From Acidobacteriota bacterium (lineage in GTDB: Bacteria > Acidobacteriota > Terriglobia > Terriglobales > Acidobacteriaceae), in NCBI GenBank assembly GCA_013289875.1, contig JABCZC010000017.1, positions 1-64,000 on the forward strand: a stretch of DNA of 64,000 nucleotides, read 5' to 3'. The position numbers and the translations under genes are program-made. The notes under the pieces are model-generated. The model searched no databases and was not told the DNA's origin. It saw nothing but the letters and a program-made list of their open reading frames with translations. This document shows, in pieces, positions 1 to 64,000 of the stretch; the stretch's first letter is position 1, and each line of letters opens with the position of its first letter.

Positions 1-222
1 GTCAGCCTTCTGTTGATCGCTGGGCTTGAGAGGCGTGAGGGCCGTCATGTACATGTGTCCCGCCATATGCGCCATACCAGGCGTGCCAGGCTCGGACGAT
101 TTCGCCTGTTCGCTCTGCTGGTAGCCGCGAGCGATAGCAGATGTTCCAGCCACGCCAGCTATAAGACAGACGAGCGCAGTTGCGATGAAGGAGAGCCGGC
201 GAAACGACCAGGTTTCGGACAT
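1..222 (-). CDS. Exported protein of unknown function, N-terminal part only
   Basis: A reading frame starts with ATG at 222 and runs off the left edge of the window after 74 codons. The N-terminus has a basic stretch (MSETWSFRR) and then a hydrophobic segment (residues about 10-30), which looks like a signal peptide or signal anchor. A Met/His-rich stretch follows (GMAHMAGHMYM). A GAGG ribosome-binding site lies about 10 bases upstream. It is divergent from the TonB-dependent receptor gene to its right. The visible part is too short to assign a family; Met/His clusters occur in periplasmic metal-handling proteins, but that is only a hint. Confidence 0.6.
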   Translation of the reverse strand, partial: MSETWSFRRLSFIATALVCLIAGVAGTSAIARGYQQSEQAKSSEPGTPGMAHMAGHMYMTALTPLKPSDQQKAD

Positions 223-517
223 AACCTGTACCTCAAAGAGATTCTACGGAATGGGTCCAGAATCGGTTCCCGATCGTGCTTCTGCCGGCATAGACGGTGC
301 GGCAGAGTTCCAGGTTGCGATGGTGGGTCGCCGGATGGAACTGCGAACGCTTTTCGCTGTCGGGCACCCGCCACTTCAAGGCTGATTCCAGAAAAGTTAA
401 GTGCGTAAGGAAGATATAAGGCTATGTATTCTTTATGAAATCTTTGACCGGGCCATATGCCTTTGCGTGTCTGCTGGGAAGTAACCGGGAGTCTCCCGGG
501 GAGGCGAAAGAATTTTC
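223..517. other. Divergent intergenic region upstream of the TonB receptor
   Basis: This stretch of about 295 bases separates two divergent genes and must carry both promoters. The part at 390-450 is AT-richer than the surroundings and is the likeliest promoter zone. I see no clear -35/-10 pair and no small coding sequence with a ribosome-binding site. A hairpin next to the receptor's Shine-Dalgarno sequence is listed separately. Confidence 0.4.
485..504 (+). promoter_or_regulatory. Hairpin abutting the ribosome-binding site of the TonB receptor gene
   Basis: CCGGGA (485-490), loop GTC, TCCCGG (494-499) form a perfect 6-bp stem. Its 3' arm overlaps the start of the GGGGAGG Shine-Dalgarno sequence (498-504), 13 bases before the ATG at 518. 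Such a structure could limit ribosome access. Regulation is inferred; only the palindrome and its position are seen. Confidence 0.4.
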
Positions 518-3500
518 ATGTCCACTTCCCACAAATCCTACGTCGCTTCTTCATCTCTTGTAGCTCATACGGTACTGCTCCTTGAACTCAAGCGTGTTGT
601 GCTACTCGCAGAAGAGAGCAAAGGCATACAACGCCAACCGGAGCCTTCGAATGATGTCCGCGTCCGGCGGCATTCCTGGCGCAAGCTGTTTTTTCTTGGA
701 CTGCTGCTTGTGGCCAGCGGATGGAGCGCGCACGCACAATCGACATTCGGAAGTATCCGCGGAACTGTGCAGGATGACTCGGGCGCGGTGATCCCTGGAG
801 CCACCGTGGCGGTCCAATCACTGGACCAGGCGATGAGCCGTCAGACGATCACGAGCGACGCAGGAGATTTTCTGGTGGACAATCTGCAGCCCGGCCACTA
901 TTCGATCACCGTCGAGCACGCAGGCTTCGCTAAAGCGGTGGTCTCCGATGCGCAACTGGATGCCAGACAGGCGCTTCGCATCCCGGTGAATCTTACCGTG
1001 GCGCTTCAGACTACGGAAGTCGTGGTTTCGGCGGGGTCGAATCAAATCAACACGGAAGACGCCACGCTCAGCGACTCCAAAAATAATGCTCAGATTACCG
1101 AGCTGCCTTTGAATAACCGCGCAACCACCACAAGCCCCCTGGGCTCACTGGAGATTTCTGCCAACGTGCAGCAGGATAGTTCCGGCAATATCGCTCTCGG
1201 CGGGGCAAGCGCGTCGATGGTGAATTATTCGGTGGACGGCATCTCGACGAGCAATGTCAGGCAGAATGGCGCTCTTGCGGATGCGTATCCGTCGCAGGAA
1301 GGCATTGCGGCGGTGAAGATCACGTCATTCAACAACAGCGCGGAATTTTCGCAGGTGGGGGACGTGACGTTTACGACCAAGGCTGGCACCAACAATTTTC
1401 ACGGCAGCCTCTTCGAATATTTTCAAAACGACGCTCTCGATGCCGACCCGTACGGGTTCAGCGGGAAGGCTCCGAAACATTTCAATACCTTTGGAGGATC
1501 GCTCGGCGGCCCGGTGGTGATTCCCCACCTCCTCGATCTACGGAACAAGACGTTCTTTTTTGTGGACTACGAGGGGAATCGCCGTTCGACAGCGGTGGCG
1601 GAGCAGTTTCTGGTACCCACGCAGGCAGAACGCAATGGCGATCTGACCGCGCTAGGAGGTCCGATGATCGCGCTGGGTAGTATCAATCCAACGGCGACGG
1701 CATTGCTCACCTATTACCCACTGCCCAACGTCGCAGGACAATCGAACTATAACTACGAGAACTTTCAATCGACGCCGGCAAGAACGGATGGTGCGGACAT
1801 TCGCATCGACGATACGATCTCCTCCAAGCAACAGATTTATGCGCGATTCAGCCGCAAGAATATTACGGAAGACTATGCGAATCCGCTGTTGCCGGACGAT
1901 TCGGACAGCGTACACAATCGGAGCCTGCTGGTTTCGCATACTTATACGTTCAACTCTCACGTGGTGAACGAATTCAGGTTTGGCTTCACCAACGTGCTTA
2001 CCACTACGGGATTTCCCATCGAAGGAGCGGCGGCGCTCGACCAGCTTCATCTGAGCGGCGTGAATATCAGCCAGCACCCCACAACCCATGCCTTTCCGAC
2101 ATTTAACTTCAGCGCGGGAACCGGCTTTACGCCGATCGGAAGAGATAAGACCGGGCAGTCGCAGTCACATACGATGCAGTTCACCGATAACCTGACTTAT
2201 AACTCGGGCAGGCACACGTTGAAGGCCGGCTTTGACGCTCGGCGGGTACGGTATGCGGATATCGAAACTTTCCTGCCGTCTGACGACTTCGGCCTGTTCA
2301 CGTTTCAGCCGAACTTTACGGGCAATGCCTTCGGGGATTTCCTGATTGGGACTCCAACCACTCTATTTTTTGCGGTTTCAAGCCCCGATGTAGCGGGCAC
2401 GGCGTGGCAATACAGCGTGTTCGCGCAGGATACTTATCAGATCAACAGCCGGCTTACGCTGAACTATGGCCTGCGCTGGCAGGTGTTGCCCGGTTTCCAG
2501 GAAGACGGGGGCAATCTGGCGAATTTCGACCAGAGAAACAACTCGATTGTGGTTCCGAACCAGCTGTCTTCTTATCTGGCCAAACAAAATATCGAAGGCT
2601 CGAACGTAGCGTTCCAGGAGTCGTTCAACGCCTGCAATCTAAACTACACGGCGCTTCCCTGCTCTAACTACGTCACGGCGAGCCAGGATCATTTGCCGCA
2701 GTCGCTGCGAAATACCTATAAGGGCGACTTCCAGCCGCGCGTGTCGATTGCGTGGAGGCCCTTCAACGATACGAAGACGGTGGTTCGCGCGGGCTTTGGC
2801 ATCTTCACGATTACAAATCTCGGGCCGTTGTCGTTCAATAACAGCGGCAACCCCACGTCGGCGCTGCATACCTACACCAATACGACGACGGCGGGCGGAA
2901 CTCCGCTGATCCAGTTCCCGAATACGGCACCGCCAAGTACCGGAATCCAATATGGCGGTGGCGGCCTGGACCAGGGCGTCGATCCGAACTACCGCGACCC
3001 GCAGGCCAGCCAGTGGAACTTGACGGTAGAGCGGCAGGTGGGCAGCAGCGATAGTTTTCGCGTGAGCTACGTAGGCATGCATACCTACCGGTTAAGTATC
3101 ACGGAAGACCTGAACCAGATTCCGGCGAGCACGACACCGTACCAGACGACGCAGGCGAGTCCGTATGTCGATCCGCGCGCGCCCTATCACAACTGGTTCA
3201 CGCTCTACAGCACGTTCAACGCAGGCACGGCGAACTACGACGCTCTTGAGCTGGAGATGACCCACAGGATGGCGCACGGATTGTACTTCGACGCGAACTA
3301 TACGCTGGCGAAGAACCTGGCGGATAACCAGGGTGATACTCCGACGGCATTTGCCGGAGAGGTGAACTACGGCATTCCTATCGCGGACCGCTTCCACGTT
3401 CTCAGCGACTACGGGAATGTCGAGGGCACGCGGCGGCAACGCTTCCTGCTGTCTGGTGTCTGGCAGGTTCCGGTTGGCGCAGGACGCGCATATCTAAACA

Positions 3501-4003
3501 GTGGCGGGTGGAGGAATGCACTGTTGGGCGGATGGGAGATGACCAACGTGACTCTGCTCGAGACCGGACCGTGGCTGACTCCGAATATCAGCGGTTCCTA
3601 TGATCAGTCGAATACGGACGTAGTGAATCGCGGCGCATTCCTGCGGCCGGATCAGGTGTCGAAAGATGTTTATCGGGGGCAATCACGCGCTCAGTACTTC
3701 AACTTGGCGGCCTTTTCTCCGACTCCGGCGGGCGCTGGGCGGTTTGGCGATGCGGGAGTGGGGATTCTGCAGGGACCGGGGACGGAGGCGGTCAGCCTGG
3801 GCGTGGCCAAGGTGTTCAGCGTCACGGAGCGGGTGCATGTGCGCTTCGAGTCAACGTTTACCAATGTGCTGAATCACACGAACTTTGCTCCTCCGGCGAC
3901 GCAGATCGACAACACGGCGACGTTCGGGGTTCTCAGCGCTCCGCAGACAGCGGAGAATGCCGGGAATCGGACGGGGCAGTTGGCGTTGAGGGTGGATTTC
4001 TGA
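518..4003 (+). CDS. TonB-dependent receptor, Oar-like, with carboxypeptidase-regulatory-like N-terminal domain
   Basis: 1161-residue outer-membrane receptor. After a long cytoplasmic-looking leader of about 45 residues comes a basic and hydrophobic signal segment ending near AHAQ (residues about 50-75). The next 90 residues form a carboxypeptidase-regulatory-like (CarboxypepD_reg) Ig fold (FGSIRGTVQDDSGAVIPGATV), then a plug domain (about 165-300, with VDGISTSNVRQNG) and a large beta-barrel ending in Phe (LALRVDF), as outer-membrane proteins do. This architecture is typical of the expanded Oar-like receptors of Acidobacteria, thought to import large carbon substrates. No substrate can be inferred. 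The start at 518 is supported by GGGGAGG, although the leader before the signal peptide is unusually long. Confidence 0.93.
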   Translation: MSTSHKSYVASSSLVAHTVLLLELKRVVLLAEESKGIQRQPEPSNDVRVRRHSWRKLFFLGLLLVASGWSAHAQSTFGSIRGTVQDDSGAVIPGATVAVQSLDQAMSRQTITSDAGDFLVDNLQPGHYSITVEHAGFAKAVVSDAQLDARQALRIPVNLTVALQTTEVVVSAGSNQINTEDATLSDSKNNAQITELPLNNRATTTSPLGSLEISANVQQDSSGNIALGGASASMVNYSVDGISTSNVRQNGALADAYPSQEGIAAVKITSFNNSAEFSQVGDVTFTTKAGTNNFHGSLFEYFQNDALDADPYGFSGKAPKHFNTFGGSLGGPVVIPHLLDLRNKTFFFVDYEGNRRSTAVAEQFLVPTQAERNGDLTALGGPMIALGSINPTATALLTYYPLPNVAGQSNYNYENFQSTPARTDGADIRIDDTISSKQQIYARFSRKNITEDYANPLLPDDSDSVHNRSLLVSHTYTFNSHVVNEFRFGFTNVLTTTGFPIEGAAALDQLHLSGVNISQHPTTHAFPTFNFSAGTGFTPIGRDKTGQSQSHTMQFTDNLTYNSGRHTLKAGFDARRVRYADIETFLPSDDFGLFTFQPNFTGNAFGDFLIGTPTTLFFAVSSPDVAGTAWQYSVFAQDTYQINSRLTLNYGLRWQVLPGFQEDGGNLANFDQRNNSIVVPNQLSSYLAKQNIEGSNVAFQESFNACNLNYTALPCSNYVTASQDHLPQSLRNTYKGDFQPRVSIAWRPFNDTKTVVRAGFGIFTITNLGPLSFNNSGNPTSALHTYTNTTTAGGTPLIQFPNTAPPSTGIQYGGGGLDQGVDPNYRDPQASQWNLTVERQVGSSDSFRVSYVGMHTYRLSITEDLNQIPASTTPYQTTQASPYVDPRAPYHNWFTLYSTFNAGTANYDALELEMTHRMAHGLYFDANYTLAKNLADNQGDTPTAFAGEVNYGIPIADRFHVLSDYGNVEGTRRQRFLLSGVWQVPVGAGRAYLNSGGWRNALLGGWEMTNVTLLETGPWLTPNISGSYDQSNTDVVNRGAFLRPDQVSKDVYRGQSRAQYFNLAAFSPTPAGAGRFGDAGVGILQGPGTEAVSLGVAKVFSVTERVHVRFESTFTNVLNHTNFAPPATQIDNTATFGVLSAPQTAENAGNRTGQLALRVDF

Positions 4004-4032
4004 GGCAGGGATTAGCGATTGGGGATTAGAAA

Positions 4033-4058
4033 CCCACGTTCGGAAATCCGGACGTGGG
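4033..4058. repeat. REP-like palindromic repeat, copy 1
   Basis: CCCACGTTCGG (4033-4043), loop AAAT, CCGGACGTGGG (4048-4058). The arms form an 11-bp stem with one G-T wobble, followed by GGCACCC. Related palindromes occur at 17746-17772, 17798-17821 and near 51109-51133. This copy sits between two convergent genes and is preceded by a GGGATTAG-type repeat (4006-4030). Confidence 0.7.
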
Positions 4059-4073
4059 GGCACCCGGCAGGTC

Positions 4074-4580
4074 TTACCAAATATCCAGAACACCGTTATG
4101 TTTGGCGCTCTCGCAAACGAAGCTCACCATCTGCTGAGCGTCTGCCTCCCCTCCCCCCACAGCGATGCCTTCCGGATCTCGTAGAGTAAAGGACTGACCT
4201 AGAATGGTTGGGCGGTACTCAATGAGAAGCTTCCAGATTTCTTGTTTATTAGTGGGAGTGAGATATTCAGGTCGTATAAGTTGCTTCTCTCCCGAATCCA
4301 CTTGCAATTTGACGTCTCTGCACTCAGGTGTCGCCATAAACGCCCTTGAGAAATCGTTTAGGAAGTTTGCTTCACCATCTATCACTTGTCTCTGACAAGA
4401 ATCGCGAATCTCCATGGCGCACGGGAACGCTGCTATTCCTGCTTTTCTTGATCCTTCCTCGTCATAGACAACAATGAGTGGTCCTCGGGAACAAGCCTGT
4501 ATAGAACAAACAGTGATCGCAAGCCCGATCCCCGCGAGGAATGGGGTACAGCGGACCAAGTGACGATGCGTTAATCGCAT
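4074..4580 (-). CDS. Putative lipoprotein of unknown function
   Basis: 168 residues with a basic N-terminus, a hydrophobic stretch and a lipobox-like SIQAC-S near residue 30, so it is probably a lipid-anchored envelope protein. The rest (several Cys, no repeat) matches no family I recognise. It starts only 6 bp after the sucA stop codon on the same strand, which suggests cotranscription. However, its base composition is visibly less GC-rich than sucA, so it may be a later insertion into the operon tail. It converges with the TonB receptor gene across a REP-like repeat. Confidence 0.75.
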   Translation of the reverse strand: MRLTHRHLVRCTPFLAGIGLAITVCSIQACSRGPLIVVYDEEGSRKAGIAAFPCAMEIRDSCQRQVIDGEANFLNDFSRAFMATPECRDVKLQVDSGEKQLIRPEYLTPTNKQEIWKLLIEYRPTILGQSFTLRDPEGIAVGGGEADAQQMVSFVCESAKHNGVLDIW

Positions 4581-4586
4581 GACGGC

Positions 4587-7109
4587 CTAGCGCGTGATCT
4601 TTTCCTGGAGGCCGGGGCCCAGGGCCAGCTCGATGAGCGTGCGCTGCTCCATTTCGTGGGCCTTGGCTGAGCCGGTTGCCGGGCTGGCGGCGGCGGAGCG
4701 CTTGATGCTGAGCACCTGCCGGTCGCTGGCGAGACGGCGAAGGCGCGGCATGACAAAGGAGTGCGCGCCCATGTTCTCGGGCTCTTCCTGAACCCAGATG
4801 ATTTCGTGGGCGTCGGGATGGGCGGCGATTGCGGCGGCAAGTTCGGCTTCGGGCCACGGATAAAGTTGCTCGAGGAAGATGATGCCGGTGGTGCCGTCGC
4901 CGCGCTTCTGGCGTTCGACGCGCAGTTCGTGCCCGATTTTTCCGGTGCAGATGAGCAGGCGCCAAGCGCTCGCGATGCCGGTTTCGGGCAGGACATTCTG
5001 AAAGTGCGGCAGCGTGAGGTCTTCGATCGGCGAGACTGCGTCAGGATGGCGCAGCATGCTCTTGGGCGTGAAGACAATGAGCGGCTTCCGCCACTTTTGC
5101 AGGGCCTGACGGCGCAGAAGATGGAAATACTGCGCGGCAGTGGATGGCTGGCAGACTTGAATGTTGTCGTGGGCTGTGAGCTGGAGATAGCGCTCGATGC
5201 GCGCGCTGGAGTGTTCCGGACCCTGGCCTTCGTAGCCATGGGGCAGGAGCAGGACGATGCCGCTGAGCAGGCCCCACTTGTCTTCGCCGGCGGAGATGAA
5301 CTGGTCGATGACGATCTGCGCGCCGTTGGCAAAGTCACCGAACTGTGCTTCCCAGAGGACGAGGGTCTCGGGAGAGTCGCGGCTGTATCCGTACTCGAAG
5401 CCAAGCACGCCGGCCTCGGAGAGGATGGAGTTGTAGATGTCGAAGTGGGCCTGCTGCGGGGAGAGATTACCGAGGGGAATCCAGGGCTGCTCGTTCTCGA
5501 CATCGATGAGCACGGCGTGGCGATGGTTGAAGGTACCGCGCTGACTGTCCTGGCCGCTGAAGCGCACTGGGGTGCCCGCAGTGAGGAGAGAACCGAAGGC
5601 AACGCCTTCGGCCATACCGTAATCGAAGGTACGCTTGCCCTGTCCCATCTCAGCGCGCTGCTCTAATAGCTTCTTGATTTTCGGGTGGACGTGGAAGCTT
5701 TCAGGGTAGGAGGTGAGGCCCCGCGCGATGGTATTGATCTGCTCGCGGGAGAGACCGGTTTCGACGGCGTATTCCGGCTTCCATGGGCCTCCCTTGAAGG
5801 ACGACCAGTATTCAGGCAGGCGCGACAGGTGAGGCATCTTCTGCATGGTGGTGGCGGTCTTCTGCGCCTGAGTGAATTCGGACTGAAGGTCGCGTACTTG
5901 AGCGGAGATATTGACGCCGAGTTGCTTTGCGTAAAGCTCGGAGAGCGGCGGATGGTTCTTGATGCGGCTGTAGCGCAGGGGCTGGGTGATGGTGGGATCG
6001 TCGACCTCGGAGTGGCCGTGACGGCGATAACCGATGAGGTCGATCACGACGTCGCTATGGAACGTGTGGCGATATTCGGCGGCAAGAGCAGCGATGCGCA
6101 CGACGGCGGCCGGATCTTCAGCGTTGACGTGGAAGATGGGGATGGGCAGACGGCGCGCGAGATCGGAGGAGAAGCGCGTGGAGTTCGACTCGTCGGGTTC
6201 GGCTGTAAAGCCAATGAGGTTGTTGACGATGATCTGGATGGTACCGCCGACAGAAAAGCCTTCGACTTCGGCGAGATTCATGGTCTCGGCCCAGATGCCC
6301 TGGCCCGCGAAGGCGGCGTCTCCGTGAATGGTGACGGGCAGGACGAGTTCCATGCCGTCTGCGCCAGCGCGGATCTGCTTGGCGCGCGTGCGGCCCATGG
6401 CGACAGGATCGACAGCTTCAAGGTGGCTGGGGTTCGAGACCAAGTGCAGGGCGACCCACTCGTCGTTGCGCGTGTGAAAAACGCCGGTGGCTCCGACGTG
6501 ATACTTCACGTCCCCGCCGCCGAGAATGCTGCGCGGATTGACGTCTTCAAATTTGGAAAAGATGTCGGCAGCGGGCTTGCCGAGCGTGTTGACCATGACG
6601 CTGAGGCGTCCGCGGTGGCTCATGGCCATGACTGCGGTTTGCACGCCGAGTTCCGCGGAGTGGTTGAGCAACTCGTCGAGAAACGGGATGAGGGCGGTGA
6701 CGCCTTCGAGGGAAAAGCGCTTGGTGCCAAGATAGCGCGACTGAATGACCTGCTCGAAGATATCGGCGCGCGTGAGCAGGTCGAGAACGTGGTGCTGCGC
6801 GGCTTCGTCGATGGCCAGCGGGGCGGACTCGAAGCGCTGGGCAATCCAGTCGCGACGTTCGGCCGAATGGATATGCATAAACTCCGCACCGACTGTGGAG
6901 CAGTAGTAGCGGCGGGCTTCGACCGCATCCGGACCGGCGAGATCAAGCTCGGGAACGCGGACAGGCGAAAGATACTGATCGAGTGGATCGAGTTGCGCCT
7001 GGAGGTAGCCCCAGCGACGGAAGGCGTCGAAAACCTGATCGCGTTGGGAGGTTTGTTGTCTGGTGGGTCGGGGTTCGGTGGGTGGTGTTGCCAGCCTGGT
7101 TGCGCTCAT
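4587..7109 (-). CDS. sucA: 2-oxoglutarate dehydrogenase E1 component
   Basis: 840 residues. Thiamine-diphosphate-dependent E1 subunit that decarboxylates 2-oxoglutarate and passes the succinyl group to the lipoyl domain of E2 in the TCA cycle. Visible signatures include MAMSHRGRLSVMVNTLGKP, IHGDAAFAGQGIWAETMNL (ThDP/Mg binding), SGQDSQRGTFNHRHAVL and PLGNLSPQQAHFDIYNS. It is shorter than the E. coli enzyme (about 930). The N-terminus keeps the short E2-binding-like segment (AFRRWGYLQAQLDPL). No sucB or lpd neighbours are present, so the E2/E3 genes lie elsewhere. The opposite strand carries long open frames that are only GC-driven shadows. Confidence 0.97.
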   Translation of the reverse strand: MSATRLATPPTEPRPTRQQTSQRDQVFDAFRRWGYLQAQLDPLDQYLSPVRVPELDLAGPDAVEARRYYCSTVGAEFMHIHSAERRDWIAQRFESAPLAIDEAAQHHVLDLLTRADIFEQVIQSRYLGTKRFSLEGVTALIPFLDELLNHSAELGVQTAVMAMSHRGRLSVMVNTLGKPAADIFSKFEDVNPRSILGGGDVKYHVGATGVFHTRNDEWVALHLVSNPSHLEAVDPVAMGRTRAKQIRAGADGMELVLPVTIHGDAAFAGQGIWAETMNLAEVEGFSVGGTIQIIVNNLIGFTAEPDESNSTRFSSDLARRLPIPIFHVNAEDPAAVVRIAALAAEYRHTFHSDVVIDLIGYRRHGHSEVDDPTITQPLRYSRIKNHPPLSELYAKQLGVNISAQVRDLQSEFTQAQKTATTMQKMPHLSRLPEYWSSFKGGPWKPEYAVETGLSREQINTIARGLTSYPESFHVHPKIKKLLEQRAEMGQGKRTFDYGMAEGVAFGSLLTAGTPVRFSGQDSQRGTFNHRHAVLIDVENEQPWIPLGNLSPQQAHFDIYNSILSEAGVLGFEYGYSRDSPETLVLWEAQFGDFANGAQIVIDQFISAGEDKWGLLSGIVLLLPHGYEGQGPEHSSARIERYLQLTAHDNIQVCQPSTAAQYFHLLRRQALQKWRKPLIVFTPKSMLRHPDAVSPIEDLTLPHFQNVLPETGIASAWRLLICTGKIGHELRVERQKRGDGTTGIIFLEQLYPWPEAELAAAIAAHPDAHEIIWVQEEPENMGAHSFVMPRLRRLASDRQVLSIKRSAAASPATGSAKAHEMEQRTLIELALGPGLQEKITR

Positions 7110-7312
7110 ATTAATTCTGCTAGCAGGCGCGTAGGGCGAAGAAAGGCCCCGTGCTCGATGTTGCTCAAAACACCGCGCTGCATCGCAACTCTTATTTTAC
7201 AGCTTTGGCCAGCGAGGGCGGAAATCGCGCGCGCTTGAAATCGCCGGGAGGTCCAAAAGAGATACGGTGGTTCGTTGTGGGCAGCAGCTTACATTAGTAA
7301 GGGAGTGTGAGC

Positions 7313-7966
7313 ATGCGTATTTCATGGCGGCTATGGCTGCGGTTGGCGGTGGTGGCGGCGGCGATAGCAATTCTCTGGGTGCGGATCGCATCGCAACACC
7401 GCACAAAGCCGCCGGCAATCACCGACCTGGCGAAGACGAATCCACTGAACCAGCCGGGCGGCGGGCCGGCTCCGGCAGAGGGCTATGAGGTTTACTCCGC
7501 CCTATATCAGGCTCCGACGCCGGAACCGCTGGTGTTCGCGGAGAATTCGACGACCGACATTCCGCAACTGGACGGGAGCTGCCTGAAGCCTTCCACGCCG
7601 GAAGAGCATGAGATGGCGGATGCATTTGTGGCAGCGAATCGGCAAAGCCATCGCTGGGAGCAGAAATTCTCCATTCCGCAAGGCTATCGGCTGCTTTCGC
7701 ATGACGAAGCGGGACAGGTGCTGGGTTGCCTGTCGACGCATGGGCGCGATGCTGCGGCGTGCGAAGGCTATAAGGGGATCCGGCATGTGCGCTACCTGGG
7801 TGTTCCGGGATTTGACCAGGCACATGCAAGGGCGCTGGTGTCGGTGATCAAGAGCTGTGGCGGTTTTTGCGGAAGTGGCGGGATTTTCGCGGTCGACGAG
7901 GCCGGAAACACATGGAAGCGCGCGGCGACGACGGACTTCACGCGCGACTGCAGCTGGATGTACTAG
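7313..7966 (+). CDS. Membrane-anchored or exported protein of unknown function
   Basis: 217 residues. The start at ATG 7313 is set by GGGAG seven bases upstream; a GTG six bases earlier is too close to that site. Residues 5-25 are a hydrophobic signal anchor (LWLRLAVVAAAIAILWV), followed by a Pro/Gly-rich linker and a soluble domain with five Cys, including CGGFCGSGG near the C-terminus and a final DCSWMY. The Cys pattern suggests disulfides in the periplasm. No family recognised. The next gene starts 19 bp downstream, so the two probably form an operon. Confidence 0.75.
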   Translation: MRISWRLWLRLAVVAAAIAILWVRIASQHRTKPPAITDLAKTNPLNQPGGGPAPAEGYEVYSALYQAPTPEPLVFAENSTTDIPQLDGSCLKPSTPEEHEMADAFVAANRQSHRWEQKFSIPQGYRLLSHDEAGQVLGCLSTHGRDAAACEGYKGIRHVRYLGVPGFDQAHARALVSVIKSCGGFCGSGGIFAVDEAGNTWKRAATTDFTRDCSWMY

Positions 7967-7985
7967 GTGCGTACTGGGAGAAAGC

Positions 7986-8849
7986 GTGAGGGCACGGAGT
8001 TTTTCTGGTTGTGTGATCGCGGTGATGATGATGTCGGGCTGCGCGGCTCATCGGGCGGCGACAGCGCCGGTTAATGCTGCACCGGTGGTAGTGGCAGAAG
8101 CTGTGCGCGAAGCTGCACCCAACGACTATATGCGGGTGGGTTTTCTGCCTTTGGGAGCTTCGGTAACGAGTATTGCGAAGCCGGGGGCTCTGCGTGGATT
8201 TGTAACGGCGACGGTGCTGTATTCTCCGCCACTAATTGTTGAGGATTATCCGAAATTTTCGGGGCTGGAGAACGACGACAGCAAGGTGCTGGTAGCGATG
8301 CGATGCAAGCCGCCCAATCCGGAGAAGGCGGATGCGGTGTTGGCGACGTGGCCGAATGTCTTCGCTGCGGTTAAGCGCGATGTTCCGCTGGCCGCGGGCG
8401 ATTGCGATTCAACTCCGCTGGACCCGGGCAAGCAAGTGGCGTGCTATGCACAGGCGTTCAGCGATCCGGCGGAGACGGTGGTTCCTGCTTCACTGGCGCG
8501 GACGTTCAGTTATGCGGGCACGCTGTATGACGGCAATCATGCGGCACTTGCGACCTGGCTGCAACAGAATTACGGGATCTATCCGGCGTTTGCCGGGACG
8601 GGATATTCGGTCAAGGATTCCTACTCGATTGACAAGCAGCCGATGACATCGCAGGAAATTCTGGTGAAATCGGTGTCATCGGAGTACATCCTGAAGAACG
8701 TCTCGCTCGCGGACGCCGGGTGTCGGTGTATTTCGGTTACGCCGTATGTAGGGCGAGCAAACGACCGGCTTGATCCGGAGTTTATTGAACAAGCCGGCGG
8801 CAATGGCGTGTGCAAGTCAGTGGAGCGGCTGGGAGTGGCGGCTCACTGA
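7986..8849 (+). CDS. Putative lipoprotein of unknown function
   Basis: 287 residues from GTG 7986, with GGGAG five bases upstream. The N-terminus VRARSFSGCVIAVMMMSGC carries a lipobox (MSG-C), so the mature protein is probably lipid anchored. The remaining domain has paired Cys (AGCRCISV) and no recognisable family motif. It lies 19 bp after another exported unknown and ends before a short non-coding stretch with a hairpin. Both genes may be a lineage-specific envelope pair. Confidence 0.75.
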   Translation: MRARSFSGCVIAVMMMSGCAAHRAATAPVNAAPVVVAEAVREAAPNDYMRVGFLPLGASVTSIAKPGALRGFVTATVLYSPPLIVEDYPKFSGLENDDSKVLVAMRCKPPNPEKADAVLATWPNVFAAVKRDVPLAAGDCDSTPLDPGKQVACYAQAFSDPAETVVPASLARTFSYAGTLYDGNHAALATWLQQNYGIYPAFAGTGYSVKDSYSIDKQPMTSQEILVKSVSSEYILKNVSLADAGCRCISVTPYVGRANDRLDPEFIEQAGGNGVCKSVERLGVAAH

Positions 8850-8858
8850 GATTGGCCC

Positions 8859-8899
8859 CGTTCTGCGTTGCCGGCTGGTTTTTCGGCGAAGGCAGAACG
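8859..8899. other. Imperfect hairpin downstream of the lipoprotein gene
   Basis: CGTTCTGC (8859-8866) pairs with GCAGAACG (8892-8899), with further inner pairing (GCCG/CGGC). No T-run follows, so this is not a standard intrinsic terminator. It could stabilise the 3' end of the 7313-8849 transcript. Confidence 0.3.
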
Positions 8900-9027
8900 C
8901 TGAGGCAGTGAACGTGTGGACGGTTGGGGAACGGTTCGGCGGGAACGGCTGGTTGAGGACAGGGCTCGATACCATGCTGCCGCCCAATCCGCATCCGGAC
9001 GCCGTTGTCAGACGCTCCGGTCGCGGC

Positions 9028-9489
9028 TCACTCCCTGAGATCCTCAAACCTAGCCAGAATCAACCGTTGAATCACGGCAAAGATCATCGCGGTCGACACG
9101 CCGAACATGAGGCATCCATCCGATGCTTCTAGCGGGCCCAGCAATTTCCACGATGGCGACATGATGATGTCGCCGTAGCCCAGGGTTGTGTAGTTGACCG
9201 CCGAGAAGTAGTAGGCGGTTCCGAAGGCCTGGAACTCTCCACAGAGGAGAAATAAGGCGGTCCAAAGAGCGATTTCAACCAGATGCGCCATGAACGCGCA
9301 CGACAGCACTATCGCGACGATTGCAAAATCGACTCGGAAGCTTGTGCCCGTATGGCCAAGTTTTCTCTCGCGCCGAAAGAAGTTTACCGTCGCGATCACT
9401 GCCAGCCCGTGGATGAGGATCGTACAAAGGACAGTGATTCCACCAAGCAACAATGGAACCAGGATCGCGACTCGAAGGGTTTGTGTCAT
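9028..9489 (-). CDS. Two-transmembrane ion channel, K+ channel type
   Basis: 153 residues with hydrophobic segments at about 8-35, 52-82 and 125-145. The pore loop contains the selectivity-filter signature TTLGYGD (residues about 100-106), typical of Ion_trans_2 potassium channels. The N-terminal arrangement suggests an extra helix before the pore module. No cytoplasmic RCK/TrkA domain or cyclic-nucleotide domain is attached, so gating is unclear. It is convergent with the lipoprotein gene at 7986-8849. Confidence 0.85.
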   Translation of the reverse strand: MTQTLRVAILVPLLLGGITVLCTILIHGLAVIATVNFFRRERKLGHTGTSFRVDFAIVAIVLSCAFMAHLVEIALWTALFLLCGEFQAFGTAYYFSAVNYTTLGYGDIIMSPSWKLLGPLEASDGCLMFGVSTAMIFAVIQRLILARFEDLRE

Positions 9490-9507
9490 CGTTCTGTCAC
9501 AAACATC

Positions 9508-9612
9508 CTATCCTGCCACGCGCCGCGGAGGCGCCAGGCGGGAGGCGATAAAGGCGGCGAGGATGAGGAGGAGTCCGGTGACGAGGAAGGGACGCCAAAA
9601 GGCGCAGCGGCC
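9508..9612 (-). pseudogene. Remnant of an MFS transporter C-terminus (copy A)
   Basis: On the minus strand the region encodes a tail reading FLVTGLLLILAAFIASRLAP before a stop at 9508-9510. It matches the last helix of the intact MFS transporter at 12382-13689 (LLVTGLVLVLAAVVASRLKAP). Upstream, a possible ASDL-like continuation is in another frame, so the fragment is frameshifted. No start codon or other helices remain. Confidence 0.6.
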
Positions 9613-9741
9613 AGGTCGCTGAGGTTGTCGAATGCTATTGCTGCCTTCGGGCTGCGCTTAAGAAGCTTGGGAGTTTGTTGGGTTCGCTCAGGCCGGTGAG
9701 GACGGGAGAGTGGAGACCTTGACGGGCTATGCTCTGCACTC

Positions 9742-9912
9742 TCACGGAGCGGATTTGTAAGGCTCGTTCAGGCGGGAAGCGACGGCGGCGGCCAGGACGA
9801 GCAGGGCGCTGGTGACGAGCAGAGCAGCGCGGAAGCTGTGGGTGATGTCGCTGGCGAGTCCCATGATGTAAGGGCCGGTAAATCCGCCGAGGGCTCCAGA
9901 TGCCAGAGAAGA
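9742..9912 (-). pseudogene. Remnant of an MFS transporter C-terminus (copy B)
   Basis: The minus strand encodes GALGGFTGPYIMGLASD followed by ITHSFRAALLVTSALLVLAA and a stop at 9742-9744. This matches the C-terminal two helices of the intact MFS protein at 12382-13689. Bases 9768-9898 align without gaps to 12411-12541, including a 30-base identical core. Nothing upstream continues the frame, so this is a truncated copy. With the intact gene's 3' end it bounds the block 9935-12366. Confidence 0.75.
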
Positions 9913-9934
9913 GATAACCACACGGAAATCGCGT

Positions 9935-10645
9935 TCAGCCTACGGTGGTGACCTGGTGGAACTCCGCTTTTCCAGAGTTACCGTTATTACCACCTTGAGC
10001 CTTGTTCCCAGGGATCCCTGGGGGTCCATCGATCGGGGGGTCACCTGGCTTGTAGTCGCTGTGAGAATAGTCACTATTTGCACCATATCCTCCCGTGGTG
10101 CCCGCGTTGCCGGCTTGACCTTCCGTTCCTGCTTTGCCGCCGTGTCCGTAGCTTGCAGTGAATGTGCCTTGCCCTCCACTCTGGTCAGAGACGAAATAAA
10201 TGAGAATCGCGCCACCATCGCCGCCATTCATGCCATCCGCAGCATCTCCACCGTTGCCCGGCTTGCCGCCATCGCCACCGAAGGCACTCGCTTCGCAATC
10301 TTCGCCAGCCCCGCCGGTCCCGCCCTGACCCCCGTCGCCACCCTTCCCCCCGTCACCGCCTTCGCTACCGTCTCCACCGCTGGTGTCCACACTTACATCG
10401 GAGCCGAGGATGACCGTGTGTAATTCAAAGACTCCGCCAGGATTGCCGATGGCCCCTGGGGAACCTGCGCCACCTGGACCACCATCGCCTCCACGCCCGC
10501 CACGGCTGGGCGGGTCATCGGACACGAAAAACCAGCCACTACAATTCGCGTCGTTGCCATTGGCGCCTTTCGGGCCGGCGATGCCAGCCACGCCGTTGGT
10601 TCCTTTGTCCGCACTTACTCCCTTGAGATTTATGCCTCCGGACAT
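9935..10645 (-). CDS. Glycine-rich, collagen-like repeat protein
   Basis: 236 residues, start ATG at 10645 with GGAGG six bases upstream. Most of the protein is built of GxG/GGxGG runs (for example GGDGSEGGDGGKGGDGGQGG) with stretches of collagen-like Gly-X-Y near the N-terminus (GVAGIAGPKGANG) and C-terminus (GPPGIPG). Two short beta-prone inserts interrupt the glycine runs: VFELHTVILGSDVSVDTS and GGAILIYFVSDQ. There is no signal peptide. Such sequences form extended polyglycine-II, triple-helix or glycine-rich beta-helix structures; the function is unknown. The gene follows an unknown gene by 58 bp on the same strand and probably shares its transcript. Confidence 0.75.
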   Translation of the reverse strand: MSGGINLKGVSADKGTNGVAGIAGPKGANGNDANCSGWFFVSDDPPSRGGRGGDGGPGGAGSPGAIGNPGGVFELHTVILGSDVSVDTSGGDGSEGGDGGKGGDGGQGGTGGAGEDCEASAFGGDGGKPGNGGDAADGMNGGDGGAILIYFVSDQSGGQGTFTASYGHGGKAGTEGQAGNAGTTGGYGANSDYSHSDYKPGDPPIDGPPGIPGNKAQGGNNGNSGKAEFHQVTTVG

Positions 10646-10703
10646 AATTTACCTCCGATAACTTGAAACAGGCTGTGATTCAAATTGATTGTCGACCGCG
10701 ATC

Positions 10704-11360
10704 TCACGGTTTACTTGCGCCAGAAACCAGCGTGGAGGCGGCTTGATTGATCCAGTGGCTTGCGGGGTATCCGCCATCGATGCGGTTGCACCGCAAAAGG
10801 AAATATGCTCCCTGGGCACGCAATTCGCCTGTTTTTTCAATCAGGACATTTCTTGCAAGCAACGCGTTGATCGAGCGGTCAATGACCAACAGAGTTTTGA
10901 TATCCAGATCCTGTGAAAGTTCGATCTGCCGCCAAACCGGCAAACGAGCGTCGTCGGTAGCAAATATGAATTGTGAGATTTTACCTGCTAACAGTTGAGA
11001 CTCTACTTCGCCGTACCCGTGACGATTTTGTAGCACCCCGGCCATCGTCGTCCTTGCATTCTGCAGGGCTGCCGCATTACTTCGGGCCTTTAAGAAACGG
11101 ACGATCTCCTGTTTAGGAAGTACTCCGAAGCTGGAAGGTATATCCGCGATTACTGAACCGGAAAATTTACTTTGTAACGCTGCGCGTTGCGCGTCGTGAA
11201 GATGTTCCAGTTGAACGCTTTTCGGGATCATCCCTATCTCATAGAGTTGCTCGATCGACGTAGGGCGATATTCCTTCAAGAACGGAGCGGCCGGCGACCC
11301 TGGGTCATTCGAGTAGATTGTTGCTTCGCCATTGGCGGTATTAATGGTTATTTTGGACAT
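10704..11360 (-). CDS. Protein of unknown function, partner of the glycine-rich protein
   Basis: 218 residues from ATG 11360 (MSKITINTANGEATIYSND), chosen because a GGAGA sequence lies 9 bases upstream. An in-frame start further out, at 11471, has no ribosome-binding site. No signal peptide or membrane segment. The C-terminal half has a pattern LLVIDRSINALLARNVLIEK and a Cys-containing stretch, but I recognise no family. Base composition is less GC-rich than the neighbouring housekeeping genes. It precedes the glycine-rich gene by 58 bp and follows the AraC regulator on the same strand, so the three may be one unit. Confidence 0.7.
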   Translation of the reverse strand: MSKITINTANGEATIYSNDPGSPAAPFLKEYRPTSIEQLYEIGMIPKSVQLEHLHDAQRAALQSKFSGSVIADIPSSFGVLPKQEIVRFLKARSNAAALQNARTTMAGVLQNRHGYGEVESQLLAGKISQFIFATDDARLPVWRQIELSQDLDIKTLLVIDRSINALLARNVLIEKTGELRAQGAYFLLRCNRIDGGYPASHWINQAASTLVSGASKP

Positions 11361-11514
11361 GCTATGGATTCTCCGATCTTTGCCCGCATACCCTTTGACG
11401 TTAAATAGCCAGCTGTTACCGGGGGAGAGAATAAAATCTCTGATGACAGCTTTCGCGGATTGCTCAACCATTTACTTTGGTGGAGTTGATTCGATCTCGC
11501 CTAGTAAAAACGCG

Positions 11515-12366
11515 TCATCGTGAGAAGTTTTTTTCTGACGTGTCCGGGGCGAGTGCGCCCGGTCTCGCATCACCAATCTGCGAGAGAAGCTGCCTGGGAG
11601 TATCTCCTCCGAGCAGTTCGAAGTCGCGGATCATGTGCATTTGATCGTGATATCGAAGACTGTGGGCTATTTCGAGCCAAGTGCGGTCGGGCGAAGCTAT
11701 CTTTGCATCGAGCGCGCTCTGAAAGCGGGCCACCCGGGCATATAACTTAGGAGACATTCCTACTTCGCGGAGGAACTGGCGCTCAAACTGACGGATTCCC
11801 AATCCGGCCTTACCGGCAAGGCCGGAGATGCTACTCACAACCCCTCGCGATGAAAAAACATGTTCGGCAACAGCAACCATGATTTCTTTGCGGGGAACGC
11901 GCGAAGCCATCCCCAAGAGGACGACCTCCATGGTTTGAACTCGCTGCTCGAATGTGGCGCAGTCTGCCAAGCGGTCTCTTAAAGGAACAAGCAGGTCGGA
12001 AATCAAGGCAGCATCGCAGCTCTGATGTGATATTTCGCGCACGGGGAGGGCGAAGAGGCGCGATAGTCCCGTCGGCCTGAAAAATACCCCGAACGAAATT
12101 ACTCCCGGACTCAGTTCGATCTGCGCACATCCTCCGACTTGCGCTCCTACAATCGCCTGTCTAGGGGTCGTCAGATCGTAGCCTAGTGAGTGATGCACGG
12201 TATAAGGGACGCCGAATTGAAACTCAAGTAATTGCTCGAGACGCGCTGGTACTGGCTCTAATATCAGCGGCGCGCCTGATTCGAACGGGTGCACCTCACG
12301 CTGGGCAAAGATGCGCACGAATTCCTGCAATGCGGGTTTGGGAAGCGCCGTTCGCAGCGCAATCAT
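11515..12366 (-). CDS. AraC-family transcriptional regulator
   Basis: 283 residues. The C-terminal third (about 175-265) is an AraC-type double helix-turn-helix, with LAGKAGLGIRQFERQFLREV (first HTH) and IAHSLRYHDQMHMIRDF (second). The N-terminal ~160 residues resemble the ligand or sensing domain of the DUF6597-type group (FGVFFRPTGLSRLF). It lies upstream of the unknown/glycine-rich pair on the same strand, with a 154-bp gap that may hold their promoter. It starts 16 bp after the stop codon of the MFS transporter. Its targets are unknown; the neighbours are the obvious candidates. Confidence 0.85.
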   Translation of the reverse strand: MIALRTALPKPALQEFVRIFAQREVHPFESGAPLILEPVPARLEQLLEFQFGVPYTVHHSLGYDLTTPRQAIVGAQVGGCAQIELSPGVISFGVFFRPTGLSRLFALPVREISHQSCDAALISDLLVPLRDRLADCATFEQRVQTMEVVLLGMASRVPRKEIMVAVAEHVFSSRGVVSSISGLAGKAGLGIRQFERQFLREVGMSPKLYARVARFQSALDAKIASPDRTWLEIAHSLRYHDQMHMIRDFELLGGDTPRQLLSQIGDARPGALAPDTSEKNFSR

Positions 12367-12381
12367 AGTAGGCGGAGTATA

Positions 12382-13689
12382 TTACGGCGCGGGCGTGTGC
12401 GGCGGCGCCTTTAGCCGGGATGCGACAACGGCGGCCAGAACGAGGACCAAACCGGTGACGAGGAGGGCGGCGCGGAAGCTGTGGGTGAGGTCGCTGGCGA
12501 GTCCCATGATGTAAGGGCCAGTGAATCCGCCCAGGGCTCCAATGGAGTTAACGAAGGCGATGCCTCCGGCGGCGGCAGTGCCGCGAAGGAGGAGGGCGGG
12601 GAAGGTCCAGAAGGGCCCGATGGCTCCCCAGATGAAGCCAGTGGCGAGGAAAATGACGGCAAGCGAGAGGATAGGATTGCCGACGGCGGCGCTGGTAATG
12701 AAGGCCAGTGCGGCAGCAATGAGACACGAACAGAGGTGCCACTTACGCTCTCCGCTGCGGTCGGAGCTGCGAGCGACGAGAAGCATGGAGACGACGGCCA
12801 GACTATAAGGGATTGCGGTGAGAGCAATGACCTGGAGGTCACCGGCATGGGTGAGGTTCTTGACGACATTGGGCAGCCACAGAGTGAGCGCGTAAAAGGC
12901 CACCGACATGGCGAAATAGATGGCAGAGAGAAGCCAGACGGCAGCGCTCCTGAAGGCTCCGGCAAGGTGAGTGGGGGCGGCAGGCGGCGCGTGCGCCTCG
13001 ACCTCGGCGATGAGCCACTCGCGCTCGGTGATCGACAGCCATTGAGCTTCTTCGGGGTGGTCGGTGATAACGAAGAGGACAACGATGCCGAGAATGATCG
13101 ACGGCAGGCCCTCGCCGATGAAAAGCCACTTCCATCCGGCAAGATGAGCAAGGCCGTCGAGGCGCAGGAGCAGCGTGGAGACGGGAGCACCGATGACTCC
13201 GGCTGCCGGAGCGGCGGTGATAAAGAAGGCGAAGGCGCGGGCGCGCTGCGCGGAGGGAAACCAGCGCGTGAGGCAGAGGATGATTCCCGGGAAGAATCCG
13301 GCCTCGGCTGCGCCGAGGAGAAAGCGGACGAGGTAGAAGCCGGTGGGCGTATGGACGAGCGCCATCGATGAAGAGAGGATTCCCCAGGCGGTCATGATGA
13401 TGGCGATCCAGCGGCGCGGGCCGAGGCGCAGCAGGATGAGGTTGGCGGGGATCTCGAAAATCGCGTAGCTGATGAAGAAGAGACCGGCTCCGGCTCCGTA
13501 GACGGTGCCGGAGAATCCCAGGTCGCGGCGCATGGAGAGCGCAGCGAAGCTGAGGTTGACGCGGTCGAGATAAGCGCAGACGTAGAGCAGGAAGAGAAAA
13601 GGGATAATCCGCCAGAAGACGCGGCGGATAAGACGGACCGGGTCAATATCAGAAAGGCGCGGCGCGGACGCGTGCTGAGGCTGCGGCAT
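12382..13689 (-). CDS. MFS transporter, anion:cation symporter (ACS) family
   Basis: 435 residues with about 12 hydrophobic segments in two groups of six. The first helix region ends in the ACS-family signature YLDRVNLSFAAL, and loop 2-3 carries the MFS motif region (LLRLGPRRWIA). ACS members take up organic anions such as phthalate, glucarate, galactonate or tartrate; which one cannot be told. It follows the M24-fold gene by 66 bp on the same strand, so the pair may be cotranscribed. Its 3' end is present as two degenerate extra copies at 9.5-9.9 kb. Confidence 0.9.
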   Translation of the reverse strand: MPQPQHASAPRLSDIDPVRLIRRVFWRIIPFLFLLYVCAYLDRVNLSFAALSMRRDLGFSGTVYGAGAGLFFISYAIFEIPANLILLRLGPRRWIAIIMTAWGILSSSMALVHTPTGFYLVRFLLGAAEAGFFPGIILCLTRWFPSAQRARAFAFFITAAPAAGVIGAPVSTLLLRLDGLAHLAGWKWLFIGEGLPSIILGIVVLFVITDHPEEAQWLSITEREWLIAEVEAHAPPAAPTHLAGAFRSAAVWLLSAIYFAMSVAFYALTLWLPNVVKNLTHAGDLQVIALTAIPYSLAVVSMLLVARSSDRSGERKWHLCSCLIAAALAFITSAAVGNPILSLAVIFLATGFIWGAIGPFWTFPALLLRGTAAAGGIAFVNSIGALGGFTGPYIMGLASDLTHSFRAALLVTGLVLVLAAVVASRLKAPPHTPAP

Positions 13690-13755
13690 GCTGCGCTCGA
13701 CAATACTGTATCGAGTGCATGACGGGAAAGGACGAGGGCGGCAGGGGTCAGGATT

Positions 13756-14889
13756 TCAGCGCTGGAGAACTCCGGCGGATCGGTAGGTCACGCCATCGAG
13801 GACGGTTTCGATGACGGGGTGGGTGGGGGTTTCGGTGAGGACTTCTGTATGGTTTTCGCCGGCGAGCACGGTGTCTTCGGCTTTGGCTCCGCGGAGGCTG
13901 GGGTTCCAGGCGAAGGCCTGGGGGATGGCGACGGTTTCTTCTCCCGTGGGCGTGATGAGCCAGTCGCGCTCGGTGTATCCGCAGGGACCGCCCTGATGAT
14001 GCAGCTCGATTTCTTCGGCGGCTCCAACGGATTTGTATGCTTCGCGTGCAACGTCGAAGAGCTGCGCCGAGGTGGCGCCGGGCCGGGTGGCGTGGAGCAG
14101 TTCGGAGTGGATGCGGGCGGCAGCGACGAAAGATGCGGCCAGGTCTTCGGGAACGGATCCGAAGTGGACGAAGCGGGTGATGGAGACGACCAGTCCCCAC
14201 TTGCGCGCACACAGATTGACCATGCCGTAGCGTTCGAGAATGCCGCCGCGTGGGACCGCATGCTTGTACTTGCGGATGCGGTCGTCAACGCCCATGAGCA
14301 GCACGGTAGGCGTGATGCCGCGCTCGATCAGGGCGGCGGCGGTGCGAGCTGCCATTTCCTGCTCGGTGACGCCGGGCTGGAGCGATTCGAGGACGGCGGC
14401 GGTAACGTCGGCGGTCTGGCGTGAAAGGGTGCGGAGGCGGACGATCTCGACGGGCAGGAGCGGCGCGCGCAGGCTGGTGAGGTTCACGTGCCGGGCATGG
14501 GCTATGGGCGTGTCAGATCCGAGCGCGGTGCCTCCGGCCAGTTCATGAATGAGTATGGCCGGACTCTGATACCACGGATAGAGGACGGGTTCGTAGCCGA
14601 GGCCGGCGAATTCCTCGTCTGCGAGGCGTGGGGCTTCGTTCCGGGGGCTGAGGTAGTAGCGCAGTCCGTCGTGAGTGATAAGGAGAGAAGTGATGGCGGT
14701 TTCTGATCCGGCAGCAACACGGGCCTCGACCTGGCCAGCTGTGAGCCAGGCGATATTTTCGTGGCGGCTGAGGAGGATGGCGGAGAGACTATTTCGGTCG
14801 AGAAAGACGGCGAGGCGCTGCTGCTTTTCGTCTAGTTCGGCTGATTTCAGGGCCGCGTCCTGCGCAATTGCTTCGTTCGAGGGATTCAC
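13756..14889 (-). CDS. M24 (creatinase/aminopeptidase P-fold) family protein, probably not a normal metallopeptidase
   Basis: 377 residues, GTG start at 14889 with AAGGAG upstream. The N-terminal creatinase-like domain (about 20-150) and C-terminal pita-bread domain (about 160-377) are recognisable. In M24 enzymes the metal is held by D, D, H, E, E. Here the usual DxG...SDITR region reads VNLCARKWGLVVSITRFVHF, so both Asp positions appear replaced (Asn and Ser). The His region is HHQGGPCGYTERDW. It may be a pseudo-enzyme or use a different metal site; an automatic label of Xaa-Pro peptidase should be treated with care. It lies upstream of the ACS transporter, which suggests a role in using an imported compound. 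Confidence 0.8.
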   Translation of the reverse strand: MNPSNEAIAQDAALKSAELDEKQQRLAVFLDRNSLSAILLSRHENIAWLTAGQVEARVAAGSETAITSLLITHDGLRYYLSPRNEAPRLADEEFAGLGYEPVLYPWYQSPAILIHELAGGTALGSDTPIAHARHVNLTSLRAPLLPVEIVRLRTLSRQTADVTAAVLESLQPGVTEQEMAARTAAALIERGITPTVLLMGVDDRIRKYKHAVPRGGILERYGMVNLCARKWGLVVSITRFVHFGSVPEDLAASFVAAARIHSELLHATRPGATSAQLFDVAREAYKSVGAAEEIELHHQGGPCGYTERDWLITPTGEETVAIPQAFAWNPSLRGAKAEDTVLAGENHTEVLTETPTHPVIETVLDGVTYRSAGVLQR

Positions 14890-14999
14890 GCGCGCTGCTT
14901 CTCCTTGGATTTCGATCAGGAACAGGTCACACTTTTACCGCAAAGACGGAAAGAACGCAAAGGAAACGCTGAGGACGTACGCTCGAGGGATACCGATTC

Positions 15000-15980
15000 T
15001 CAGCGAGAACAGATACCTTCGGTGCAGCCGATGGGGCGCACGCAGAGGCGCGTCACAAGAACGATGAGGGCGATCCAGAGCAGGTCGGCGCCGAGCAGAT
15101 GGAGCATCTGCATCCAGGTTGGAGCGAGAAGAGCGATGTCGGCGACTCCGAGGGAGTATTGCAAGAGGAGCAGGCCGGCAAGGGTAATCGACAGGGTGCG
15201 ATTGGCGGTTGAACGCAGGCCGTAATAGACGAGCCAGAGGAGAAATGCCCCGGCGATGAGGCTGACGGCGGGGTGAACCCAGCGGACGCGGACAAGCCAA
15301 GAACTACTACTAGCGAAGTCCTGAGCCAAAGCGGCGCGGAGACTCGAGGCGGGGAAAAGAGTGTCGCCTAGAGCGGCGAGTGAGCCGCTGACTCCGACAA
15401 CGAGCACGGCGCCGAGACCGGTGAAGGCAAAGCCGGGGGCGCGGAGCTCGACGCTGCCGCGCATAAAGCCTTGTTCACGAGAGAGAAAATGCGCGGTAAG
15501 AGCGAGCGCCGCCAGCAGGAGCAAAGTATTGGTGAGATGCAGAGCGAGATAAACGGCGCGGGACGCAGACTGATCGTGGGCGACCTTGCCGAGCAGGACG
15601 AGCAGGGCTCCGAGAAGCGCCTCGTTCAGAGTGAGAACAAGCGCGGCGACGGAGGCAGCGCGGGCAAGATGACGGCGAGGAACGGCGCGGAAGGTCCAGA
15701 AGAGCAGGCCGATGACGGCGAGGAGAGCGAGGCCGCTGGAGGCGCGGTGAGCGAACTCGATGAGTGTGGCGGCGGTGGGGTAGTGCTGAATGACGGAGCC
15801 ATTGCAGAGGGGCCAGCGATCTCCGCAGCCTGCGCCGGAGCCGGTAGCGCGCACCGCTGCTCCCCAGAGCACGACGGCGACGTTGTAGGCGAGGACGGCC
15901 CAGGCAAAGCGATTCACAGCTCGCGAATCGCTGCGGGAGCGCGCCGGCATTGCGGAAATGGCGGCCGAGGCGGCGTTCAT
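15000..15980 (-). CDS. ctaA: Heme A synthase
   Basis: 326-residue integral membrane protein of the COX15/CtaA family that oxidises the C8 methyl of heme O to the formyl group of heme A, for aa3-type oxidases. Eight hydrophobic segments are visible in two four-helix halves. The expected histidines are present: FAHRASSGLALL, ALHLTNTLLLL, RWVHPAVSLIAG and MLHLLGADLLW. A Cys pair in the first extracytoplasmic loop (GCGDRWPLC) is also present. The ~30-residue N-terminal tail is rich in Ala/Ser. No ctaB or oxidase subunits are in the window. Confidence 0.93.
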   Translation of the reverse strand: MNAASAAISAMPARSRSDSRAVNRFAWAVLAYNVAVVLWGAAVRATGSGAGCGDRWPLCNGSVIQHYPTAATLIEFAHRASSGLALLAVIGLLFWTFRAVPRRHLARAASVAALVLTLNEALLGALLVLLGKVAHDQSASRAVYLALHLTNTLLLLAALALTAHFLSREQGFMRGSVELRAPGFAFTGLGAVLVVGVSGSLAALGDTLFPASSLRAALAQDFASSSSWLVRVRWVHPAVSLIAGAFLLWLVYYGLRSTANRTLSITLAGLLLLQYSLGVADIALLAPTWMQMLHLLGADLLWIALIVLVTRLCVRPIGCTEGICSR

Positions 15981-16047
15981 GGTTGATCCTCGATCATTTT
16001 AGCTGGTCTGGGCACAACCTATTGGGTCCAACAGGAATCATTACAAG

Positions 16048-16485
16048 ATGCATATGAAAAACTCACAATTACTTGGCATTTTGCTGGCTTCCGCGATGAT
16101 GAGCGCAGCCGGCGCGATCGTTTCGGCCCAGGACTCGAGCCCAAAGCAGGATATGAAGGCTGCCGGGACGGACACAAAGAACGCGGCCAAGGATACCGGC
16201 AATGCGGCAAAGACCGGCACCAAGAAGACGTACCACGCAACGAAGAAGGGTACGACCACCGGTTATGACAAGACCAAGGAAGGCACGACCACGGCGTATG
16301 ACAGGTCCAAGGAAGGGACCGAGAAGGCCGCCGACAAGACTAAGGAAGGCACGCAGAAGGTCTTTGATCCCAACAAGGAGCCCTCGACGAAGGCCAAAGA
16401 CAATGCTCACCAGGCTTCGGTAAAGGCGAAGGATAAGACCAAGGAAACGGACCAGAAGGTCAGCGACGCGGCCAAGCCGCAGTAG
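16048..16485 (+). CDS. Exported LEA-like repeat protein
   Basis: 145 residues with an N-terminal signal peptide (KNSQLLGILLASAMMSAAGA, cleavage near VSAQD). The remainder is a low-complexity, Lys/Thr/Ala/Asp-rich sequence with repeats of about 11 residues of the type xxKTKEGTxxAxD, like group 3 LEA proteins that form amphipathic helices on drying. It is likely periplasmic or envelope-associated and may protect against desiccation; that is inferred from composition. ATG 16048 and ATG 16054 are both possible starts; AGGA lies about 10-15 bases upstream. An intrinsic terminator follows. Confidence 0.8.
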   Translation: MHMKNSQLLGILLASAMMSAAGAIVSAQDSSPKQDMKAAGTDTKNAAKDTGNAAKTGTKKTYHATKKGTTTGYDKTKEGTTTAYDRSKEGTEKAADKTKEGTQKVFDPNKEPSTKAKDNAHQASVKAKDKTKETDQKVSDAAKPQ

Positions 16486-16509
16486 CTGCGAATCCCTTAA
16501 GTTTGACGG

Positions 16510-16537
16510 GCCGGGGGATGTATCCGCCCGGCTTTTT
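16510..16537 (+). terminator. Intrinsic terminator of the LEA-like gene
   Basis: GCCGGG (16510-16515) pairs with CCCGGC (16527-16532), followed by TTTTT (16533-16537). It lies 25 bases after the stop codon of the LEA-like gene on the same strand. Confidence 0.75.
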
Positions 16538-16586
16538 GTTTGCACGCTGTCTCATCCAGAAGGCGGCGTGCCATGCTTAGAGGGAC

Positions 16587-17740
16587 ATGACCTCTGATGC
16601 AGCACAGAACGGGACGAAAGTGGTTCCGGTTCCACCTACACCTGCGGTGGCGGTGCTGAGTGACAGCATCCACTTTCACTGGGAAAAACAATCGTTTCGG
16701 ACAGATCTGATCTTTGTGTTACCGGTCGCGCTCTGCCTGTGCGCAGGGCTGGCGGCGGGCCATAAGGCGGCGGGAATGATTGCAGCCGGGGCGCGGCGAC
16801 CATTGGCTACGGCGCAAAGCAGAACATCGACGACTCGCAACTGCTTCCCATGATTTTTGCAACCCTGGGCATGGCCTTCTCGATCTTCCTCGGCATGGTG
16901 GTCGGGCATGAAAATTACCTGCTGATAGGGGTGACGGCCCTGTGGGGTTTTGGATACGGCATGCTCACGGCCCGGGAGGGCGGCTACGGGTGGGTGGGAC
17001 TGCAGAGCGTGGTGATGCTGGTGGTGGGATCAGCATTCCCCGCCTCGGCCAAAGCGGCGGCGATACGCGCCCTGCTGCTGCTGGCGGGAGGCGCGATTCA
17101 GGTGTTGAGCTCGAGCCTGATACTACGGCTCTTCGGTGAACTGCGCGCACATGTGCTGGCGCTTGCCAGCTATATCCAGGCGGAACAAGCCGCACTGCGC
17201 GTCGCCATGCTGAATGCTGCGGCGTCGTGGAAACAGGGGAACCTCGCGGGCTCGGCGCTGCCCTATTCCATTCGTCTGGCGGTGACGCTGGCAGTGAGTA
17301 CGCTGATCTACCAGCAGATGCATTTTGCGAGCGGATACTGGATTCCGATGACAGCCGTGCTGGTGCTCAAACCGGGAATCGCCGACACGGCCAGCCGCGC
17401 GATTGCGCGTACGCTGGGAACAGTGGCGGGGGCGTGGCTGATCAGCATCTTCGTCGCACACTTTACTCCATCGCCGACCTGGCTGGTTGTGTTCACTGTG
17501 CTGTTTGCGTGGCTCTCGTATGGAACGCTCAATGTGAACTATGCGCTGTTCGCCCTTTGCCTTACGGGGTATATCGTCTTCCTGCTATCGCTCGACAAGC
17601 TTCCAGAAATCGAGATCGCCCATCGGCGAGCGGTGGCGACGGCAATCGGGGGAACGCTGGCGCTGGGGGTCAGGCTAGTCGTCATCTACCGGTGGAGGAA
17701 GCTGCTTCGAGACAGTGGCGGGGCGGCGCCGATGGGATAG
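16587..17740 (+). pseudogene. FUSC-family transporter gene with a frameshift
   Basis: Two overlapping frames together encode one FUSC/aromatic-acid-exporter-like membrane protein of about 384 residues. Frame 1 runs from ATG 16587 (MTSDAAQNGTKVV) through the first helix and GMIAAGA. Frame 2 continues with AATIGYGAKQNIDDSQLLPM and then IFATLGMAFSIFLGMVVGHE to the stop at 17740, with a C-terminal FUSC_2-like four-helix block (GYWIPMTAVLVLKPGIADTA). The switch falls at the G-run 16788-16791: one extra G would restore a single frame. It is therefore a recent frameshift, a phase-variable site or a sequencing error. The family exports aromatic or phenolic acids. Confidence 0.8.
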
Positions 17741-17745
17741 GAGAA

Positions 17746-17772
17746 CCCAAGTCCGAAAATCCGGGCGTGGGG
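17746..17772. repeat. REP-like palindromic repeat, copy 2
   Basis: CCCAAGTCCG (17746-17755), loop AAAAT, CCGGGCGTGGGG (17761-17772). The arms pair imperfectly, with one wobble and one mismatch. It lies in the convergent gap between the FUSC gene and the SDR gene. Confidence 0.6.
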
Positions 17773-17797
17773 CGCCCGGAGTGTACGTGGGCGAGAC

Positions 17798-17821
17798 CCA
17801 GGTCCGAAAGCCCGGACCTGG
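17798..17821. repeat. REP-like palindromic repeat, copy 3
   Basis: CCAGGTCCG (17798-17806), loop AAAGCC, CGGACCTGG (17813-17821) form a perfect 9-bp stem, followed by AGCACCC as in the other copies. Copies 2 and 3 are about 25 bp apart, like a paired BIME. Confidence 0.7.
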
Positions 17822-17850
17822 AGCACCCAAATCTTCGGTTTACGCGCGCT

Positions 17851-18600
17851 TTAGCGGAGGCCACCGGAGGCGAGTATGGTCTCGCCGGTCAACCAGCCGG
17901 AATCGGCCGACGCCAGGAATACCGCGATTGGCGCGATATCTTCCGGTTGCGCGATCCGTCCGAGGGGCGTCTGCGCCTCGAAGTGCTTCTGGAATTCGCT
18001 ACCGACGAAGCCCGCGGCGTGAACGCCTGCGGTTTCGACCAACCCGGGATTAATAGAGTTCACCCGGATCTTCTTTGGCCCGAGTTCCTTAGCGAGCACG
18101 TGGGTTACGGCATCGACGGCACCCTTCGTCGCCGTATACACAGCGGTTGTGGGTGGGTTCAACGAACTGGCAGTCGACCCTATATTGATCACACTACCGC
18201 CCTCGGAACCGAAGTGCTTCGCGGCTTCCTGCGTAGCCAGGAGGAGGCCCAGAACGTTGGTATTGAACTGGCGGTGGAACTGTTCCTCGGTGATCTCGTC
18301 GAGCGCGGCGAACTGATAGACGCCGGCGTTGTTGACCAGTACATCCAGTTGTCCGAATGCTTTCTTCGTCTCGGCGAAGACACGCTGCACGTCTCCGGCT
18401 TTGGAAACATCGCCCTGGATGGCAACAGCCTTACCGCCGTTACCCTTGATTTCCGCAACGACCCGGTCCGCGCCCTCTTTGCTGGAGGCGTAATTCACCA
18501 CAACCGTTGCACCCTCGGCGGCGAGACCCTTGGCAATACCTGCGCCAATTCCCTTCGAGGCTCCCGTCACAATCGCTACTTTGCCTTTTAGCCTGCTCAT
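17851..18600 (-). CDS. SDR-family NAD(P)-dependent oxidoreductase
   Basis: 249-residue classical short-chain dehydrogenase. The Rossmann motif TGASKGIGAGIAKGL is at residues 12-26, NNAG near 90, catalytic Ser in NIGSTAS, and YTATK near 155. The C-terminal segment LASADSGWLTGETILASGG is typical of glucose-1-dehydrogenase/FabG-like members. The substrate cannot be told. The 128-bp gap upstream contains a palindrome that fits an ArsR operator, and the ArsR gene is next upstream on the same strand, so regulation by that protein is likely. Confidence 0.9.
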   Translation of the reverse strand: MSRLKGKVAIVTGASKGIGAGIAKGLAAEGATVVVNYASSKEGADRVVAEIKGNGGKAVAIQGDVSKAGDVQRVFAETKKAFGQLDVLVNNAGVYQFAALDEITEEQFHRQFNTNVLGLLLATQEAAKHFGSEGGSVINIGSTASSLNPPTTAVYTATKGAVDAVTHVLAKELGPKKIRVNSINPGLVETAGVHAAGFVGSEFQKHFEAQTPLGRIAQPEDIAPIAVFLASADSGWLTGETILASGGLR

Positions 18601-18630
18601 CCCTTTTTGCTCCCTGTCGATCCGGTAATT

Positions 18631-18654
18631 TTCGATATTTCGACAACTATCGAA
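18631..18654. promoter_or_regulatory. Probable ArsR-type operator upstream of the SDR gene
   Basis: TTCGATA (18631-18637), ten-base spacer, TATCGAA (18648-18654): a perfect 7-bp inverted repeat, 30 bp upstream of the SDR start codon. Its position and AT-rich character fit an operator for the adjacent ArsR-family repressor. Binding is inferred. Confidence 0.55.
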
Positions 18655-18728
18655 TTGATGAGGGGAGTGCGGAAACGATTCTCAATCTCGGAAGAAAGTT
18701 TTGTGAACCCGGCCAGGATGTCGCAGGT

Positions 18729-19028
18729 CTAGATCAGGTCTTTCCTGAGGCGCTCGAAATATGCCTCAAGAACATCGCGCTGCGGGAGATAGCTTACGAA
18801 CTTCCCTTTTCGCACCTGCTGTACCAGACCCGCAGTCTTGAGTTCCTTCATGTGGTGGGAGAGCGTGGCGGGGCTGATCTCGAGGCATTCCAGCACAGTA
18901 CCGCAGGCGAGCGCGTTTTCGTGGTCTCCCAGACGCCTGAGGATTTCATAGCGGCGCGGATCGGCGAGCGCTTTGGCGATCAACTGGATCTGATTCTCGG
19001 AAAGGGCCTTTCGTTTGGATATCGCCAT
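18729..19028 (-). CDS. ArsR-family winged-helix transcriptional regulator
   Basis: 99 residues; the whole protein is one HTH_20/ArsR winged helix. IAKALADPRRYEILRRLGDH leads into the HTH (ISPATLSHHMKELKTAGLV) and the wing (VRKGKFVSYLPQ). A Cys (ALACGTVLECLE) lies before the recognition helix, but no metal-binding CxC typical of arsenic or cadmium sensors is seen, so it is probably of the non-metal SdpR/NolR-like kind. It lies upstream of the SDR gene with a matching palindrome between them. Confidence 0.88.
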   Translation of the reverse strand: MAISKRKALSENQIQLIAKALADPRRYEILRRLGDHENALACGTVLECLEISPATLSHHMKELKTAGLVQQVRKGKFVSYLPQRDVLEAYFERLRKDLI

Positions 19029-19204
19029 TGCCGAACCTCAATCGGATTCCTGCTATTAGAGTATGCTCCGACCTGTTGACCAGCTTTCGCGGCGATGGTG
19101 TTGTCCTGGATCGAATGTACTTTCATCGCAAAGACGCAAACAGCGAGTAGGCAAATCCAGCCGACGTCAGACGTCAGCGTGAAGCAGCCTTGGATCGTAT
19201 TGTC

Positions 19205-20401
19205 CTACTCGACCTGCTGTTTGGCCTTGTAGCCGTCGCGGGCGATGATGTCGTACTTGAGCGGCTTGTGTTTCTCATCCTGCATGCGCAGGGGGTGGCC
19301 TTCGTTATCGACCAACTCGACGCGAAGTTTGCGATAGGTTCCGTCCTGCTTGGTGTTGGTGGGCGTGTAGGTGAGGACGTATTGGTTGCGGATGGATTCG
19401 TTAATGGCGGCGAAATCCTCCGGCAACTCGCCCTGAAAGCGCGGCTCGAAGTGCATTCCTCCGGTCATGCGCGCAAAGGTGTTCATTTCATTATCGGCCT
19501 GAAGGTAATCCATGTCTCGTATCTGGGCACCCATGCCACCACGGCCCTCGGTCATAGCGCGGACAAAGCCGCCAGTGCTGATGGTAAAGATGGTCACGTT
19601 GGGAGTGGCCTTGATCTTGGCGAACGTCTTATCGAGGGTGATCTTCGAGAAGGTATCGCGACCGGAACCGATGAGGATGATGTATTTTCTCCCCTCGACG
19701 CGGGTGAGGCGGTCGAGCGTCTGGTAGAGCGCGTCGAACATATTGGTTTCTTTCCAGGTGGGGATGGTGAGCGAATTAAGCGCATTCATCACGACACGCT
19801 TGTCCTGCGTGAAATCGGTCAGGATATTGGTGTGCATGTCGTAGGTCATGACAGCGATGTAGTCGTCGGGGCGCAGCTGTTCCGCAAAGTTGAAGGCCGC
19901 GTTACGCATGTCGTAGACAAAGTAGTAGCTGGTGGAGGCAAACTCTACGAGCAGGACAGCGGTGATGGGCGCCTTGACCTGTTGGAAGCTGGCGATCTCC
20001 TGCGGCTTGCCGTCCTCATAGACGCGGAAGTTTTCCTGCTTGAGGTTGGGAACAAACTGGTGGGTCTTTTCGAGGAGGACGCCTACATCGACGGTGACCA
20101 CAGGGACATCGATATGCAGCGAGAAGGGCTGCATACCAGGAGGGTTCTTGACAGTAGGCTCAGGCGGGGGCGGGGGCGCAGGCTCGTCTTTCTCCTTCTT
20201 CTTGGGAATGGCGATGGCGCCATTGTCGCCGGCTGGACCTCCTGCCTCGGGAGCGGTCTGGTCCGGTGCGGGCTGCTGCTGCGTACCGGGCTGCTGCTGC
20301 GTGCCGGGGGCTGGTGTGGTGCTTTGCTGGGCTGGAGCGAGAGCCGGGGACTGGGCCAGGAGCAGAACGACGCCAAGGGCTGCTGCGGAGATACACTTCA
20401 T
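19205..20401 (-). CDS. VWFA-related secreted protein (acidobacterial type), degenerate MIDAS
   Basis: 398 residues with a signal peptide (AALGVVLLLAQSPALAPAQQ) and a Pro/Gln-rich linker (PGTQQQPGTQQQPAP). Then comes a beta-rich domain (VVTVDVGVLLEKTHQFVPNL, EDGKPQEIASFQQV) and a von Willebrand A fold. This order matches the 'VWFA-related Acidobacterial domain' proteins common in this phylum, whose role is unknown. The MIDAS position reads LLVEFASTSYYF instead of DxSxS, so metal binding may be lost. It is divergent from the S55-type gene with 68 bp between. A second member with an intact DTSMS motif lies at 39714-40949. Confidence 0.88.
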   Translation of the reverse strand: MKCISAAALGVVLLLAQSPALAPAQQSTTPAPGTQQQPGTQQQPAPDQTAPEAGGPAGDNGAIAIPKKKEKDEPAPPPPPEPTVKNPPGMQPFSLHIDVPVVTVDVGVLLEKTHQFVPNLKQENFRVYEDGKPQEIASFQQVKAPITAVLLVEFASTSYYFVYDMRNAAFNFAEQLRPDDYIAVMTYDMHTNILTDFTQDKRVVMNALNSLTIPTWKETNMFDALYQTLDRLTRVEGRKYIILIGSGRDTFSKITLDKTFAKIKATPNVTIFTISTGGFVRAMTEGRGGMGAQIRDMDYLQADNEMNTFARMTGGMHFEPRFQGELPEDFAAINESIRNQYVLTYTPTNTKQDGTYRKLRVELVDNEGHPLRMQDEKHKPLKYDIIARDGYKAKQQVE

Positions 20402-20469
20402 AGCTTCCTCAATTGTGAGACTGCGGCATACTTTGCCGCAAGTGTGCGCAAACGGCTACTCTAAAAGAC

Positions 20470-22329
20470 GTGCGAAACCGTCGAAAGGACATGAGCCCAA
20501 GATTTCTTCTTTTTGTGCTGATGTGCGCCGCTTTTCTGCCGGGCCGGAGTGTGCCGGCCCAGAGTGTGCTGGATGTAACACCCGTCGCCGCCGTTCCTCC
20601 TCCATCTACCAGCTTTTTTCCCTTGAGCGAGATCCATCGCGGCCTGCATGGCACAGCGTATACGGTTTTTGAGGGAACGCAACCGGAAGCGATGGACGTG
20701 GAGATTCTGGGCCTGCTGCACAATGCCATCGGCCCCCACCAGGACATGATTCTGGTGCGGCTGCATGGAACGAAGCCGGAATATTCGGGCGTGGTGGCCG
20801 GCATGAGCGGCAGTCCTGTCTACATTGATGGCAAATTGCTGGGCGCACTGGCGTTTCGGATTGGCGAGTTCAGCAAGGAGCCAATCGCTGGCGTTACTCC
20901 GATCGGCGAGATGCTGGAGGTTCGGGATGAGGCGCGGGATAAAGGGCTCAGGGCTGAGAAACAGGGATCAGAGCAGGGATCAGGGAACAGGGATCAAGGA
21001 TTAGAAAAGGCAGCGGGAGCGGCTGACTCGGACATGGTTAGGCCAATCGAGACGCCGCTGGTCTTCACCGGGTTCAGCCCGGAGGCGCTGGCGTTCTGGA
21101 AAGAGCATGCTCAGGGGCTGGGACTGACGCCGATGGCTGGGATTGGCGGGAGCGGCAGCGTTGGTCATGAGATGACTCCGGTCACTCCGGGGTCGGTTCT
21201 TCCGGGATCGGCCGTAAGCGCGGTGCTGATTCGGGGCGACCTGGAGATTTCGGCGACGTGTACGGTCACCTATGTAGATCCGACGCAACTGCTGGCCTGC
21301 GGACATCCGATTACGCAATTCGGGCCGGTGTCTATGCCGATGACCAAGACGGAAGTGGTGGCGACCCTGCCTTCGTCCTATAACGCATTTAAGATCATCA
21401 ACACAGCGGAGACGGTCGGGTCGTTTACGGAGGATCGCGAGACGGCGATCCGGGGCCAGTTCGGCAAGGCTGCGAGGATGATTCCGCTGACCATGCATGT
21501 GGCGCAGGATGGGGCACTGGAGAAGCTGCGTACGCTGCATCTGGAAGTGATCGACCAGGAACAGCTCACTCCGCTGGCGGTAATGGTTTCAATCTTTCAG
21601 AGCCTGGCCCAGAGGAACGGCTACGCGGTGGAAACGACTTACAGAATGCGGGGCACGGTGAAGCTGGCGGGGTATCCGGTGGTCAAATTTGAGAACCTGA
21701 TTGCTCCGACGGATTTTGCGCCTGCGAACCTGGTGGCCGCGCTGGCGCTGGGCGAGCAGTTCAACCGGCTCTATGCCAATGCGGCGCGGCGGACTCCGAT
21801 TGAAAGCGTGGATGTGGATGTGGACGCGATTCCGGGAAGGCACACGGCGCAGATCGAGAGCGTGCAGGCGGGCGCGACGACGGTTCATGCCGGGGAGACG
21901 ATTTCGGTTGAAACGACAGTCCGTCCGTGGCGCGGAGATAGCAGGAACATCCGCATTCCGGTGACGCTGCCGGCGACGCTGCCGGATGGTCCGGTGCGGC
22001 TGCTAGTGAGCGATGGCGGAACGCTTGATCGATTGATGCAGCCCCCGCAATTCGGCGGCTCGACACTGGACGTGAGCGCTACTATCGAACAACTGAACAA
22101 TCTGCATGCCAATGATCGGCTCTATGTGACGCTGCTGGCTCCGGATGCCCAGGCGGCGATCGACGGGCACACATTGACGGCGCTGCCGATCTCGATGGCC
22201 AATGTGCTGGAGCCGGTTCGTGACAATCGCGGGATGACCCTGAACGGCGAATCGGCTGTTCCACTGGGGTCGGTTGCACTGGATGCGGTGCTCAGTGGAC
22301 AACAGGTTCTCACACTGCGGGTAGAATAG
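20470..22329 (+). CDS. SpoIVB/S55-type serine peptidase domain protein, secreted
   Basis: About 619 residues from GTG 20470 (612 from ATG 20491). A signal peptide (LLFVLMCAAFLPG) is followed by an S55-like domain: IHRGLHGTAYTVFEGTQPE and the Ser motif VVAGMSGSPVYIDGKLLGAL, as in SpoIVB. A downstream ACGHPITQFG also fits the family. These proteins are widespread in non-sporulating Acidobacteria, with no known substrate. A stretch of 23 codons (20941-21009; KGLRAEKQGSEQGSG...) is made from a dispersed GGGATCAGGG-type repeat and interrupts the peptidase domain in frame. The C-terminal third is beta-rich. Confidence 0.88.
   Translation: MRNRRKDMSPRFLLFVLMCAAFLPGRSVPAQSVLDVTPVAAVPPPSTSFFPLSEIHRGLHGTAYTVFEGTQPEAMDVEILGLLHNAIGPHQDMILVRLHGTKPEYSGVVAGMSGSPVYIDGKLLGALAFRIGEFSKEPIAGVTPIGEMLEVRDEARDKGLRAEKQGSEQGSGNRDQGLEKAAGAADSDMVRPIETPLVFTGFSPEALAFWKEHAQGLGLTPMAGIGGSGSVGHEMTPVTPGSVLPGSAVSAVLIRGDLEISATCTVTYVDPTQLLACGHPITQFGPVSMPMTKTEVVATLPSSYNAFKIINTAETVGSFTEDRETAIRGQFGKAARMIPLTMHVAQDGALEKLRTLHLEVIDQEQLTPLAVMVSIFQSLAQRNGYAVETTYRMRGTVKLAGYPVVKFENLIAPTDFAPANLVAALALGEQFNRLYANAARRTPIESVDVDVDAIPGRHTAQIESVQAGATTVHAGETISVETTVRPWRGDSRNIRIPVTLPATLPDGPVRLLVSDGGTLDRLMQPPQFGGSTLDVSATIEQLNNLHANDRLYVTLLAPDAQAAIDGHTLTALPISMANVLEPVRDNRGMTLNGESAVPLGSVALDAVLSGQQVLTLRVE
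20941..21009 (+). repeat. GGGATCAGGG-type repeat inserted in frame in the S55 gene
   Basis: The 69 bases contain several copies of CAGGGATCAGGGA-like units. The same motif occurs in non-coding DNA at 4006-4030 and at the end of the ASCH gene at 53567-53592. It adds 23 hydrophilic codons without breaking the frame. Confidence 0.65.
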
Positions 22330-22443
22330 CCGATGCAGGTGTAGACTCCCCCAAAATCCATCGGACTCGATTTTCGGCGTAATTTCCGGCGTGTGACCGG
22401 GAGCGAACCGAACCAGAGAACGAAGACAGGTTTCGAGATCACA

Positions 22444-23451
22444 ATGGCATTTATCAAGGGTTACGCTGTGCATGCAGCCGGGGCAGAGTTGCTGCCATTC
22501 AAGTACGATCCGGGCGAACTCAAGTCCGGCGACGTTGAAGTGAGTGTGACGCACTGCGGCGTTTGCCACTCCGACGCCAGCCTGGTGGACAACGACTGGG
22601 GGATGAGCCAGTACCCGTTTATTCCGGGCCATGAGGTGGTGGGCACGATTGCGGCGGTGGGATCGACGGTCGAGGGCTTCGCCGTGGGCGACCGTGTGGG
22701 CGTGGGCTGGCAGGCGAACTCCTGCGGGCGCTGCGAATGGTGCCGCAAGGGTGAAGAGAATTTGTGCGCGCAGGCTCAACCTACGTGCGTACACCGTCAC
22801 GGCGGATACGCCGAGGCGCTGAGGGTGAATGCGCGGTTCGCGATCAAGATTCCGGCGGGGCTGGAGAGCGAGACGACGGCCCCTCTAATGTGCGCTGGTA
22901 TCACGGTTTACACGCCCATGCGCGCACTGGGGATCAATCCTTCGTCGCGCGTGGGCGTGATCGGTGTGGGCGGGCTGGGCCACTTGGCGATTCAGTTTGC
23001 GCGGGTCTTCGGCGCCGAAGTGACGGCGTTCTCGAGCTCGCCAAACAAGGAAGACGAGGCATTGGCGCTGGGCGCGCACCACTTCGTCAACTCACTCGAG
23101 TCGAAAGCGGTAAACGGGCTGGCGGGAAGCTTCGATCTGATCGTTGCGACGGCCAACGCCGATCAAGACTGGGCAGGATACGTGAATACGCTGCGGCCGC
23201 ACGGCACGCTTTGCTTCGTGGGCGTGCCGCCAAAGCCAATCACGCTGCCGGCGTTTCCGCTGATCCAGGCCATGCGCGGGACCTGCGGCTCGAATATCGG
23301 CAGCCCGCAGCGCATTGCCGAGATGCTGGACGTGGCGGCTCGCCACGGCGTGAAGGCCAAGGTGGAGCGCTTCAAGATGGCCGAGGCCAACCAGGCGTTG
23401 CGGCGGACGAGAAAGAGCCAGGTGCGGTACAGGGCGGTGCTGAGTAATTAG
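22444..23451 (+). CDS. Zinc-dependent alcohol dehydrogenase, CAD/YahK-like
   Basis: 335-residue medium-chain dehydrogenase. Catalytic zinc residues are in CGVCHSD (about 38-44) and GHEVVG (about 60), and the structural zinc Cys are in CGRCEWCRKGEENLC (about 92-106). The nucleotide-binding motif GVGGLGHLAIQFARVFGAE is near 170. The pattern fits aldehyde reductases of the cinnamyl-alcohol/YahK group, which use NADPH to reduce aldehydes. ATG 22444 lies just before the conserved first strand (FIKGYAVHAAG). It is convergent with an AhpD-fold gene (16 bp). Confidence 0.92.
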   Translation: MAFIKGYAVHAAGAELLPFKYDPGELKSGDVEVSVTHCGVCHSDASLVDNDWGMSQYPFIPGHEVVGTIAAVGSTVEGFAVGDRVGVGWQANSCGRCEWCRKGEENLCAQAQPTCVHRHGGYAEALRVNARFAIKIPAGLESETTAPLMCAGITVYTPMRALGINPSSRVGVIGVGGLGHLAIQFARVFGAEVTAFSSSPNKEDEALALGAHHFVNSLESKAVNGLAGSFDLIVATANADQDWAGYVNTLRPHGTLCFVGVPPKPITLPAFPLIQAMRGTCGSNIGSPQRIAEMLDVAARHGVKAKVERFKMAEANQALRRTRKSQVRYRAVLSN

Positions 23452-23466
23452 CTGATGGCCGCGATT

Positions 23467-24039
23467 CTAAGCGCTCTTCCTCCTGTGGATGTCACAAAGC
23501 AAGTCGGAATGAATATTAAGACCGATATTGGTAACGTTGTAGAGATGTTCGCTGGCGACGAGCCATACGATCTCGCAAACCGAGCGTTCGGAATAAAAGC
23601 CGGCCAGGCGATGAAAGGTCTCGGGGTTGACCTTCTTGTCTCTGGTCAACTCGGTGACGTAATCAAGGAGAGCGCGTTCCGCATCGCTAAATAGAGGGCT
23701 AGTGGCATATTGGTCCAGAGCGTCGAATTTGGCTTGATTCATCGACGCCTTGATGGTGAATAACCTGCCTATATCGATGCAAAAGAGACAGACATTCGTG
23801 CGCGCTACCTGTTCCCGGACCAGCATGGCCGTCTCCGGCGACAACAACAGCTTCTTATCCAGCTTGCTGATCTTCGAGTAAAAGAGGCCAAATGCAAGCG
23901 GCAGACGTGCACTGAAGACCTTCAGAGGTGTAAGCACTTTGCCAAATTGCCGGCGTGTCATGGCGTACACCAGCTTCATCATCGGCCCGCGAGGCAACTC
24001 GATGGGCGCCAGGAATGTATCGAAATGTGATGTATTCAC
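23467..24039 (-). CDS. Carboxymuconolactone-decarboxylase/AhpD-fold protein
   Basis: 190 residues, all-helical. The core LVREQVARTNVCLFCIDIGR carries the CxxC of the AhpD family (redox-active pair). The following His seen in classic AhpD (CxxCxxxH) is not obvious here, since the position reads IDIGR. The N-terminal segment RRQFGKVLTPLKVFSARLPL is typical of CMD-like proteins that act as peroxidases or unknown oxidoreductases. Base composition is lower in GC than the neighbouring alcohol dehydrogenase. Confidence 0.85.
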   Translation of the reverse strand: MNTSHFDTFLAPIELPRGPMMKLVYAMTRRQFGKVLTPLKVFSARLPLAFGLFYSKISKLDKKLLLSPETAMLVREQVARTNVCLFCIDIGRLFTIKASMNQAKFDALDQYATSPLFSDAERALLDYVTELTRDKKVNPETFHRLAGFYSERSVCEIVWLVASEHLYNVTNIGLNIHSDLLCDIHRRKSA

Positions 24040-24174
24040 GAAGAACCCTCCATCATAAGGTGATGTGCGGTTTTGCCCGCCTGTTACTCTAATAACGTTT
24101 GCACTCCATCAAGCCGGACATCAATTTCCAGCTGCCCGCTTCATCAGCTGCTTTCTTGTAGACTCATTTTCAGC

Positions 24175-26385
24175 ATGATGCGCCGTTTTGCTCTTACTCT
24201 CTTCAGTTTCTCCCTGATGTTTTTTTCTTTCGCGCCGGCGCACTCGCAGGGCACGCGCCTATGGTCCCAATCCAGGTTCGACGAACTGGAAAAGGGTAAG
24301 CCCGATGGCGTTGCGATTACGAGCGATGGCCATCTGGTCGCGGGGCCGGAGAGCCGAGCCGTCTTTACGACACCTTCGATGTACGTATGGTCCGTGGCTG
24401 CGGACGGCGAGGGCAATGCCTACCTGGCGACAGGCACACCGGCGACGGTGTTGCGGGTGACCCCGGACGGCAAAACGGCCAAACTCTTTTCCACGAAAGA
24501 TTTGAGCGTGCAGGCTGTACGCATGGGACCGGATGGCGCGGTGTATGCAGCGACTCTGCCGTCGGGGAAGGTGTACAAGCTCGATCCGCAGGCTGCGGAG
24601 CGCACGGAAGAGAATGTGACGGTGGTGTTTGATCCCGCGGAAACGGCGGAGAAGCCGAAGTATGTCTGGGATATGGCCTTCGATGCCGAAGGGCGGTTGT
24701 ATATTGCCGCAGGCGGTCCCGCGGGGATTTACAGGGTCGCAAATGGGCAGAAGCCGGAGCTGTTTTTCAAGAGCGACGAGCAGCATATTCGCGCGCTGGC
24801 CTTCGATGCGGCAGGGAATCTGATTGCCGGGTCGGATGGGACGGGGCTGGTTTACAGGATCGATAAGGCCGGGAAGGATTACGTGATTTTCGACGCGCCG
24901 AAGCGAGAGATCACGGCAGTCGCGGTGGGGACGAACGGAGCGGTTTACGCTTCGTCGGTCGGCGAGAAAGGGCGCAACAATCTGCCTCCGCTGCCGGTGA
25001 CAGGAAATACATCTGTGACAGCGACGATTACGATTGTGCAACCGGGCTCGGTGCAGGCGTTCAACGGGAATACGCTGATCCCGGATGGGTCGGAGATTTA
25101 CGAGATTGCGCCGAGCGGCGCGCCGCGCAAGCTATGGGCAGGGCGCGACGACATTGTGTATGCACTGAAGTGGACTCCGGAGGGTTTGCTGGCGGCGACG
25201 GGGAATCGCGGGCGCGTGTACCGGATCCAGGAGAGCGGCGACTATGCGGATGTGGCGCACCTGGAGGCGTCGCAGGCTACGGGGTTTGCGGACTCCCAAC
25301 GCGGAACTTATGTGAGCACGGCGAATACAGGCAAGGTTTACCTGCTGAGCCATGGAACTGCCGCATCGGGGACCTACGTAAGCGATGTGTTCGATGCAGG
25401 CGTTTTTTCGCGGTGGGGCCGCGCGGAAGTGGATACGGGGGCGGGAGCGAATGCGCACAGCTTCGATTTTTTTGCGCGGGCGGGAAATGTCGATAATCCA
25501 CAACGCGCCTGGAGCGACTGGAAGACGGTGACGCCGAATGTTGGGCAGATCGGCGTGGATCCGGCGCGCTTTATGCAGTGGAAGGCAAAGCTGCATGCCG
25601 GCTCGGATATCGCATCGGTGGGCATCAATTATCTGCCGGTGAATGTAGCGCCGGTGGTGGATGAGATTGTGGTTGTGCCGGGCGCGCGCGTGAGCACGGG
25701 CGGCCTACAGATTCAGCAGCAGCAAGGGATCACGGTCAACTTCCCTGCTTCGCAGAATGCTAACGTGATCACCTTTGTGCAGGAACCGGGCCGGGAGCCG
25801 CTGGCCGCGCAAAAGGACAAAACAGCCGTGACCCTGCGATGGCTGGCGCACGATGATAATGGCGACGATCTCAGCTTCTCGGTGTACTATCGCGGCGACG
25901 GCGAGCAGAACTGGCAACTGCTGAAGGACAAAATCACGGAGCGGTACCTGAGCTTCGATGGAGGGCAGTTGCCGGATGGCGCATACCGACTAAAGGTTGT
26001 GGCGAGCGATGCGCCTTCGCATAATCCGGGAGAAGCTCTCACCGGCGAGCGGGTGAGCGACCGGTTCGTGATCGACACGACGCCGCCGGTGGTGACGGGC
26101 CTTGCGGCGAAGCTGGTGAATGGGAAGATTCATGTGGCGTTCTCGGCGACGGATGCGGCGACTCCGATTGCACACGCGGAGTATTCGGTGGATGCGGGGC
26201 AGTGGCAGTACATGGAACCGGTGGGGAAGATTTCTGATTCCATGACGGAGCGGTTTGAGTTCGATGTGCCGCTGAATCCGCCTGCTCCTGGAGTGGCTCC
26301 TGTTGATGCTGGGGAACATGTAATCACGGTGCGGGTGTATGACCGCGCGGACAATGCGGTTGCGGTGAAGGCCGTGGTGAAGTAG
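24175..26385 (+). CDS. Secreted beta-propeller protein
   Basis: 736 residues from ATG 24175, chosen because a signal peptide starts there (RRFALTLFSFSLMFFSFAPA). Residues about 60-400 contain at least six blades with SMP-30/NHL-like motifs, such as GEGNAYLATGTPATVLRVTP, GRLYIAAGGPAGIYRV and GNLIAGSDGTGLVYRI. The C-terminal ~280 residues contain Ig/fibronectin-like beta domains (DGAYRLKVVASDAPSHNP, GEHVITVRVYDRADN). Likely periplasmic or surface exposed; ligand unknown. The next gene starts 19 bp downstream, suggesting an operon with the ABC permease. Confidence 0.85.
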   Translation: MMRRFALTLFSFSLMFFSFAPAHSQGTRLWSQSRFDELEKGKPDGVAITSDGHLVAGPESRAVFTTPSMYVWSVAADGEGNAYLATGTPATVLRVTPDGKTAKLFSTKDLSVQAVRMGPDGAVYAATLPSGKVYKLDPQAAERTEENVTVVFDPAETAEKPKYVWDMAFDAEGRLYIAAGGPAGIYRVANGQKPELFFKSDEQHIRALAFDAAGNLIAGSDGTGLVYRIDKAGKDYVIFDAPKREITAVAVGTNGAVYASSVGEKGRNNLPPLPVTGNTSVTATITIVQPGSVQAFNGNTLIPDGSEIYEIAPSGAPRKLWAGRDDIVYALKWTPEGLLAATGNRGRVYRIQESGDYADVAHLEASQATGFADSQRGTYVSTANTGKVYLLSHGTAASGTYVSDVFDAGVFSRWGRAEVDTGAGANAHSFDFFARAGNVDNPQRAWSDWKTVTPNVGQIGVDPARFMQWKAKLHAGSDIASVGINYLPVNVAPVVDEIVVVPGARVSTGGLQIQQQQGITVNFPASQNANVITFVQEPGREPLAAQKDKTAVTLRWLAHDDNGDDLSFSVYYRGDGEQNWQLLKDKITERYLSFDGGQLPDGAYRLKVVASDAPSHNPGEALTGERVSDRFVIDTTPPVVTGLAAKLVNGKIHVAFSATDAATPIAHAEYSVDAGQWQYMEPVGKISDSMTERFEFDVPLNPPAPGVAPVDAGEHVITVRVYDRADNAVAVKAVVK

Positions 26386-26404
26386 CGCGGGATGGCGGGT
26401 ACGG

Positions 26405-27655
26405 ATGCACTTTGAGTTCTTTGTCGCTGCGCGGTATCTGAGGGCTAAACGCCGTCAAGCAGTGGTGGGTGTGATCACGGTCATCTCCATTGCCGGGGTG
26501 GCGGTGGGCGTGGCGTCGCTGATCATCGCGCTGGCTATCACCAACGGCATGCGGCGAGATCTTCAAGATCGATTACTGAGCTCGACGGCACACGTGGAGC
26601 TGATGCGGGTAGAGAACGACGGCATCAAGGACTGGCGAGCACTCACGGACAGGCTGCGGAAGACTCCCCATGTAACGGCGGCGGCTCCGGGGTTGTATGA
26701 GCCGGTGCTGGTCTCACGGGGCGCGCTCTCGGGCGGAGCGATGCTGAAAGGCATTGTGCCGGGTGAGGAGCGGACGGTCAGCGATCTGCTGACGAACCTG
26801 GCGGCGGGATCGGCTGCGCCGTTGTCAGAACCCGAGAACGAGACGGATGCTGCGGGGACGCCGACTCCGCCGCTGGTGATCGGCTACGATCTGGCGAACA
26901 CACTCGATGCGAAGGTGGGATCGACGGTGATGGTGATCAGCCCGCAGGGCGAGCTGACGCCGTATGGGCTGGTTCCGAAGTATCAGCGGTTTCGCGTCGC
27001 AGGGATCTTTCATTCGGGGTTTTATCAGTACGATTCGAGCTTCGGGTTTATCCGGTTGAGGGATGCGCAGGCATTGTTTGGCGAGCCGGATGTGGTGTCA
27101 GTGATTTCGTTCAAGGTGGACGATCTTTATCATGCGGACCGGGTGGGTAAGGCGATCGAAGAGGCTGCCGGGGCAGGATTCCTGACGACGAACTGGATGG
27201 AGCAGAACCGCGAATTGTTTCGGGCACTGAAGCTGGAGCAGGTGGTGACCTTCATCGTGATCGGACTGATTGTGTGCGTGGCGGCACTGAATATTCTGAT
27301 CGCGCTGACCATGATGGTGATGGAGAAGACGAAGGACATTGCGGTGCTGATGTCGATGGGCGTCGAGCCGGGGCAGATCCGGCGGATTTTCCTGATGCAG
27401 GGATTTCTGATCAGTGTGGTGGGGACGGCGCTGGGGCTGGCGCTGGGATATGTGCTGGCATGGGTGGGCGGACGGTACCAGTTCATCCATCTTCCGGCTG
27501 ATGTTTATTCGATCGATTACCTGCCGTTTGCTCCGCGGTTGATCGATGGATTGATCGTGACCCTGGTTTCGCTGGGGGTGTCGCTGCTCGCGACGCTGTA
27601 TCCCTCGAGCGCGGCGGCGCGAGTTTTGCCCGCGGAGGCGCTGCGATACGAGTGA
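26405..27655 (+). CDS. ABC transporter permease, LolC/LolE-like (FtsX domain)
   Basis: 416 residues. The N-terminus FFVAARYLRAKRRQAVVGVI followed by a first membrane helix and SSTAHVELMRV is characteristic of the LolC/E family, which extracts lipoproteins from the inner membrane. A periplasmic MacB-like domain fills about 60-260, then three helices of the FtsX domain (TFIVIGLIVCVAALNILIAL, a second near 325-350, a third near 375-400). The likely ATPase partner is the LolD-like gene at 29090, with a phospholipase-like gene in between. Only one permease is present, as in organisms with a LolF-type homodimer. Confidence 0.92.
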   Translation: MHFEFFVAARYLRAKRRQAVVGVITVISIAGVAVGVASLIIALAITNGMRRDLQDRLLSSTAHVELMRVENDGIKDWRALTDRLRKTPHVTAAAPGLYEPVLVSRGALSGGAMLKGIVPGEERTVSDLLTNLAAGSAAPLSEPENETDAAGTPTPPLVIGYDLANTLDAKVGSTVMVISPQGELTPYGLVPKYQRFRVAGIFHSGFYQYDSSFGFIRLRDAQALFGEPDVVSVISFKVDDLYHADRVGKAIEEAAGAGFLTTNWMEQNRELFRALKLEQVVTFIVIGLIVCVAALNILIALTMMVMEKTKDIAVLMSMGVEPGQIRRIFLMQGFLISVVGTALGLALGYVLAWVGGRYQFIHLPADVYSIDYLPFAPRLIDGLIVTLVSLGVSLLATLYPSSAAARVLPAEALRYE

Positions 27656-29022
27656 TTCGCGGCATCTCAACATCCATGGCAATTGCACGTCGTATTTGTT
27701 TGTTCGCCGTTCTTCTTCTGTTTTTCCTCTGGAGTTCACAATCCGGATTCAGCTATTCAGTATTGACCCACGAACAACTTATTGACCTAGCTTGGAAAGA
27801 CTCCATTGTTCCGATGCTGCTCAGCCGCTATCCAAATGCGACGCCGGCGGAGCTGGAACGGGCACGCGCCTATGCGTATGGCGGCTCCATGATTCAGGAT
27901 GCCGGCTATTATCCCTTCGGCCATGTATTTTTCAGCGATCTGACGCACTATGTGCGTACCGGCGACTTTGTAGCCGCCCTGATCCGCAACTCGCGCAACA
28001 TGGATGAGCTTGCATTTGCGCTGGGCGCGCTGTCGCATTATGTGGGAGACAGCATCGGCCACCACGACGCGGTGAATCCCTCGACGGCAGTGGTATTTCC
28101 CAATCTTGAAGAGAAGTACGGGCCGGTAGTGACGTATGACGAGAGCCCGCATGGGCACATCCGGACCGAGTTCGCTTTCGACATCAACCAGCTAAGCAAG
28201 AGGCGGCTGGCGCCGTCGGCGTATCTGAACCATGTGGGGCTGGAGGTTTCACCCCGGCTGCTGGCAGAGGCTTTCTTTGAGACTTACGGGCTGCGTTTGA
28301 AGAGCATGCTGGTGAATGAGCGGGCGGTCGTCGGCACTTATCGGCGCTCGGCGCGGGGCTTTCTGCCGTCGATTGCATACGCCGAGGTTTTGCTGCATAG
28401 GAAGGACTTTCCCGATGATGTGCCGAGTCCGGAATTCGACCTGTATGCGCAGAGGGTGAAAGAGGCCGACACGACGAACGGGTGGGAGCACTACCGGAAG
28501 GGAAAGTTCAGCATGAAGACGCGTCTGCTGGCTTTTGTGATCGTAATTACGCCCAAGATCGGCGTGTTGTCCGATCTGGCGATTCGAGGACCGAACCGGG
28601 AGACCGAAGAAAGATATGTTGAGAGCGTGAACCGGTCACTCCATCGGTATGAACAGCTGCTGGGATATCTGACCCAGAATCCGAAACAGGAGCCGGGGGT
28701 CACGATGAAGCTGGAGAACCGCGATTTGGATACGGGTGCTCCGGTGCGGCCGGGCGGATATCGGTTGACCGATTGGACCTATGCGCGGCTACTGGATAGA
28801 ATCACAGCCCACGGAGAGCCGGTCCCGGTCACGCTGAAGCAGGACGTGCTGGCGTATTACGCCGATCCGGCGGCTCCGATTGCGACCAAGAAGAACAAGA
28901 AGGCGTGGAAGAGGGTTCAGCAGGACCTGGCGGTTCTGCAGGCCATGCCCGTAATCCGCCGGGATTTCGATCCGGCAGAGGAGGCCCAGGTCGGCACCAG
29001 CGCCACAGACAGTTCCCAATGA
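27652..29022 (+). CDS. Zinc-dependent phospholipase C-like secreted protein
   Basis: 456 residues. GTG 27652 overlaps the stop of the permease gene (GTGA), suggesting coupling; ATG 27676 is an alternative. After a signal peptide (ICLFAVLLLFFLWSSQSGFS) comes a helical domain with the His/Asp pattern of the zinc phospholipase C/S1-P1 fold: VLTHEQLIDLAW, FFSDLTHYVRTGDF and ALGALSHYVGDSIGHHDAVN. This fold hydrolyses phosphodiesters in lipids or nucleic acids. The substrate here is unknown, but its place between LolC/E- and LolD-like genes suggests an envelope lipid role. Confidence 0.82.
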   Translation: MIRGISTSMAIARRICLFAVLLLFFLWSSQSGFSYSVLTHEQLIDLAWKDSIVPMLLSRYPNATPAELERARAYAYGGSMIQDAGYYPFGHVFFSDLTHYVRTGDFVAALIRNSRNMDELAFALGALSHYVGDSIGHHDAVNPSTAVVFPNLEEKYGPVVTYDESPHGHIRTEFAFDINQLSKRRLAPSAYLNHVGLEVSPRLLAEAFFETYGLRLKSMLVNERAVVGTYRRSARGFLPSIAYAEVLLHRKDFPDDVPSPEFDLYAQRVKEADTTNGWEHYRKGKFSMKTRLLAFVIVITPKIGVLSDLAIRGPNRETEERYVESVNRSLHRYEQLLGYLTQNPKQEPGVTMKLENRDLDTGAPVRPGGYRLTDWTYARLLDRITAHGEPVPVTLKQDVLAYYADPAAPIATKKNKKAWKRVQQDLAVLQAMPVIRRDFDPAEEAQVGTSATDSSQ

Positions 29023-29089
29023 AGGTCGGACCGGTGACGTCCTCACATCGTTTTTTCCTTTTTTGTGTCAAAGAGTGATAGAGGTAGAT

Positions 29090-29860
29090 ATGGAGCTTGT
29101 TTCCACCGGATCGAGTCTACCGATCGGACCTGAGCATCAGGGTCTGAATCCTTTTGCCGGGCCGGCGCGTCCAAACCTTATCAAAACCAAAGATTTACGG
29201 AAGGAATATGTCACCGGCCGGGGACGGCTGGTGCTGTTCGACGGCCTTAGCTTTGAGGTCGCCGAGGGCGAGATGCTGGCCATCGTCGGCGAATCGGGAG
29301 CAGGAAAGAGCACACTTTTACATATCCTCGGTGCTCTTGATAGCCCGTCATCGGGTGACGTATACTGCGCCTCAATCCGATTGAAAACGCTATCGAGCAG
29401 GCAGGCAGCATCTTTTCGCAATCGCGAGGTGGGATACGTGTGGCAATTTCACTATCTCCTGCCGGAGTTTACGGCGGCGGAAAACGTGGCCATGCCGTTG
29501 CTGGCGCGAGGCGAATCGAAAGCGGCGGCGTTGAAAAGGGCGGAGAAGTGGCTGGACGAGGTGGAATTGGGCGACCGGGCAGAGCATCGGGCCGGAGAGC
29601 TCTCGGGCGGCGAGCAGCAGAGGGTTTCACTGGCGCGGGCGCTGGTGACTGGCCCTAAAGTGTTGTTGGCTGATGAGCCTACGGGGGATTTAGACAGCCG
29701 CACGGCAGGCGTAGTGTTCGATTTAATTGAACGACTTCACGGGACGCATGGACTGACCTCCGTCATCGTGACGCATAATATGACATTGGCAACGCGATGT
29801 AGCAGGATTCTGCGCCTAGAGAAGGGGCGCGTGGAAGAGATTTCTCCGCAGCTGGCGTGA
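29090..29860 (+). CDS. ABC transporter ATP-binding protein, LolD-like
   Basis: 256 residues from ATG 29090 (AGAGG five bases upstream). Walker A GESGAGKST, Q-loop VWQFHYLLPEFTAAENV, signature LSGGEQQR and Walker B KVLLADEPTGDLDS are all present. The LLPEFTA.ENV segment is typical of LolD, the ATPase that powers lipoprotein release. A ~35-residue N-terminal extension precedes the ABC domain. It likely works with the permease at 26405-27655. Confidence 0.9.
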   Translation: MELVSTGSSLPIGPEHQGLNPFAGPARPNLIKTKDLRKEYVTGRGRLVLFDGLSFEVAEGEMLAIVGESGAGKSTLLHILGALDSPSSGDVYCASIRLKTLSSRQAASFRNREVGYVWQFHYLLPEFTAAENVAMPLLARGESKAAALKRAEKWLDEVELGDRAEHRAGELSGGEQQRVSLARALVTGPKVLLADEPTGDLDSRTAGVVFDLIERLHGTHGLTSVIVTHNMTLATRCSRILRLEKGRVEEISPQLA

Positions 29861-30090
29861 GTGCGGAGTGTACGACCTGAGGCTGGCGCAAGCTGCTCTC
29901 AGGGGAAATGGGATGGATGCAGAGGAGCGCACCCAGCCTGAAAGCCGTATCCAGTGCAGATATTTTCGACCTTCTGATTTGGGTCTTCTGTCCTGGGAAG
30001 CGGCGATACGGGACGAAGGCTCTGATTGATTTCGATACTCGGCCAGCACGGCAGAGATCGTGAGGGGGTCAGAACTTTTCCAGGGGGAAT

Positions 30091-32544
<2,454 letters not shown>

Positions 32545-32570
32545 GTTTCCCCCACTTTTGCTTGAACGCA

Positions 32571-32599
32571 GCCCTGTCCATTATGGACAGGGCTTTTTT
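32571..32599 (+). terminator. Intrinsic terminator after clpC
   Basis: GCCCTGTCC (32571-32579), loop ATTAT, GGACAGGGC (32585-32593), then TTTTTT. It lies 27 bases past the clpC stop and just before the convergent YtxH gene end. Confidence 0.9.
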
Positions 32600-32610
32600 C
32601 TTGAAGCTTG

Positions 32611-32883
32611 TCAGATCTGGATGACCTTGCGGGCGGCGCTCACAGCATTTGAGGCAGAATCGACTGCGTCCTCGACCATGCCTTTGCCGCGCTTCGCATA
32701 CTTCTCTGCGTGATCACCGAGGGTGTCGGCAGCGTCTTTCAGATAGTCGCCGGCATCTTCCAGTCCACGACGAAGCTGACGGCGCGTCTTTTCTCCCGAT
32801 TGCGGCGCGTAGATGAGAGCGACGGCTGCCCCCGCTGCTACTCCCACGATGAAGACTGCCCAAACCCTAAGAGCATTATTCAT
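32611..32883 (-). CDS. YtxH-domain protein
   Basis: 90 residues: one N-terminal membrane helix with the GxxxG-like YtxH signature (VGVAAGAAVALIYAPQSGEKT), then a charged, helical tail of the type seen in general-stress proteins. AAGGAG lies about seven bases before the ATG. It is convergent with clpC. The function of the family is unknown; members are often stress-induced membrane proteins. Confidence 0.88.
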   Translation of the reverse strand: MNNALRVWAVFIVGVAAGAAVALIYAPQSGEKTRRQLRRGLEDAGDYLKDAADTLGDHAEKYAKRGKGMVEDAVDSASNAVSAARKVIQI

Positions 32884-33021
32884 GATGACGCTCCTTTCCT
32901 TACCGTATTCAGGGTATACCCGCTATGAGATTGCGGCGCAAGCCCCAGAGGTTGCTGGCGAGCGCAAGTTTCTGCAGGCTTTCCTGAGCGAATCGCCGAG
33001 GCATCAGATCAGAGGTCGACC

Positions 33022-34140
33022 TCAGAGGTCTACCGGATTCTCGATGGGGCGAATCCGCACCGCACCCAGCGGGGCAGCCCTGGGGAGCGATTCAGTGAGG
33101 CGTTTCCGCAACTTACGGGAGAGACCACGGCCGAATTCAACACTGGGCTTTTCGACAAGATGAAAGAGAACGGTCGCCACCAGAAAACTTCCGACGTAAG
33201 TCGCAGGCATTACCACAAACCAGAAGTCAACGCGCGCCTTCGCCGCTGCGACGGCCATGATATTGAGCACGAGAACATGCACCAGGTACATTGCATAGCT
33301 TCTCTTACCCGGCAATACCAAGAGGGGATGCTCCAGGAAACGTCTGACCATGCTCTGGCGTAAGACGAGCGCGGCAACCAGCAATGCTACGGCCGCCGAG
33401 AAGAACTGGATTGGCAGGTTTTGCTCGAAGAGAAGAAAATAGGCAGCGACAACCAGTCCCAATGCGACCCAGGAAGGAATTCTCAGAAGGTACGGTTGCA
33501 GACGGTTACGGCAACTCCGGTCGAGCACTATTCCCAACGCGGAGCCGACGAAGAGTCCCCCATAAGAACGCGCTGCCATCCAGGGCAAGAACAAAATGAG
33601 GGCTCCGATGGCCAGCAAGATCATGATGTTGCGCCGGCGAAAGGGATGGAGCATGAGCACCAGCAGCGGCCAAAGGAGATAGAACTTTTCCTCATAGCCC
33701 AGGCTCCAGGAATGCGCAAAGATGCTCCCAGCCGATTTGGGTAGAAATTCCTGTGTAAAGGTCAGCAGATAGGGCAATGCACACATGAGCTGATGCCATC
33801 TGGTGGCATCGCGGAGCAGCCAGATTGCGGGAAAATACATTAGCAACACGATGTAGTAGATAGGAAGGATGCGGAAAGCCCGGCGCACGTAAAAGCCCTT
33901 GAGGGAAACAGAGCCATATTTTTCCTTTTCGCGTAACAACAAAGTGGTGATCAAAAAACCGCTCAAAACGAAGAAGATATCTACGCCTGTCGAGCCATGA
34001 ATGAACCCGGGGACCTTTTCGTGCATATGGAAGCAAATGACGAGAGCGACGCAAATTGCACGCAACCCATCGAGAGCAGGGAAATAAGACGTGGACCAAT
34101 AGACGGCAAATGAGTTCTCGGTCTCCTGGCCTCTCAGCAC
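33022..34140 (-). CDS. Acyltransferase family 3 membrane protein
   Basis: 372 residues, GTG start at 34140 with GGAG upstream. About ten hydrophobic segments and the family motifs are visible: YFPALDGLRAICVALVICFH (R-containing first helix), VDIFFVLSGFLITTLLL, FYVRRAFRILPIYY and SWSLGYEEKFYLLWPLL. These enzymes O-acetylate or O-acylate surface sugars. No target can be named; nearby polysaccharide genes (about 10 kb away) are a loose hint only. Confidence 0.92.
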   Translation of the reverse strand: MLRGQETENSFAVYWSTSYFPALDGLRAICVALVICFHMHEKVPGFIHGSTGVDIFFVLSGFLITTLLLREKEKYGSVSLKGFYVRRAFRILPIYYIVLLMYFPAIWLLRDATRWHQLMCALPYLLTFTQEFLPKSAGSIFAHSWSLGYEEKFYLLWPLLVLMLHPFRRRNIMILLAIGALILFLPWMAARSYGGLFVGSALGIVLDRSCRNRLQPYLLRIPSWVALGLVVAAYFLLFEQNLPIQFFSAAVALLVAALVLRQSMVRRFLEHPLLVLPGKRSYAMYLVHVLVLNIMAVAAAKARVDFWFVVMPATYVGSFLVATVLFHLVEKPSVEFGRGLSRKLRKRLTESLPRAAPLGAVRIRPIENPVDL

Positions 34141-34259
34141 GGCAGTCTCCAGATTTTGGGTAGTCAGGGATGAAAGTTATTGCGATTGCGGTTTGGTTCC
34201 AGAGACACGCCTGAATCTATATGTTCATTTGAGGCGGTTCAATCTCAATCGTCGTCGAT

Positions 34260-35786
<1,527 letters not shown>

Positions 35787-35884
35787 TCAGTGTTGCTTCG
35801 GATTATAAATTGATGTGCAGCGGAGGCGCTTTGTCGTGGACAGTTGCCTCGGGTGCCCGATAGCCATACACTTAATATAGATCT

Positions 35885-36358
35885 ATGCAGACTAGGAGCC
35901 AAAGCGCGCGGATCGGTGTTGCGATCGTCATTATCCTCGTCGTGATTGCCGCCCTGGCGGTCAGCGGAGTGCGCGCCAACAAGAGCTACTACGTGACGAT
36001 CCAGGAACTGGACGCGATGGGATCGAAGGCTTACACGCGTAACCTGCGCGTGGCGGGCAATGTGCTGCCCGGGTCTATTCGACACAGCGGCACGAGTGCC
36101 GAGTTTGTTCTGGTCGAAAACGCGAACCAACTGCGGGTTTCGTACCAGGGCGAGGAGCCTCCTCCGGATACGTTCAAGGACAACTCGCAGGCGCTGGCGA
36201 TTGGCACGTACGGACGCGATGGCGTGTTCCACGCGACGCAGCTGCAGGCCAAATGCGCTTCGAAGTATGCTCCGGCACCGGGCGCCAAGCCGGGTACGAC
36301 TCCTGTCACAGGCACGGCGGCGGCAGCAATGGCTGCACCTTCAGCCGGCCAGCGGTAG
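35885..36358 (+). CDS. ccmE: Cytochrome c maturation heme chaperone CcmE, Cys-type
   Basis: 157 residues with one N-terminal membrane anchor (VAIVIILVVIAALAVSGV) and an OB-fold periplasmic domain. In most bacteria heme is bound covalently to a His in the HxxxY motif. Here the site reads LQAKCASKYAP, the CxxxY variant with Cys in place of His, which is known from archaea and some bacteria. A Pro/Ala/Gly-rich tail follows. First gene of the ccmE-A-ybaK-B-C cluster, divergent from thiC. Confidence 0.92.
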   Translation: MQTRSQSARIGVAIVIILVVIAALAVSGVRANKSYYVTIQELDAMGSKAYTRNLRVAGNVLPGSIRHSGTSAEFVLVENANQLRVSYQGEEPPPDTFKDNSQALAIGTYGRDGVFHATQLQAKCASKYAPAPGAKPGTTPVTGTAAAAMAAPSAGQR

Positions 36359-36412
36359 GCCGTTTTCTCGATTCCCAATTCCCTGCTGTCGGCTGGTTAT
36401 ACTCCCAACAGC

Positions 36413-37072
36413 ATGGCGTCTGTTGTCGATCTCGAATCCGTCTCCAAGATTTATGGCATGTTTGTGGCGCTGCGCAAGGTTTCTCTGAACCTTGAGCAGG
36501 GCCGCTGCTATGTGCTGCTGGGCGAGAACGGCGCGGGCAAATCGACGCTGCTACGAGTGATTGCGGGACTGCTTCGTCCGACATACGGCAGCATCCGCGT
36601 GTTCGGCACGGAGAAGCCGGAGGACGCACGGGAGCGCATCGGCTACATGAGCCATGCGCCGATGCTGTACGACGAGCTTTCGGGCTCGGAGAATCTGCGC
36701 TACTTCGCGAGTCTTTACCGGGAGCGGGCCTGCATGGATCCGGAGGCGGCGCTCAGTGCGGTCGGGCTGGACGCGACACTGACGCGGCCGGTGGGCCAGT
36801 ATTCGCAAGGCATGCGGCAGCGGACTTCGCTGGCGCGCGTGCTGCTGGCGCAGCCGGAGTTGCTGCTGCTCGACGAGCCATTTTCGAACATGGACGCGGC
36901 GAGCGCGAAGCAGATGCTCGATTTACTGGTGCGGCTGCGCTCGGAGCGCAAGACGATTCTGCTGACGACACATCAGCGCGAGTTGGCGGAGCCTGTCGCG
37001 GATTGTCTTATTACGTTGCATGCGGGCAGCGTGGCGTCCCTGACAGAGACCACGGTAAGGGCGACGCGATGA
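36413..37072 (+). CDS. ccmA: Heme ABC exporter ATP-binding protein CcmA
   Basis: 219 residues. Walker A GENGAGKST, signature YSQGMRQR and Walker B LLLLDEPFSNMD are intact. Together with CcmB it forms the ATPase that releases holo-CcmE from CcmC. Its stop overlaps the start of the next gene (ATGA), so translation is coupled. Confidence 0.93.
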   Translation: MASVVDLESVSKIYGMFVALRKVSLNLEQGRCYVLLGENGAGKSTLLRVIAGLLRPTYGSIRVFGTEKPEDARERIGYMSHAPMLYDELSGSENLRYFASLYRERACMDPEAALSAVGLDATLTRPVGQYSQGMRQRTSLARVLLAQPELLLLDEPFSNMDAASAKQMLDLLVRLRSERKTILLTTHQRELAEPVADCLITLHAGSVASLTETTVRATR

Positions 37073-37563
37073 AAACGAACGCGGCAAGGTATCTCGATTC
37101 GCTGGGCATCGAATATGAGTTGCGCGAGTATGCGGTCGATCCGGAGGAGTTTTCGGCGGTGATCGTCGCGGAGAAGATCGGAATGCCTCCGGAACAGGTT
37201 TTCAAGACGCTGCTGTGCGTAACCAGCGAGCGCGAGCATGTGTTTGCGGTGGTGCCGGGCAGTGAGGAGCTGGATTTCAAGAAGCTGGCTCGCGCGGCAG
37301 GCACGCGGAAGGCGGAGATGGTTTCGCTAAAGGATGTAGAGCCGCTTACGGGGTATGTTCGTGGTGGGGTTACGGTGTTCGGGGCGAAGAAAGACTTCCC
37401 CGCTTATGTAGACGAGACCCTGGAGTTGTTTGATGTTATCTCGGTGTCGGCAGGGACACGGGGGACGCAGATTGTGATGTCTCCCGCGGATTACCTGCGT
37501 GCGGCTAATTCCGGAAAGGCGAGTGCGACGATCGCGGCGCTGACCAAGGACGCGCGACCATGA
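37069..37563 (+). CDS. YbaK/EbsC-type aminoacyl-tRNA deacylase
   Basis: 164 residues. The pattern EYAVDPEEFSAVIVAEKIGM, QVFKTLLCVT and DFKKLARAAGTRKAEMVSL matches the YbaK family that hydrolyses Cys-tRNA(Pro). The C-terminal GTRGTQIVMSPADYLRAAN is also typical. ATGA overlaps exist with ccmA upstream and ccmB downstream, so it is embedded in the ccm operon. A cysteine-linked editing enzyme here is curious because CcmE and apocytochromes use Cys; the functional link is inference. Confidence 0.92.
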   Translation: MKTNAARYLDSLGIEYELREYAVDPEEFSAVIVAEKIGMPPEQVFKTLLCVTSEREHVFAVVPGSEELDFKKLARAAGTRKAEMVSLKDVEPLTGYVRGGVTVFGAKKDFPAYVDETLELFDVISVSAGTRGTQIVMSPADYLRAANSGKASATIAALTKDARP

Positions 37564-38231
37564 AGCCACCCTATTTTCTGATTCACCTGGCCAAAGACCT
37601 GCGGATTGAGTGGCGGTCACGGGATGCGGTCAACTCCATGCTGTTTTTCGCGCTGCTGGTGGTGGTGATCTTTAGCCTGGCATTCGATCCTACGCGGGCA
37701 GTGTCGCGTCAAATCTCGGGGCCGATTCTTTGCGTGGCTATCTTGTTTGCCGCGGTCAGCGCGCTGAACCAGGCGTGGGCGCGCGAGTTGCGGCACCAGG
37801 TGCTGGATGCGCAACGGATGAGCCCAGCGCCGGGGGCTGCCCTTTTTGTGGGCAAGGTGCTGGCGAACTTTCTCTTTGTTGGCGCGGTGGAATTGCTGCT
37901 GGCTCCCCTGTTCGCAATCTTTTATAACCTGCACGTGCTGGGGAATGTCTGGCTACTGCTGCTGGCGGTGCCGCTGGGGACGTGGGCGATCATCGTGAAC
38001 GGAACATTTTTTGCGGCGTTATCGATTCGCTCGCGCAATCGCGAGCTGCTGCTGCCGCTGATCCTGTTTCCGATTTTCATGCCTGCGCTGCTAGGGATGG
38101 TGCTGGCTATCTCCGCAATTCTGACGGGCGATTCAGATCCGGCGCTGTGGATCAAGCTGCTGCTGGGCTACGACGTGATCTTCACGACGATCAGCATGCT
38201 GCTGTTCGAGATTGTGCTGCACGCGGAATAG
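37560..38231 (+). CDS. ccmB: Heme exporter protein CcmB
   Basis: 223 residues, six hydrophobic segments. Recognisable family sequences are LAKDLRIEWRSRDAVNSMLF at the N-terminus, LFFALLVVVIFSLAF and the HQVLDAQRMSPAPG loop. It is the membrane partner of CcmA in heme delivery to CcmE. The start overlaps the stop of the deacylase gene (ATGA). Confidence 0.93.
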   Translation: MKPPYFLIHLAKDLRIEWRSRDAVNSMLFFALLVVVIFSLAFDPTRAVSRQISGPILCVAILFAAVSALNQAWARELRHQVLDAQRMSPAPGAALFVGKVLANFLFVGAVELLLAPLFAIFYNLHVLGNVWLLLLAVPLGTWAIIVNGTFFAALSIRSRNRELLLPLILFPIFMPALLGMVLAISAILTGDSDPALWIKLLLGYDVIFTTISMLLFEIVLHAE

Positions 38232-38290
38232 GGACTGGCCGCAAGCCACAAGCGATTCGCGCTAATTGGCCGGTTGCGAGGATGAGACCT

Positions 38291-38503
38291 CTACCAGTGG
38301 CCGGTGAAGTCGTGGTGCAGCAGGCGCGCGGTTGTGAAGGCGACGATCCACAGAAAAACGACGACGGAGGCGACGGTGAATACGAGCCTGCCCATGCGCT
38401 TATCTTCCGGATGGGTAGATCTTCCCTTTCGAAGGCCAAAGATTTGTCCGAGAAGACCAATGATGAGAATGACGCCGCCAAAGATAACAGTAAACCACGC
38501 CAT
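38291..38503 (-). CDS. Small two-helix membrane protein of unknown function, antisense inside the ccm cluster
   Basis: 70 residues. Two hydrophobic helices (FTVIFGGVILIIGLLGQIFG and LVFTVASVVVFLWIVAF) are separated by a charged loop (RKGRSTHPEDKR). AAGGA lies six bases before the ATG at 38503. It is the only gene on the minus strand between ccmB and ccmC. No family recognised. Confidence 0.65.
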   Translation of the reverse strand: MAWFTVIFGGVILIIGLLGQIFGLRKGRSTHPEDKRMGRLVFTVASVVVFLWIVAFTTARLLHHDFTGHW

Positions 38504-38611
38504 GGCTATCCTTTTTACTCCTCCGGACGGAGGGTTGGGAAGGGGTTTAACTGAATGAAATCGGAACAGCCAACCGATCCGGTAAACTGTGAAGTACCCC
38601 GAGGACGGAAG

Positions 38612-39313
38612 ATGAAGCTGTTTCGATGGTTTTGGCTAGTCCTGACCCTGGCGCTTCTTGCAAATGGATTTCGCGTGGCTATGTTCGTGGTCCCGGTGGA
38701 TCAGGAGCAGGGCGAGATTTTTCGGATTTTCTTTTACCACTTCCCTTCGGCGATGATGGCATTTCTGTTTTTCTTCCTCAGCTTTCTCGCCTCCATTGCG
38801 TACCTGATTTATCGCCGTTCGAATACGGCGCGGGCGATGCGGGCGGACGCCTTTGCGCTGGCGAATGCGGAGATGGGTGTTGCCTTCTGCACAGTCGTGC
38901 TGATTACCGGACCGTTATGGGCGAGACCGGTGTGGGGCATCTGGTGGACCTGGGATGCGCGGCTCACGACGACGCTCGTGCTCTACCTGATTTATGTGGC
39001 GTATCTGCTGCTGAGGCGTTTTGCGGCGGGGCCGGAAATGCGCACGCTGGCGGCGGTGATGGCAATCTTCGGCTACGTGGACGTGCCGATTGTGTACATG
39101 TCCACGCGCTGGTGGCGGACGCAGCATCCGGCGCCCGTGATTGGCGGGGGGGCGGACTCAGGCCTCGATCCGAGCATGTGGCCGGCGGTGTGGTGGAATC
39201 TCGCCGGGTGGCTGGCGTGGGGCATTTTTGTGGTCGGCCTGCGGTATGCCGCAGAATATCGCCATCAGTTAGCTGAGCAACGAGCCGCGCTTGCGGCACT
39301 GGAGGCCGCATGA
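38612..39313 (+). CDS. ccmC: Heme exporter protein CcmC
   Basis: 233 residues, six hydrophobic segments. The heme-handling WWD motif WGIWWTWDARLTT is present in the periplasmic loop, with flanking His (FYHFPSAMMAF). It attaches heme to CcmE. ATG 38612 with GAGG seven bases upstream gives the usual length; ATG 38555 is an alternative. The stop overlaps a CcmD-like micro-gene. Confidence 0.93.
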   Translation: MKLFRWFWLVLTLALLANGFRVAMFVVPVDQEQGEIFRIFFYHFPSAMMAFLFFFLSFLASIAYLIYRRSNTARAMRADAFALANAEMGVAFCTVVLITGPLWARPVWGIWWTWDARLTTTLVLYLIYVAYLLLRRFAAGPEMRTLAAVMAIFGYVDVPIVYMSTRWWRTQHPAPVIGGGADSGLDPSMWPAVWWNLAGWLAWGIFVVGLRYAAEYRHQLAEQRAALAALEAA

Positions 39314-39432
39314 ATCCGATGTTTCACCGCCATCTTGTGCTGGCATACGTTGCTACCTGGGTCATCCAGCTTGGATATCTGGCCTATGTGGGAGCGAAGT
39401 GGAGGGGCGCCGGCAAAGCTGGGCACAAATAG
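39310..39432 (+). CDS. CcmD-like small membrane protein, copy 1
   Basis: 40 residues, MNPMFHRHLVLAYVATWVIQ then LGYLAYVGAKWRGAGKAGHK. A single helix with a basic tail, as in CcmD, which stabilises the CcmABC complex. ATG overlaps the ccmC stop (ATGA) and GGAGG lies eight bases before it. The identification rests on position, size and topology. Confidence 0.7.
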   Translation: MNPMFHRHLVLAYVATWVIQLGYLAYVGAKWRGAGKAGHK

Positions 39433-39509
39433 CCGGTCGTATGCAACCCCGCAGGGATGAACGCCGTCAAATAGCGTTATCCGAAACAACCGGGTGGCTG
39501 CCTGCTGTC

Positions 39510-39677
39510 ATGACTGCTCTCGTTCATCATCCCCTCATGTTTGCTGTCGCTGCTGCATGGGTTTTCCAGCTTGGATACTTCGCCCATGCGCTCATCCGGT
39601 GGCGCTCGAATCGCACAAATAACTCTGATCTGGGTGTGGCCCAAAACCAGGATTTTTCGTCTAAATCAGTGCGTTAG
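39510..39677 (+). CDS. CcmD-like small membrane protein, copy 2
   Basis: 55 residues, MTALVHHPLMFAVAAAWVFQ then LGYFAHALIRWRSNRT. It aligns with copy 1 over the helix (xAWVFQLGYFAHALxRWR against xTWVIQLGYLAYVGxKWR), so the two are probable tandem duplicates. It has a longer polar tail (NNSDLGVAQNQDFSSKSVR). No strong ribosome-binding site is seen. Confidence 0.55.
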   Translation: MTALVHHPLMFAVAAAWVFQLGYFAHALIRWRSNRTNNSDLGVAQNQDFSSKSVR

Positions 39678-39713
39678 TCGCTGATGGGCTAACGGGTGCG
39701 ACTGGCATATCGA

Positions 39714-40949
39714 ATGATGAAAATGATGATTCCTCAGCGCATGGGCATGCGCTCGCTCTCCGAGACTGTACACATCCACAACATCCACAATCGGAGGGGA
39801 CGGCAGCTGGCATGGCTATTGCTTCCCCTGGTCGGGCTATTTGCAGGCACGAGCACGGCGATTAGTCAGAACACTCCTACGCCTGCAGGCCAGAACGCTC
39901 CAACACCCGCGATTCCAACCACGACCATGAAGGTGAATGTCAACGTCGTGACTATGGCCGTCACGGTGCGCGACAAGCATGGCGCCATCGTTCCCAATCT
40001 AACCAAGGACGAATTCACGCTCACCGAGGATGGCCGTCCGCAGACCATCAAATACTTCAATCACGACACGAATCTACCTCTGAACCTCGGGCTGTTGGTG
40101 GATACGAGCATGAGCCAGCGCAAAGTGCTGGACGATGAGCGTACGGCCAGCCAGCACTTCCTGGACCAGATGCTCACCGACGCCAAAGACAAGGCCTTCC
40201 TGATTCAATTCGACCGCGAGGTGGATCTGCTTGAAGACCTGACGCCGGATAAAAACAAGCTGAGGGCGGCGGTCGACCAGCTTGGTGCGCCGCAGTTTCA
40301 ACGTGGCGGGAGCAACGACGATAGTTCGGGCGGAGACTCAGGCCAGGGGTCAAGCGGCCATCGCTACGGCGGGGGAACTTTGCTCTACGATTCGATCTAT
40401 CTTGCTTCCAATGAAGTGCTGAAACAGCCACAGGGGCGCAAGGCGATCGTGTTACTCACCGATGGCGTCGATCGTGGCAGCAAAGAAACGATCAACGGTG
40501 CGATCGAAGCTGCGCAACGCGCCGATACTGTCGTCTACGCGATCTATTACAAGGGGGAGGAAGGACACAGCTCCGGCGGCTCTCCCGGCGGTTATCCCGG
40601 TGGGCATCACGGCGGGGGTGGCTATCCGGGTGGCGGCTATCCTGGTGGAGGATACCCGGGCGGCGGCCGCGGCGGCCAACGGCCGCAACAGCAGGAACCT
40701 CACGTCGACGGGAAGAAGATTCTCGAGCAGATTTGCGGGCAGACCGGTGGACGCGTGTTCGAGGTGACGAAGAAGGAAACTGCCGACCAGATTTACACGA
40801 CCATTGCAGAGGAAATGCGCAGTCAGTACATGTTGGGATACACGCCGGACAAGCAGAGCAACGAAGGCGGCTATCACAAGATCGCGCTAACGGCGACGAA
40901 GAAGGATTTGGTTGTACAGACACGCGAGGGCTACTACTCCGACAACTAG
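39714..40949 (+). CDS. VWFA-related secreted protein with intact MIDAS and a GYPGG-repeat loop
   Basis: About 411 residues; several starts between GTG 39696 and ATG 39741 are possible. The signal anchor is LAWLLLPLVGLFAGTSTAIS. As in the member at 19205, a beta domain (VVTMAVTVRDKHGAIVPNLT) precedes a VWA fold, here with an intact metal site LLVDTSMSQ. Between the last VWA strands is a Gly/Tyr/Pro-rich insert (GYPGGGYPGGGYPGGG; DNA 40577-40676). The C-terminus QYMLGYTPDKQSNEGGYHKI matches the family. Role unknown. Confidence 0.85.
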   Translation: MMKMMIPQRMGMRSLSETVHIHNIHNRRGRQLAWLLLPLVGLFAGTSTAISQNTPTPAGQNAPTPAIPTTTMKVNVNVVTMAVTVRDKHGAIVPNLTKDEFTLTEDGRPQTIKYFNHDTNLPLNLGLLVDTSMSQRKVLDDERTASQHFLDQMLTDAKDKAFLIQFDREVDLLEDLTPDKNKLRAAVDQLGAPQFQRGGSNDDSSGGDSGQGSSGHRYGGGTLLYDSIYLASNEVLKQPQGRKAIVLLTDGVDRGSKETINGAIEAAQRADTVVYAIYYKGEEGHSSGGSPGGYPGGHHGGGGYPGGGYPGGGYPGGGRGGQRPQQQEPHVDGKKILEQICGQTGGRVFEVTKKETADQIYTTIAEEMRSQYMLGYTPDKQSNEGGYHKIALTATKKDLVVQTREGYYSDN

Positions 40950-40999
40950 AGCTTCTATCGGAGTGCGCGAGGCGGAGCTGGTCTACGCTACAATGGGCT

Positions 41000-41368
41000 G
41001 TGCGACGCGCGCTGGCCATCTCGCTGATGTTGCTTTTCTGCCTGCCGCTTGTGCTGCCCTTGTTTCGGCCAGGAATGGCGGAGGCGACTCTGCCGGCCTG
41101 CTGCCGGAGAGGCGGCAGGCACCAATGCGCGGTGCCGACTGAAGGCGCTACCCAGGGCTCCGACGTCCGCGTTGTCAGCGATAAGTGCCCGTACGCGCCT
41201 GCTTACTCCGCAATTCTGGTGCTGCCGTCGTTCACGCCCTCAACAGCGGCTGCCATCTTCGCCGGAATAACGCAACACCCCGCGGTTTCGCCGCAAACGG
41301 CCGCGCAGTTTCGCATCTCGTTTGACCGCGCCCGCCAAAAGCGCGGCCCTCCCGCCCTCCTCGCCTAG
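41000..41368 (+). CDS. Small Cys/His-containing membrane-anchored protein ahead of a TonB receptor
   Basis: 122 residues from GTG 41000. One N-terminal helix (ALAISLMLLFCLPLVLPLF) precedes a cluster LPACCRRGGRHQC that could bind a metal or form disulfides, then CPYAPAYSAILVLPSF and a Pro/Ala-rich tail. It sits 119 bp upstream of a TonB-dependent receptor. No strong ribosome-binding site or known family is visible, but the signal-like start and Cys pattern argue for a real gene. A role in sensing or uptake of a metal is a guess from context. Confidence 0.6.
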   Translation: MRRALAISLMLLFCLPLVLPLFRPGMAEATLPACCRRGGRHQCAVPTEGATQGSDVRVVSDKCPYAPAYSAILVLPSFTPSTAAAIFAGITQHPAVSPQTAAQFRISFDRARQKRGPPALLA

Positions 41369-41457
41369 TCCGTATCTTCCTGCGGGAGCGTTTGCAAGAG
41401 CCACATTCATTGATTGCTTCTGACTCCCTTCATTCGTAACGTGTCCGATACGAATCC

Positions 41458-41481
41458 GTCGCGGTCTTCGCGACGAGGAGG
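41458..41481 (+). promoter_or_regulatory. Hairpin just upstream of the ribosome-binding site of the second TonB receptor
   Basis: GTCGCG (41458-41463), loop GTCTT, CGCGAC (41469-41474) form a perfect 6-bp stem directly followed by GAGGAGG (41475-41481) and ATG at 41487. The first TonB receptor has the same arrangement at 485-504. Confidence 0.4.
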
Positions 41482-41486
41482 CTTTG

Positions 41487-43763
41487 ATGCGGAAGACCGC
41501 ATGGTTCATCCTGCTTTTCAGCCTGTTATCCGACCCATTTGCCCGTGCGACTGTATTCGGCAAAGTAGGGGGAGTTGTGCACGATCCTCACCACCGCCCT
41601 GTTGGAGGCGCGCTTGTAACGCTTCATGCTGCGCACTCAGACTTCGTCGCGACTCAGACAACAACCCCGGATGGTGCGTTCCTCTTTCTGACCATTCCAT
41701 TGGGCGATTACGTCCTGTCGATTGCACAGCCCGGCTTCAGCACGATGGAGCAGCGGATCACAGTTGCGTCCGACTCGACCGCCGCACTTCATTTCCAAAT
41801 GTCCCTCGCCACCGTGCAGCAATCCGCGGAGGTGAAGGAACGGCCCTCGGTCACAAACCCCGATTCCGCCACCCCAACAACGCTGATCAGCCGCGAGAAT
41901 ATTTCGCAGACACCCGGAGCCGATCTCACCAACAGCCTGGCGATGATTACGGACTACGTGCCGGGCGCTTATGTCACGCATGACATGCTGCACATGCGCG
42001 GAGGCCACCAGTTGAGCTGGCTGATTGACGGCGTAGCGATCCCGAATACCAACATCGCCAGCAATGTCGGCCCGCAGATCGATCCCAAGGACATCGATTA
42101 TTTGGAGGCGGAACGCGGCAGCTATACAGCCGACCTGGGAGATCGCACTTACGGCATCTTCGATATTGTTCCTCGCAGCGGCTTCGAGCGAGATCGCGAG
42201 GGCGAACTTGTCATGACGCTGGGAAACTTCTACCAAACCAATGACCAGCTCAGCCTTGGCGACCACTCGGAGAAGTTCGCCTGGTTCACCAGCCTTAATG
42301 GCAACCGCAGCAACCTGGGCCTGCAGCCACCCATCGAACAGCCCATCCACGATGCCGAGAATGGGTATGGCGGCTTTGCGTCGTTCATCTATAACCACGA
42401 CTCCGCGAATCAACTTCGTCTGGTGACTCAGGCCAGGGCCGACTACTATCAGATTCCCTACGATCCCGATCCAGAGAGCTGGCAAAACCAAATCTACAAT
42501 TCAAGCGGCCTGCGCGATGGGGAGCATGAGACCGACACTTACACCGCACTTACGTGGGTGCATAACTACAACGCGTCCACGTTGCTGCAGCTTTCGCCTT
42601 TTTATCACTTCAACAGCGCCAAGTACGAGCCGAGCGCGACCGATCAACCAACGGCGACTACGTCCGATCAGGCGGGAAATTATATTGGGCTTCAGACATC
42701 TATCTCGACGGTGATTGCGAGGAACTCGATCAACGCGGGCGTTTACGGCTACGCGCAGCATGAAAGCGACCTGTTTGGAGTTGTGTTCAACGACGGCAGT
42801 TATCCGAACTTTTCCACCCCGCAAAATATATGGGGCGGAGTGGAAGAGGTCTTCGTCCATGATAACTATCGGCCAACCTCATGGCTTTCACTTATCGGCG
42901 GCCTGCGGCAGAGTCACTTCCAGGCTGACGTCACCGATAATGCCGTCTATCCGCGCATCGGCGTCGCGGTGGTGATTCCCAAGCTTCACTGGGTCTTTCG
43001 CGGGTTTTACGGACGTTACTATCAGCCGCCGCCGCTCACCACTATCTCCGGTCCTGTGCTTGAGTACGCCAACGGTTCCAACACCAGCTTTGTTGCTCTG
43101 CACGGCGAGCGCGACGAGGAATATCAGTTCGGCGTTCAAATTCCTCTTTACGGATGGCTGATCGACGCAGATACCTTTCAGACGCGCGCAAGAGATTTCC
43201 TTGACCACAGCAACATTGGCGAATCGAGCATCTTCGTCCCGGTTACCGTGCAGGGAGCGCTGATTCAAGCATGGGAGCTTACTTTGCGCTCACCTCAATC
43301 GTGGCGCTTCGGGCAATTCCACCTGGCGTATTCGAATCAGATCGCGCAGCAAATCGGCCCGATCACGGGCGGCCTCACCTGCTATCCGCCGGACTCCCCT
43401 GCCTGCGCCGTTGCGCCGGGGTATACGCCACTGGACCACGATCAGCGCAACACTCTGAACGTAGGTTTCAACGGCAAGCTTCCCTATCAAGCCTACGGTT
43501 CGGTCAACGTGTACTACGGGTCGGGATTCTCCAACGGCTACCAGGATCCTCCGTCGCCCTATACAGGCAGCTACCTGCCGGCACATACTACGGCAGATAT
43601 TGCAGTCGGGAAATCATTCGGTGAGAAGTTCACGGTCTCAGCCACCGCCACCAACGTTGCGAACACACGCGTGCTTCTGGACAACAGCCTAACCTTCGGA
43701 GGCTTTCACTATAACGATCCCAGGCAGATTTACGGCGAGGTTCGCTACCGCTTCCGCTTTTAG
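41487..43763 (+). CDS. TonB-dependent receptor with carboxypeptidase-regulatory-like domain
   Basis: 758 residues from ATG 41487 (GAGGAGG six bases upstream). Signal peptide (TAWFILLFSLLSDPFARA), a CarboxypepD_reg-like Ig domain at about 25-110 (VHDPHHRPVGGALVTLHAA), a plug at about 125-230 (DMLHMRGGHQLSWLIDGVAI) and a barrel ending in Phe (YGEVRYRFRF). It is smaller than the Oar-like receptor at 518. The upstream small Cys/His protein may be its partner. Confidence 0.93.
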   Translation: MRKTAWFILLFSLLSDPFARATVFGKVGGVVHDPHHRPVGGALVTLHAAHSDFVATQTTTPDGAFLFLTIPLGDYVLSIAQPGFSTMEQRITVASDSTAALHFQMSLATVQQSAEVKERPSVTNPDSATPTTLISRENISQTPGADLTNSLAMITDYVPGAYVTHDMLHMRGGHQLSWLIDGVAIPNTNIASNVGPQIDPKDIDYLEAERGSYTADLGDRTYGIFDIVPRSGFERDREGELVMTLGNFYQTNDQLSLGDHSEKFAWFTSLNGNRSNLGLQPPIEQPIHDAENGYGGFASFIYNHDSANQLRLVTQARADYYQIPYDPDPESWQNQIYNSSGLRDGEHETDTYTALTWVHNYNASTLLQLSPFYHFNSAKYEPSATDQPTATTSDQAGNYIGLQTSISTVIARNSINAGVYGYAQHESDLFGVVFNDGSYPNFSTPQNIWGGVEEVFVHDNYRPTSWLSLIGGLRQSHFQADVTDNAVYPRIGVAVVIPKLHWVFRGFYGRYYQPPPLTTISGPVLEYANGSNTSFVALHGERDEEYQFGVQIPLYGWLIDADTFQTRARDFLDHSNIGESSIFVPVTVQGALIQAWELTLRSPQSWRFGQFHLAYSNQIAQQIGPITGGLTCYPPDSPACAVAPGYTPLDHDQRNTLNVGFNGKLPYQAYGSVNVYYGSGFSNGYQDPPSPYTGSYLPAHTTADIAVGKSFGEKFTVSATATNVANTRVLLDNSLTFGGFHYNDPRQIYGEVRYRFRF

Positions 43764-43796
43764 TTAGTTCGCTTGTCCGGGCACGCAGGCCCCTCC

Positions 43797-44768
43797 TCAG
43801 GCGGGAGTAAGAACGAGGCTGTCTTTCGCCCACTCGTAGGTGAGGCGTATGCCCTCTTCAAGGCTGGTGCGAGAGTGCCAGCCGAGAGCATTGATGCGGG
43901 ATGAGTCCATCAACTTTTGCGGGGTGCCGTCCGGCTTTGTGGTGTCGAACTCAAGCTCGCCGGCGAAGCCGATCACACGGCAGACCAACTCCGCCAGTTC
44001 GCGAATGCTGAGGTCGTGACCGGTGCCTATGTTGATGAGAGGCGGCTGTTCGGAGTTCAGCAGGGTGCTGAATTTTGCATCCGGCAGACTCATCAGGAAA
44101 ACGCAGGCCTCGGCCAGGTCGTCACTGTAAAGGAGCTCGCGGCGGGGCGTGCCTGTTCCCCATACGACGATCTTCTTGTCGCCGGCGGCCTTCGCCTCGG
44201 CAGCTTTGCGGATAAGCGCCGGCAACACGTGCGACTTGTTGAGATCGAAGTTGTCTCCCGGGCCGTAGAGGTTGGTTGGCATCGCTGCGAGGAACTTCCT
44301 TCCGTACTGCCGGTTGTATGCCCAGCACATCTCGATACCGGCGATTTTAGCCAGCGCATAGGCGCGGTTGGTCGGTTCCAGCGGGCCGGTGAGCAGGTAC
44401 TCTTCCCTAATCGGCTGGGGACACAGCTTGGGATAAATGCAGCTTGAACCGAGGAAGAGCAGCCGCTTAACGCCAGACTGATAGGCCGCATCGATCACAT
44501 TGGTCTGGATCTCCAGGTTGTCGCGGATGAAGTCGGCCGGGTAGGTGTTGTTGGCGAGGATTCCACCAACTTTCGCTGCGGCGAGGAAGACATATTCTGG
44601 GAGGTATTCGGCGAAGAAGCGCGCGACGGCCGGGGCATTCATCAGGTCGAGCTCGGCGCGCGTTTTGAGCAATAGGTTGGTGTAACCCATCCGCGCCAAT
44701 CCTCTACGAATGGCGCTGCCGACCAGGCCGCGGTGGCCGGCGATAAATATCCGACTGGTCATTTCCAT
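43797..44768 (-). CDS. fcl: GDP-L-fucose synthase
   Basis: 323-residue extended SDR epimerase/reductase. Motifs: IFIAGHRGLVGSAIRRGL (nucleotide binding), catalytic Ser in LGSSCIYPKL and AYALAKIAG (Tyr/Lys). It epimerises and reduces GDP-4-keto-6-deoxymannose to GDP-L-fucose using NADPH. gmd lies 16 bp upstream on the same strand, so the two act in sequence. Confidence 0.95.
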   Translation of the reverse strand: MEMTSRIFIAGHRGLVGSAIRRGLARMGYTNLLLKTRAELDLMNAPAVARFFAEYLPEYVFLAAAKVGGILANNTYPADFIRDNLEIQTNVIDAAYQSGVKRLLFLGSSCIYPKLCPQPIREEYLLTGPLEPTNRAYALAKIAGIEMCWAYNRQYGRKFLAAMPTNLYGPGDNFDLNKSHVLPALIRKAAEAKAAGDKKIVVWGTGTPRRELLYSDDLAEACVFLMSLPDAKFSTLLNSEQPPLINIGTGHDLSIRELAELVCRVIGFAGELEFDTTKPDGTPQKLMDSSRINALGWHSRTSLEEGIRLTYEWAKDSLVLTPA

Positions 44769-44784
44769 CGAGTGTCTCCGCCGT

Positions 44785-45870
44785 TTACAGCTCGTGAAAG
44801 TTGTAGGTGGTGAAGCCGTGCTTCTTCACCAGGGCGTCGCGCTCAGCCGTCGAGAAATCCTCGGTGACCATCTCCTTCACCAACTCGCGGAAGGTAATGC
44901 GTGGAACCCATCCCAACTCCCGACGCGCCTTGGAAGCGTCGCCCAGCAAGGTTTCGACTTCGGTGGGACGGAAGTAGCGTGGGTCGACGGCGACAACAAG
45001 ATTGCCCTTGGGGTCGTAGGCCTTCTCGTCGACTCCAATACCCTCCCAGCGTAAAGACATTTCAAGGAACTCGGCGCTGAGGTTCACGAAGTCGCGCACG
45101 CTGTGCTGCTCGCCGGTGGCAATGACGTAGTCGCGAGGCTCTTCCTGCTGAAGCATGAGCCACTGCATCTCGATGTAGTCGCGGGCATGGCCCCAGTCGC
45201 GCAACGCGTCCATGTTGCCAAGGTACAGAGTGTCCTGGAGCCCGGCCTTTATGCGGGCCAGGGCGCGCGTGATCTTGCGGGTGACGAAGGTCTCACCGCG
45301 CAGGGGCGACTCATGATTAAAGAGAATGCCGTTGCAACCGTAGATGCCGTAAGCCTCCCGGTAATTCACGGTAATCCAGTATGCGTAGAGCTTGGCTACC
45401 GCGTAAGGCGAGCGAGGATAGAAAGGCGTGGTCTCGGTCTGCGGAATCTGCTGCACAAGACCATAGAGCTCAGAAGTAGAGGCTTGATAGAAACGGGTTT
45501 TCTTCTCGAGACCAAGGATACGGATGGCTTCAAGGAGCCGAAGGGTACCTAGCGCATCGGCGTTCGCAGTGTACTCCGGCTCTTGAAACGAAACCTGGAC
45601 ATGGCTCTGAGCCGCGAGGTTGTAAATCTCATCGGGCTGCACTCTTTGCACGACATGGGTAAGAATGCTCGTGTCAGTCAGTTCGCCGTAGTGCAGGATA
45701 AAGCGGCGACTGGAAACGTGCGGATCTTCATAGAGATGATCGATGCGATTGGTATTAAAGAGCGAAGTGCGACGCTTTATGCCGTGCACCTCGTAACCTT
45801 TCTTCAGCAAGAACTCGGCGAGGTATGCTCCATCCTGTCCGGTAACACCGGTGATGAGGGCCTTCTTCAA
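44785..45870 (-). CDS. gmd: GDP-mannose 4,6-dehydratase
   Basis: 361 residues from TTG 45870, chosen for GAGGAG nine bases upstream; GTG 45903 is the alternative. Motifs: [26 protein letters not shown] and [15 protein letters not shown] (Tyr/Lys). It makes GDP-4-keto-6-deoxy-D-mannose from GDP-mannose, feeding fcl 16 bp downstream. Confidence 0.95.
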
Positions 45871-45978
45871 GTGAATTCGCTCCTCTGTGGTTCTGCCCTG
45901 CACATTGGTGAGACTACGCGATTTTTGTTAGAAGAGAACTGCTCTCATTCTATGAGGTCACACCGTTGACGCCAAAAT

Positions 45979-47268
45979 TCACTCCGGACGCGGTAAAGGG
46001 GGCTCGGGGCTGACTGCCGCCGGGACTGCAATCGCTTTTTTGCTGCTCAACAAGCCCTGCATCGCCGCCTCGAAGCGCCGCAGAACCTGCTCGCGACCCA
46101 GAGTCTCCTCAGCGAAGAGACGCGCGGCCCGTCCCATTTCCTTGCGCAGCTGGGCGTTTGCTGCGAGCTTGAGAACGGCCGCAACCAGCGCGTCCAGATC
46201 GCCCGGGGCGACGTTGATGCCACATCCTGAGACAGCTTCCGCGACCTGGGTGCCAGGAGATGCGGTGGCGATCACAGGCCGTCCGCTGGCCAGCATGCCG
46301 GTAAGCTTCGAGGGCATCACGAGGGCCGCAGCATCTTCTTTTTGCGGCAGAAGATGAATGTCGGCAGCGCTCAGCAGCTCATTCAGTTTGTCAAGCGGCT
46401 GTAAAGGCAATAGCGAGACATTCTGGAGAGCGGTGGTCATCTGCTCCAGTTGCGGACGGAAGGCGCCATCGCCGCAAAAGACAAAATGCAGGCGGGGATC
46501 GTCGTGCAATTGCTGCGCGAGTTGCGGCAGCATTTCGAGACCCTGTTTCACGCCGAGGTTACCGGAGTAGAGCAGTACGATCTGCTGATCACCGATGCCG
46601 AGCTCGCGGCGGATCTGGTTCGGACCCTCGAGGGGCCGAATGGAATCGATGTCCACCCAGTTGGGAAAATGCTCCCTCTTGTGCTTAGGCACTCCCTTTT
46701 CGGCCAGACGCTTCACCATGTTCGACGAGATGCTGGATACGCGATCGAATCCGCGCATCACCAGGCGCTCATAGGCAAGAGCGAAGTTGTGGATTGCGCC
46801 CTCGGCGGGCAGCAGGCCGAGACCGAAGGCTGCGTCGATTTCAAAGTCCTGTACGTGCAGCCAGGCGGCAGCGCCTGCGATAGCCGCCGTCAGGACGGTG
46901 GAGGGCGCACAGAAGAAAGCGGGCTCCACTGTAAGCACCACATGTGGACGCCAGCCAGCCAAAGCCAGCATGACGGGCAGGCTGCTGGTGGCGAACGAAC
47001 CCAGGTGCACCATGCGGCTGATGCCGCTGGGACGCGAAGGAACCCATAATGGGCAGCGATAGATTTGCACGCCGTTCGGCGAGATTTCCTTCCGGTACTT
47101 CCACCAGCTGTAGTCTTCCCCTACTCTCCAGGCTGGATAGTAGGGCGGAGTCGTGACGACACGCACTTCGTGGCCGCGTCCGGCCAGCCATTCCATCATT
47201 TCGCCGGAATATTTCCCGATGCCTGTCAACTCAGGGGTATAGTTCAATCCAAGCAGCAGAATGCGCAA
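45979..47268 (-). CDS. WcaI-like glycosyltransferase
   Basis: 429 residues from TTG 47268 (AAAGGA nine bases upstream); ATG 47346 would add 26 residues. GT4-type GT-B fold: LRILLLGLNYTPELTGIGKY near the N-terminus, then YYPAWRVGEDYSWWKYRKE and LYSGNLGVKQGLEMLPQLA. PSKLTGMLASGRPVIATA is in the donor-binding half. The sequence fits the colanic-acid fucosyltransferase WcaI group, agreeing with the nearby GDP-fucose genes. The C-terminus is an Ala/Pro tail. Confidence 0.88.
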   Translation of the reverse strand: MRILLLGLNYTPELTGIGKYSGEMMEWLAGRGHEVRVVTTPPYYPAWRVGEDYSWWKYRKEISPNGVQIYRCPLWVPSRPSGISRMVHLGSFATSSLPVMLALAGWRPHVVLTVEPAFFCAPSTVLTAAIAGAAAWLHVQDFEIDAAFGLGLLPAEGAIHNFALAYERLVMRGFDRVSSISSNMVKRLAEKGVPKHKREHFPNWVDIDSIRPLEGPNQIRRELGIGDQQIVLLYSGNLGVKQGLEMLPQLAQQLHDDPRLHFVFCGDGAFRPQLEQMTTALQNVSLLPLQPLDKLNELLSAADIHLLPQKEDAAALVMPSKLTGMLASGRPVIATASPGTQVAEAVSGCGINVAPGDLDALVAAVLKLAANAQLRKEMGRAARLFAEETLGREQVLRRFEAAMQGLLSSKKAIAVPAAVSPEPPLPRPE

Positions 47269-47395
47269 ATTTCGGTGTCCTTTCTGGCTAAGGGCCCGCA
47301 ACCGGAGCCTGAAGGGGGGTACAGAAGGAATCCCTGTACCCAGCATATTCGATTCCGCAAAATTACTCGACGTGAGAAGCTAAATTTATCATTCG

Positions 47396-48244
47396 ATGTT
47401 CCTTCCGGTTATGCGACGCCTCAACTCTCAACCACTTGCGGCGATTGGCGCGGCGCTGCTCGGCGGTTTCCTTTTCGCCGCGATCTTCGCTCCGCTGATC
47501 GCGCCCGCCGACCCCGCCACCATTGACCTGAACCATCGACTGGCCTCGCCCGGCGCCGCCCACTGGCTGGGCACCGATGAACTGGGCCGCGACATCTTGT
47601 CCCGCATTCTCTATGGAGCGAGGTTGTCGCTGACAGTTGCGGTTTCGGTGGTGGCCTGCTCCCTGTTTCTGGGTGTTGTGCTCGGCGGCATCGCCGGCTA
47701 CTACGGTGGCATGGTGGATACGACGCTGAATGTCTTCGTAATGAACGCCTTTCTTGCTTTACCGGGAATTCTTTTGGCGATAGCCTTTGTCGCGTTTCTC
47801 GGTCCGGGGATGATCAATCTTGTCTTGGCGTTATCGATTGGGGGATGGGTGGGGTACGCCCGGCTAGTGAGGGCCCAGGTGCTGGCGGTGCGGGAGAGGG
47901 AGTTTGTGGAGGCGGCCCGGGCGCTGGGTGCGAGCGACCTGCGCATCTTCGTACGGCATATCCTTCCCAACATCGTGCAGCCCCTGATTGTGCAGTCGGC
48001 GATCGGCATGGCGGGTGCGGTGCTGGCGGAGGCGACGCTGAGCTTCCTGGGACTTGGCATTCCGCCTCCTGCGGCGAGCTGGGGATCAATGCTCAACGAT
48101 GCACGCTCCCACCTCTTCGACTCTCCGCACCTGGTTCTCTTCCCGGCGCTGGCAGTGATGTTCTGCGTGCTGTCCTTCAACTTCCTGGGTGACGCGCTGC
48201 GCGACTATCTCGACCCGCGGACACGGCTCAGTATCGGACTGTAG
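47396..48244 (+). CDS. ABC transporter permease, DppC/OppC-like
   Basis: 282 residues with six hydrophobic segments. The N-terminal IAPADPATIDLNHRLASPG and HWLGTDELGRDILSRILYGA, and the EAA loop EFVEAARALGASDLRIFVRH, are typical of the inner-membrane subunit of oligopeptide transporters. No binding protein, second permease or ATPase gene lies nearby, so the rest of the system must be elsewhere. Confidence 0.92.
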   Translation: MFLPVMRRLNSQPLAAIGAALLGGFLFAAIFAPLIAPADPATIDLNHRLASPGAAHWLGTDELGRDILSRILYGARLSLTVAVSVVACSLFLGVVLGGIAGYYGGMVDTTLNVFVMNAFLALPGILLAIAFVAFLGPGMINLVLALSIGGWVGYARLVRAQVLAVREREFVEAARALGASDLRIFVRHILPNIVQPLIVQSAIGMAGAVLAEATLSFLGLGIPPPAASWGSMLNDARSHLFDSPHLVLFPALAVMFCVLSFNFLGDALRDYLDPRTRLSIGL

Positions 48245-48246
48245 CT

Positions 48247-48702
48247 GTGCTGGTCGGAGTCATCTCGGACACGCATGGGCTGCTTCGGCCAGAGGCAGTT
48301 GCCGCGCTGCGCGGCGTCAAGCACATCCTGCATGCGGGAGACGTGGGAGACGCGGCCATCCTCGATCAGCTTGGGAAGATTGCTCCGGTGACGGCGATTC
48401 GGGGGAATGTGGATCGCGGCGGGCGCTGCGGGCGGCTTCCGGAGACGGAACTGGTGGAACTGGGCGGGCAGAGCATTTACATGCTGCACGACCGGATGAC
48501 GCTGGATCTCGATCCGGTTGCGGCGGGGATCGGCGCGGTGATCTACGGACACTCGCATCATCCGGCAATCGAGTGGGCGAAGGGAGTCCTCTATTTCAAT
48601 CCGGGGAGCGCAGGGGCGAGGCGGTTTTCGCTGCCGGTTTCGGTGGGATTTCTGGAGATTTCTGATTCGGGGATCGAGCCGAGACTGCTGACGATTGGGT
48701 AG
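48247..48702 (+). CDS. YfcE/MJ0936-like metallophosphoesterase
   Basis: 151 residues from GTG 48247. Metal-binding motifs are SDTHG (residues 7-11), HAGDVGD, RGNVDRG and GHSHHP, and the C-terminus is NPGSAGARR. These enzymes hydrolyse phosphodiesters; the natural substrate is unknown. It begins two bases after the permease stop and is likely translationally coupled. Confidence 0.92.
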   Translation: MLVGVISDTHGLLRPEAVAALRGVKHILHAGDVGDAAILDQLGKIAPVTAIRGNVDRGGRCGRLPETELVELGGQSIYMLHDRMTLDLDPVAAGIGAVIYGHSHHPAIEWAKGVLYFNPGSAGARRFSLPVSVGFLEISDSGIEPRLLTIG

Positions 48703-48858
48703 GTACCCCCTCCCCCTCGTACGGGACATACCTACATTCCATGGGAGTTAACCCATAGGTCGCCTTCAGTTAATTTATTATCAATTACTTACAATAGTTA
48801 CCACAGAATCAGAGACTTACAAGGGGTGTTTCCCCGTTTTGGGTGAGCCGGCAAGGAA

Positions 48859-48883
48859 AAGCCCGGCTGGAATAGCCGGGCTT
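48859..48883 (-). terminator. Intrinsic terminator after the NAD(P)-binding gene
   Basis: AAGCCCGGCT and AGCCGGGCTT (48859-48868, 48874-48883) form a perfect 10-bp stem around GGAAT. On the minus strand it is followed by a short T-tract (TTTTCC), and it lies 61 bases past the stop of the gene ending at 48945. It may also act weakly on the plus strand. Confidence 0.7.
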
Positions 48884-48944
48884 CTTGACTCTATTTCTAT
48901 TGTAGTTGATTGGGTGAAATTCTCCGCCAGATTTCAATCCGAGT

Positions 48945-49574
48945 TCAGTAAGCAGCAGTGAATTGCTGGCGGATGTGTTTCGGGTGTTCTAGTTCGTCGA
49001 CCAGGGCGATGGAGTAGTCTTCGGCGGAGATGAAGCTCTTTCCTTTGTCGTCGGTGATGAGGGTGTCGGTGCCAAGGCGGAATTTGCCGCTGCGTTCGCC
49101 GGGCTGGATGAATCCGGCTGGCGAGAAATAGGTCCAGTCGAGATCGGATTGTCGCAAGAGGGCGAGTGCATCATGGTGGGCGATGGCGATGGCCTTGTAT
49201 TCCTCGGGGAGGTGGCCGGAGTCGATGAGGCTAACTCCGGGAGCGACGAGGAGGCTGCCGGCTCCGCCGACGAAGATGAGGCGCTTGACGTCGGACTTGT
49301 CGAGTCCAGCGATGAGCGAATGGGTGGCCTTGATGAGGTCGTTCACGTCTCCTGTGCCGGGTCCGTAGGCGCTGATGACGGCATCGGTGGCGCAAACTTT
49401 GGCGGCAACGTCGGCGGTGTCGAAGATATCTCCCTTGACGGCATTTACGCCCGGCTTAGCGGGAACTTTAGAGGGATCGCGTGCGATGGCGGTGACGTTA
49501 TGGCCGCGCGAGACGAGTTCGATGAGGACGCGGCTGCCGATCATTCCGGTGGGGCTGTAGAGGACGACATTCAT
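48945..49574 (-). CDS. NAD(P)H-binding (NmrA-like) oxidoreductase
   Basis: 209 residues. A Rossmann motif (SPTGMIGSRVLIELVSRGHN), GDIFDTADVA and KRLIFVGGAGSLLV mark the atypical SDR/NAD(P)-binding family. The C-terminal region FSPAGFIQPGERSGKF is also typical. Substrate unknown. The first ~22 codons of this gene occur again at 50117-50181 as a leftover of a tandem duplication. Confidence 0.9.
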   Translation of the reverse strand: MNVVLYSPTGMIGSRVLIELVSRGHNVTAIARDPSKVPAKPGVNAVKGDIFDTADVAAKVCATDAVISAYGPGTGDVNDLIKATHSLIAGLDKSDVKRLIFVGGAGSLLVAPGVSLIDSGHLPEEYKAIAIAHHDALALLRQSDLDWTYFSPAGFIQPGERSGKFRLGTDTLITDDKGKSFISAEDYSIALVDELEHPKHIRQQFTAAY

Positions 49575-49692
49575 GCGAGGCTCTCCTTGCTGTGCTCAGG
49601 GCCCAGCGTGCTCAAGGATAGACCATCGGAGCTAACGGGTGCGGAAATTGGGCAGTGGCGGGAGCAGTGTGACTGGCGTACCATTGCGGGCC

Positions 49693-50100
49693 ATGGACAC
49701 TGCCACGATGGATCTCGGCGCGATCAAGCAGGCTATGGCGAAGACGAATGAGCTCTTCAACAGCGAGGTCTTCGGCAAGCGGAACTTCGCTGCTATCGGC
49801 CAGATTTATACGACAGATGCGCGCATCCTGCCGCCGGGCAGACTGATGGTCTTCGGCCGGCTGGAGATCGAAGGGTTCTGGTTCGACATCATCCGGTCCT
49901 ACAATGCAAAGTCAATTGCCCGCCAGTCCCTGGATCTAATGCCGGCTGGAGAGGGTCTGGTCGAAGTCGGGAGGAGCGTGATCACGGCAGAACCTGCCGA
50001 ACAACCTGAAGTCCAGGTTGACATAAAGTATGTCGTGTTCTGGAAGCAGGAAGATGGCTTGTGGAAGTGGCATGTCCATATCTGGAATCAGAGCTGGTGA
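49693..50100 (+). CDS. NTF2-like (SnoaL/DUF4440-type) protein, copy 1
   Basis: 135 residues. The pattern AMAKTNELFNSEVFGKRNFA, YTTDARILPPG and VVFWKQEDGLWKWHVHIWN is typical of small cone-shaped NTF2-like proteins. A paralogue of the same length follows at 50293, so the pair arose by tandem duplication. Function unknown. Confidence 0.85.
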   Translation: MDTATMDLGAIKQAMAKTNELFNSEVFGKRNFAAIGQIYTTDARILPPGRLMVFGRLEIEGFWFDIIRSYNAKSIARQSLDLMPAGEGLVEVGRSVITAEPAEQPEVQVDIKYVVFWKQEDGLWKWHVHIWNQSW

Positions 50101-50116
50101 GTTGCTACTCGGGCAG

Positions 50117-50181
50117 GAGACGAGTTCGTTGAGGATGCGTCTGCCGATCATGCCGGTGGGGCTGTAGAGGACGACATTCAT
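50117..50181 (-). pseudogene. 5' remnant of a duplicated NAD(P)-binding oxidoreductase gene
   Basis: The minus strand reads MNVVLYSPTGMIGRRILNEL plus VS, matching the start of the intact gene at 48945-49574, and then diverges. Only the first ~22 codons remain. Confidence 0.8.
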
Positions 50182-50292
50182 GCGAGGCTCCTTGGATGCT
50201 CCGGAAGATCAGATGATCGGGTGTGGGTGGAGATGCGTGATTGATTACGAATTGATGGCGAGTTGCCGGAGGTTGCGGTAGCATTGCGGGCC

Positions 50293-50700
50293 ATGGATAC
50301 TACCAACGCGGACCTCATTGCAATCAAGCAGAAAATGGCGAAGACGAACGACCTCTTCAATACCGAGGTCTTCGGCAAGCGGAACTTCGACGCACTTGAC
50401 CAGATCTACACGACGGATGCACATATCCTGCCGCCGGGTGCGCCACCTACTTCAGGCAGGCAGGCGATCAAGGGCTTCTGGTCGGGGCTGATTCAGTCGG
50501 TCAATGCGAAGTCGGCGGTCCTGGAATCCGTCAAGGTAATGCCGACTGGTGACGGTGTGGTCGAGATCGGAAAGGCGTTGCTCACGATAGAGCCTCCGGG
50601 TCAGGCGCAGTCACAGATCGACGTGAAGTACGTGGTCTTCTGGCGCGAGGAAGACGGGCGCTGGAAGTGGCACGTTGATATCTGGAATATGAACGCCTAG
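50293..50700 (+). CDS. NTF2-like (SnoaL/DUF4440-type) protein, copy 2
   Basis: 135 residues, aligning over its whole length with the NTF2-like protein at 49693-50100 (for example KTNDLFNTEVFGKRNFDALD, WRWEDGRWKWHVDIWN-like end). The copies differ at many positions, so they have diverged. Both start just after the phrase CATTGCGGGCC. Confidence 0.85.
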   Translation: MDTTNADLIAIKQKMAKTNDLFNTEVFGKRNFDALDQIYTTDAHILPPGAPPTSGRQAIKGFWSGLIQSVNAKSAVLESVKVMPTGDGVVEIGKALLTIEPPGQAQSQIDVKYVVFWREEDGRWKWHVDIWNMNA

Positions 50701-50740
50701 TGAGTTCCACGCTGTTGCTTAAGAATGAGGCGTAATTTCC

Positions 50741-50830
50741 CCACTCAAGCCAACACATGGCTTGCGTGGGGCACCGGCGGGGAGATTACGTGCAGCGTGC
50801 GGATCTGGATGCATTCTCGTATGAGGGTGG
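50741..50830 (+). pseudogene. Degenerate fragment of an ASCH-domain gene
   Basis: The stretch contains GAGATTACGTGCAGCGTGCG and the following GATCTGGATGC, identical to part of the intact ASCH gene at 53230-53592. The flanks align weakly on both sides. No intact frame remains. Confidence 0.6.
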
Positions 50831-50838
50831 GCCTAAAA

Positions 50839-51080
50839 GCAGATCCTTCGACTTCGCACGCCACGGCGTGCTTCGCTCAGGATGACAACCGTTTAAATCT
50901 CGCTCAGGATGACATCGTTGGGGAATGGTGAGCGAAACTGCAGGTCCTTCGACTCCGCGCTTCGCTCAGGATGGGGCACCCCAGAGCGGTGGTCAGTGAT
51001 GAAAAAGCAGGTCCTTCGACTCCGCACGCTTCGCGTGCTCCGCTCAGGATGACAACCGTCTAAATCTCGCTCAGGATGAC
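50839..51080. repeat. Cluster of dispersed repeats ending in CGCTCAGGATGAC
   Basis: Three copies of a GCAGGTCCTTCGACTCCGC...CGCTCAGGATGAC unit (about 50839-50888, 50939-50974, 51007-51058) alternate with shorter AAATCTCGCTCAGGATGAC half-units (50893-50913, 51062-51080). The units have small internal palindromes. A related copy is at 58899-58934. No coding potential is seen. Confidence 0.7.
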
Positions 51081-51108
51081 GGTATATGGGGAGGGGAGCG
51101 GGAAGAAT

Positions 51109-51133
51109 CCCACGTCCGAAAATCCGGACACGG
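51109..51133. repeat. REP-like palindromic repeat, copy 4 (decayed)
   Basis: CCCACGTCCG, AAAAT, CCGGACACGG, then AGCACCC. It resembles copy 1 but with a damaged right arm. It lies about 100 bp upstream of the exported-protein gene at 51239. Confidence 0.55.
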
Positions 51134-51238
51134 AGCACCCACGCTTTCGCGAGCCGGGCTTAGTCCAAACGGCTGCCTTGCACCGGAGGTCCCTCTCGGG
51201 GTGTATAGTTTGTGGCGGTCCCCCAGAAAAGAGAAAAC

Positions 51239-51703
51239 ATGAAAGCAAGGAACCTGATATTAACCGCGGCGCTGTGTTTTACCGGAGCAGCACTGTGTTT
51301 TGCCGCTAACCCGAACATGGGCACGTGGAAGCTCAACGAAGCCAAGTCGAAGATTCCGGCAGGCGCTCCGAAGAACACGACGGTTGTCTACGAGGCCGCG
51401 GGCGACAACGTGAAAGTAACCACGGATGGAACGGGGCGAGATGGCCAACCCGCGCACACTGAGTGGACGGGAAAGTTCGACGGCAAGGATTATCCGCTCA
51501 CCGGCGATTCGAGTGCAGACTCACGGTCCTACAAGACGATCAACGACCACACGCTGGAGCTAACCAACAAGATGGGCGGCAAAGTTGTTGCTACGGGCCG
51601 CGTTGTCGTGTCGCCGGACGGCAAGACCCGCACCCTTCACCTGTCAACAACGGATTCGGCCGGCAAGAAGATCAGCAGCACCGGAGTGTACGACAAGCAG
51701 TAG
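51239..51703 (+). CDS. Exported protein of unknown function
   Basis: 154 residues from ATG 51239. A signal peptide (ARNLILTAALCFTGAALCFA) precedes a beta-rich domain with the sequence NMGTWKLNEAKSKIPAGAPK, seen in small lipocalin-like proteins that are common in Acidobacteria. No catalytic residues or Cys in the mature part. Function unknown. Confidence 0.8.
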   Translation: MKARNLILTAALCFTGAALCFAANPNMGTWKLNEAKSKIPAGAPKNTTVVYEAAGDNVKVTTDGTGRDGQPAHTEWTGKFDGKDYPLTGDSSADSRSYKTINDHTLELTNKMGGKVVATGRVVVSPDGKTRTLHLSTTDSAGKKISSTGVYDKQ

Positions 51704-51789
51704 TTCAGCGTTCGGCGTTCAGGGGAGAGCTTCCAGCCTCCAGCTTTTAGCTGTTAGTCTTGCCCCCTGTCCCACGTTAGCTTCTCCCA

Positions 51790-51818
51790 CCCCAGCGAGC
51801 GAAAACCGCTCGCCGGGG
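51790..51818. repeat. Palindromic dispersed-repeat unit
   Basis: CCCCAGCGAGC (51790-51800), loop GAAAACC, GCTCGCCGGGG (51808-51818). Ten of eleven positions pair. It lies between two convergent genes (51703 and 51873) and is followed by GACCCC and GGGGCACCCC, resembling the other palindromes of the window. Confidence 0.55.
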
Positions 51819-51872
51819 ACCCCGGTCGCAAGGGATGGGGCACCCCGGCGATTCCAAATGACCATGGAATGC

Positions 51873-53036
51873 CTATTGCGTGCAGCTGGTCGAAGTTGTT
51901 GTCACGTTGGCGAAAAGATTCGTCGGCGAAAACGTCTGGCCCTTCTCTACGTTCGCGATTCCAATCCCGACTCCTACGATTCCGTTGTCGCGCACGAGAC
52001 TTCCATCGGCGCATCCGAGATCGATTCCGATGGTCGGTGGGGTGGGATTGAGGTCGGGACTGTACGGACAATTGGCGTTTACGCACGCGGGGTTCCGATA
52101 CGTGGAGGGCGCGGTGATCAAATTGTCGGAGGCGTCGGTTACCTGCGACATGCCGATGGCATTGTTGAGGAGCGTGTTATGCCGGGCTGCGCCAGCTCCT
52201 ACGATCCCATAGAGCGATGATTGAACGATGTTGCCTCGAACCAACTGGCCACCCTCAATTCCCTTGGTTTGAACGAAAAGCGTGCCCGTGATCGTGTTGT
52301 CGGTAATGGTCCCGGTGACCGCCTGTATCCCCACCCCATACGGACCGTTGCCGCCAGAGACGACATTGTGGTCTGCCGTGAGATCGCCGGACGCATAGAT
52401 TCCGTAGTGACCGACGCCGCTTACCACGCTATTTGTTACAACTGCTTTCTCACTGCCATTGAACTCGACCCCATTTCCGCAGTTCGGTATCAGCTGGGGT
52501 CCTTCATCACCCGGCGCTAGGATTGAGCCAAATTGGCCGCTTACGTTCATGTGGTCCAGGGCGCCTGGAGTGTTCAAGAAATATACCCCGGAAAAGTCTT
52601 GGACAATGCCATCTGGACAGTAATCGTTGGTTACTCCGCCTAGATTGCCCAGGTAGTTAATGAGAGCATTGCTGCCACTGACGGACATGTTCATCAGTTT
52701 CACCGGCCCGCCAGCGTTATTCACGAAGACCTGTGGATAGAAATTGGAGTTGGCAGGAAGCATATTCAACCCGGTCGTCGGGGTTACGATGGTGACGCCC
52801 GGCTGGTTGGGCAATACGATGCCCTGGATCGTCAGCGGCTTGTCAATCTCCAGCTGTTCGGCATACGTCCCAGGACAGACATCGACGACTCCTCCAGCGG
52901 GCGCTGCCGCGATCGCCGCCGAGATGGTTGTGTAAGGGTGTTTGACTGATTGGCAGGTTCCAACAGTGACGGCGGCATGGCCAATTTCAAGGCAGGAGCA
53001 CAGAAAAAGCGCTGTCAAGATCTTTCTTGAGCACAT
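51873..53036 (-). CDS. Secreted right-handed beta-helix repeat protein
   Basis: 387 residues from ATG 53036 (GGAGA eight bases upstream). A signal peptide (KILTALFLCSCLEIGHA) is followed by a pectate-lyase-like start (YTTISAAIAAAPAGGVVDVC then PGTYAEQLEIDKPLTIQGI). The following rungs, such as NSVVSGVGHYGIYASGDL and NNAIGMSQVTDASDNLI, are of the NosD/parallel beta-helix type. It probably binds or cuts polysaccharide; no catalytic site is evident. Confidence 0.85.
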   Translation of the reverse strand: MCSRKILTALFLCSCLEIGHAAVTVGTCQSVKHPYTTISAAIAAAPAGGVVDVCPGTYAEQLEIDKPLTIQGIVLPNQPGVTIVTPTTGLNMLPANSNFYPQVFVNNAGGPVKLMNMSVSGSNALINYLGNLGGVTNDYCPDGIVQDFSGVYFLNTPGALDHMNVSGQFGSILAPGDEGPQLIPNCGNGVEFNGSEKAVVTNSVVSGVGHYGIYASGDLTADHNVVSGGNGPYGVGIQAVTGTITDNTITGTLFVQTKGIEGGQLVRGNIVQSSLYGIVGAGAARHNTLLNNAIGMSQVTDASDNLITAPSTYRNPACVNANCPYSPDLNPTPPTIGIDLGCADGSLVRDNGIVGVGIGIANVEKGQTFSPTNLFANVTTTSTSCTQ

Positions 53037-53229
53037 ACAATTATTCTCCAAAAGAGAGGGATGTGAACGTCGACGGGCCGTCATGCGGTTTACCGTCGGG
53101 GAGGAGGGGGGCCTTCCGGACCCGATTCTAGATCTCTCTGTGTGAATGCTGCAATGCAACTTAAGCTTCACTCAGAGCGTAGTTGAGGAACATCCGGATT
53201 CTTTGCTATCTCACTCTTGCTATGCAAGG

Positions 53230-53592
53230 ATGGCACCGCCCGAAACAAGCGGCCGCATTGTCGCTATTCGCCCGGGGGAGACTCGCTCCATGATGTTTGC
53301 CAAGCGACTTCGCGAGGGGGTTCGGCGCGGAGAGATTACGTGCAGCGTGCGGATCTGGATGCGTCCTCATGTGAAGGCGGGCGGGCGGTATCGCATGGAC
53401 GAAGGCGAGATCGAGGTGGATTCGATCGAGACGATCGGGTTTCCGGATATTACTCCGGAGCTGGCGCGGGAGTCGGGATTTCTGGGTGTGCTGGACCTGC
53501 TCAAGATAGCGAAGCACGGCAGAGGCGAGAATATCTATCTGGTGCGGTTTCATTATGTGCCGAAAAAACAGGGATCAGGGATTAAGGATTAG
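53230..53592 (+). CDS. ASCH-domain (PUA-like) protein
   Basis: 120 residues (ATG 53230; ATG 53290 or 53293 are alternatives). The core MFAKRLREGVRRGEITCSVR, RMDEGEIEVDSIETIGFPDI and NIYLVRFHYVP fits the ASCH fold, which binds RNA or nucleotides. The last residues (KQGSGIKD) and the stop codon come from a dispersed CAGGGATCAGGGATTAAGGATTAG repeat, so the original C-terminus may have been replaced. Confidence 0.75.
   Translation: MAPPETSGRIVAIRPGETRSMMFAKRLREGVRRGEITCSVRIWMRPHVKAGGRYRMDEGEIEVDSIETIGFPDITPELARESGFLGVLDLLKIAKHGRGENIYLVRFHYVPKKQGSGIKD
53567..53592 (+). repeat. GGGATCAGGG/GGGATTAG repeat overlapping the ASCH gene end
   Basis: The 26 bases repeat the motif also present at 4006-4030 and 20941-21009. 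They encode the last codons and the stop of the ASCH gene. Confidence 0.6.
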
Positions 53593-53625
53593 CGAACAAC
53601 GGGTACCCAGATTCTGCCAACACGG

Positions 53626-54015
53626 CTAAGTCTCTAATGCGCGAGCCAACTTCTTCGGCGCGATCTGAACATAACTGGTATGGACGAGCTCCTTCACTTC
53701 TGTCCAATTGACAGCGGGAAGATCGAGACGAAGGCCCACCCATCCTCTCGGACCAATGTAGGACGGCATGTAGAACTTGCTCGGATGCGCCCGGATAAGA
53801 CGCTGATTGTCGTCAGGGAGGACCTTGCAGCAGACGCTGACGATGTTGTCTCCGTGGTGATTGTTCAGGAAGTAGACGAAGACTTTTTTCGCCACCCGGA
53901 AAGCGGTGTGTTCCCCCTTGTCTTCGCGCGTGGTTCCGGGAAGAGTGAGACAAATGCGGGACAAGCGGGCCAGCCGTTCGTGAATCTGATCCGAAGTCTC
54001 CGCTCCCGCAGTCAT
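53626..54015 (-). CDS. MmcQ/YjbR-family protein
   Basis: 129 residues from ATG 54015; an upstream GTG at 54051 is possible. The pattern LTLPGTTREDKGEHTAFRVA, KVFVYF, CKVLPDDNQRLI and GWVGLRLDLPAVNWTEVKEL is that of the CyaY-like YjbR fold, proposed to bind DNA but without a firm role. It lies 71 bp downstream of the pentapeptide-repeat gene on the same strand. Confidence 0.88.
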   Translation of the reverse strand: MTAGAETSDQIHERLARLSRICLTLPGTTREDKGEHTAFRVAKKVFVYFLNNHHGDNIVSVCCKVLPDDNQRLIRAHPSKFYMPSYIGPRGWVGLRLDLPAVNWTEVKELVHTSYVQIAPKKLARALET

Positions 54016-54086
54016 GCAAACACTTTTACATACTTTGAACTCTGATCCCACCTTAGCTGCGCGAAGGAGGGCCCCGGCCTGCGGCT

Positions 54087-55226
54087 TTATTTACGTGCCT
54101 GCTCGTTCGCTTTCTGCTCAGCAGGAAGAATTACATTCGCATCGAGAATGGTTAACAACGCCTCCTGGTTTTCGTAGAAGACCAGCGGCAAGACCCAGGG
54201 ATATCGTTTTATGTGGTCGTACATGCCCCAGGTTTCGCTGCTGGTTTGCAGCAGGGGTTGAACGGGCACCGAGGGGAGGTTGGGAACGATCGCCGCCAGT
54301 TCCTGCGGAATGCTCCTGGGATCGGTGATATCGGCAATGATGAATCGAGCCATGCCGGCAAGGGTGGCGATGGTTTCCTGAGTGTCCCGGCTGCCGGGCT
54401 TGTCGAAGTCGAAGAGGATGGGCAGGTAGTTGTGGCGGCGCAGGGCCTCGCGAATTGCGTCGAGAATGACCTTCCGCTCCGGAGTGAAGCGGCCCAGGAT
54501 GAGAATGGCTTTTCTGCCGATGGTGTCGATCACATCTCGGATCTTTTCGTTATTCAGGAGCAGGTAGATGAACTGGGCTACTTCGAGATTGTCGACCTCG
54601 ATGGCGGCTTCGCCGGAGGTGATGACCAGATTCGACTGAATCGCTCCTTCCAGCTTGACGTCCCATGCGGAGACTCCGTAGACGTGACAGGAGGTGAGGT
54701 TTGCGCGGTCGAGCTTTGTTTTTACTAATTTCGACAAGATAATGTGCGCGCCAGTCAGGTTCGCTCCGTTGAGGTTGGTGGCGTAGAGATCGGTATTGCT
54801 GAGATTGCTGTAACTGAGGTCCGCTTCGCTGAGATCGGCCATCTGAAAGTCGGCGTAAGGAGCATGCACCTTGAACATCTTTGCACCGCGAAAGTTCGCG
54901 CCACGGAGGTAGGCGTTAAGAAGGTCTGCCTGGGTGAGGTCGGCGCCGCTCAGGTTCGCCCGAGTGAGGAATGCATTTCGAAGGCTGGCCTTGCTGAGGT
55001 CCGCGCCGTCCAGCCTGGCCTCCTGGAGATCGACTCCGCGAAGGTCCGCCCCCCGAAGGTTCGCTTTGGGAAGCGTGGCCCCTCGCAGGTTGGGCCGGAG
55101 GTTGAGGTCTTCGCGCCGCCATTGATTCCAGGCCTCGACTCCTTCCTGAAGCTTTGCGAAATGTTCAGGATTGCCGAATGGGCTCAGCGAAGGCCGGATC
55201 CCAGAAGGTTTGCCGGGAGCTTTCAT
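54087..55226 (-). CDS. Pentapeptide-repeat protein with a C-terminal TIR-like/Rossmannoid domain
   Basis: 379 residues from ATG 55226 (GGAG six bases upstream). Residues about 40-200 contain about twenty A(D/N)Lxx pentapeptides (for example ANLRGADLRGVDLQEARLDG), which form a right-handed quadrilateral helix. After a linker, residues about 235-345 form an alpha/beta domain: AILILGRFTPERKVILDAIR, LPILFDFDKPGSRDTQETIA and ARFIIADITDPRSIPQEL. This resembles the TIR/nucleoside-deoxyribosyltransferase-like domains seen in bacterial effector and conflict proteins. Such domains can consume NAD; activity here is inferred only. The C-terminal tail is charged. Confidence 0.75.
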   Translation of the reverse strand: MKAPGKPSGIRPSLSPFGNPEHFAKLQEGVEAWNQWRREDLNLRPNLRGATLPKANLRGADLRGVDLQEARLDGADLSKASLRNAFLTRANLSGADLTQADLLNAYLRGANFRGAKMFKVHAPYADFQMADLSEADLSYSNLSNTDLYATNLNGANLTGAHIILSKLVKTKLDRANLTSCHVYGVSAWDVKLEGAIQSNLVITSGEAAIEVDNLEVAQFIYLLLNNEKIRDVIDTIGRKAILILGRFTPERKVILDAIREALRRHNYLPILFDFDKPGSRDTQETIATLAGMARFIIADITDPRSIPQELAAIVPNLPSVPVQPLLQTSSETWGMYDHIKRYPWVLPLVFYENQEALLTILDANVILPAEQKANEQARK

Positions 55227-55338
55227 CTTGTCTCCATTGCTCCCGCAGTATAGCTCTGCGGCTGCGGGTTCCCTTCTCAACGAAATGTGTTTCTGCTGCG
55301 GGCGAGGCTTTAGACTTGAGTCCGCGAGGGCTTGGTGC

Positions 55339-56244
55339 ATGACGACGATCAGTGAGTGGAATGAGCGCTTCGGGATTACGGGCGCTGCGGAGATTATGGC
55401 CGGGCAGGGCGGGCTGGCGATGGTGCGTGTCACGGCTCCGGCGGCGAGCGCGGAGATTTACCTGCATGGCGCGCAGGTGACGTCGTGGAAGCCGGCGGGC
55501 AACGATGAGGTTTTGTTTCTGAGCTCGGAGTCGCGGTTCGAGGACGGGAAGGCGATTCGGGGCGGGATTCCGATCTGCTTTCCGTGGTTTCGCGGCAAGA
55601 CCGACGATCCCAAAGCTCCGGCGCATGGGGTGGTGCGGACGAAGGAGTGGGAGCTCGTCTCAGTTGCGCAGGCTGGAGAGGACGTCGTCGTAACATTGGC
55701 AACCGAGAGCGACGAGGCGAGCCGCAGGTGGTGGCCGTATGCGTATCGCGTGGTGTATCGCGTTACCGTGGGCGCGCAGCTCGGGCTGGAATTCACGGCG
55801 ATCAATACGGATTCAAGGGCGCAGCGGATCGAGGAGGCTCTGCATACCTATCACCGGGTGGGAGACGCGGCCCAGATTCGGGTGATGGGGCTGGATGGGA
55901 CGGCCTATCTCGACAATATGGACGGGAATCGCGAGAAGATTCAGCATGGCGATGTGGTGTTCACGCAGCAGACGGACAATGCATATCTCGATACGCGGGC
56001 GGAGCTCGATTTGGTCGATCCGGTGCTGGGGCGGCGCATTCGGACGGAGAAGAAGAATTCGATTACAACAGTGGTGTGGAATCCGTGGGAGTCGGGCGCG
56101 AAGGCTCTCTCCGATTTAGGGGATGACGAGTGGCGGCAGATGGCCTGCGTCGAGGCGAGCAATATTCTCGGCGCGGCTGTGGTGCTGGCTCCGGGTGAGG
56201 AGCATGGGATGGCGGCTGTTATTTCCGTTACGAACGGCCGATAG
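55339..56244 (+). CDS. D-hexose-6-phosphate mutarotase / aldose 1-epimerase family protein
   Basis: 301 residues from ATG 55339. YeaD-like sequence: HGAQVTSWKPAGNDEVLFLS, IRGGIPICFPWF and HGVVRTKEWELV, with the catalytic-like EEALHTYHRVGD and later NPWESGAKALSDLGDDEW. It interconverts the anomers of hexose-6-phosphates. It is divergent from the pentapeptide gene and converges with the histidine kinase gene. Confidence 0.9.
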   Translation: MTTISEWNERFGITGAAEIMAGQGGLAMVRVTAPAASAEIYLHGAQVTSWKPAGNDEVLFLSSESRFEDGKAIRGGIPICFPWFRGKTDDPKAPAHGVVRTKEWELVSVAQAGEDVVVTLATESDEASRRWWPYAYRVVYRVTVGAQLGLEFTAINTDSRAQRIEEALHTYHRVGDAAQIRVMGLDGTAYLDNMDGNREKIQHGDVVFTQQTDNAYLDTRAELDLVDPVLGRRIRTEKKNSITTVVWNPWESGAKALSDLGDDEWRQMACVEASNILGAAVVLAPGEEHGMAAVISVTNGR

Positions 56245-56255
56245 AAGCAATCTGC

Positions 56256-57758
56256 TTAGTAGACCTGCATGCGGTCGAGCGGGATGCGCACCTGGAAGCA
56301 GGTTGCGGAGGGCCGGGATTCCACGGCCACCGATCCGAAGTGCTTGCTGACGATGCGCTGCACGAGGTCCAGACCAAGGCCCAGTCCCGCGCCAATGGGC
56401 TTGGTGGTGAAGAAAGGCTCGAAGATGCGCGATTTGAGCGCGGGATCGAAGCCCGGGCCGCTGTCCCACACTTCGACGACGACCATTCGACCGGTAAGTT
56501 TTGTGGTGAGCCTGAGGGTTCCGCGGTCGCGCATGGCGTCGAGCGCGTTTTCGATGAGGGCGGTCCACACCTGATTGAGCTCGCTGCCGAAGGCGCGGAT
56601 GGCGGGAAGGTTGGGCTCATACTCGCGTTCGACGGTGACATGGTGCAGCCGCGATCGCAACACGGCGAGAGTGTTGTCGAGGGATTGGGCTAGATTCACG
56701 TCCTGGATAGGCGCCTGATCCATGTAGGAGTAGTCCTTGATGGCGTCGACGATTTCGAAGATGCGAGAGGTTGATCCGGCGATAGTGGAGGCGGCGCGCT
56801 GGCTGCGAACGGTGGCGGCAAAGTTGGCGATGGCGAGAGAAAGAACACCCGGACTGACGGCGGCGGCCAGAGTGTCCAGCATATCGATGGGCAAGGCGGA
56901 CTCGGCGAGCGACGGTGCGATGGTCCACGCATTCTGAATCTTGTGCGCTTCAAGCCAATGCAGGATCTGGTCTTCGCGATCGCTCTCTGACAGTGAAGAA
57001 GATGCGGGGGAAGATGCGGCGACCGAGGGAGCGGCGGCGATGCGCTGCTGGGCCTCGCGCAGCCAGCCGCGATATGCATCGAGCTCTTGATTCGATTTGA
57101 GGAGATAGCCGAGACGATATTTCGTCTCGTCGTCGGTTTCCAGATTTGCGGTGAGAGCGTTCGCTGCGCGCTGCGCGGCAGATGCGGGATTGTTCAGCTC
57201 GTGGGCAAGATTAGCGGCAAGCTTTCCGAGCGCCATGAGCTTCGCGGCCTGTTCGTCGGCGCGAGTGAATTCACGGACGCGATCAAGGAGCAGATTGACG
57301 CATTGCTGGTTCATGGAGGGCACGGCCTCAAGCAGGGCCGGGAAATGATTCTCGTGCAGGTCGAGTGTCCAGAGGGAGCCGGAAGCGTAGCCATCTGCAC
57401 CCCAGGTCTTCATGCGGGAATAAGGAAGCTTGCCGGTGACGCGCGCGGTTCGGCCAATGAAGAGCGTGACAGCGCCGTGGTTGCGGCGGTTGACGTAGAC
57501 GTCTCCGCGCAGGATGAAGCTGAGATGACAGGACGGCTCACCTTCCGTGAAGACGATGGCTCCGTCCGGGCCGACGCGCTCGGTGCTGTGTGTGGCGATC
57601 CAGGTGTATTCGTCTTCGGTGAGGCCGTCGAGCTCGGGGAGGGCGCGAAGAGCGGCAATGATTTCGGCCAGGGGAGTTGGCTGAACAGGCGGAGCAGCAT
57701 GGACGGGGCCGCTTTGTGGTGGGGTGCTCATCTCAACATTCAGAGTATCGGGGGACAT
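56256..57758 (-). CDS. Sensor histidine kinase with an N-terminal cyclic-nucleotide-binding domain
   Basis: 500 residues. Residues about 35-160 form a CRP-like cNMP-binding domain (GAIVFTEGEPSCHLSFILRG). The H-box is MALGKLAANLAHELNNPASA (His near 198), followed by an unusual long middle region. The ATPase has N-box TALIENALDAM, G1 DSGPGFDP and F/G2 IFEPFFTTKPIGAGLGLGL. No membrane segment, so it is a soluble kinase. No response regulator is adjacent; the partner is unknown. Confidence 0.9.
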   Translation of the reverse strand: MSPDTLNVEMSTPPQSGPVHAAPPVQPTPLAEIIAALRALPELDGLTEDEYTWIATHSTERVGPDGAIVFTEGEPSCHLSFILRGDVYVNRRNHGAVTLFIGRTARVTGKLPYSRMKTWGADGYASGSLWTLDLHENHFPALLEAVPSMNQQCVNLLLDRVREFTRADEQAAKLMALGKLAANLAHELNNPASAAQRAANALTANLETDDETKYRLGYLLKSNQELDAYRGWLREAQQRIAAAPSVAASSPASSSLSESDREDQILHWLEAHKIQNAWTIAPSLAESALPIDMLDTLAAAVSPGVLSLAIANFAATVRSQRAASTIAGSTSRIFEIVDAIKDYSYMDQAPIQDVNLAQSLDNTLAVLRSRLHHVTVEREYEPNLPAIRAFGSELNQVWTALIENALDAMRDRGTLRLTTKLTGRMVVVEVWDSGPGFDPALKSRIFEPFFTTKPIGAGLGLGLDLVQRIVSKHFGSVAVESRPSATCFQVRIPLDRMQVY

Positions 57759-57834
57759 AGTCACTCACTGTGAAAATCAGATTTACCCGAGGCAGGCCTA
57801 TCATCATTCGACGGACCCGCCTCAAGAATGGTTA

Positions 57835-58656
57835 CTACGACTTGATAAATGCAAGCAGGTCGGCATTGATCTCGTCGGCGCGTGTTGTGCACATGCCATG
57901 CGGAGCGCCGGCGATGACTTTCAGGGTCGCGTTCTTGACGATTTTTGCAGATGCGCGGCCAGCGGCGTCAATGGGCACGATCTGGTCGTCGTCGCCGTGC
58001 AGGACCAGCGTGGGTATGTCGATCTTCTTGAGGTCTTCGGTGAAATCGGTCTCGGAGAAGGCCTTGATGGTGTCGTACTGGCTCTTGTGCGATCCGGTCA
58101 TGCCCTGAAGCCAGAAATTGTCGCGCACACCTTCGGAGATTTTTGCGTTCGGCCGGTTGTAACCGTAGAAGGGCAGAGTGAGTTCCTTGTAGAAGTTGGA
58201 GCGGTCGGCTGCGACGCCAGCACGGATTCCGTCGAAGACGGAGAGAGGCAAGCCGCCCGGGTTCTTTTCGGTCTTTAACATGAGGGGCGGGACTGCTCCA
58301 ATGAGTACGGCCTTGGCAACACGCTTGCTGCCGTGGCGGCCGATGTAGCGGGCGACTTCTCCGCCGCCGGTGGAATGTCCGACCATCACTGCGTCTTTCA
58401 GGTCGAGCGCTTCGAAGAGCTCCGCCAGGTCGTCGGCGTAGGTGTCCATGTCATTGCCGTCCCAGGGCTGGCTGGAGCGGCCATTGCCGCGGCGGTCGTG
58501 AGCGATGACGCGGTAGCCCTTCTGGCCAAGGAAGAGCATCTGCGCGTCCCAGGCATCGGCGGTCAACGGCCAGCCGTGCGAAAAAGTGATGGGCTGTTCT
58601 GTGCCCCAGTCTTTGTAGTAGATTGTCGTTCCGTCTTTGGTGGTGATCGTGCTCAT
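57835..58656 (-). CDS. Alpha/beta hydrolase, non-heme chloroperoxidase-like
   Basis: 273 residues from ATG 58656 (AGGAGA upstream). Motifs: oxyanion [10 protein letters not shown], nucleophile GHSTGGG (Ser near 97), acid Asp in [14 protein letters not shown] and His in AGAPHGMC. Sequences like this are annotated as arylesterase or cofactor-free haloperoxidase; activity on small esters is more likely than halogenation. A dispersed repeat copy lies some 240 bp upstream. Confidence 0.92.
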
Positions 58657-58898
58657 GTGGTTCTCTCCTTCAGTTGGGGGCGAAGAATTGTCGTGTGGTT
58701 GCGCGGGCATAGAGATGCGCCCACGGTGGCAAGAGTAGATGAGAGAGCGAGGGTGCGCAACGTGAGGAACTGCAGCACATGCCCTGTAGTTTTCTGCAGG
58801 CTGTGGGCGACTATTCACGGTCGTTCGCGACTGTGGTCAAGAACGAAGAAGCCAGTGGGTGAAAGCCCGGCGCATCAGGGCAACCCCGGGGATCGCAT

Positions 58899-58934
58899 GG
58901 ATTCTTCACTCCGCTGCGCTTCGTTCAGAATGAC
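58899..58934. repeat. Dispersed repeat GGATTCTTCACTCCGCTGCG...TTCAGAATGAC
   Basis: GGATTCTTCACTCCGCTGCG followed by CTTCGTTCAGAATGAC. It is a variant of the units clustered at 50839-51080 and ends four bases before the stop codon of the DsbA-like gene. Confidence 0.6.
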
Positions 58935-58937
58935 GAC

Positions 58938-59474
58938 TCAGGGGCGTGGGGCGGCGAGATCGGCTTCGATGGCTTCGACGAGATATTCGAAGTCGAAGGA
59001 CCCATTGTGACGCACGCCGTTGATGTAGAAGGTTGGTGTGCCGTTGACTCCGCTACGGACTCCGCCGCTGAAGTCGGCGCGAACGCGGGCGACGAATTCG
59101 TGGCTTTCAAGAGATGCGCTCAAGGCTTCCGGATCGAGATCGAGTTCTTCGGCGAGTTGTTCAAAGAGAGGCAGGCCAAGGCGGTTCTGGTGTTCGAAGA
59201 GAAGATCGTGCATCTCCCAGAATTTGCCCTGGGAGCCGGCGAATTCGGCGGTTTCAGCGGCGGGCTCGGCGTGAGGATGGCTCTGCGTCAAAGGAAAATT
59301 GCGGAAGACAAAGAGCAGGCGCTTGCCGAAGTGCTTCTGGACGCCCTTGACGATGGGATAGGCGCGGCCGCAGTGCGGGCACTCGTAATCTCCATACTCC
59401 ACGAGCGTGACCGGCGCGAGGGAATCGCCCTGAGCGTGATCTTCAGGGCTGACGGGAGTTTTGAGCTTGGCCAT
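58938..59474 (-). CDS. DsbA-family thioredoxin-fold oxidoreductase (cytoplasmic)
   Basis: 178 residues. Redox motif YECPHCGRAYPIVK near residue 32 (CPHC) and the cis-Pro loop GVNGTPTFYINGVRHNG. No signal peptide, so it may act in the cytoplasm, unlike classical DsbA. It lies 30 bp downstream of a peroxiredoxin gene on the same strand, which suggests a joint oxidative-stress role. Confidence 0.92.
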   Translation of the reverse strand: MAKLKTPVSPEDHAQGDSLAPVTLVEYGDYECPHCGRAYPIVKGVQKHFGKRLLFVFRNFPLTQSHPHAEPAAETAEFAGSQGKFWEMHDLLFEHQNRLGLPLFEQLAEELDLDPEALSASLESHEFVARVRADFSGGVRSGVNGTPTFYINGVRHNGSFDFEYLVEAIEADLAAPRP

Positions 59475-59504
59475 GGCGGCTCCTAATTCTTCGGCAAGGC
59501 TGTT

Positions 59505-59972
59505 CTATTTGGGGAGAGACTCGAGTGCGTCGAGGATGCCATCGGCTCCGGGATTGACACCGATGGGCGAGAGGTAGCTCCAGGCGATTTTTCCATCCTT
59601 GTCGATGACGAAGAGGGCGCGCTCGCTCATGCCGTCAGCGCTGCGGTAAACCCCATAGGCGCGGGCGACCTCGCCCTTGGGTTCGAAGTCGGCGAGCAGC
59701 GGAAAACGGTAGCTGCGGGCCTCTGCGAAGGCTACATGGCACCAGGCGCCGTCGACGGAGATGCCGAGCAGCTCAGCTCCGTGCTTCTCGAACTCGGGAA
59801 GGATTTCGTTGTAGAGGCCCATCTGGTCGCCGCAGACGGGGCTCCAGTCGGCGGGATAGAAGGCGAGGATTACAGGCTTGCCGCGGAGCTCGCTGAGAGA
59901 GAGTTTCTGGTCGGGCGTGACGGGAAGAGTGAAGTCGGGAGCAGGTGTTCCGGCGGGCAGGATGTCGGACAT
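59505..59972 (-). CDS. Peroxiredoxin, AhpC/TSA family
   Basis: 155 residues from ATG 59972 (AAGGAG six bases upstream). The peroxidatic site reads AFYPADWSPVCGDQM (Cys near 46). A second Cys occurs in GAWCHVAF. The pattern is close to AhpE/BCP-like one-Cys or atypical enzymes. It reduces hydroperoxides. The DsbA-like gene downstream may help recycle it (inference). Confidence 0.92.
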   Translation of the reverse strand: MSDILPAGTPAPDFTLPVTPDQKLSLSELRGKPVILAFYPADWSPVCGDQMGLYNEILPEFEKHGAELLGISVDGAWCHVAFAEARSYRFPLLADFEPKGEVARAYGVYRSADGMSERALFVIDKDGKIAWSYLSPIGVNPGADGILDALESLPK

Positions 59973-60073
59973 GGGGTTCTCCTTAGGCATTTCGATGCTC
60001 GGATATCTGATTGTGAATGATGAGGCGCCGGTTCAGTATATTCGCGGCGCAGGAACGATTGCGGGGCAGGCGC

Positions 60074-61063
60074 TCAGACGAGCGGGTTGTGGGCGCGTAG
60101 CTCGGCGATGATTTCGGCTGCGGCTTGGCGGGCTTCGTCGCAACGGTCGGGGGGAAAGGAGATGGCTCCGACGCGGGCGTGTCCTCCGCCGCCGTAGCGC
60201 TCGCAGATGGTGGCAAGGTTGACCATTTTTTCCGGATCGGTCTTGGTCCATGGATTGGAGCCGACGGAGACCTTGGTGCGGAAGCTGGATTTGGAGAGGC
60301 CGATGGAGTAGGTGGCTTCGGGATGCAGATAGTAGGGGATGAACTTGTTGTATCCCTCCATGGGCTCATCGCTGATGTCGAAGTAGATTGTGCCGTCCTG
60401 TGATTCCGACCGATCGCGAATGAGGCAGAGGGACCGATGATGGCGTTCGAGGAGCGGCGGCAGCAGCTCGGCAACGAAGGGCTGCTTGAGAACCTCGGCG
60501 AGAGGCATTTCGGTAAGCAGAGGAATGAGACGCGGGATAAACATCGGGTCCTGGGTGGACTCAATGACCAGGGTGAGCTTCATCGCCGGGTCGGCCATTT
60601 CGACGGCGGCCTGCGGGCTCTCGTAGAGGGCTCCGTCGACGATGTCGGCCCAGTGGACCAGTTCGGCGACCGGTACGGGATTGAAGCCGAACTTTGTAGA
60701 CCCTATGTGGGCGAGGAAGCCGGTGCAGGAGGTGTAGGCGGCATCGTAGAAGCGGCGGTTGCCATAGCGACCGTCGGCGATACCGCGGCGGTAGTCCTCC
60801 TGGTCCTCGGGCGTGAGAAAGGCGCTGAGATGGTGGTCGAACCACCAGGTAATTGCGGGCGATGCCGAATATTTGAAGTCGACGATGGCGTTCTCGTCGC
60901 CGGTGAAGTCGGCCTCGTTGAAGAGCGCGCCGGCGCGGTGAACGAGCCCGTGATAGGTGTAGGACGCATCTCTAATGATGCACTCGCGGTGGAAGCGGGC
61001 GAAGAGCGAAGCGGAACAGGCTCCGTCGAAACACTTGTCGTGATAGAAGACTCGGACGTTCAA
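60074..61063 (-). CDS. DHH-family phosphoesterase
   Basis: 329 residues from TTG 61063, chosen because a GGAG lies about ten bases upstream and the catalytic domain starts there; GTG 61159 is an alternative. DHH motifs: VFYHDKCFDGACSASLFARF (I), VDFKYS (II), WWFDHHLSAF (III) and HWADIVDG (IV). The C-terminal DHHA1 region is GGGGHARVGAISFP. It is similar to nanoRNases/oligoribonucleases that act on short RNA or pApA; the exact substrate is not known. Confidence 0.88.
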   Translation of the reverse strand: MNVRVFYHDKCFDGACSASLFARFHRECIIRDASYTYHGLVHRAGALFNEADFTGDENAIVDFKYSASPAITWWFDHHLSAFLTPEDQEDYRRGIADGRYGNRRFYDAAYTSCTGFLAHIGSTKFGFNPVPVAELVHWADIVDGALYESPQAAVEMADPAMKLTLVIESTQDPMFIPRLIPLLTEMPLAEVLKQPFVAELLPPLLERHHRSLCLIRDRSESQDGTIYFDISDEPMEGYNKFIPYYLHPEATYSIGLSKSSFRTKVSVGSNPWTKTDPEKMVNLATICERYGGGGHARVGAISFPPDRCDEARQAAAEIIAELRAHNPLV

Positions 61064-61302
61064 AAAGAGGGTGCTCCGGCGCAAAGGAATTTCGTTATCG
61101 GGAATGACTAGGATTGCCGGGTCCGGCCCAGAAGTCAAGCCGCTGACTTCGGGGGTCACGGGTCGTGATTATATCCACACGGCCTGCCACTCCGTAGAGA
61201 ATGTTCCTGACATGTTGTAAGAAGATTCGACCCACAGCGTGAACCGTCACCACTCCTGGCCGCGGGATCTCACAAGCCTGTAGCCTGTTTCCAGCGTGCT
61301 GC

Positions 61303-63444
61303 GTGAAAGAAACCAAGCCTCCAATTCGAGAGAACCGCCAACGCAGAAATGAGGCGCTCACGGCGGCGCTTCAACATCTTCAAGCGGGCCGTTTGCAGCA
61401 GGCCACCGAACTCTGTGAACAGGTTCTCGATGAAGATCCGAATTGCGCCGAGGCACTTCATCTCTTGGGGGTGATCGCCGGTCAAGCCGGCTTCTTCGAG
61501 CCCGCAGTCCAATTGCTGAAACGCTGCATCGAATTACAGCCCAAGGCCGCGGGTTACCGAAATGACCTCGGCGTCGCCTATCGAAATATGAATGAATTGG
61601 ATCCTGCAGCGGAGTGTTTCGAGGAAGCGCTCCGCATCGATCCGGAGTTTGTCGATTCCTATTACAACCTGGGCAATCTCTGCCAGGAGCGCGGCCAGTG
61701 TGACCTGGGTGCGGAATACTATCGGCGTGCTATCCAATTGCGGCCTTCCCACACAGGTGCATGGAATGGTTCGGGCGAGTGCCTGCTGACGCTGGGACGA
61801 AGGGACGAAGCCATCGAGGCCTTCCGCAATGCCGTCACTCACGATCCCAACCACGTTGACGCACATCGCCACCTGGGGATTCTGCTGCGCGCGCAAGGCC
61901 GGACCGAGGATGCATTGCGGCATTTGCGTCGCGTCGTCGAACTTGAACCGGCTTCCGGCGAAGCGCACAACGATGTGGGCGCGATGCTGCTCGATATGGA
62001 TAGGACCGCTGAGGCAGAGAGTTGGTTTCGGCAGGCACTCAAGATCACGCCGAAGTTCCCTGAGGCGTGGCTGAATCTGGGCCGGGCGTTGCGCAAGCTC
62101 CGCCGAGCGACGGAAGCGGAAAGCTGTTTCAGGCAAGTTGTGGAGCTTTGGCCGGATTCGGTGGAGGCGCAGGAGGATCTAGGAATCGCTCTCGGCGACC
62201 AGAGCCGGATGGACGAGGCATTCGCGTGTTTCCATCACGCTCTGCGCATGGCTCCGGAACGTGCCGAGACGTACTACAACATCGGCCATGCGATGCTGCT
62301 CGAGAGTCGATTTGCGGAAGCGTTAGAGCCTCTCCAGCATTCAGTCAAGCTCAAGCCGAATTTCCCCGAGGCGTGGAATAACATGGGGGGATGCTTCCTT
62401 GGTCAGGGTACGACCCATGGCGATGACACTGACCTTGATGAGGCGGAGCGCTGGTACAAGCGGGCGATCGAACTCAAACCGATGTATGCGGAGGCCCATG
62501 CCAATCTCGCACTGCTCCATTTGTTGCGGGGCCGTTTCGAAGAAGGATGGAAGGAATGGGAGTGGCGCTGGCGGGGGAAAGAAAATGAGTTGCACCGCTA
62601 TCAGCGTCCGCTATGGCGGGGCGAGCCGCTGGACGGGAAAACAATCCTTCTCCACACGGAAGGCGGCCTCGGAGATACGCTGCAGTTTGTCCGATATGCG
62701 CAGCTGCTGCGTGATCGAGGGGCACGCGTAGTCCTGCAGTGTCCCAAAGCGCTTCTGGCAGTCCTGTCCGGATGTTCGGGAGTTGATCTGCTGGTGAATG
62801 ACGCCCAGCAAATTCCGGATTTTGATCTCCACGCGCCGCTCATGAGCGTACCGGGCATAGCCGGGACCACCTCCGCCAGCATTCCCGCCGACGTTCCTTA
62901 TATCTTTGCGGACGCGGAAAGGACAGCCTTCTGGAAAGATCAGCTATCGAGTTCCGATGGGCTAAAGGTTGGAATTGCATGGCAAGGAAACCCGGAGTAT
63001 GTGGGAGACCAGCGGCGCTCCGTACCCCTGAGCTATTTCGAACCACTGGCAAAGATTCCGGGAGTTCGCCTCCTCAGCCTGCAGACAGGACGCGGCCGTG
63101 AGCAACTGGAGAAAGTCGGGGCAGAGTGGAAGATCAACGATCTGGGGCTGCCGTTGTCGGAGACGGCGGCCGTCATGATGAACCTAGACCTGATTGTTAC
63201 CAGTGACACGGCCATCGCTCACTTAGCGGGAGCCCTGGCTCGCCCGACGTGGCTGGCTGTCTGCTGCACACCGGACTGGCGCTGGCTTTTGCGTCGCGCA
63301 GATTCGCCCTGGTATCCCACCATGAGGTTGTTCCGTCAGCCAGGGCTCGATCAATGGCCGGCCGTCTTTGCGTCGATGGCGGCCCAGATGCAGACGCTTT
63401 TGGACCACACGGTTACGGATCCCATCGTTCCCTGGGCTTTCTGA
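61303..63444 (+). CDS. TPR protein with a GT-B glycosyltransferase-like C-terminal domain
   Basis: 713 residues from GTG 61303. Residues about 15-420 contain roughly eleven TPRs (AEALHLLGVIAGQAGFFEPA and similar). Residues about 430-700 form a GT-B-like domain: LLHTEGGLGDTLQFVRYAQL, GIAWQGNPEYVGD and TSDTAIAHLAGALARPTWLA. This order resembles O-GlcNAc-transferase-like and protein N-glycosyltransferase-type enzymes. No signal peptide or membrane segment, so it acts in the cytoplasm. Acceptor unknown. The ribosome-binding site is weak. Confidence 0.88.
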   Translation: MKETKPPIRENRQRRNEALTAALQHLQAGRLQQATELCEQVLDEDPNCAEALHLLGVIAGQAGFFEPAVQLLKRCIELQPKAAGYRNDLGVAYRNMNELDPAAECFEEALRIDPEFVDSYYNLGNLCQERGQCDLGAEYYRRAIQLRPSHTGAWNGSGECLLTLGRRDEAIEAFRNAVTHDPNHVDAHRHLGILLRAQGRTEDALRHLRRVVELEPASGEAHNDVGAMLLDMDRTAEAESWFRQALKITPKFPEAWLNLGRALRKLRRATEAESCFRQVVELWPDSVEAQEDLGIALGDQSRMDEAFACFHHALRMAPERAETYYNIGHAMLLESRFAEALEPLQHSVKLKPNFPEAWNNMGGCFLGQGTTHGDDTDLDEAERWYKRAIELKPMYAEAHANLALLHLLRGRFEEGWKEWEWRWRGKENELHRYQRPLWRGEPLDGKTILLHTEGGLGDTLQFVRYAQLLRDRGARVVLQCPKALLAVLSGCSGVDLLVNDAQQIPDFDLHAPLMSVPGIAGTTSASIPADVPYIFADAERTAFWKDQLSSSDGLKVGIAWQGNPEYVGDQRRSVPLSYFEPLAKIPGVRLLSLQTGRGREQLEKVGAEWKINDLGLPLSETAAVMMNLDLIVTSDTAIAHLAGALARPTWLAVCCTPDWRWLLRRADSPWYPTMRLFRQPGLDQWPAVFASMAAQMQTLLDHTVTDPIVPWAF

Positions 63445-63555
63445 ATTGTCTTCAGATGCGAACGACGCTGGTGCTCCCAATGGAAACGCGATATTGGTGT
63501 GGACGGTGGGGCTCAGCGAGCCGGCGGATGTTTACCGGCTGAAGTGAAACCGCGA

Positions 63556-63602
63556 GGATGGCTGAACCACTGAATGGCTGGACCGGGAATGGCTGAACCG
63601 GG
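63556..63602. repeat. Short tandem repeat, about three units of AATGGCTGAACCGGG
   Basis: Three imperfect units (GGATGGCTGAACCACT, GAATGGCTGGACCGG, GAATGGCTGAACCGG) follow one another between the TPR gene and the CPBP gene. Confidence 0.5.
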
Positions 63603-63650
63603 GACCTCCGATTGACGTAATATGGGCAGCAACCCTCAAGGAGAATGGAC

Positions 63651-64000
63651 TTGGACGAACTGACGCCGCAACCGGAGATCCCCGGGGTAACAACACCGCC
63701 TGAGCTAATCACGTCGGAGACGCCGCCATTGCCCGCCCCAGCGAAGCGTGGCCTGCGGTGGGTCTTCGTGGGAGAGAATGGCATTCGCGCGGGCTGGGGC
63801 ATACTGCTGTTCGTGCTGATCTTTTTAGCGTCAGCATTCCTGATCGGGACCCTGGTGCGGTTTCTTGTGCACCCCAAGCCGGTACCGCGGGGCGCCGCGT
63901 TTACTCCGAGACTGGGGCTGATCTCGGAAGGACTACAGGTATTTTGCGTTTTTGTAGCCACGGCGGCGATGGCGCTGATCGAGAAGCGGCCGGTGTTGTA
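63651..64000 (+). CDS. CPBP intramembrane protease, N-terminal part
   Basis: The frame runs off the right edge after about 116 codons. TTG 63651 has GGAG seven bases upstream; ATG 63645 is in frame but only one base from it. The Pro-rich N-terminus precedes KRGLRWVFVGENGIRAGWGI and a first helix (LLFVLIFLASAFLIGTLV), then a second helix beginning near VFCVFVATAAMALI. This opening is typical of CPBP (Rce1-like) membrane proteases in Acidobacteria. The catalytic EExxxR lies beyond the window, so the assignment is provisional. Confidence 0.65.
   Translation, partial: MDELTPQPEIPGVTTPPELITSETPPLPAPAKRGLRWVFVGENGIRAGWGILLFVLIFLASAFLIGTLVRFLVHPKPVPRGAAFTPRLGLISEGLQVFCVFVATAAMALIEKRPVL

Follow-up and report, generated by a model that had tools for sequence, protein, structure and literature searches.

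A three-gene block between an intact MFS transporter gene and two truncated MFS gene ends in a Silvibacterium genome

The locus and its repeated transporter ends

The window, that is, the whole stretch of DNA analysed here, comprises 64,000 nucleotides of contig 17 (JABCZC010000017.1) of a Silvibacterium genome, a soil acidobacterium assembled in 184 contigs with a contamination of 3.07%. The features of the locus are as follows:

4587..7109, minus strand: 2-oxoglutarate dehydrogenase E1 type gene (OGDH), which we take from its sequence to encode that enzyme; its counterpart is the gene immediately behind MFS in G007 and G001
7857..8849, plus strand: gene common to G003, beside the OGDH gene; the similarity to G003 ends near 8904
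9028..9489, minus strand: two-helix K+ channel gene (Ion_trans_2)
9508..9621, minus strand: MFS tail 2, a shorter and more decayed MFS 3' relic that has a stop of its own (core 9520-9590; upstream alignment gapped)
9742..9898, minus strand: MFS tail 1, ~50 in-frame terminal codons of a diverged MFS gene, holding the repeat copy 9761-9898
9899..9934, minus strand: junction J2, 36 bases from the glycine-rich stop to the sharp onset of MFS homology
9935..10645, minus strand: glycine-rich protein gene (236 aa, no Pfam family)
10704..11360, minus strand: uncharacterized protein gene (218 aa from the preferred start, 255 aa from the first ATG at 11471; no Pfam family)
11515..12366, minus strand: AraC-family regulator (HTH_18, E 1.2e-11), first gene of the block
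12367..12385, minus strand: junction J1, the MFS stop plus 15 bases up to the AraC start
12382..13689, minus strand: intact MFS transporter gene, with relatives of 82% (G003), 78% (G006), and 70% (G007) identity
12404..12541, minus strand: right copy of the repeat (84%), inside the intact MFS gene

A preliminary description of this DNA had aligned 9768-9898 with 12411-12541 without a gap, and had recognized the left copy as a mere tail and the right copy as part of an intact gene. Both points hold, and the direct repeat is slightly longer, joining 9761-9898 to 12404-12541 over 138 ungapped nt with 116/138 bases (84%) identical (BLAST E 1.6e-36 in a search of the genome itself), compared with 68/138 for the next-best, unrelated place in the window. 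A DNA search of the same genome with 9500-9940 returned that place and 12404-12541 only. Tail 1 spans MFS residue ~383 to the end, closes with its own stop at 9742-9744, and its MFS homology breaks off abruptly at 9898. The 30-base identical core reported earlier is present at 9847-9876 and 12490-12519; it is not special in itself, because a run of that length arises with p = 0.06 when the 22 mismatches are placed at random.

The second relic had been overlooked. Its core at 9520-9590 (extending to about 9621 with gaps) is 77% identical to the MFS gene of G003 (E 2.5e-7) and matches the window MFS gene at 52/71 positions, compared with 38/71 for the next unrelated place. Tail 2 begins about 15-27 MFS codons after the start of tail 1, with ~30 codons left.

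The joins between the block and the MFS DNA, near 9898 and 12385, are sharp. At J1 the homology to the G003 MFS gene ends at 12385, yet the G003 gene continues for four more codons, and for this reason the MFS stop seems to have been supplied by the joined DNA. J2, judged without a donor sequence, shows no clear shared bases past the edge of homology. The best NCBIfam names for the intact MFS gene are HpaX and D-galactonate transporter, both of which score under their cut-offs.

Composition and distribution of the block

The glycine-rich, uncharacterized, and AraC genes all lie on the minus strand between the repeats, as had been described. The proposed check of GC content and codon usage was made against 33 mechanically chosen ORFs of the window. 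The GC3 values of the three genes (57, 53, and 57%, respectively) are below those of 33/33 background ORFs (59-81%), and the codon scores of the uncharacterized and AraC genes are likewise below 33/33, while that of the glycine-rich gene is below all but 4. The earlier statement that the block is less GC-rich than its neighbors holds against this background for the third codon positions of all three genes, but the plain GC of the glycine-rich gene is not low (61.3%, vs. 50.7% for the uncharacterized and 55.8% for the AraC gene).

The uncharacterized gene was detected in 1/61 relatives and 1/396 genomes of the phylum, in both cases in its own genome alone, with no match in the 395 other phylum genomes. 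It had no counterpart in phages, plasmids, viral contigs, named genomes, Pfam, NCBIfam, PADLOC, or PHROGs, where the named-genome and viral scans reach close relatives only because they are seeded by exact peptide patterns. Two PDB chains matched its product at E 0.04, which we take as chance. For the AraC regulator, matches within the genus were at most 34% identical and covered at most 178/283 residues, and the nearest full-length relative (53%) comes from another genus of the family. The AraC neighborhoods in five family genomes differ, and relatives of the uncharacterized and glycine-rich genes were absent from them in a comparison with the low-complexity filter on. For the glycine-rich gene the comparison covered only plasmids, viral contigs, and retrieved loci, and the block DNA had no match in plasmids. 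Scans for promoters and terminators yielded no more than chance, and no toxin or immunity gene was recognized in the block.

The MFS loci of five relatives (G003, G006, G007, G001, and G025) were read, the key comparison being made with the low-complexity filter off and no identity cut-off; one further locus comparison omitted hits within one locus and those shorter than half of the shorter protein, another omitted hits of 45% identity or less, and the comparison behind the MFS tails omitted loci repeating the window. None of the five loci contains a relative of the AraC, uncharacterized, glycine-rich, or K+ channel genes, in contrast to what would be seen if the same three genes stood there in all relatives with normal composition, which had been named as evidence against an insertion. 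The MFS gene is followed by a ~100-aa gene and then NAD synthase in G003 and G006, by OGDH in G007 and G001, and by a 532-aa gene in G025; MFS immediately before OGDH is the plain state in S. bohemicum and G001. The K+ channel is not a conserved neighbor, because no channel relative occurs in the five loci; its relatives lie elsewhere, on contig C178 of G003 (61%) and on contig C147 of its own genome (62%). The empty site imagined previously, with the channel gene directly beside the MFS gene, was therefore not found.

Divergence of the tails

Tail 1 and the window MFS gene differ by 22 mismatches, 15 of them at codon position 3 (permutation p 0.0002), with dN 0.092 and dS 0.478, and the same dN of 0.092 with dS 0.59 separates the MFS gene from that of G003. 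The bin also carries two versions of the locus M3 peptidase - hyp - NAD synthase (contigs C8 and C105), which are 83-88% alike with dS 0.42 and 0.61 and dN 0.035 and 0.037. Because 15/22 mismatches fall at third positions and the dS resembles that of the C8/C105 locus, the 16% difference between the repeats gives no date for the event, and the earlier conclusion from this divergence that the event is not recent does not follow. It may be taken as a warning that the divergence of flanking repeats need not date an insertion.

Judging from the substitution pattern, tail 1 has diverged in the manner of a second working MFS gene, perhaps before it was truncated, and it may come from the working MFS allele of a sister lineage. 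Quartet sites group tail 1 with the window MFS gene (9:3:1), as does a tree of 10 rows from which tail 2 was excluded (SH-aLRT 96, bootstrap 58); one of the MFS alignments was made without G001. In the polarized site test, with 2 sites set aside, 8/12 of the changes placed on tail 1 alone affect third positions (p 0.019), or 3/7 (p 0.43) if the outgroup G006 must agree. Divergence before truncation falls short of proof because this stricter test gives 3/7, and because the working copy alone yields part of the 15/22 excess. Tail 2 has no excess at third positions (7/16 vs. G003 and 8/19 vs. the window MFS gene).

Possible origins of the arrangement

With moderate confidence, we consider it most likely that a foreign-type block of ~2.5 kb entered this genome behind the MFS gene through recombination that used MFS homology as its anchor, because the composition is odd, the block is absent from the relatives read, and the joins are sharp. 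The insertion at the MFS 3' end put forward in the preliminary description is upheld on these grounds, though not in its age or in the form of its empty site. As in homology-anchored insertion, foreign-type DNA lies beside a homologous anchor gene and a gene end is left at the far side. Along with the cargo now at about 9899-12385 (AraC, uncharacterized, and glycine-rich genes), the incoming DNA would have brought the MFS 3' end of a related lineage. In one route, a circular molecule with an MFS 3' fragment would integrate by one crossover of the Campbell type, giving intact MFS - cargo - MFS 3' fragment. In another, the MFS end of a linear fragment would recombine, with an illegitimate join within the MFS gene already present (homology-facilitated illegitimate recombination, HFIR). 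Either route would produce cargo flanked by an intact gene at one end and by a diverged 3' tail at the opposite end, and tail 2 at 9520-9590 suggests that a similar event came before.

Several observations count against this account. The 138 nt at 84% identity are a short shared stretch for a crossover; J2 is without clear micro-homology, whereas HFIR joins mostly have it; and the dN values of the C8/C105 locus are below that between the MFS gene and tail 1. The donor arrangement, with MFS joined to the cargo, was not found for the uncharacterized gene in the plasmids, phages, viral contigs, and genomes searched.

The alternative mentioned earlier, ancient tandem MFS paralogs, is less likely, and we regard it as rather doubtful. 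The block would have replaced the 5' part of a second gene while a third decayed, and the tails would be true paralog remnants in place. Two tails of falling length in a row behind an intact gene agree with this, as does the divergence of tail 1, which fits separate working genes; MFS genes are also many, with 8 matches in the genome itself including the gene and tail 1. However, a tandem was seen in 0/5 loci read (the G003 gene is split over two contigs), the sole second MFS gene near one of them, in G025, being 25% identical and some 6 kb distant. The significant MFS pieces within 8850-12385 are 3' ends only, with no significant 5' or middle fragment and ~30-50 codons left per relic, and tail 1 groups, weakly, with the window MFS gene after the split from G003.

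An artefact of assembly or binning, in which contig 17 joins two sister lineages both present in the bin, is improbable. We allow for a chimeric contig because the assembly has 184 contigs and 3% contamination; the two versions of the M3 peptidase locus in the bin are in line with it, and the dS between the MFS gene and tail 1 is similar to that between these versions. Yet a mis-join usually needs shared sequence, whereas the MFS DNA meets unrelated sequence at 9898 and behind 12385, and even with a chimera inside the block, each of the two lineages would still have the block adjoining an MFS end.

Integrative elements and islands that occupy the 3' ends of genes leave the gene end duplicated around the inserted DNA, and an intact gene and a 3' fragment at opposite ends are the classical picture of site-specific integration. 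The present locus has this layout and the 30-base identical core, which could be an attachment site of an element that targeted and restored the MFS 3' end. We hold this to be very improbable: no integrase or other mobile-element gene was recognized among the three block genes, the two tails do not begin at the same MFS codon, the core length has the p of 0.06 given above and the search with 9500-9940 found no further place, no tRNA gene was found in the window, and the two inverted-repeat pairs in 9880-12420 are both internal. The core was accordingly rejected as an attachment site. A transposon was dismissed, with no terminal inverted repeats at the block and no transposase recognized.

Under the preferred reading of homology-anchored insertion, the gain of the block is known in kind. 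Displacement arrays of T6SS effector-immunity genes in Vibrio cholerae are explained by HFIR in PMC5361080, where strings of orphaned 3' regions of Rhs genes are also cited. As in these arrays, the anchor is kept, new cargo lies behind it, and older gene ends would be pushed downstream, possibly serially; unlike in them, the anchor is a transporter gene, the relics are tails of ~50 and ~30 codons, and the cargo is a regulator and two genes of no known family, with no recognized toxin or immunity gene. Duplication of a gene end through a single crossover was described for lacZ in PMC3240628, and such an integration would likewise give the order intact gene - inserted DNA - homologous gene end, with the gene end directly repeated; a plasmid was used there and its DNA remains, whereas the two copies at the present locus are 16% different and no part of a plasmid was recognized. 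The same source reports that HFIR joins mostly, but not always, show 3-10 bp of micro-homology and a deletion of similar size, and that HFIR is rare, perhaps too rare to shape E. coli genomes.

The case would then be a routine type of gene gain whose scar, a truncated extra copy of the transporter tail, is easier to read than usual. Gains of small blocks without a mobile element seldom leave such a scar; here it places the joins and hints at an origin of the tail in a working gene from a different lineage, and at two such events at one gene end. It is conceivable, though we think it unlikely, that the MFS 3' end serves as a permanent docking site where sister Silvibacterium lineages swap accessory blocks by homology-anchored insertion, with one cut-off tail per event; past swaps at an ordinary metabolic gene could then be counted from the row of tails.

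The 3' flanks of the MFS and M3 peptidase genes appear to be swapped between this genome and G003, an observation that the explanation preferred here does not need.

A probable insertion behind the MFS gene and its scars

The locus most likely carries a lineage-specific, foreign-type insertion of three genes behind an MFS transporter gene, with two MFS tails as its scars, the first diverged and the second further decayed:

12382-13689, minus strand, intact MFS gene
11515-12366, minus strand, AraC regulator gene
10704-11360, minus strand, middle gene of the block
9935-10645, minus strand, glycine-rich protein gene
9742-9898, cut-off MFS 3' end (tail 1)
9520-9590, core of a shorter, more decayed MFS 3' end (tail 2)
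9028-9489, minus strand, K+ channel gene
4587-7109, minus strand, OGDH gene

The direct repeat noted in the preliminary description is real: 9761-9898 and 12404-12541 align over 138 nt without gaps, with 116 identical positions (E 1.6e-36 in a search against the own genome), while unrelated parts of the window reach at most 68/138. As had also been stated, the left copy is only a tail. On the gene strand it reads as the last ~50 codons of an MFS transporter with its own stop (9742-9744). The MFS homology edge at 9898 is sharp. Tail 2, a second MFS relic, had been overlooked; its core matches the window MFS gene at 52/71 positions (38/71 at the next unrelated place) and the MFS gene of the relative G003 at 77% (E 2.5e-7), reaching about 9621 if gaps are allowed. 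The significant MFS pieces within 8850-12385 are 3' ends only. On the other side, the AraC start codon follows the MFS stop after 15 bases. The junction seems to lie at the MFS end, at ~12385, because homology with G003 ends at this last sense base and the G003 gene continues for four codons.

Composition and distribution of the block genes

GC3 is low in all three genes (0.53-0.57, versus 0.59-0.81 in 33 mechanically chosen window ORFs), and the codon scores proposed as a further check are also low, falling below all 33 ORFs for the middle gene and AraC and below all but 4 for the glycine-rich gene. These values favour a foreign origin of the block. AraC, the sole block gene with a family assignment, has matches in the genus of up to 34%, covering at most 178/283 residues, and in the family in 140/398 genomes (this one counted; best 53%, G575). 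Its neighbours differ in five family genomes, and neither of the other two block genes is among them (low-complexity filter on). The closest AraC relative found (locus L129 of G575, 6729-10643) has a TIR-domain gene on one side and, on the other, a 480-aa gene that matches no Pfam family. The middle gene was found in this genome alone among both 61 relatives and 396 phylum genomes, and searches for it among viral contigs, plasmids, phages and named genomes were negative; the glycine-rich gene had no match in plasmids, viral contigs or the five MFS loci described below.

The locus in relatives

When named genomes were scanned with the MFS protein, four loci matched, namely Silvibacterium CP_BE_RX_22 (82%), Silvibacterium CP_BE_RX_R2_7 (78%), S. 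bohemicum S15 (70%) and a weak match in a Limosilactobacillus (30%). The relatives G003, G006 and G007, whose loci were read, share the window's genus. The MFS gene is flanked in G007 and G001 by a melibiase-type gene and by what we take to be a 2-oxoglutarate dehydrogenase (OGDH) gene. Downstream of it come a gene of ~100 aa and then NAD synthase in G003 and G006, and a gene of 532 aa in G025. In G001 the MFS gene itself is broken (L053, 9698-10869: residues 14-314 and 341-427 in different frames). The window keeps the MFS-OGDH order on one strand with 5.3 kb in between, and on the OGDH side its match to G003 runs through gene 7857-8849 and stops near 8904.

No relative of the K+ channel, glycine-rich, middle, AraC or M24 gene occurs in any of these five MFS loci. 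The predicted empty site, with the channel beside the MFS gene, was thus not found; the best relatives of the channel lie elsewhere, one on G003 contig C178 and one, in this genome, on contig C147. M24 and its partner, presumably CtaA, form a separate pair present in G003, G006, G007, G008, G001 and G004.

The MFS and M3-peptidase 3' flanks look exchanged between G003 and this genome (L079 of G003, L049, window, L106 and L107): G003 has OGDH-g7857-M3 and MFS-NAD synthase, and this genome has M3-NAD synthase, with its MFS gene on the g7857-OGDH side. Window 17851-18600 and 18729-19028 hold relatives of two further genes, a short-chain dehydrogenase gene that G004, G005 and G008 carry between melibiase and OGDH, and a ~99-aa gene that adjoins it in G004 and G005; here OGDH is >10 kb away.

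Age, route and source of the scars

The preliminary description took the repeat divergence as a sign of age. Third codon positions hold 15/22 mismatches (permutation p 0.0002), and the copies differ by dN 0.092 and dS 0.478, comparable to MFS versus G003 (0.092, 0.59). Part of this excess would arise even if just one of the two copies were a working MFS gene, and the changes were therefore polarised: those assigned to tail 1 alone fall on third positions in 8/12 cases (p 0.019), shrinking to 3/7 (p 0.43) once G006 must agree. The evidence therefore favours, without proving, that tail 1 diverged while still part of a working gene and was truncated later. Tail 2 lacks the excess (7/16 versus G003, 8/19 versus MFS), as an older relic would.

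Insertions of this type are known in kind; what is unusual here is a scar that can still be read, may record serial events and lies at a metabolic gene. A single crossover with a circular molecule bearing an MFS 3' fragment would leave intact gene, cargo and 3' fragment in this order; PMC3240628 reports such duplications of part of lacZ in E. coli. Homology-facilitated illegitimate recombination would leave the identical picture, and PMC5361080 proposes it for T6SS arrays of V. cholerae in which gene ends have been displaced. It is described in PMC3240628 as rare and usually accompanied by micro-homology; no clear micro-homology was seen here at the edge at 9898. Tail 2 may stem from an earlier, similar event or may be what is left of a paralogue. 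Against a site-specific element inserted behind the MFS gene speaks that tails 1 and 2 begin at different MFS codons; no integrase or transposase was found among the block genes, no tRNA in the window, and no terminal inverted repeat.

The simplest source seen for tail 1 is a sister-lineage allele. Quartet sites favour tail 1 with the window MFS gene by 9:3:1, and the tree also joins them, weakly (bootstrap 58, SH-aLRT 96). This genome (5.05 Mb, 184 contigs, completeness 90%, contamination 3%) may have a sister lineage binned together with it: the bin holds two M3-hyp-NAD synthase versions, on C8 and C105, with dS of 0.42 and 0.61 and lower dN of 0.035 and 0.037. These versions (L106, C8:1-3365, and L107, C105:10192-13084) share 83-88% nucleotide identity, and a further NAD synthase (64%) is on C169. 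A short repeat at 50834-50890 and 51003-51057 of the window has about 80% identity to C8:4277-4333 of the same genome.
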